From NCBI GenBank assembly GCA_016650135.1, contig JAENWH010000167.1:1-5007 (forward strand): a stretch of DNA of 5,007 nt, in the 5' to 3' direction. Of the stretch, positions 1 through 5,007 are shown piece after piece. A model generated the notes under the pieces. That model did no database searches. It had not been told where the DNA came from and was given only the letters and a program-made list of their open reading frames with translations. Each line of letters starts with the position of its first letter. Position 1 is the stretch's first letter. Source of the stretch: Peptostreptococcaceae bacterium. Its GTDB lineage: Bacteria > Bacillota_A > Clostridia > Peptostreptococcales > Anaerovoracaceae. The position numbers were made by a program, and so were the translations under genes.

Positions 1-2
1 TA

Positions 3-110
3 TCAAACGAATTCTATGCACAGTATATAAAACTCTACGCAAGCGTTGGTATCTCTACATTAACTGGCGTTTTTAATACTGTGCATTCTAATAGTGTGCT
101 TGATTCTTAA
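3..110 (+). CDS. C-terminal end of an unidentified protein (5' end outside window)
   Basis: This is an open frame entering from the left edge and ending at TAA 108-110. It gives 35 residues that end in ...VFNTVHSNSVLDS. The other two plus-strand frames stop at 28-30 and 74-76, so this is the only plus frame that stays open up to the terminator. The intrinsic terminator starts 14 bases after the stop, which is what the end of a real transcription unit looks like and is the main support for the call. The visible tail is moderately hydrophobic but shows no motif I recognise, so I assign no function. An open run of this length can also occur by chance. Confidence 0.5.
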   Translation, partial: SNEFYAQYIKLYASVGISTLTGVFNTVHSNSVLDS

Positions 111-124
111 CACTACCAAAAAAT

Positions 125-154
125 AAAAAGGCCTTTAGGCCTTTTTTGTTTTTT
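125..154. terminator. Bidirectional intrinsic terminator between convergent genes
   Basis: Arms 125-133 (AAAAAGGCC) and 138-146 (GGCCTTTTT) pair perfectly around a TTTA loop, and T-rich sequence runs on to 154. The A-run on the left (121-129) supplies a U-tract when read in reverse, so the hairpin can end both the gene finishing at 110 and the minus-strand cupin gene finishing at 217. Confidence 0.88.
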
Positions 155-216
155 GCTTAAGAAGAAAAGAGTCGAACCCGAAAGGGAGCCGAACCTAAAT
201 CAAAAATAGCCGCCAA

Positions 217-564
217 TCAAACGATATGGCCTTCTTTTGGAACAATACAGATAAGGTAAAAAGGTTCATTTTGAACGTTCAAAAACTGATGCTTTGCATT
301 AGGTGGAATATAGGCTATGGTTCCCTTTTCAGCTGGGATTTCTTTTCCATCAAGAAGTATGGTTCCTTTTCCTTCCAAAACATAATTTATGTGCGGCCAT
401 GGATGAGCGTGTTCAGGACTATGCCCAAAAGCCTCCAATTCAACTTTTCTCATAACATAATCATTCCAACCTTCATTCGGACCAATCAGCACTTTTAATC
501 CAGCACCTGAGGCTCCTTCAATTGTCATGGCAACCAGTTCTTTTTCTTTTTCATGAGATACCAT
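217..564 (-). CDS. Small single-domain cupin protein
   Basis: A 115-residue single-domain cupin (small beta-barrel), probably cytosolic because no signal peptide or membrane segment is visible. Cupin motif 1 is at residues 47-67, with G47, H52, H54, H58 and G65/G67 in the stretch HAHPWPHINYVLEGKG. Motif 2 is at 81-96, with G81, P87, H92 and N96. H52, H54, H58 and H92 are candidate metal ligands, and P57 sits where related proteins from memory often have Glu (HPWEH). Such proteins can be dioxygenases, isomerases or ligand sensors, and the substrate cannot be deduced. The frame is open upstream to an ATG at 667-669, but I chose the ATG at 562-564. It has a strong Shine-Dalgarno (AAGGGGAG on the minus strand) and a good promoter at 606-635, which lies inside the longer version. 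The gene is divergent from the opuA operon, and no functional link to it is visible. Confidence 0.9.
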   Translation of the reverse strand: MVSHEKEKELVAMTIEGASGAGLKVLIGPNEGWNDYVMRKVELEAFGHSPEHAHPWPHINYVLEGKGTILLDGKEIPAEKGTIAYIPPNAKHQFLNVQNEPFYLICIVPKEGHIV

Positions 565-569
565 CGTAA

Positions 570-577
570 CTCCCCTT
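570..577 (-). promoter_or_regulatory. Ribosome binding site fixing the cupin start
   Basis: Read on the minus strand this is AAGGGGAG followed by a 5-base spacer (TTACG) and ATG at 564. No comparable site precedes the upstream in-frame ATG at 669, so it decides in favour of the 115-residue product. Confidence 0.75.
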
Positions 578-605
578 TCTAAATAAAGTAAGTTTTGCAT
601 GATGT

Positions 606-635
606 AGTATAGCATGGATATTTTGACATTGTCAA
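606..635 (-). promoter_or_regulatory. Housekeeping-type promoter of the cupin gene
   Basis: On the minus strand, a perfect -35 box TTGACA (630-635) and a -10 box TATACT (606-611) are separated by 18 bases. A TG one base upstream of the -10 makes it an extended -10 element. The start of transcription would fall near 599, giving a 5' leader of about 35 bases before the cupin ATG. This is one of the best sigma-70/sigma-A promoter matches in the window. Confidence 0.75.
623..635. promoter_or_regulatory. 13-bp palindrome over the cupin -35 box (candidate operator)
   Basis: TTGACA-T-TGTCAA is a perfect inverted repeat with 6-base arms around one central base. One arm is the -35 box of the cupin promoter. 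A dimeric repressor bound here would block that promoter. The opposing opuA-side -35 box lies 28 bases away. The palindrome is seen directly; its use as an operator is inference, and the -35 consensus alone accounts for one arm. Confidence 0.35.
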
Positions 636-663
636 TACCACCCGACTCGATTGGCTGATTCGG

Positions 664-692
664 TTGCAATATGTCAGATTTTATGATACAAT
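664..692 (+). promoter_or_regulatory. Candidate promoter of the riboswitch-opuA transcript
   Basis: TTGCAA (664-669), a 17-base spacer and TACAAT (687-692), with TG at 684-685 giving an extended -10. Transcription would start near 699, leaving about 125 bases before the aptamer and about 380 bases of untranslated leader. A TATATA-type element at 818-823 would start transcription inside the first aptamer helix, so it is a worse candidate. A weaker TTGCTT/TATTTT pair lies at 744-771. Confidence 0.5.
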
Positions 693-822
693 AAAAAAAA
701 TGAATAAAACAAACGGTTGAACGATTTATTTCGTTTCAAGAATTTGCTTCTGAGGTGGGGGTCGTTATTTTCGAGGTCTTATCTCTTTTTTTTATTGTTT
801 TATTAAAAAAATAATTATATAT

Positions 823-945
823 ATTCGCTTAATCCAGGAATGGAACGGGAAAACCAATTTTGGGGTGAATCACAATTTGTTTTGTGTAGGGCAATACTTC
901 CGCCCGAACCCGTCAGCTAATCTCGTAAGCGTTGGAAGAGAAGGT
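823..945 (+). ncRNA. ydaO/yuaA-type c-di-AMP riboswitch aptamer
   Basis: The order of conserved blocks matches the c-di-AMP riboswitch class: CGCTTAATCC (826-835), GGGGTGAATC (862-871), GTAGGGC (886-892), CCCGAACCCGTCAGCTAA (903-920), CTCGTAAGCG (922-931). Helices pair by eye. P1 is CGCUU 826-830 with AAGCG 927-931. A variable hairpin is CACAA 871-875 with UUGUG 882-886. GGGC 889-892 pairs with GCCC 902-905, and GGGU 863-866 pairs with ACCC 908-911. A pseudoknot forms between CUUCC 897-901 and GGAAG 934-938, as I recall from the crystal structures of this class. The element sits upstream of an osmolyte transporter, a typical target of the class, and is followed by a terminator, so c-di-AMP is expected to lower expression. 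Blocks and pairings are seen; class and ligand follow from family knowledge. Confidence 0.93.
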
Positions 946-982
946 TATTATTAAGTTTTTTTGTTGTGCCTTTTTTGATGAC

Positions 983-1010
983 GCTGCGGGTGAATGCCTG
1001 CAGTCTTTTT
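983..1010 (+). terminator. Riboswitch expression-platform terminator
   Basis: GCTGCGGG (983-990) pairs with CCTGCAGT (997-1004) across a six-base loop, including two G-U pairs, and is followed by CTTTTT (1005-1010). It lies 45 bases after the aptamer and 68 bases before the opuAA start, the usual place for a transcriptional attenuator. Its 5' arm is complementary to aptamer positions 909-917 (CCCG-U-CAGC with one bulged U), which supplies the competing antiterminator. Confidence 0.75.
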
Positions 1011-1077
1011 AATTTCTGGTTTAAACAGCAGGTAAATAGGCATTAAAAATAAATCCATAGGTTAATAGGAGGCAAGA

Positions 1078-2298
1078 ATGATAGAAGAAACAAAGAGTAT
1101 GGAAAAGCTAGAAGTGAAAAATCTAATTAAGATTTTTGGACCCAATCCAAAGAAGGCTCTAAAGTTGATGGAGCAAGGGTGGAGTAAAGATGCAATACTG
1201 AAAGAAACCTCAGATACAATAGGAGTTAACAACATCAGTTTCAGTGTTCAAGAAGGAGAAATATTTGTAGTAATGGGATTGTCAGGAAGCGGAAAGTCCA
1301 CAATATTAAGATGCCTTAACAGATTAATCGAGCCGAGTTCGGGTGAAATAATAATTGAGGGTACAGACATAACCGCATTAAGTAAAAAAGATCTTCGTAA
1401 ATTCCGTCAGGAAAAGACTGCAATGGTTTTCCAGCAGTTTGCGCTTCTTCCACACCGTACTGTTTTAAGCAATACGGTTTATGGACTGGAAGTCAAGGGG
1501 GTTCAGAAGGATGTAAGGGAAAAGAAGGCGATGGAAATTCTGGATATTGTAGGATTGAAAGGCTGGGAAGATAAATACCCGGACGAGCTTAGCGGCGGAA
1601 TGAAACAACGTGTAGGTCTTGCCAGAGCGTTGACTAACGATGCAGATATCCTGCTGATGGATGAAGCTTTCAGTGCACTTGACCCGCTAATAAGGGAAGA
1701 GATGCAGGATGAACTTCTTGGATTGCAGCAGAAAATGAATAAGACCATTATATTTATAACCCATGATTTGAATGAGGCTCTTAAACTGGGTGACAGGATT
1801 GCGTTTTTGAGAGATGGAGAGCTTATACAAGTTGGCACTCCTGAAGAAATTACGAAAAACCCGGTTGATGATTATGTGTCAAAGTTTGTTAGTGGTGTTG
1901 ACATGAGCAATATACTTACAGTGAAAGATGCCATGAAGAAGGCTCAGCCGCTTATGACGCTGAAAGATGGGCCAACCGTTGCAATCAGAGCAATGAGACA
2001 ATATGGACTTTCAAGTATATTCGTCGTGGACAGAGAAAAGCATCTCAAAGGTGTTATAACAATTGACGAAGCACTGGATGCCAAAAAAAATGATGTCGAG
2101 AGTCTTGCAGATGTTAAATTGAATCAAGGACCGATTCTTAAGGAAGATACTTTAATTAAAGACAGTATCGGAATTGTAGCAGAAGGCAAGCTTCCTACAG
2201 CGGTTATAGATGACGAAAACAGACTCCTGGGGATTTTGGTCAGGGGTTCGGTACTGGCTGCACTAGCTAACGATAAGGAGGTTGACAGTAATGAATAA
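1078..2298 (+). CDS. opuAA: Glycine betaine/osmoprotectant ABC transporter ATP-binding subunit with CBS domains
   Basis: A 406-residue ATPase of a type I osmoprotectant importer, acting at the inner face of the membrane and powering uptake through OpuAB. The nucleotide-binding domain spans about residues 10-270, with Walker A GLSGSGKST (67-75), Q-loop Q119, signature LSGGMKQ (171-177), Walker B ILLMDE (191-196), D-loop SALD (199-202) and switch H229. The N-terminal insertion GPNPKKALKLMEQGWSKD (21-38) is typical of the OpuA/ProV branch. Tandem CBS domains occupy about 276-335 and 340-398, followed by a short acidic tail (DKEVDSNE). In characterised OpuA these domains sense ionic strength, and in the Lactococcus enzyme they also bind c-di-AMP. 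Length is close to that of Bacillus OpuAA. The start is ATG 1078, preceded by AGGAGG (1067-1072). A second in-frame ATG at 1099 has no ribosome site. The stop overlaps the opuAB start by 8 bases, implying coupled translation. Substrate choice (glycine betaine, proline betaine or similar) is inferred from the family. Confidence 0.96.
   Translation: MIEETKSMEKLEVKNLIKIFGPNPKKALKLMEQGWSKDAILKETSDTIGVNNISFSVQEGEIFVVMGLSGSGKSTILRCLNRLIEPSSGEIIIEGTDITALSKKDLRKFRQEKTAMVFQQFALLPHRTVLSNTVYGLEVKGVQKDVREKKAMEILDIVGLKGWEDKYPDELSGGMKQRVGLARALTNDADILLMDEAFSALDPLIREEMQDELLGLQQKMNKTIIFITHDLNEALKLGDRIAFLRDGELIQVGTPEEITKNPVDDYVSKFVSGVDMSNILTVKDAMKKAQPLMTLKDGPTVAIRAMRQYGLSSIFVVDREKHLKGVITIDEALDAKKNDVESLADVKLNQGPILKEDTLIKDSIGIVAEGKLPTAVIDDENRLLGILVRGSVLAALANDKEVDSNE
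2275..2282 (+). promoter_or_regulatory. Ribosome binding site fixing the opuAB start
   Basis: AAGGAGGT inside the end of opuAA, eight bases before ATG 2291. It rules out the in-frame TTG at 2282, which overlaps the last base of this site. Confidence 0.8.
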
Positions 2299-3127
2299 AT
2301 TAATGATCGGTGATGCAATTGACAGCAGCGTAGAGTGGTTTTTGGATGCTTTCGGTAAAAATTTAGATGCATTCTCAGATAGAATTGACGTAATGGTAAA
2401 AGGTTTGAATTCAGTTCTTGAATTTTTGCCGTGGTGGGTTTTGATATTATTGGTTGCTGCCATTGCAATTAAAGCTTCCGGCTGGAAGCTTGCGCTAGGT
2501 TCAGCTCTTGGGCTTGGACTAATATACAATCTTGAATTGTGGCCAGATTTTTTAAGTACTGTAACCCTCGTGGTTTTTGCCACAGTAATTTCGGTATTGA
2601 TAGGAATACCTTTGGGAATACTTGGCGGGCGCAGCAAAGTTTTCCATAGAATAATTTCACCAGTTCTTGATTTTATGCAGACGATGCCTTCGTTTGTGTA
2701 TCTTATTCCAGCACTGATGTTCTTTGGACTGGGAAGATTCGCTGCCATTTTTGCGACGATAATTTTTTCCATGCCGCCCATTATACGCCTTACCGATTTG
2801 GGGCTTAGGCAGGTGCCAGAGGATCTTAACGAGGTTGGTGAAGCCTTTGGTTCCACACCGTGGCAACTGCTTTGGAAAATACAATTCCCGGTGGCTAAGC
2901 CAACTATTCTGGCAGGTTTGAATCAGACGATGATGCTTTCACTTTCCATGGTTGTAATCACTGCGATGATTGGTGCAGGCGGATTGGGAGCAGGCGTTCT
3001 TTACGCAATCGGACAGATGCAGGTAGGCATGGGGTTTGAATACGGTTTGGCTGTCGTAATTTTGGCAATGGTTTTAGACAGAATAACTCAAGGGATTGGA
3101 CGTTCAAAGCGAACTGAAAATAGATGA
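2291..3127 (+). CDS. opuAB: Glycine betaine/osmoprotectant ABC transporter permease
   Basis: A 278-residue membrane permease that forms the translocation path for the compatible solute and docks onto OpuAA. The first ~45 residues are amphipathic, resembling the N-terminal scaffold region of OpuA/ProW proteins. Hydrophobic segments follow at about 47-62, 66-80, 90-113, 132-147, 150-164, 215-232 and 250-264. The coupling (EAA-type) loop is at 181-200 and contains EVGEAFGSTPWQ, with E184, A185 and G187 in the conserved positions. This loop contacts the ATPase. Length matches Bacillus OpuAB (about 280). I chose ATG 2291 over an in-frame TTG at 2282 because AAGGAGGT (2275-2282) is spaced for the ATG. 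The gene starts 8 bases before the opuAA stop, so the two are probably translationally coupled. Two copies per complex are expected from the family. Confidence 0.96.
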   Translation: MNKLMIGDAIDSSVEWFLDAFGKNLDAFSDRIDVMVKGLNSVLEFLPWWVLILLVAAIAIKASGWKLALGSALGLGLIYNLELWPDFLSTVTLVVFATVISVLIGIPLGILGGRSKVFHRIISPVLDFMQTMPSFVYLIPALMFFGLGRFAAIFATIIFSMPPIIRLTDLGLRQVPEDLNEVGEAFGSTPWQLLWKIQFPVAKPTILAGLNQTMMLSLSMVVITAMIGAGGLGAGVLYAIGQMQVGMGFEYGLAVVILAMVLDRITQGIGRSKRTENR

Positions 3128-3150
3128 AAAGTTTTTACTATAAGAAATAA

Positions 3151-3157
3151 GAAGGAG
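3151..3157 (+). promoter_or_regulatory. Ribosome binding site used to choose the opuAC start
   Basis: GAAGGAG lies 9 bases before ATG 3167 and only 3 before ATG 3161. Normal spacing favours 3167. A third ATG at 3179 is too far away. The two nearest starts differ by only two residues of signal peptide. Confidence 0.6.
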
Positions 3158-3166
3158 AAAATGCTT

Positions 3167-4057
3167 ATGAATTTTGTAATGAAAAGATTTAAAAAGTTTA
3201 TGGTTATTGGGTTGATTCTGGCTCTATCTATGACAACGTTAGCAGGTTGCTCAGGAAATGATAGCGAACCTGCAAAAGCTGACGAATCAAAAGGGACAGT
3301 TAATATCGGAATGGTTAACTGGGCCGAATGTGTAGCAGTGAGCAACCTATGGAAAGTAATCCTTGAAGATCAGGGTTATACGGTTGAATTGACTCAACTT
3401 GATGCAGCACCGCTTTATGTCGGTCTGGACAAGGGTGATTTGGATGTATTCTTTGACTCCTGGCTGCCAATAACCCATGAAAGTTATTGGAATGAGTACC
3501 AGGACAACCTTGATGACTATGGAATCTGGTATCAGGCAGATGCAAAGATTGGAATTGTCGTGCCGCAATATGTTGACATTGCTTCAATAGAAGAGATGGC
3601 AGCAAGCAAGGATAAGTTTAATGGAGAAATAATTGGAATTGATCCTGGAGCAGGGATTATGAAAGCAGCTAATGCTGCAAATGAAGATTATGGACTAGGG
3701 TTTGAAGTTATTCAGGGTAGCGAAGCTGCAATGATGGCAGCATTTGAAAAGGCATATAAAAATGAAGAATGGATTGCCATTACAGGATGGAGTCCACATT
3801 GGATGTTTGCAAAATATGACGTTAAATATTTAACAGATGATAAATTGTCATTTGGCGATGCAGAGGAGCTTCATACTCTTGCAAATAAAAACTTTACTGT
3901 TGAAAATCCTGATGTTGCAGAAATGATCAAAAATTTCGCGATGACTGATGCTGATATTGGAAGCCTGGAGGCATTGATTGTCGAGGGTATGGATCCAGAG
4001 GAAGCAGCTGTAAAGTGGATTGCAGAAAATGAAGAAACTGTTAACAACTGGATGTAA
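3167..4057 (+). CDS. opuAC: Glycine betaine/osmoprotectant-binding lipoprotein
   Basis: A 296-residue extracytoplasmic substrate-binding protein. Residues 1-28 form a lipoprotein signal: basic MKRFKK (5-10), a hydrophobic core, then the lipobox LAGC with C28 as the lipidated cysteine. The mature part is an OpuAC-type domain. It has MVNWAEC (49-55), a segment GDLDVFFDSWLPITH (90-104), and TGWSPHWMFAKYD (206-218). Tryptophans W52, W99, W208 and W212 are candidates for the aromatic cage that binds the quaternary ammonium group by cation-pi contacts in this family. H211 is also conserved in relatives. The protein delivers solute to OpuAB and is the last gene of the operon, 39 bases after the opuAB stop. 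ATG 3161 would add two residues, but its ribosome site would be only 3 bases away. Substrate could be glycine betaine, proline betaine or carnitine; sequence alone does not decide. Confidence 0.95.
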   Translation: MNFVMKRFKKFMVIGLILALSMTTLAGCSGNDSEPAKADESKGTVNIGMVNWAECVAVSNLWKVILEDQGYTVELTQLDAAPLYVGLDKGDLDVFFDSWLPITHESYWNEYQDNLDDYGIWYQADAKIGIVVPQYVDIASIEEMAASKDKFNGEIIGIDPGAGIMKAANAANEDYGLGFEVIQGSEAAMMAAFEKAYKNEEWIAITGWSPHWMFAKYDVKYLTDDKLSFGDAEELHTLANKNFTVENPDVAEMIKNFAMTDADIGSLEALIVEGMDPEEAAVKWIAENEETVNNWM

Positions 4058-4088
4058 TTCTGAAATCAGGTAATATTACAAAAATTTT

Positions 4089-4133
4089 AAAGAAAGGAAC
4101 CTTAGCTCTAAGCTAAGGTTCCTTTCTTTTATT
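4089..4133 (+). terminator. Strong terminator of the opuA operon
   Basis: Arms 4089-4107 and 4111-4129 are perfectly complementary over 19 bp around a CTA triloop. The 3' arm ends in CTTTCTTT and runs into TATTT, so the U-tract is partly inside the hairpin. It begins 31 bases after the opuAC stop and separates this operon from mrpE. Confidence 0.9.
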
Positions 4134-4381
4134 TCTCCGCACATCAGTTTTATAATATCTTAATTTGATTCCCGTATTTCACTTTACTCGTTTCAATGCT
4201 GGTCAGGGATAAATTATAATTATTCGGCATCCGGGAAGTTTGAATTAACAGAAATCTGATTTTTAAATAATATCCTGATTCTTTGTTTTTTTTGTTTACT
4301 TTTTAAGTGATTTGACGTAAGATAAAACACGTGGCAAATAATTGAATACAATATACAAACGTTGATGGAGGTGTAATACAT
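4134..4381. other. AT-rich spacer and mrpE leader
   Basis: About 250 bases without a supportable gene on either strand. It contains a perfect TATAAT at 4151-4156 without a good -35 box, a TTGACG at 4312-4317 without a -10 at normal spacing, and a TACAAT at 4347-4352 without a -35. The mrp promoter is probably here, but I cannot place it. A GGAGGTG ribosome site at 4367-4373 serves mrpE. Confidence 0.55.
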
Positions 4382-4858
4382 ATGGTAAATTTTATATTAC
4401 TTTTTATTTCATTGTTTCTCATCTGGACAGGATTAGTTTTCCCGCAGTCGGGGCAAGAAATGATCGTAGGTGTAATATTAAGTTTTAGTATTTCGATACT
4501 GGCTATAACAAGGATGAAAGGCAAAAGGAACTTCAAAATTTCTGGAATTATCTACGGCATAAAATTCATATTTGTTTTTATATGGGAATTGATTGTGGCA
4601 AACTTAATAATGGCAAAAATTGTTCTTTCACCAATTTTACCGATTTCACCGAAAATCGTCAAAGTCCATACGACAATCGAGTCAAAAATAGGGAGAGCAT
4701 TTCTGGCTAATGCGATAACATTGACACCGGGAACATTGACAATAGATTTGATTGACAATGATCTATATATTCATGTAGTTGACGGAAACGGACTGAAAAG
4801 TGCCGAAAGCATTGTTGAACCGTTTGAAAAAAACTTGAAAGGGGTGCTTGACATATGA
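4382..4858 (+). CDS. mrpE: Mrp-type Na+/H+ antiporter subunit E
   Basis: A 158-residue small membrane subunit of the multisubunit cation/proton antiporter (Mrp/Mnh/Sha) family. Hydrophobic segments lie at about 3-20, 27-44 and 55-83, followed by a cytoplasmic-type C-terminal domain. The family signature is clear: FLANAITLTPGTLTIDL (107-123), with the ITLTPGT core at 112-118, and a later HVVDG (131-135). Length agrees with MrpE proteins (about 155-165). Start ATG 4382 follows GGAGGTG (4367-4373) by 8 bases. The stop overlaps the mrpF start as ATGA, showing a continuous operon. In the family, MrpE is needed for assembly or activity of the complex and is not the main ion-translocating subunit. 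No mrpD precedes it here, so the operon starts with mrpE. It could also belong to a related complex such as a membrane-bound hydrogenase with an Mrp-like module, and genes to the right would decide. Confidence 0.93.
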   Translation: MVNFILLFISLFLIWTGLVFPQSGQEMIVGVILSFSISILAITRMKGKRNFKISGIIYGIKFIFVFIWELIVANLIMAKIVLSPILPISPKIVKVHTTIESKIGRAFLANAITLTPGTLTIDLIDNDLYIHVVDGNGLKSAESIVEPFEKNLKGVLDI

Positions 4859-5007
4859 TGTACCTAATTATTGGATTAATTATTGCTGGAATTTTACTTG
4901 CATTTATTCGTTTGATTAAAGGCAAGGAACTTGAAAATAGAGTTGTTGCTGTAGACACACTGACGACTATTACGACTGCCGTATTTTTATTATATGCTCA
5001 CCAGACA
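4855..5007 (+). CDS. mrpF: Mrp-type Na+/H+ antiporter subunit F, N-terminal part (cut by window edge)
   Basis: The first 51 codons of a small membrane subunit are visible. A hydrophobic segment at residues 3-20 is followed by a basic loop (RLIKGK, 19-24) and the conserved MrpF block ENRVVAVDTLTT (27-38). D34 is at the position of the conserved membrane aspartate of the family, and a second hydrophobic segment begins at about 39. MrpF usually has about 90 residues, so roughly half is missing. ATG 4855 overlaps the mrpE stop (ATGA) and has GGGGTG (4841-4846) 8 bases upstream. An adjacent ATG at 4858 is possible but is less well spaced. The overlap and the E-F order support a shared complex. MrpG is the expected next gene. 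Confidence 0.9.
   Translation, partial: MMYLIIGLIIAGILLAFIRLIKGKELENRVVAVDTLTTITTAVFLLYAHQT

Follow-up and report, generated by a model that had tools for sequence, protein, structure and literature searches.

C-di-AMP riboswitches ahead of osmolyte importers are ordinary, expected biology, and the question raised by the present locus, a 5,007-nucleotide stretch of a Peptostreptococcaceae contig (the window), is what its leader might sense in addition to c-di-AMP. We lean toward the view that the leader at 699-1077 controls an OpuA-type betaine importer as a transcription-termination gate with two inputs. Since the leader joins a predicted c-di-AMP sensor to a sodium-sensor-like RNA, osmolyte uptake may be turned on only at high sodium and low c-di-AMP. 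What stands out beyond the expected c-di-AMP switch is the rarer tandem with a Na+-I-type element that bears one telling loop change. The leader runs from a promoter-like site through a Na+ aptamer, which is a sub-threshold homologue, an overlapping terminator and a c-di-AMP aptamer to a second terminator, and these homologies, terminator-like hairpins and overlaps are present in the sequence itself. The features of the leader and the operon are as follows.

664-692, plus strand: promoter-like site (TTGCAA-17-TACAAT), predicted start near 699
715-764, plus strand: Na+-I (DUF1646) riboswitch-type aptamer, P1 717-724/731-739, P2 745-751/758-764, loop 752-757
752-793, plus strand: terminator-like hairpin T1, hairpin 752-785 and eight U (786-793)
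816-947, plus strand: predicted c-di-AMP riboswitch aptamer (Rfam RF00379), P1 826-829/928-931, pseudoknot 897-901/934-938
928-985, plus strand: putative antiterminator, 928-934 with 979-985 and 937-945 with 968-976, excluding P1 and the pseudoknot
983-1010, plus strand: putative terminator T2, a 9-pair hairpin (983-1004) and then CUUUUU
1067-1072, plus strand: ribosome-binding site AGGAGG, read from the sequence, ahead of the ATG at 1078
1078-2298, plus strand: proV/opuAA, ATPase with a C-terminal CBS region (TIGR01186, PF00005, CBS)
2291-3127, plus strand: proW/opuAB, permease (PF00528; TIGR03416 at 306.6 bits, below the cut-off of 363)
3161-4057, plus strand: proX/opuAC, substrate-binding lipoprotein (PF04069, 238 bits; nearest solved chain 2b4l_A, OpuAC)

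The c-di-AMP riboswitch and its probable expression platform

The original prediction placed a c-di-AMP riboswitch at 823-945 and called for a covariance-model scan, and the element that it described is the one matched by RF00379 at 816-947 on the plus strand, with ends that agree to within a few bases. The match is full-length (model positions 1-134 of 134) and its score of 108.3 bits (E 5.7e-26) exceeds the Rfam gathering score of 38 by a wide margin. We have very little doubt that 816-947 is a c-di-AMP riboswitch, and that it senses c-di-AMP is a nearly certain prediction. The Rfam alignment forms P1 from 826-829 and 928-931, and the pseudoknot that had been paired by hand, 897-901 (CUUCC) with 934-938 (GGAAG), consists of five Watson-Crick pairs when the letters are checked. 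An equivalent pairing of the loop with the 3' tail, of at least four pairs, is possible in 25 of the 25 distinct leaders that fit the script's pattern, the window included (six pairs in 22, five in two and four in one, with at most one G-U in each), a count that serves as supporting evidence only because the script took the best pairing and the ends are often pyrimidine- or purine-rich. Both sides of the pseudoknot have quite different letters in three relatives, namely CAGAC/GTCTG in L001, CAGACT/GGTCTG in L005 and CGACAA/TTGTCG in L012. The minimum free energy folding of the aptamer lies near that of its shuffles (z −0.29); a pseudoknotted tertiary fold need not stand out in such a comparison.

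Two helices can compete at the 3' end of the aptamer and beyond it. The 5' part of the antiterminator helix (−16.0 kcal/mol, z −3.65, with none of 300 dinucleotide shuffles as low) takes up the 3' strand of P1 along with three bases out of five in the pseudoknot's 3' strand. The T2 hairpin at 983-1004 (−13.6 kcal/mol, z −4.35, also with 0 of 300 shuffles as low) was in addition found by a simple terminator scan, and because bases 983-985 are common to the two structures they are mutually exclusive. Bound c-di-AMP would keep P1 and the pseudoknot closed and so withhold their 3' strands from the antiterminator, and T2 would then form and stop transcription. Hence OFF control through T2 termination, a direction that the original prediction did not give and that we infer from the way in which the antiterminator and T2 folds fit, is in our view quite probable. 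A Dehalobacter leader with the same arrangement of the antiterminator on the P1 and pseudoknot strands is described by White et al. (2022; PMC9337991).

The importer operon

The claim that the riboswitch precedes a betaine importer operon is borne out in that proV-proW-proX encode an OpuA-type quaternary-amine importer, as judged from TIGR01186, PF00528, PF04069 and matches to solved chains. ProV scores 444.4 bits with TIGR01186, where the cut-off is 326.6, and its nearest solved chain is 7ahc_D, from a betaine ABC transporter. Betaine is the likeliest substrate suggested by these homologies and is not settled, because the binding protein is under the NCBIfam cut-offs for choline (150.4 of 379.05) and for ProX (59.5 of 215). 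C-di-AMP also acts on the OpuA protein itself, by way of its CBS domains.

A Na+-I-type element upstream of the c-di-AMP aptamer

While the riboswitch, the pseudoknot and the OpuA-type operon of the original prediction all stand, a Na+-I-type element with its own terminator at 715-793 had been missed. The Rfam scan gives RF03071 a score of 30.7 bits at 715-764 (E 0.0015, all families taken together), short of its gathering score of 40.5. Our own model R1, built from 38 Na+ sequences of other genomes that all reach the gathering score, with the window excluded, gives the element 31.0 bits. Across the 77 sources searched with R1, made up of the window, 56 loci related to ProV and 20 leader-like loci and amounting to 446,200 bases, the next best match has 22.0 bits and lies inside a coding frame, and the one after it has 10.7 bits, while the best RF03071 match in 34 whole genomes of ProV relatives reaches 21.9 bits. 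Among 68 distinct relatives, 16 positions are conserved in 95% or more of the sequences, and the element keeps 15 of these. From these comparisons we judge with high confidence that 715-764 is a homologue by descent of the Na+-I riboswitches, and we give slightly better than an even chance to the prediction that it still senses Na+.

The single plus-strand promoter-like site upstream, at 664-692, has 9 of 12 matches, and the region has two such sites where 1.8 are expected in shuffles, so that the site is weak evidence when taken alone. Its transcript would carry 715-793, with the Na+ element starting about 15 nt after the start deduced from the site. Between the two aptamers the promoter scan lists no site from which a transcript would skip the Na+ element, which is itself weak evidence. 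T1 (−10.3 kcal/mol, z −2.58, with 5 of 300 shuffles as low) is absent from the simple terminator scan. It overlaps the loop and the 3' strand of P2 of the Na+ aptamer, in which P1 and P2 can both form, P2 weakly, and a terminator that overlaps P2 is the ON-switch layout reported for the Na+-I class in the text of PMC9337991.

At the remaining conserved position, in the P2 loop, the window has A753, whereas every one of the 66 relatives with a letter there has G. P2 itself has six of seven standard pairs, two of them Watson-Crick, and of 69 such hairpins only four are weaker than its own (−3.3 kcal/mol), two of these four being truncated matches. White et al. report in their text (PMC9337991) that the double mutation G50U/G51U in the same loop of the kefB aptamer abolished the Na+ response, and G50 of kefB would be the counterpart of 753 when counted along the relative L090. 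No other match among the Na+ elements found with R1 has the same loop as the window. A GAGG-loop subclass was also considered and was rejected, as a pattern search of 393 genomes gave six hits compared with 22, by our own count, in the reversed control; none of the six hit loci carries a c-di-AMP core.

Leaders of related importers and of close genomes

The predicted c-di-AMP control of the OpuA-type importer recurs, since in 4 of the 16 closest ProV loci that were scanned with Rfam (L001, L005, L009 and L012) proV is preceded by a c-di-AMP riboswitch, and in L001, L005 and L012 a TATAAT box can be seen by eye shortly before the aptamer. The 56 ProV loci that were searched with R1 (L001-L034, L037 and L113-L133, with L035, L036, L038 and L039 left out) contain no Na+ element outside coding sequence; the sole match above background, the 22.0-bit one in L133, was rejected as chance given its place inside a coding frame. 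From its sequence, the window looks like this c-di-AMP-leader design with a Na+-type module set between the promoter and the c-di-AMP switch.

The sole near-identical operon that was found is on the MAG contig L037, with 92% nucleotide identity to 1872-5007 of the window, which therefore probably belongs to a relative of it, and as this contig begins inside proV the leader is absent from it. When positions 1-1400 of the window were compared with the L037 genome there was one match, to another c-di-AMP leader (104.3 bits), and the gene behind it is, by eye, a citrate synthase. The leader (699-1077) has matches in 41 of 198 genomes of the order of L037, the best being to c-di-AMP leaders, and in addition to L070 another 29 matches were taken up as loci. 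A pattern scan of these leader-like loci found no c-di-AMP core with a Na+-type element before it, and on 20 of the leader-like loci (L070 and L176-L194) R1 found no Na+ element, the best score being 10.7 bits. Of 99 genomes in the family of G167, that of L037 among them, 3 have Na+-type elements above 30 bits.

One site in that family, represented by both L073 and L082 (5407-5700 of L082), has a Na+-I riboswitch of 45.1 bits directly behind a proVWX operon and ahead of a short frame that by eye resembles the start of proX. In our reading, a one-base bulge in P1 is common to this element and that of the window.

Na+/c-di-AMP tandems in other genomes

The collection of Na+ elements drew on 294 relatives of the L037 genome and 391 genomes of its class, and further on 58 genomes from the order to which G576 belongs and 82 from the class of G008. 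These sets overlap, and the counts are lower bounds because not every match became a locus. R1 was given 73 loci and the window, with ten weaker loci left out (L076-L081, L105, L106, L111 and L112), and returned 73 matches, L150, L168 and L173 being without a match at that threshold. Subtracting the window and counting a double site once leaves 70 Na+-type places. With a strict pattern that was applied to 204 loci, a c-di-AMP core is found within 500 nt downstream in 13 of these 70 places. All 13 of the cores are RF00379 by Rfam, and the Na+ aptamers of 12 of the 13 tandems reach the gathering score, the exception being L175 (33.1 bits).

The first gene encodes lysine-2,3-aminomutase or a similar radical-SAM protein in seven of the tandems (L109, L162-L165, L171 and L175; in L109 the radical-SAM domain alone scored) and is dapB in four (L134, L142, L152 and L153). 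The L147 tandem (1501-3055) is followed by a short frame and then an ArsB/CitMHS-type transporter, and the L160 tandem (1501-3058) stands ahead of a trehalose-phosphate synthase (glycosyltransferase family 20), an osmolyte-making target. These gene names come from Pfam in ten of the 13 cases and from likeness to L162 and L165 in the other three (L163, L164 and L171). None of the 13 tandems found has a betaine importer behind it.

Other pairings were also seen. L166 has two Na+-type aptamers on one strand, at 1501-1556 and 1670-1727 and 113 nt apart, as a possible Na+/Na+ tandem. In L178, L184, L185, L186 and L189 two c-di-AMP cores lie about 300 nt apart on the same strand, and in L178 the next gene is, by eye, a GNAT-type acetyltransferase.

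A proposed two-input gate and its alternatives

In the proposed gate, the ligands and termination in vivo are, like the direction of control, predictions. For the first input, Na+-bound P2 of 715-764 would exclude T1 (752-793), and RNA polymerase would pass at high Na+. For the second, the c-di-AMP aptamer (816-947), when bound, would lead to the stop at T2, and the operon would on balance be expressed at high Na+ combined with low c-di-AMP. The order of the leader, which matches that of the Dehalobacter gate and recurs in 13 of the 70 Na+-type places, was counted for this proposal, as were the 108.3 bits of the c-di-AMP aptamer, the mutually exclusive T2 and antiterminator, the distance of the Na+ element's score from the next best matches and its 15 kept positions. 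Counted against it were the sub-gathering Na+ score, A753, the weak P2, the G50U/G51U result and a promoter-like site at chance level, together with the lack of Na+ elements outside coding sequence in the 56 other ProV loci searched with R1.

The most serious alternative is that the c-di-AMP OFF switch works while the Na+ riboswitch before it has decayed and lost binding through A753 and the weakened P2. T1 would then be a constitutive partial attenuator or be read through, and the operon would answer to c-di-AMP alone. We regard both this loss of binding and this role of T1 as possible but doubtful. That A753 is unique among the aligned relatives, that P2 is weak, that the published aptamer no longer responds to Na+ once two bases of this loop are mutated (text of PMC9337991) and that ProV loci have a c-di-AMP riboswitch ahead of proV in 4 of the 16 closest cases and a Na+ element outside coding sequence in 0 of 56 all favor such decay. 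However, the other 15 conserved positions are kept where free decay would be expected to lose more, and T1 is intact; without a sensor, an intact T1 would presumably throttle the operon. Moreover, the tandem Na+ aptamer of L175, before an aminomutase gene, is likewise sub-gathering at 33.1 bits.

It is also conceivable, if unlikely, that the change from G to A at 753 shifts the ion preference or the working range of the aptamer and leaves the tandem gate intact. A single change in the ligand loop of an otherwise conserved aptamer would agree with this, and White et al. (PMC9337991), in the text, left room for Na+-I members with altered specificity, but there is no second example, the loop being absent from the other matches and the 393-genome pattern having six hits versus 22 when reversed. 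If such a variant aptamer were real, a natural leader would weigh an ion and c-di-AMP directly for the import of an osmolyte and not for its synthesis. That 715-764 is unrelated to the Na+-I riboswitches and resembles them by chance is highly improbable, for although its score is below the Rfam gathering score and chance matches reach 22 bits (in the L133 coding frame), its 31 bits are 9 bits above the best of these and it lies on the right strand, between the promoter-like site and an overlapping terminator-like hairpin and directly before the c-di-AMP aptamer, as in the 13 tandems. When A753 and the weak P2 are weighed against the conservation, T1 and L175, retained Na+ sensing comes out as the somewhat favored reading, a decayed sensor as clearly less probable, a shifted one as improbable and mere chance as least credible by far.

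If the gate does work, osmolyte uptake falls under the same RNA logic by which Na+ and c-di-AMP control osmolyte synthesis, and the loop variant provides a naturally occurring test of the base that determines Na+ binding.

Relation to known systems

As an aptamer the c-di-AMP element has no differences from the ydaO/yuaA class (RF00379), with which it shares the full-length match, P1, the pseudoknot and an antiterminator and terminator that fit OFF control, whereas in the window it is preceded by a second, Na+-type element. The latter shares with the Na+-I riboswitch, or DUF1646 motif (RF03071; PMC9337991, text), the two-hairpin layout, 15 of 16 conserved positions and an ON-type overlapping terminator, and differs in being sub-gathering, in A753 of the P2 loop and in its weak P2. 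A gate of the type 'Na+ AND NOT c-di-AMP' is itself already published, in the text of White et al. (2022; PMC9337991), and the closest known counterpart of the window is the 'A AND NOT B' gate of ablA in Dehalobacter sp. CF described there, which has the same order, a terminator for each aptamer and the P1/pseudoknot strand as antiterminator. The Dehalobacter operon makes an osmolyte, whereas the operon of the window imports one, and the Na+ aptamer of the window is a variant. The same regulatory logic, in which c-di-AMP lowers transcription of an OpuA betaine importer, is described for BusR on busA (opuA) of streptococci and lactococci in the text of PMC8517857, with the difference that the repressor there is a DNA-binding protein while the predicted control in the window is by RNA.

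As regards tandems, a 2022 review (PMC9481103) gives five Na+-I/c-di-AMP tandems in its table or six in its text, and the targets named in the main text of White et al. (PMC9337991) are ablA and dapB. No Na+/c-di-AMP tandem ahead of opuA or proV is named in the text of PMC9337991, PMC9481103, PMC12143400 or PMC8517857, a scope that stops short of the supplementary tables, and one may be in print.

Neighboring genes

Behind the importer operon, at 4382-5007, come mrpE and the first part of mrpF, which belong to a multisubunit Na+/H+ antiporter; a terminator-like hairpin near 4089-4129 stands between the operon and mrpE. Ahead of mrpE (4141-4381) neither Rfam nor R1 run unfiltered gave a credible match to a Na+ element, and weak Rfam matches in 4022-4151 (ncr1015, MIR7504 and BSnc120) were rejected as they are far under their gathering scores and overlap the terminator-like hairpin. 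Upstream of the leader, a small cupin-domain protein (PF07883) is encoded at 217-567 on the minus strand.
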